Source: Deltaproteobacteria bacterium RBG_13_61_14
GTDB taxonomy: Bacteria; RBG-13-61-14
DNA: 13,458 nt
Assembly (NCBI GenBank): GCA_001797815.1
Contig: MGQK01000073.1
Coordinates: 18,201-31,658 of the forward strand
Reading direction: 5' to 3'
Shown: one piece after another, positions 1-13,458 of the stretch
How the letters are laid out: every line of letters starts with the position of its first letter
Position numbering within the stretch: the first letter of the stretch is position 1
Translations under genes and position numbers: made by a program
The notes under the pieces: model-generated
Database searches by the model: none
Seen by the model: only the letters and a program-made list of their open reading frames with translations
Told to the model about the DNA's origin: nothing

Positions 1-1138
1 GGATATCAAAGACGCGGACATCACGGAACCACTTTTCCACCGGACAGCCCTTGCGCACCCCTTCGGGCCCCAGGATGCTGACCGCCAGGGAGGCGGCGCG
101 CATCGCGGCCGGCACCGCGTAAAATTTGGCCATGGCGTTTTCTTTGATGTTGTGCAACATGCAGTCGGCCATTTCCGCGGCTTTCCAGAGCAAAAGGCGG
201 GCCGCGGTCAATTCCGCCGCCACCTCGGCCAGGGGGAAGGCCACCGACTGGTGCTGGGCCAAGGGCTTGCCGTCCCGCACCTGGGTCTGGGCATACTCCA
301 TGGCGTATTCCAGGGCCGCGCGACCGATGCCCAGGGCCAGGGCGGCGACCAGCGGCCGGGTGGTTTCCAGAAGCGACTTGGCCGCGGCCAGACCCCGGGG
401 CGCTCGACCACTGCCATAGCCCAGCATCATCTCCGCCGGCACCCGGCAATCTTCCAGGGTCAGGCCCGCGGTCTCCGAGGCCCGGATCCCCAGCTTGCGC
501 TCCTTTTTGCCGGGGATCAGCCCCGGGGTGGAACGCGGGATCAGGAAGGCCCGCACCGCCGCGCGCCCGGCGCTGGGATCAAGCGTAGCCCAGACCACAT
601 AAATCGAGGCGGAGGCGCCGTTGCTCATGAACCGCTTGCTGCCGTTGAGGATGTAATGGCTGCCGTCCGGAACCGCAACCGTCCGGAGCCGGGAGATGTC
701 AGAGCCGGCCTCCGGCTCGGTCAGGCCCATGGCCGCGAGCTTGGGCCGGCCCTGTTCGTCCAGACCAGAGAGAGTTTCCAAGAAAAACTTTTGCTGCTCG
801 GAGTTGCCCATGGCCTGCACCGGGTTCCAGGCCAGGCTGGAGCTGGCCAGCGCCATGGTGATCCCGGCGCAGCCCCAGGCCAGTTCTTCCATGATCACCG
901 TCGCCATCAGGCTCGCGGAGGAGACGTCGTCCTGGCGTCGGCCCACCGCCTTGCTGCTGAGCTCCATCCGGGTCAGGCCGGACAGGAGGCCGCTCTGCGC
1001 CGCCCGTTTCAGGAACGGCCACGGCATTTCCTCCAACTCGTCATATTGGGCGGCAATCGGGCGGATCTCATCCCGGGCATAGGTGTAGGCGAGGTTGCGC
1101 ACCGCCTGCATCGGTTCGGTAAGTTCCAGGGTAAACAT
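1..1138 (-). CDS. Acyl-CoA dehydrogenase family protein, 3' end cut by window edge
   Basis: Flavoprotein expected to oxidise an acyl-CoA thioester to the enoyl-CoA and pass electrons to ETF; substrate cannot be told from sequence. 379 residues are visible from ATG at 1138. The N-terminal helical domain is followed by the family signature LTEPEAGSD (residues 139-147), the FAD/substrate strand RFMSNGASASIYVVWA (169-184), and a C-terminal helical domain with QHQ (295-297) and PVEKWFRDVRVFDI (366-379). Families of this type run about 380-400 residues, so only a short tail is missing. The usual YEGT, which carries the catalytic Glu in many members, would come immediately after the last visible residue, so the catalytic base cannot be checked. 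Where most members have a GGxGY loop this one reads GPEGVRKG, so it is somewhat divergent. GGAG at 1149-1152 is the likely ribosome site. The start is 23 bp after the glycosyltransferase stop, so it is probably the last gene of a HAD-glycosyltransferase-dehydrogenase operon. Confidence 0.93.
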   Translation of the reverse strand, partial: MFTLELTEPMQAVRNLAYTYARDEIRPIAAQYDELEEMPWPFLKRAAQSGLLSGLTRMELSSKAVGRRQDDVSSASLMATVIMEELAWGCAGITMALASSSLAWNPVQAMGNSEQQKFFLETLSGLDEQGRPKLAAMGLTEPEAGSDISRLRTVAVPDGSHYILNGSKRFMSNGASASIYVVWATLDPSAGRAAVRAFLIPRSTPGLIPGKKERKLGIRASETAGLTLEDCRVPAEMMLGYGSGRAPRGLAAAKSLLETTRPLVAALALGIGRAALEYAMEYAQTQVRDGKPLAQHQSVAFPLAEVAAELTAARLLLWKAAEMADCMLHNIKENAMAKFYAVPAAMRAASLAVSILGPEGVRKGCPVEKWFRDVRVFDI

Positions 1139-1161
1139 GGCCGGCTTTCTCCAGCGTGATT

Positions 1162-2916
1162 TTATGGGAATCTCTGGGGAGTGTCAATCCCGTCAGGATA
1201 AACCACGATTTTATACAGAGCTGGAAAGCCATCCTCGGAACGGACCAGCGGCTTAAAACAATGAGGACAACTTTGTTGCAAGGCAACTAATTCAGGTTCT
1301 GGTGAATAAAGATAAACATAAGAAATACGATTTTGATGAAGATGCCGCCACTGGGCCTGGACGTCTTTGGTGAAGAGGTAAGAGATCGAAGGCCGATCCG
1401 CCAACCAAGCCGTGGTCAAGGGTTTTCGACTGAGAATGACTTGGCCCGGAGGCGCCAATTGTCCGGCGATCCGATTAATGACAAAATGCCGAGTGAGGTA
1501 TTGCAAATGGCCTTCTCGGACTTTAATGTATTTCGCCCAGTTGATCACCGGCTCTTTCCACAGGCCATAGCCGACCAGATTCAAGGGTTGAGCCGGCTCC
1601 AGGCGATCGGTATGCTCAAATCTAACCATGCCCTTTACTACCCTGATTTGGTTGATCATGATTAACAAAACCAGGACGAGAGAGACGATGCCGGCTAGTT
1701 CTTTACCCTGGACTAGCCGAATCCTTGTCATCATCCATTCCAGGATTTTTCCAATCCCTCGGACCAAATAAAAGCTAGCCAAGGGCAGGATGGGAAGCAT
1801 AAAACGACTTTCTTGGAACGACCATCCAATCAGCATGAAGATGGAGAAGAGGAAAAACCATTCCGCAGTCTTGTCGGGCCGAGACAGTCGTGCCAGAAAT
1901 CCCGTGACAATAGGAATGATCAAAAGAAAATAAAAATAACCAATCGGCTCCTTATGAATGGCTCCGAGGGCTACCTGCAGGGCCATGAGAGGAAAATAAT
2001 AACGGGCCTGGGTAAAAATGCGGACCAGAATTTCCATCACACTGGCATAGCCTGTCTTAGGGTTGTATGGATCCTTGAGCAGGAAATCTCTAAAATAACC
2101 CAGGCTGGCTCCATCTACGGCACGATTACGAAGTGACCAGATTGTGAACGCAAATGCAACCGCGCCGGCGAAAAGAACGGGCCAGGGAATCCGGGCAAAG
2201 CGAAAATGACGGAGATCAGGGCGGCGCCAGAGCTCGATTCCGATGGCGGCCGCCAAGGCGATTCCGGCCGTTCGCGTGAAAAAAGCGCCGCAGGTAGCAA
2301 GAATGATAATTCCCAGATCTTTAGATTTTGAATGAGGACCGATTTTTGCCATCCACCAGAGGGCTAAATAACAAAAAGCCATAAACGGAATCTCACTGAG
2401 GATAAAGAGCAAGAACTGATAATAACGGGGCATGAGGGCAGCCAGAAGAAGAACCCCAAGTGTGGCGGTTTCAGAATAGCCTTGCCGGCGCATCCAACTG
2501 GCGAGAAGAAAGGGAATTGTTAGTGCGATGCCAGAAATCAAGAGATGGCTTCCCAGAATTTGATATTTGCCCAGCATCGTAAAGGGAACCAAGAGCAAGG
2601 GAAATAAGGGCGGATATTTGGTATGGGGAGGATGATCCGGCAGATAGAGGTCCACATAGCCTTGACCTTGGGCCAGAGCTTTGGCCAGAAATAGATAGTT
2701 CAGATCATCTCCTCCTAAAGGATGGCCACCGACTTCATTGGAGGCAACGGAAAAATAGAGCGGCGCCAGTAGAACGAAAAGCCCTGACCAGATCAGGCGC
2801 CGGCGGTTTTGGAGAAATTGTTCCAGCCGGGACTGTGCTTCGGAAAGTAAAGCCCTTTTCCCAGGCCTTACCGTCTTTGGTGATTTCCCCTGCTTTCGCT
2901 TTTTTGGGGAACTCAT
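1162..2916 (-). CDS. GT-C family membrane glycosyltransferase (PMT/ArnT-like)
   Basis: Predicted integral inner-membrane glycosyltransferase of the dolichyl/undecaprenyl-phosphate sugar type (PMT_2, ArnT-like), moving a sugar from a lipid carrier to an acceptor on the outer side of the membrane; donor and acceptor unknown. From ATG at 2916 it has 584 residues: a very basic, coiled N-terminus (1-40), a first membrane helix (about 41-58), then a first extracytoplasmic loop with the acidic pair GGDD (D70, D71) and KYPPLFP (100-106), both typical of GT-C enzymes. About ten further hydrophobic segments follow, then a soluble tail of about 140 residues. The frame is open upstream to 3090, but that part overlaps the HAD gene. 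ATG 2916 has an AGAGGT ribosome site and leaves a 25-bp gap, so I chose it. The DNA is visibly AT-richer than its neighbours, which suggests a different origin or constraint. Cell-envelope glycan or lipid modification is the likely role. Confidence 0.85.
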   Translation of the reverse strand: MSSPKKRKQGKSPKTVRPGKRALLSEAQSRLEQFLQNRRRLIWSGLFVLLAPLYFSVASNEVGGHPLGGDDLNYLFLAKALAQGQGYVDLYLPDHPPHTKYPPLFPLLLVPFTMLGKYQILGSHLLISGIALTIPFLLASWMRRQGYSETATLGVLLLAALMPRYYQFLLFILSEIPFMAFCYLALWWMAKIGPHSKSKDLGIIILATCGAFFTRTAGIALAAAIGIELWRRPDLRHFRFARIPWPVLFAGAVAFAFTIWSLRNRAVDGASLGYFRDFLLKDPYNPKTGYASVMEILVRIFTQARYYFPLMALQVALGAIHKEPIGYFYFLLIIPIVTGFLARLSRPDKTAEWFFLFSIFMLIGWSFQESRFMLPILPLASFYLVRGIGKILEWMMTRIRLVQGKELAGIVSLVLVLLIMINQIRVVKGMVRFEHTDRLEPAQPLNLVGYGLWKEPVINWAKYIKVREGHLQYLTRHFVINRIAGQLAPPGQVILSRKPLTTAWLADRPSISYLFTKDVQAQWRHLHQNRISYVYLYSPEPELVALQQSCPHCFKPLVRSEDGFPALYKIVVYPDGIDTPQRFP

Positions 2917-2941
2917 ACTAACCTCTAACAACGCCTTCGAG

Positions 2942-3622
2942 TCAGGAGGTTCCCCCTCGGGAGAAACGGAGGATGGGCCAGCCTCTGCTCTTGGCTTGCC
3001 GCGCCAGCAGGCGGTCGGGATTGACGGCCACCGGCTGACCGAACGCAGCCAGCACCGGAAGGTCGGTGATACTGTCCGAGTAGTAAGCACAGTCCTTGAG
3101 GGAGACGCCCAACTCGCGGGCCAGGAGCTCGGCGTAATGGAGCTTGCCCGCGCCGTAGCAAAGCGGCCTCATCATCCGGCCGGTGAAAAGACCGTCTTTG
3201 ACTTCCAGGCGGTTCCCGTAATACCGAGGAATGTGGAGATGGCGGGCCATCGGCTCGAGCAAATAATGGGTGGCCGCGGAAAGCAGGCAGAGCGCATCAC
3301 CCTGGCCACGGTGACGCTCGATCAATTCCCGCGCCTCCGGGTAGATGTAGTGCACCACCATCTCTTCGAACCACTGCCGGCAGAGGTCAATCATATGCCG
3401 CTCGGGCTGGCCGGCGTAGCGCTCGGTCGCCCGGTCGGCCATGTTCTCGAAGTCGAGCAGGCCCAGCTTGTAGCGCGCCGTGTAGTAGCTGCCCCGGACC
3501 AGGTCCCACCTGCTGAACTCCCCGCGCGGAATCATATACTTGACGTAGAGTCGCATCGAGCTTTCCGAGATCAGGGTAAAGTCCACATCAAAAAACGCCG
3601 CCGCTCCCATGGTCTTTATCAT
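2942..3622 (-). CDS. HAD-IB family hydrolase (SerB-like phosphatase)
   Basis: Cytoplasmic HAD-superfamily phosphatase of subclass IB, the group that includes phosphoserine phosphatase-like and CicA-like enzymes. All four motifs are visible in the 226-residue product: motif I FFDVDFTLI with nucleophile D12 and acid D14, motif II LLSAAT (S115), motif III GAGK (K160), and motif IV YYSDSITDLP (D183, D187) binding Mg2+. A helical cap lies between motifs I and II (about 20-105), as expected for subclass IB. The substrate is not evident; in this family it may be phosphoserine, another small phosphomonoester or a lysophospholipid phosphate. ATG at 3622 and ATG at 3610 are both possible starts (MIKTMGAAAFF or MGAAAFF) and neither has a Shine-Dalgarno sequence. 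TATGAT, which overlaps the first ATG, lies 7 nt before the second, so a leaderless mRNA from 3610 is possible. It is the first gene of the minus-strand operon and divergent from asnS. Confidence 0.88.
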   Translation of the reverse strand: MIKTMGAAAFFDVDFTLISESSMRLYVKYMIPRGEFSRWDLVRGSYYTARYKLGLLDFENMADRATERYAGQPERHMIDLCRQWFEEMVVHYIYPEARELIERHRGQGDALCLLSAATHYLLEPMARHLHIPRYYGNRLEVKDGLFTGRMMRPLCYGAGKLHYAELLARELGVSLKDCAYYSDSITDLPVLAAFGQPVAVNPDRLLARQAKSRGWPILRFSRGGTS

Positions 3623-3628
3623 ACCATA

Positions 3629-3659
3629 GTTAACTTGGGGTCTGACCCCAAAAGTTAAC
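3629..3659. repeat. Imperfect inverted repeat with GGGGTC/GACCCC core
   Basis: Arms GTTAACTTGGGGTC and GACCCCAAAAGTTAAC face each other around a single central T. The only mismatch is two extra bases in the right arm, so the element could form a 14-bp stem with a 2-nt bulge. It lies between the divergent HAD and asnS genes, immediately upstream of the HAD start. The core resembles short palindromes that recur in intergenic regions of many environmental proteobacterial genomes, sometimes tied to REP-associated transposases, but I see only one copy here and no transposase. It could also be an operator serving both genes. Confidence 0.6.
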
Positions 3660-3669
3660 AAAAGAAGGT

Positions 3670-3698
3670 TTGACGGTCTGGCAGGGGTCGGTTATCAT
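3670..3698 (+). promoter_or_regulatory. Sigma70-type promoter of asnS
   Basis: TTGACG (3670-3675), a 17-bp spacer, and TATCAT (3693-3698) match the sigma70 consensus well with ideal spacing. The predicted transcription start falls at about 3704-3706, on the asnS ATG itself. Confidence 0.65.
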
Positions 3699-3704
3699 GC
3701 TTTC

Positions 3705-4997
3705 ATGGCCAATGTCTATGTAGAAGAGATCGCCCGCTACTCGGGCCAGACCGTGACCCTCCGCGGCTGGCTCTACCAGAAACGTTCTTCGGGCAAGCTC
3801 CAGTTCCTCCAAGTCCGCGACGGCACCGGCACCATCCAGTGCGTGGTCGAGCGGTCCTTGGTGGGCGAAGAATTTTTTGCCCTGGCCGACCGCTTGACCC
3901 AGGAAAGCGCGATCATGGTCACCGGCACGGTGCAGGAGGACAAGCGCTCGCCTCTCGGGTTCGAGTTGCACGTAACCGACCTGCAACTGGTGCACGAGGC
4001 TTTAGATTATCCCATCTCGCCCAAGGAGCACGGCACCGGCTTTCTCATGGAGCGCCGCCACCTCTGGCTCCGGTCCTCCCGCCAGCACGCCATCCTCCGC
4101 GTCCGCCACCAGCTCATCCGCGCCATCCGCGACTTTTTCGACTCGGCCGGCTTTACCCTGCTCGATGCTCCCATCTTCACCCCGGCCGCCTGCGAAGGCA
4201 CCACCACCCTCTTCCAGACCGACTATTTCGGCCAGCCCGCTTTTCTCACCCAGTCCGGCCAGCTCTACCTGGAAGCCGGGGCTTTTGCCTTTGGCAAGGT
4301 CTATTGCTTCGGACCCACCTTTCGGGCGGAGAAGTCCAAGACCCGCCGGCACCTGACCGAGTTCTGGATGGTGGAGCCGGAGGTCGCTTACCTCGACCTG
4401 GCCGGAGACATGGACCTGGCCGAGGATTTCCTGGAGTCCATCGTGCAAAACGTGATCGAGCACCGCGGCGCCGAGCTTAAGTTTCTGGAGCGCGACCTGA
4501 CCCTGCTCGAGCGCGTGCGCAAACCCTTCCCCCGCATCTCCTACCAGGAAGCGCTGGACCTGCTCCAGGCCAAGGGCAAGGAAATCTCCTGGGGACAAGA
4601 TTTCGGCGGCGATGAAGAGACCCTGATCTCGGAAAACTTCGACCGGCCGGTGCTCATCCACCGCTACCCGGCCCAGTGCAAGGCCTTTTACATGAAGAAC
4701 GATCCGGCTGACCCGCGCCTGGCGCTCTGCCTGGACGTGCTCGCGCCCGAGGGCTACGGCGAAGTGATCGGCGGCGGCCAGCGCGAAGACGATCTTGAAA
4801 CCCTGGAGAAAAAAATCGCGGACCACGGCCTGCCCCGCGAAGCCTTTGAATGGTACCTGGACCTGCGCAAATACGGGTCCGTGCCCCATGCCGGCTTCGG
4901 CCTGGGCCTCGAACGCACCGTGGCCTGGATCTGCGGGCTGCCCCACGTGCGCGAGACCATACCCTTCCCCCGCCTCCTCGACCGGCTCAAACCCTGA
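3705..4997 (+). CDS. asnS: Asparaginyl-tRNA synthetase
   Basis: Class IIb aminoacyl-tRNA synthetase that charges tRNA-Asn with asparagine using ATP, in the cytoplasm. The 430-residue product has an N-terminal OB-fold anticodon-binding domain (about 16-100, with [11 protein letters not shown] and [11 protein letters not shown]). The class II core follows: motif 2 [21 protein letters not shown] begins at F206 and motif 3 [13 protein letters not shown] is at 399-411. The ending RETIPFPR and the [18 protein letters not shown] stretch are typical of AsnRS rather than AspRS, and the length is close to family normal. Its presence implies direct charging of tRNA-Asn, though an amidotransferase route elsewhere in the genome is not excluded. 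The start has no Shine-Dalgarno sequence (nearest purine run AGGGG is 17 nt away), and the promoter -10 ends 6 nt before the ATG, so the mRNA may be leaderless. Confidence 0.97.
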
Positions 4998-5004
4998 AGA
5001 TCGT

Positions 5005-5033
5005 TTGTCCTGGATTGAAGAATGTGTTATAAA
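5005..5033 (+). promoter_or_regulatory. Possible sigma70 promoter overlapping the Fe-ADH start
   Basis: TTGTCC (5005-5010), a 17-bp spacer, and TATAAA (5028-5033) resemble a sigma70 promoter. The -10 ends only 2 nt before the ATG at 5036, so the expected transcription start would lie at about 5040, inside the frame. Either this is not the active promoter, or translation begins further in. Confidence 0.35.
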
Positions 5034-5035
5034 AG

Positions 5036-6220
5036 ATGAAACAGGAGGTGCGCAACATCACCGATCAAAAGGAATATCGTTTTACTTTTCAAAATCCAGG
5101 CAAAATAGTTTTTGGCAAGGGGGCGATTAAGAACCTTAAATATGAATTGCTCGCTCTAGGTGTCTCGCGGCCGCTCCTGGTCACGGATGAAGCCCTCGCC
5201 GGCTCTTCCATGGTCGCCTCGGTCAAGGCCGCGCTAGGCTCAAGCCTGGCCGGCGTCTTTGACCGGGTGATCCCGGACTCGGGGGTGGAACTGGTCAATG
5301 AGGGCGCTGCCTTGGCTCGAGAGGTCAAGGCCGATGCCGTGGTCAGCGTGGGCGGAGGCAGCTCGATGGACACGGCTAAAGGCGTTGCCGTCCTACTCAA
5401 GAAAAACATAAAAGATGTCCGGCAAGTAATTGGATTTTTTAAGGTTAAAGAGAGTCCGGTTCCGCATATAGCGATTCCCACCACGGCCGGCACCGGCTCC
5501 GAGGTAACTTTCATGGCGGTGATCAAGGATTGGGAAAAGAACGTCAAGAGTATCATCGTGGACAATGCCATCATCCCGCCGGTGGGCATCTTGGACCCCG
5601 AACTCCTCCTCGGCCTCCCTCCCCTGCTCACCGCCTCTACCGGCATGGACGCCATGACTCACGCGGTGGAAGCCATGATCTCCACCAACCATATGCCTCC
5701 GGCCGACGCCCTCGCCGGCCACGCGATCGGCCTTCTCATTGAGTTTTTGCCCAATGCTGTGACCAACGGCTCGGACCTGGAAGCGCGCAGCATGACGCTG
5801 ATCGCCTCGGCCGAGGCCGGCCAGGCTTTCCAGAACGCCTTGGTGGGAGTGGTTCACGCCCTGAGCCATGCCCTGGGCGGGATGTTCGGGGTTCCCCACG
5901 GCATGGCCAATGCCATGTTCCTGGCCGAGGGCATGGCTTACAACCTGCCGGCGGCGGCCCCGCGGCTCGCCGCGGTGGCGCGGGCCATGGGAATCCCGTC
6001 CTCCAACAATGACCAGAAAGACGGCGAGGCCGCGATCACCAAGATGCGCCAGTTCAGCCAGAGCCTGGGTCTGCCGCAGAAACTCTCGGAGGTGAAGGTG
6101 GACCCGGCCCGCCTGGAAGATTGCGCCAAGCTGGCCCTGGCCGACGCCGCCCTGTTCACCAACCCTCGCCGGCCGAGCGGGCATCAGGAGTTGCTCCAGA
6201 TTTACCGCGCTCGATTGTGA
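5036..6220 (+). CDS. Iron-containing (group III) alcohol dehydrogenase
   Basis: NAD(P)-dependent, Fe2+-type alcohol dehydrogenase that interconverts an alcohol and an aldehyde or ketone in the cytoplasm; the substrate is unknown. The 394-residue length is normal for the family. Visible features are the N-terminal PGKIVFGKGAI, the dinucleotide-binding GGGSSMDTAK (106-115), PTTAGTGSEVT (148-158), and the metal ligands D205 and H209 in GMDAMTHAVEA plus H274 and H288 in VVHALSHALGG...GVPHGMANA, spaced as in FucO-like enzymes. The first 15 or so residues precede the region where family members usually begin. ATG 5036 has no clear upstream ribosome site, yet a perfect AGGAGGTG lies inside codons 3-5 (5043-5050), so the true start is uncertain. 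The gene follows asnS by 38 bp and is followed 8 bp later by the DUF89 gene, with which it is probably co-translated. Confidence 0.95.
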   Translation: MKQEVRNITDQKEYRFTFQNPGKIVFGKGAIKNLKYELLALGVSRPLLVTDEALAGSSMVASVKAALGSSLAGVFDRVIPDSGVELVNEGAALAREVKADAVVSVGGGSSMDTAKGVAVLLKKNIKDVRQVIGFFKVKESPVPHIAIPTTAGTGSEVTFMAVIKDWEKNVKSIIVDNAIIPPVGILDPELLLGLPPLLTASTGMDAMTHAVEAMISTNHMPPADALAGHAIGLLIEFLPNAVTNGSDLEARSMTLIASAEAGQAFQNALVGVVHALSHALGGMFGVPHGMANAMFLAEGMAYNLPAAAPRLAAVARAMGIPSSNNDQKDGEAAITKMRQFSQSLGLPQKLSEVKVDPARLEDCAKLALADAALFTNPRRPSGHQELLQIYRARL

Positions 6221-6228
6221 GGCCAAAC

Positions 6229-7104
6229 ATGAAAACCCAAAGCGAGTGCTATCCCTGCTTTCTCAAACAAGCGTCCTCCAGCCTGGCCCGGCTGAAGACG
6301 CCGGAAGCAAAACGGATCGAGGTCTTTCAGTCCGTGGCCCGGATGGTGGCCGAGCTGGACCCGGAAAAGAACCCGGCCTTCAACTCTTCGCTGGTCCTTC
6401 ACCTGGTCAACCGGCGCCTCGGCGCGGAAGATCCTTATCGGGAGGAAAAGCGCCAATACAACGAGCTGGCCCTGTCGCTCTTGCCCTCGCTAAAGGAGCG
6501 GATCGCGACGGCCCCGGATCGGCTGGAGGCGGCCGTGCGCCTCTCCGTGGTGGGCAATGTGATTGACCTCGGGATCGGCCACGAGGTGGACCTGGAAGGG
6601 ACCTTGGACCGGGCGTTTGGCGATGGCTTTGCCCGTTTTGAGATGGAGGCTTTCCGGGCCGGCCTGGAACCGGCTCAGCGCATCCTTTACCTGCTCGACA
6701 ATGCCGGGGAGGTCGTGTTTGATCGCTTGTTGATCGAGGAGCTGCGGCAACTGGGGAAAGCGGTGATCGCAGGGGTGAAGGGCGGACCGATCCTGAATGA
6801 CGCGACCCGGCAGGATGCTGAGCAGGCCGGCCTGCCCCCAATTTGCCGGGTGTTGGACACCGGGACCAACTTCGTGGGGGTGATCCGCGAGCACAGCTCG
6901 CCCCAATTTTTGCAAGTGCTGGATGGCGCGGACCTGGTGATCGCCAAGGGCCAGGGCAACTACGAGACCCTGGAAGGCTCGCGCCCAAATCTCTTCCTTA
7001 TCCTCAAGGCCAAGTGTCAGGCCGTGGCCGAGCACCTGGGCATCAAGCTCGGCGACCTCTACTTCGGACTGACGCCTGATAGGCCGCCTGCAGCCGGCGA
7101 GTGA
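6229..7104 (+). CDS. DUF89 / ARMT1-like metal-dependent phosphatase
   Basis: Member of the DUF89 (ARMT1-like) family. Characterised relatives are metal-dependent phosphatases that act on sugar phosphates or damaged phosphometabolites, so a metabolite-repair role is likely but the substrate is unknown. The 291-residue product has the bacterial/archaeal subfamily layout: N-terminal CYPC (C7, C10), GNVIDLG (109-115), the acidic active-site segment LLDNAGEVVFD (155-165), KGGPILNDAT (184-193), and KGQGNYETLEG (240-250). FLILKAKC (256-263) ends the conserved part. GAGG, overlapping the alcohol dehydrogenase stop codon, is its ribosome site, so the two are probably translationally coupled. The frame is open upstream to 6121, but that part overlaps the dehydrogenase. 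Its last 62 bp overlap the 3' end of the convergent pabC-like gene. Confidence 0.9.
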   Translation: MKTQSECYPCFLKQASSSLARLKTPEAKRIEVFQSVARMVAELDPEKNPAFNSSLVLHLVNRRLGAEDPYREEKRQYNELALSLLPSLKERIATAPDRLEAAVRLSVVGNVIDLGIGHEVDLEGTLDRAFGDGFARFEMEAFRAGLEPAQRILYLLDNAGEVVFDRLLIEELRQLGKAVIAGVKGGPILNDATRQDAEQAGLPPICRVLDTGTNFVGVIREHSSPQFLQVLDGADLVIAKGQGNYETLEGSRPNLFLILKAKCQAVAEHLGIKLGDLYFGLTPDRPPAAGE

Positions 7105-7912
7105 CCGGACCCGGCCGGCATTGCCCGATCTTCCTTCCCTCCACTTCCGTCACCGGCGTGACCTCGATGATGGAGTTGGTCAAAAAGACCTCTTCCGCTT
7201 CGAACAGCGTGTGCAGGGGGAAGTCTTTTTCCTTGACCGTTAAGGACTCGCCCGGGGCAAGCTTGAAAATGAAAGCCCGGGTGACTCCGGGCAGGATGGG
7301 CGCTTCCAGGGGAGGCGTGATTAAATTTCGGCCCTGGACCAGAAAAATATTGGCCACAGTGGTCTCTGCCACCAGGCCTTGCTCATCGAGCAGCAGGGCA
7401 TCAAAGGCTCCGGCCGCCTGGGCCTGCTCGCGGGCGAGCAGGTAGGGAAGACGGTTGAGGGTCTTGTGCCGGGCGAGCAAGAAGCCGCGCGGCATCACCA
7501 CCGAGCTGAGAGCGAGCTTGACCCCGTGCGCCTGGATCTCGGCCAGGTTCTGGGCCAAAGGCTCGGCGGTGATTAAAACGGTGGGCGAGGCGGACGAGGG
7601 CAAACCCAGGTTGCCGGTGTGGAGGCCGCGGGAGAGGAGCAGGCGTAGCCTCGCGTCGGTCAAGGAGTTGGCAGCCAAGAGATCGCGGAAGGCGGTCAGG
7701 ATCCGGGCATCGGAAAAAGGCAGGTCCAGCTTGAACAACTCGGCCGAGTGCCTGAGCCGGGCCAGGTGCGCTTCGGCCAGGAAAACCTGACCGGAATCGG
7801 CGCGCAGGGTTTCAAAGAGACCGTCGCCGAAGAGCAGGCCGCGATCAAGCGGATGAACCCTGGCCGAGGCGGGGGGAGTGAACTCGCCGTTGAGCCAGCA
7901 GAGGTCAGGCAT
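7043..7912 (-). CDS. pabC: Class-IV PLP enzyme, probable aminodeoxychorismate lyase
   Basis: Fold-type IV PLP enzyme (IlvE / D-amino-acid aminotransferase / PabC superfamily), 289 residues. WLNGEFTPP at the N-terminus, DRGLLFGDGLFETLR (23-37), the Schiff-base lysine K150 in HKTLNRLPYLLAREQA, VAETTVANIFLV with E183, and PILPGVTR (205-212) are all visible. The KTLNRL context around the lysine is closer to the KHLNRL of PabC than to the usual branched-chain aminotransferase sequence. I therefore favour aminodeoxychorismate lyase, which makes p-aminobenzoate for folate, but a D-amino-acid or branched-chain aminotransferase is not excluded. No pabA or pabB is visible nearby. The start matches the family N-terminus but has no clear Shine-Dalgarno sequence. 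The gene is convergent with, and overlaps, the DUF89 gene, and is divergent from the TPR-barrel gene. Confidence 0.87.
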   Translation of the reverse strand: MPDLCWLNGEFTPPASARVHPLDRGLLFGDGLFETLRADSGQVFLAEAHLARLRHSAELFKLDLPFSDARILTAFRDLLAANSLTDARLRLLLSRGLHTGNLGLPSSASPTVLITAEPLAQNLAEIQAHGVKLALSSVVMPRGFLLARHKTLNRLPYLLAREQAQAAGAFDALLLDEQGLVAETTVANIFLVQGRNLITPPLEAPILPGVTRAFIFKLAPGESLTVKEKDFPLHTLFEAEEVFLTNSIIEVTPVTEVEGRKIGQCRPGPVTRRLQAAYQASVRSRGRRA

Positions 7913-7992
7913 GGTTCTAGATTCGCGGGCCGGCCTGAGCGGGGATCCGGTAGGAAAAGCCTTCGATGTTTCACCCTCTTTTCAGTTTTTGC

Positions 7993-8021
7993 AAACTATC
8001 ACAGGCCGGAAAACGAGTCAA
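7993..8021 (-). promoter_or_regulatory. Possible divergent promoter for the pabC-like gene
   Basis: On the minus strand TTGACT (8021-8016), a 17-bp spacer, and TAGTTT (7998-7993) form a promoter-like pair; the -35 is good and the -10 weak. The -35 shares the perfect palindrome GTCAATTGAC (8017-8026) with the plus-strand promoter. It would give a leader of about 75 nt. Confidence 0.3.
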
Positions 8022-8050
8022 TTGACAAACTTTTTTATTTTTCCTATTAT
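8022..8050 (+). promoter_or_regulatory. Near-consensus sigma70 promoter of the exported-protein cassette
   Basis: TTGACA (8022-8027, perfect), a 17-bp AT-rich spacer and TATTAT (8045-8050) predict a strong housekeeping promoter starting near 8057. An alternative -10, TATACT at 8048-8053, has a less favourable 20-bp spacer. It precedes the TPR-barrel gene and probably drives the three genes up to the terminator at 12039. Confidence 0.85.
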
Positions 8051-8096
8051 ACTAGTCGGTGGTTTTCTGGATCAGGACCAGAGAAGGGGGCAAGAA

Positions 8097-9647
8097 GTGT
8101 TAAACTACTGGTGGAGAAAGACGGGAGGGAAAAGCTTGAGCCGGGCGATTGGGCTTTTGGTGATGACCGGGCTAATAGCGGCTTCAGTCCAGGGGGCTGA
8201 GCTCAAAGAGATGAAGCTGAACCTGGAAAGGGCCAAGCTCGCTCTTTCTGAAAAGCGCTATGAGGAAGCCGCCAAACTCCTGGAAGAGGTAGTGGCGGCG
8301 GAACCGGACAACACCGACGCACTTCGCTACCTGGGTCTGGCCCAGATGGGGCTAAAAGACTTTAAGGCCGCGGAACAGAGTTTTGCTCAGGCCCTGGCGA
8401 AAAAGCCGTCCTGGACCAATTGCCGGCTGGATCATGTCTGGGCGTTGGTCGAGCTCAAGCGGCCGGATGCCGCTCTGGCCGAGCTGGAGAGCGTGCTCGC
8501 CGCGGAGCCGGAGAACGCGCGGGGCCTTTACCTGAAGGGCCAGGCTCTGCTCCTGAAGAACGATTACGCGGCCGCGGCCACGGCGTTTCAGAATGCCGCC
8601 AGCCTGGACCCGGCCATCGCCCAGGAATGCATGGTCTATCTCGGGGTATGCCAGGACCGGTTGGGCCAGACCGACCTGGCCCGGGAAGCCCTGCTCAATG
8701 CCCAGGCCCTGGACCCGGCTTCCGCCATGGGCCAGACCGCCTCGGCTTATCTTGAGCGTTTGGAGAAGGGGGCCAAGCCGGAAAAAGTGAAGCGGGTGGA
8801 AGGGAGCCTGGCCGTCCTCTACCAGTCGGACAGCAATGTGGCCACGGTGGCGGATGAGCGGATGCTGCCCGAAGACATCAGCCACAAGGCGGATTCGCGG
8901 ACGGTGGTCCTGGCCTCGGTGCTCGGCCGGCCCTTGCTCACCGACTTTTGGACCACCGAGGCCCGCTACACCTTTTACAGCAGCCGCCACTTCAAAGAAG
9001 ATAACTACAACCTTCTGGTGCACCAGGGAGCGCTCGGCGGTTCCTACCAGACCAAGGTCCGCCAGCGGCCGCTGACCTTGCGCATCCAGGGTCTTTACCA
9101 GTGGGCCGGCCTGGGTGAAGATTACGAATACTACAGCACGATCTGGCGGGTGAGGCCCGCTTTCTATCTTCAAGAGACGGACCGGTGGTTGACCGAGTTC
9201 AGTTACTACGTGGAATCCGAGACCTTTGAGGACCCGGGCGGAGGCGATCTGGATCGGGACAATCGGGCCGACCAGATTCTGCTCGCGCAATACCTGGGGT
9301 TCCTGGACAACCGCGCCGTCCTCAAGCTGGCCGGGCGGTTCATTTACGAGGACGCCAACGGCCGCGATTACGACGCCAGTCGGATGGCCGGGATGGCGGA
9401 GCTCCGCCTGCCCCTGTGGCCCAAAGCGCGGGCCCTGGCGGGTTTCGAGTATGAATACCGGGACTATTTCAACAACCGCGGGAAGCGGCGGGACGAGATT
9501 TTAATTTATTCGGCCCGCCTCGAGCAGGAGATCATCAAACATCTGACCCTTTATGGGGATGCCAATTTCAATGACTACAACTCCACGCTCTCGGGCTTTG
9601 ACTATGATCGCAATATCTACACCGTCGGCCTGATCGCGTGGTATTGA
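8097..9647 (+). CDS. TPR plus outer-membrane beta-barrel protein, SLAM-like
   Basis: Predicted outer-membrane protein of 516 residues from GTG 8097. Residues 1-34 are a signal peptide ending ASVQGA. About 38-232 form five TPR-like helix pairs (for example EKRYEEAAKLLEEVVAAEPD and LKDFKAAEQSFAQALAKKP). Residues about 235-516 are rich in alternating aromatic/hydrophobic strands, open with LAVLYQSDSNVATVADE and finish with LIAWY, an aromatic C-terminus typical of barrels. A periplasmic TPR domain followed by a barrel of about 285 residues is the layout of SLAM (DUF560) surface-lipoprotein translocators, and a lipoprotein gene lies two genes downstream. Polysaccharide exporters of the PgaA/BcsC type share the TPR-barrel idea and are the main alternative, but no polysaccharide synthase is visible. 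The start is uncertain: GTG 8097 has a GGGGG ribosome site, while TTG 8136 has a stronger GGGAGGG and leaves a compact signal peptide. The frame is open to 7878, but that lies upstream of the promoter. Confidence 0.85.
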   Translation: MLNYWWRKTGGKSLSRAIGLLVMTGLIAASVQGAELKEMKLNLERAKLALSEKRYEEAAKLLEEVVAAEPDNTDALRYLGLAQMGLKDFKAAEQSFAQALAKKPSWTNCRLDHVWALVELKRPDAALAELESVLAAEPENARGLYLKGQALLLKNDYAAAATAFQNAASLDPAIAQECMVYLGVCQDRLGQTDLAREALLNAQALDPASAMGQTASAYLERLEKGAKPEKVKRVEGSLAVLYQSDSNVATVADERMLPEDISHKADSRTVVLASVLGRPLLTDFWTTEARYTFYSSRHFKEDNYNLLVHQGALGGSYQTKVRQRPLTLRIQGLYQWAGLGEDYEYYSTIWRVRPAFYLQETDRWLTEFSYYVESETFEDPGGGDLDRDNRADQILLAQYLGFLDNRAVLKLAGRFIYEDANGRDYDASRMAGMAELRLPLWPKARALAGFEYEYRDYFNNRGKRRDEILIYSARLEQEIIKHLTLYGDANFNDYNSTLSGFDYDRNIYTVGLIAWY

Positions 9648-9674
9648 TCAGGTGGCAGAGAAGGAGGAAGAGGG

Positions 9675-10538
9675 ATGAAAGTCTTAACCTCGCTTGGGTG
9701 CCTGACGTTGGCGGTTGCCTTGGGTCTGGCCTCCGGCCCTGCCCGCGCCCTGGAACCGGCGGGCACCGTCGCCGAGATCGAAGGCTCCGCCCAGGCGACT
9801 CATACCGACGGCCAGTCGGAAGCACTGGCCCTGAACGCTTCGGTCTATGTGGGCGACCGCATCGCCACTGGGCCGCGGAGCCGGGTTTCCATCCTGCTTC
9901 AGGACGACAGCCTGCTCACCCTGGCTCCGGGGACCAAGTTGGAGATCAACGAGTTGGTTTACAAGCCGCAGCAGAGCCTGCGCCGCTCGGTCTTCAGCCT
10001 GGTCCAGGGCAGCATGATGGCGGTGGTGGGTGGATGGTTTTCCAGTTCCGTCGAGGAGTCGCAATGGGAGGTCCGCACGCCCACCGCGGTGGCCGGGGTC
10101 CGCGGTTCCTCCCTGGTGGCGGACGTCCAGAACACCGGAGGCCGGAGCACGAGCACGGTCGCCAGCTTAGGCGGCTTGATCGGGGTCCAGGCCCTGGTGG
10201 ATCCCACCGGCAAGATTGTCCTCTTGCAGCCCAATTACTTCACCGTGGTGCCGCAAGGCGGTCTGCCCAGCGACGCCCAGATGCTGGACGCGGACATGCT
10301 CCAAGAGTTGTTAAACAGCCTTATCTTCAGCCAATCCGCCCTGGACCAGCGGGGAGACCAGTTCCGGAATACCCAGGGCTTGCAGGCCACCACGATCTAT
10401 CTCACCCCCGAGGCCCTGGCCAGCCTGCTGGGAGTGGTGCTTTCCCAAGGAACTACCCATTGGGAGGACCCCTCCCAGGTTATTTTCCAGGAGCCGGCGC
10501 CTTTGACCCCGGTGAGCATCCGGGTGGTGATGCCTTAG
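9675..10538 (+). CDS. Secreted FecR-domain protein
   Basis: Periplasmic or surface protein of 287 residues. A Sec signal peptide (MKVLTSLGCL..., likely cut after ARA at residue 25) is followed by a FecR domain at about 31-150: VYVGDRIATGPRSRVSILL, DDSLLTLAPGTKLEINEL, and the closing VRTPTAVAGVRGSSLVADV. The remaining 135 residues match no family I recognise. There is no transmembrane anchor or anti-sigma domain, so this is the free-standing FecR type rather than the TonB-linked sigma regulator; the molecular role of that type is not well established. Cys9 is too close to the N-terminus to be a lipobox. A strong GGAGG ribosome site precedes the ATG, and the gene starts 27 bp after the TPR-barrel stop and 41 bp before the lipoprotein, inside the same probable transcript. 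It may act on, or with, the barrel and lipoprotein in the periplasm. Confidence 0.88.
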   Translation: MKVLTSLGCLTLAVALGLASGPARALEPAGTVAEIEGSAQATHTDGQSEALALNASVYVGDRIATGPRSRVSILLQDDSLLTLAPGTKLEINELVYKPQQSLRRSVFSLVQGSMMAVVGGWFSSSVEESQWEVRTPTAVAGVRGSSLVADVQNTGGRSTSTVASLGGLIGVQALVDPTGKIVLLQPNYFTVVPQGGLPSDAQMLDADMLQELLNSLIFSQSALDQRGDQFRNTQGLQATTIYLTPEALASLLGVVLSQGTTHWEDPSQVIFQEPAPLTPVSIRVVMP

Positions 10539-10541
10539 TCT

Positions 10542-10561
10542 GACGGCTCGGAGAGCCGGTC
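10542..10561 (+). other. Intercistronic hairpin between FecR and lipoprotein genes
   Basis: GACGGCTC and GAGCCGGTC can pair with one bulged base around a GGA loop. No T-run follows, so it is not a terminator. It may affect mRNA processing or stability, or simply be chance in GC-rich sequence. Confidence 0.35.
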
Positions 10562-10579
10562 TTGCAAAGGAGACGGATC

Positions 10580-12013
10580 ATGCGTAGTTCGATTCAACCC
10601 TCGACGCTGAGAACCAGCGCGGCCGTGCTCGCGCTCCTGCTCCTGTTCAGCCTCGCCGGCTGCGGGATCCATCCCCAGGGGGATGATTCTTCCGGCCGCA
10701 CCGCGGTGATGATCAACTTGAGCCTTGCCCAGGACCAAGCCCGCCCCCTGGCTTCCGAGCAGTCCGCCGGCATCGCCCGCCTCGAGGTCCTGATCCACAT
10801 CACCGGACCGGGCTTGACTGACCCGATTAAATATCTCATCCATGACCTGCAGCTCGGGACCTCCATTACCCTGTGGGTCCCCACCGGATCCTCGCGCACC
10901 TTCGAGGTCTGGATTTACCAGATCCCCGCCACGGCGCCGGCGCCCGACACCTTCCCGGCCACCCTGCTGGTGACGGTTACCCCTCCCGCGCTCCGCACCG
11001 TGGACCTGATCGGCGACGAGGTCAGCGTCACCATCCAGGTGGCTCCTGCCCCCGACCTGGCCTCGGTCGGAACTTATAACAACAACGGCTACCTCGAAAT
11101 CATCGGCGGCTCCAGCCCCCAGTTGATTCCCGGCTCTTGCGGAATTGTTACGCAGGTAACTTTTATTGATCCGGCCTTCGACAATCTCGCCCTGGGCCCG
11201 GTTCCGGTCCATGTCGGGCTTGCCCCCAATTACCTGGACGGCGAATACTTGATCACCGGCGTGCCCCTGGGCCGGTATTTCCAATTGCTGGTGCAACAGA
11301 CCTGGGCCGGCTGGAGCGGAAAATCCGAAAAAGTCCTGATCTCCAATGACGCCAACCCCAACCCCATTAACGTCTTGCTCCAAGGTTACCAGGCCCTGGG
11401 ATTGAGCCCGGCTAACGATTACGTGGCCGACGGCCTGCCGCTCCGAACCGTGTCCTTCCAGGTTACGGGCGGGTCCGGCACCTACAACTTCTTCAGCGAT
11501 CTGGCCATGATGGGATTGGCATCCATTTCCCCTTACGGCCTCTATTCGGTAACAGGCACGGTTTACGCCGACACCGTAGATACGGTTACGGTCACCGACG
11601 ACTGTTTTGAAGGCGATTCCGCCACCGCCGAGGTGTTCTGGTATCTGGCCCCGGTCCTTATGCCCAGCGAGAGTCCGGCGATCTCGCCCACTTCCGGTTC
11701 GGAGCTGGGCGGCGACTACGTTTACCTCTACGGCATGGGGTTTGATGCTACCACTCAAGTCTTTTTCGGCGGTATCTTGGCACCCACCATTAACTTCTAT
11801 GATTACTACAGCATGGATGCCATCACGCCGCCCCATTCCCCCGGCGTCGTGGACGTGCGGGTTTTCAACCCCCGCTCCAATTCTCTTCTCCCGGACTTCG
11901 CCGGTTTCGACTTCACCATGTCCAACGGCTTTCAATATTATGCCGGCGGCCCGGCGAACAAGTTCGAAGCGCCGTTCGTGGGAGATCCATCCCGTTATCA
12001 ATACACTCCCTGA
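10580..12013 (+). CDS. Multidomain lipoprotein with Ig-like and IPT/TIG domains
   Basis: Predicted outer-membrane or surface lipoprotein of 477 residues. A hydrophobic signal ends in lipobox LAGC, giving lipidated Cys28; the next residue is Gly, not the Asp that holds lipoproteins in the inner membrane, so outer-membrane sorting is expected. Domains in order: a beta-rich region (about 40-155, with ARLEVLIHITGPG and VPTGSSRTFEVWIY), a second beta region (about 157-268), and an Ig-like repeat (about 272-350, with FQVTGGSGTYNF and DTVTVTDDCF). The last is an IPT/TIG domain (about 366-454, from PAISPTSGSELGGDYVYLYG to GFQYYA). Such beta-sandwich chains are common in extracellular adhesion or binding proteins; the ligand is unknown. 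AAGGAG lies 8 nt before ATG 10580. The frame is open to 10562, but that part has no ribosome site. As last gene of the cassette, it is a natural candidate cargo of the TPR-barrel protein. Confidence 0.88.
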   Translation: MRSSIQPSTLRTSAAVLALLLLFSLAGCGIHPQGDDSSGRTAVMINLSLAQDQARPLASEQSAGIARLEVLIHITGPGLTDPIKYLIHDLQLGTSITLWVPTGSSRTFEVWIYQIPATAPAPDTFPATLLVTVTPPALRTVDLIGDEVSVTIQVAPAPDLASVGTYNNNGYLEIIGGSSPQLIPGSCGIVTQVTFIDPAFDNLALGPVPVHVGLAPNYLDGEYLITGVPLGRYFQLLVQQTWAGWSGKSEKVLISNDANPNPINVLLQGYQALGLSPANDYVADGLPLRTVSFQVTGGSGTYNFFSDLAMMGLASISPYGLYSVTGTVYADTVDTVTVTDDCFEGDSATAEVFWYLAPVLMPSESPAISPTSGSELGGDYVYLYGMGFDATTQVFFGGILAPTINFYDYYSMDAITPPHSPGVVDVRVFNPRSNSLLPDFAGFDFTMSNGFQYYAGGPANKFEAPFVGDPSRYQYTP

Positions 12014-12038
12014 ACCGGGAGACGGGATTTTCAACTCC

Positions 12039-12069
12039 GGGGCGGGAATCAAGCCGCCCCTGTTTTTTT
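12039..12069 (+). terminator. Rho-independent terminator after the lipoprotein gene
   Basis: A perfect 7-bp stem GGGGCGG (12039-12045) / CCGCCCC (12054-12060) with an 8-nt loop is followed by TGTTTTTTT. A smaller hairpin CTCCC/GGGAG (12006-12021) holds the lipoprotein stop codon in its loop. The terminator closes the exported-protein cassette but lies only 15 nt before the trmN6 start. Confidence 0.88.
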
Positions 12070-12082
12070 CCAGGGAAAAAAC
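12062..12082 (+). promoter_or_regulatory. U-tract/A-tract hairpin covering the trmN6 ribosome site
   Basis: GTTTTTTTCC (12062-12071) can pair with GGAAAAAAC (12074-12082) with one bulge, using the terminator's U-tract and covering the AGGGA ribosome site of trmN6. The loop would be very tight, so the inner pairs would have to open. It may be incidental, or a switch between termination and translation. Confidence 0.3.
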
Positions 12083-12084
12083 TC

Positions 12085-12801
12085 ATGCCAGCTCTCCGCC
12101 TTTACCCGGACGAGACCCTTGACGACCTTTTGCGAGGCGAGTTAAAGCTCATCCAGAAGCGCCGCGGCTATCGCTACTCGGTGGACGCCCTGCTCCTTGC
12201 CGCTTTCGTCCTGCCGGCCGCCGGCGAAACCGTGCTCGACCTGGGAACCGGCGCCGGCGTCATCCCCCTGATCCTGGCCCAGCGCGGCGCGCCGAAAAAA
12301 ATCATCGGGGTCGAGATCCAACGCCGGCTCGCCGGCATGGCCCAGCGCAACGTCCGGCTCAACCGCTTCCAAGACCTCATCACCATCCTCCACCGCGACC
12401 TCTGCAAGCTGCCCGAGATTTTTCCGCCCGGCTCCTTTGACCTCATCCTCTCCAACCCGCCCTTCCGGCCGCTCGGCTCCGGGCAAGTGAGCTCCAACCC
12501 GGAAAAAGCCGTCGCCCGCCACGAACTCCGCATCACCCTGCCTGAGTTGTTGCAGGTCGCCCGCTATCTCATCAAGCCCCAGGGCCGCATCTGCCTGGTC
12601 TATCCCTTCGAGAGCCTGGCCCGTCTTTGGGTCAGCTCGCAGGAGGCGGGCTTGTTTGTCTCTCGCCGGCAACTGGCTTGGGACCGCCCGGGCGGCCAGC
12701 CTCAATTGGCGCTGGTGGAAGCGAGGAAAAGCAAGCCGCCCCGGAGTGAAGAGGCTCCGCCGCTCGTTATCGCAATCGGAGAGCAAAAGTTTAAATTGTA
12801 A
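12085..12801 (+). CDS. trmN6: tRNA1(Val) adenine-N6 methyltransferase TrmN6 family
   Basis: Class I SAM-dependent methyltransferase of the TrmN6/YfiC group (COG4123 type), which methylates N6 of adenine 37 in tRNA1(Val) in E. coli. The 238-residue product has the typical N-terminus ETLDDLLRGELKLIQKRRGYRYSVDALLLAAF (10-41), the SAM-binding VLDLGTGAGVIPL (50-62), acidic motif GVEIQ (75-79), catalytic SNPPF (123-127) and ARHEL (144-148). The tRNA target in this organism is inferred from the family, and a related RNA or protein substrate is possible. AGGGA lies 9 nt before the ATG. No promoter fits between the preceding terminator and the start, so expression must come from read-through or from a promoter inside the lipoprotein gene end. 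Confidence 0.9.
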   Translation: MPALRLYPDETLDDLLRGELKLIQKRRGYRYSVDALLLAAFVLPAAGETVLDLGTGAGVIPLILAQRGAPKKIIGVEIQRRLAGMAQRNVRLNRFQDLITILHRDLCKLPEIFPPGSFDLILSNPPFRPLGSGQVSSNPEKAVARHELRITLPELLQVARYLIKPQGRICLVYPFESLARLWVSSQEAGLFVSRRQLAWDRPGGQPQLALVEARKSKPPRSEEAPPLVIAIGEQKFKL

Positions 12802-12838
12802 TAAAATAAAAACAGCTAATACTTTGTTCAGAATAAAC

Positions 12839-12865
12839 CAAGGGGATCCCTTTCCCCCTCCGGGG
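12839..12865. terminator. Possible weak terminator between convergent genes
   Basis: AAGGG/CCCTT around GAT (12839-12851) and CCCC/GGGG around TCC (12855-12865) are two small hairpins in the 74-bp gap between trmN6 and the minus-strand gene. Neither has a good T-run on either strand, so termination activity is doubtful. The rest of the gap is plain AT-rich sequence. Confidence 0.25.
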
Positions 12866-12875
12866 CAGGTTGCTA

Positions 12876-13458
12876 TCAGGGGACGAGGGGAAAAATGGTG
12901 ATCCCAGAGAACTTGAATTCGACTCCGGGCTGGTCAGTGGGATCGAGACGCAAGCGGGTGATAATATCGCCGCTGATCCATCGCAAGCGATTGGCCACAG
13001 GGATGCGAAAGCGGTGATGAAGTTGGTTGGCCTTGAACTGAAAAATCCACTTATTGTGTTCTGAGAATTGCGGTTCGCTTTGGGTAGCCCAATACAGTTC
13101 GGCCTTGAAGCTGCCTGCCGGCGCTTTCTGGGCCGGCAGGTATTCCAATTCGATCTCCAGGGCATTGACCAGCAGAGGATCAAGGGCGAGATTGGAGAAA
13201 ATCAACTGAGCATCAGGGTTGAAGGTTCGAAGGGTATCAATGCGAGAACCGACCGTGCAGTTGAGCGGCCGAAATTCGCTCAGAATCAGGGGAGGATCAG
13301 ATTTTCGCATGGCCTCGAGTTTGACCTTTCTCTTTTCAAGCACCTGGGAGAGCTGTCGGCTGACCTCGAGCAATTGCCCGGATTCGCGATTCCACTCCAA
13401 GGCGTATCGGAACCGACCCAGATAGTCCAGGGATTCCGGAATTTCGATCGAGTCCATT
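12876..13458 (-). CDS. Unknown protein with C-terminal beta-sandwich, 5' end not in window
   Basis: 193 residues are visible up to an ATG at 13457, one base from the window edge, so this may be an internal Met of a longer protein. I do not recognise the family. A charged, probably coiled-coil stretch (about 25-50: QLLEVSRQLSQVLEKRKVKL) is followed by a beta-rich domain with ALEIELEYLP, AELYWAT, HHRFRIPV and RLRLDPTDQPG near the end. Domains ending in an RLRLDPT...PG strand are often found at the ends of bacterial glycosyltransferase-like or carbohydrate-associated proteins, so a glycan-related role is a reasonable but weak guess. The DNA is AT-richer than trmN6 and the lipoprotein gene, like the glycosyltransferase gene at the other end of the window. 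It converges on trmN6. Confidence 0.75.
   Translation of the reverse strand, partial: MDSIEIPESLDYLGRFRYALEWNRESGQLLEVSRQLSQVLEKRKVKLEAMRKSDPPLILSEFRPLNCTVGSRIDTLRTFNPDAQLIFSNLALDPLLVNALEIELEYLPAQKAPAGSFKAELYWATQSEPQFSEHNKWIFQFKANQLHHRFRIPVANRLRWISGDIITRLRLDPTDQPGVEFKFSGITIFPLVP

Follow-up and report, generated by a model that had tools for sequence, protein, structure and literature searches.

Our results show that the most conserved companion of a TPR/outer-membrane barrel protein from Deltaproteobacteria bacterium RBG_13_61_14 is a secreted FecR-domain protein, and that this partner is the real novelty of the operon encoding the two. Many unrelated bacteria carry the barrel–FecR pair, in most cases ahead of a gene for a secreted or surface protein, and so the pair may be a device, as yet unstudied, that exports surface proteins or retains them. 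The window analysed here, a stretch of 13,458 nucleotides, lies on contig C73 of a 4.7 Mb assembly of 132 contigs. The list of open reading frames and their translations gave three plus-strand genes, which lie between a promoter-like site and a terminator-like hairpin:

8022 to 8050, plus strand: promoter-like site (TTGACA, 17 bases, TATTAT), by consensus match only
8097 to 9647, plus strand: TPR/outer-membrane barrel protein of 516 aa with an N-terminal signal peptide (Pfam TPR, AlphaFold, barrel homologues)
8199 to 8775, plus strand: predicted periplasmic TPR superhelix of five to six repeats (Pfam, AlphaFold)
8790 to 9644, plus strand: C-terminal beta-barrel domain of ~285 aa (alignments, profile match to SlipAM barrels)
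9675 to 10538, plus strand: secreted FecR-domain protein of 287 aa (PF04773, 2.1e-11; profile match to PDB 5ix9, 1.2e-7)
10580 to 12013, plus strand: lipoprotein of 477 aa with lipobox LAGC (Pfam TIG/IPT PF01833, 4.6e-10; full-length homologue in genome G001)
12039 to 12060, plus strand: intrinsic-terminator-like hairpin of seven G-C pairs with a T-run

The gaps between the genes measure 27 bases (barrel to FecR) and 41 bases (FecR to lipoprotein), and both contain a purine-rich ribosome-binding site. For the barrel gene, the best start is the GTG at 8097, which is preceded by AGAAGGGGG, a strong ribosome-binding site. The promoter-like site has 11 of 12 consensus matches, where simulated sequence gives an expectation of 0.08 such sites per window, and it lies within a divergent gap behind a minus-strand gene for a class IV aminotransferase. 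The hairpin stands between the lipoprotein gene and the next gene; the hairpin count of the region itself was not above chance. An initial annotation of this DNA had proposed the three genes, the promoter-like site and the hairpin, and all were recovered here by open reading frame analysis, Pfam and a site scan. The methyltransferase gene behind the lipoprotein gene is also kept in G001. No sigma-factor domain was detected by Pfam in the neighbouring genes scanned.

In the FecR protein of the window, a signal peptide directly precedes the FecR domain. The protein has no anti-sigma part and lacks the classical FecR layout, in which a cytoplasmic sigma-regulator part and a transmembrane helix come before the FecR domain. 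Among 29 barrel loci picked by barrel score alone, 20 have a FecR gene beside the barrel gene on the same strand. It directly follows the barrel gene in 18 of these, follows it after a single intervening gene in another and directly precedes it in the last. PF04773 found 43 FecR places in 24 of the barrel-locus genomes, or ~1.8 each, and in seven genomes (G001, G002, G037, G115, G252, G270 and G363) the sole FecR gene is the neighbour of the barrel gene. At some 3,500 genes per genome, we estimate the chance of adjacency at about one in a thousand. The FecR partner is therefore not incidental, because 20 of 29 loci are linked despite so few FecR genes per genome. The independent linkage test used a phylum with four genomes, one of these new; in G386, outside every profile, a barrel gene is followed by a FecR gene. 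The linked FecR proteins are secreted, have ~200 conserved residues in common and are likewise without the anti-sigma part. Conserved linkage of the three genes, on which the initial annotation depended, is borne out in 3 of 3 genomes examined of the window's phylum, and the barrel and FecR genes stay together far more widely. We found no literature linking FecR with TPR-barrels.

This recurrence bears on one alternative, in which the envelope proteins share an operon but no mechanism, and adjacency would reflect common regulation only. In its favour, TPR, FecR and IPT domains are widely used as building blocks. However, the pair recurs in about 20 families whose genomes hold few FecR genes, and one FecR domain is fused to a surface protein, so that we consider this alternative improbable.

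The window FecR protein ends in a strand-like tail, VSIRVVMP, and many barrel-linked FecR proteins likewise terminate in a short amphipathic strand (KGKIIIKF, VTVIIQYP, RIHIDFE) or in a proline run. A C-terminal strand as the docking signal of FecR was considered and rejected: it occurs in 10 of the 20 proteins linked to a barrel and in 4 of the 23 that are not, with a p of 0.048 for a pattern picked post hoc.

The TPR part of the barrel protein is well defined. TPR families match it down to 2e-18 in Pfam, and AlphaFold, run with three sequences, predicted 11 TPR helices with pLDDT mostly >90. The same model did not resolve the barrel (pLDDT ~35 beyond residue 190 of the model), and the barrel is therefore called from homology and its C-terminal strands. 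It has a DSN motif in the first strand and FDYDRN close to the C-terminal Y. The initial annotation read the cassette as SLAM-like and pointed to PF04575 (SlipAM). That model gave no match at E<=1 to the window protein, whole or barrel alone, and has zero matches in the window's genome, while it does match in 13 other genomes. The SLAM-specific TPR model scored 20.6 bits on the window protein, below its cut-off of 35.2, and generic TPR models score more. The barrel alone had only insignificant Pfam matches (BBP2_2 0.05, OMP_b-brl 0.02). By sequence, the protein of the window falls outside DUF560 and, having no PF04575 match, was not filed as SLAM.

What stands of the SLAM-like reading is the TPR/barrel protein beside a lipoprotein and a remote homology at the level of the family. 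A barrel-only profile built on five homologues and searched against 386 genomes found barrel relatives in about 40 of them, scattered over the bacterial domain; the relatives retrieved have the TPR-barrel layout and in most cases a length of about 440–580 aa. A scan of the genome contigs found only the two relatives already known. Three SLAM barrels served as references (PF04575 E 6e-22 to 1.5e-30). Profile–profile comparison of 26 TPR-barrels with these three gave 95.7% (E 1e-8). With two SlipAM-matching TPR-barrels and other remote members taken out, 23 relatives still gave 95.5% (p 1.5e-8, 268 of 288 columns); the controls, reversed SlipAM and Toluene_X, reached 0.5% and 0.1%. With only five close sequences, the SLAM comparison gave 25%. 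One family member, in G262, scores above the PF04575 cut-off (E 3e-16). These comparisons indicate that the barrel family is a remote relative of SLAM, with a distant common origin, and that BBP2_2 and DUF2860 are about as near. Among the 26 family barrels, Pfam matched SlipAM in 5 (best 2e-16), BBP2_2 in 16 and DUF2860 in 8; because the latter two are commoner than SlipAM, a non-secretion barrel is possible.

A rival explanation is an exporter of polysaccharides or small molecules of the TPR-plus-barrel sort (AlgK/AlgE, PgaA, BcsC), with FecR and the lipoprotein as envelope accessories. The BBP2_2 matches fit this explanation, as does a second locus in the window's own genome (L080, G000:C91:1-14000, positions 8298-13140), in which downstream of a FecR gene come genes for a BBP2_2 barrel (1.7e-17) and for a chain-length protein of the Wzz/Wzc type. 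That locus, which holds two further FecR genes on the opposite strand, looks like an exopolysaccharide locus. Yet a polysaccharide synthase was recognised neither next to the window operon nor at most loci, the PgaA and BcsC models are confined to the TPR part, and a PDB search with the barrel profile found no chain at E<=5. The window barrel showed no similarity to the PgaA/BcsC barrels, since TIGR03939 and PRK11447 cover TPR residues 30–162 only, and the objection that the initial annotation had raised against itself, a PgaA/BcsC-like barrel, thus falls away. We give the exporter explanation little credence.

The lipoprotein consists of an N-terminal beta-sandwich (about residues 38–160, the only part resolved by AlphaFold), a middle region without a family match and a C-terminal IPT/TIG domain. 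The initial annotation had described a multidomain Ig/IPT lipoprotein; one IPT domain (PF01833) is confirmed, and the remainder matches no family in Pfam. No TbpB-type or other known T11SS cargo domain was found: in Pfam the window lipoprotein matches TIG only, and its full-length homologue in G001 has no match. The same lipoprotein occurs in 3 of 3 genomes examined of the window's phylum, with full-length homology where complete. Likeness of its N-terminal domain to the Mfa2/FimA-type anchor or to DUF4876 is not claimed, because the Z of ~8 falls inside the range usual for common beta-sandwich matches. Type V pilus and defence systems were considered and dropped.

Elsewhere, the third gene varies. 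Reading of the 20 linked loci by eye gave about 15 in which a secreted protein or lipoprotein is encoded by the third gene or by a fused portion, and the genes there are a few tens of bases apart. The types include cadherin/Big-repeat, beta-helix and MopE-repeat lipoproteins, clostripain-like and subtilase-like proteases, CFI-box proteins, and proteins of 770–1455 aa with carboxypeptidase-regulatory and Big_2 domains. A constant pair with a variable partner is the pattern that would be expected of an exporter with its cargo, which is short of a proof of transport.

Two of these third genes, in unrelated genomes (L065, 7770-10919; L077, 1506-5087, minus strand), carry CFI-box-CTERM (NF041770) at the C-terminus, with barrel and FecR genes adjoining. 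G360 has two barrel–FecR–lipoprotein sets (L073 and L088), and their lipoproteins are related (MopE metal-binding motifs, beta-helix). A common N-terminal cargo signal was rejected: other third genes lack the 120-aa module that the window lipoprotein carries. Three genomes of the phylum have it clearly, and its presence in G037 and the two G360 loci is plausible, but cross-tests are weak (hhalign 63%, p 7e-5).

The sole solved relative of these FecR proteins found by sequence is PDB 5ix9 (15-row profile, E 1.2e-7, profile positions 28–101), deposited as an antifreeze protein. We take 5ix9 to be the N-terminal (retention) region of a giant ice-binding adhesin of the RTX type, which belongs to a class held at a pore in the outer membrane. 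Retention modules sit in the periplasm and keep adhesins lodged in the secretion system's outer-membrane part (PMC13090378). The NCBIfam model of the LapA-type retention module (NF033682) matched 9 of 15 FecR members, below its cut-off; on the window FecR protein it scored 27.9 bits vs a cut-off of 50. In G262 (L074, 236-6337, minus strand), the FecR domain forms the N-terminal part of a secreted adhesin-like protein of ~2,000 aa with a Thr/Pro-rich linker and repeats, encoded directly after the TPR-barrel that scores above the PF04575 cut-off.

As the most likely explanation, we propose that the three genes form a unit for export and anchoring at the outer membrane, with the barrel as channel, FecR docked beneath and the lipoprotein moved to or held at the surface; we regard this as quite possible, a little short of probable. 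The barrel with its periplasmic TPR domain would be an outer-membrane channel and belong to the same barrel superfamily as SLAM. The FecR protein would be periplasmic and dock at the inner face of the barrel, by analogy with FecR at FecA and with the adhesin retention module at its outer-membrane pore. The lipoprotein would be the partner that is transported to, or kept at, the cell surface. We infer docking, transport and surface exposure from gene layout, homology and a single fusion. A broader version, a widespread and undescribed system for export and retention that combines a SLAM-related TPR barrel with a separate FecR plug or gate holding diverse surface proteins, sometimes under cAMP control via CHASE2 cyclases, seems to us somewhat unlikely.

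The CHASE2 genes also suggest another explanation, in which barrel and FecR form an envelope sensing unit that signals to an inner-membrane CHASE2 cyclase or kinase, and the lipoprotein is controlled or itself senses, rather than being cargo. Classical FecR is a signalling protein. Nine loci have a CHASE2 gene within ~7 kb of the barrel gene; Pfam confirms eight of them, and seven of the eight also encode a class III cyclase domain. In 5 loci a cNMP-binding protein is encoded near the barrel gene. The CHASE2 loci (L060, L062, L065, L070, L071, L073, L075, L077 and L078) come from distant lineages. In a Burkholderia operon, a LysM-FecR protein together with a CHASE2 histidine kinase controls biofilm formation (PMC5192318). 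Sensing is thus the main rival, given the CHASE2 and cNMP genes at related loci. A CHASE2 gene is found neither in the 36 kb around that operon nor at most loci, the secreted third genes are more constant than CHASE2, and the FecR proteins carry no anti-sigma part. We consider a sensing unit unlikely.

How proteins cross, or are retained at, the outer membrane beyond the well-studied Proteobacteria is largely open. If export and anchoring proves true, the barrel–FecR–secreted triad would give uncharacterised secreted FecR proteins a testable role. It would also widen the SLAM-type class beyond DUF560, through a triad tied by homology to SLAM and to adhesin retention modules.

Several known systems resemble parts of this unit. 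The Burkholderia BiofilmReg operon (response regulator, LysM-FecR, CHASE2 kinase, DUF4136) shares a secreted FecR-domain protein, and CHASE2 proteins occur beside related barrel–FecR loci of other genomes. It differs in that the operon as described has no TPR-barrel and the window operon has no CHASE2 within 36 kb. The Leptospira FecR-domain surface proteins LipL45 and Lsa33 are the best NCBIfam matches for 15 of 15 FecR proteins (1e-13 and 3e-10 for the window protein); however, the scores are far under the curated cut-offs, and Lsa33 is described as an adhesin (PMC3444417) rather than as a barrel's partner.

The RTX adhesin retention module of the LapA type is homologous to the N-terminal part of the window FecR protein, and the G262 fusion likewise joins FecR to a very large secreted protein. 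In contrast to that module, FecR is here mostly a separate protein, its retention-module score is under the cut-off, and no TolC-type pore, LapD or LapG was noticed near the barrel–FecR loci. SLAM, or type XI secretion (DUF560, PF04575 SlipAM), differs by the PF04575 match that the window protein lacks, by its TbpB-type cargo domain and by the FecR gene, which is the constant partner here and of which the T11SS surveys consulted make no mention. Yet it shares with the window protein the signal peptide, the N-terminal TPRs, a C-terminal barrel of ~285–290 aa whose first strand carries DSN and whose end is DYxRN-like, the adjoining lipoprotein gene and profile homology at the family level.
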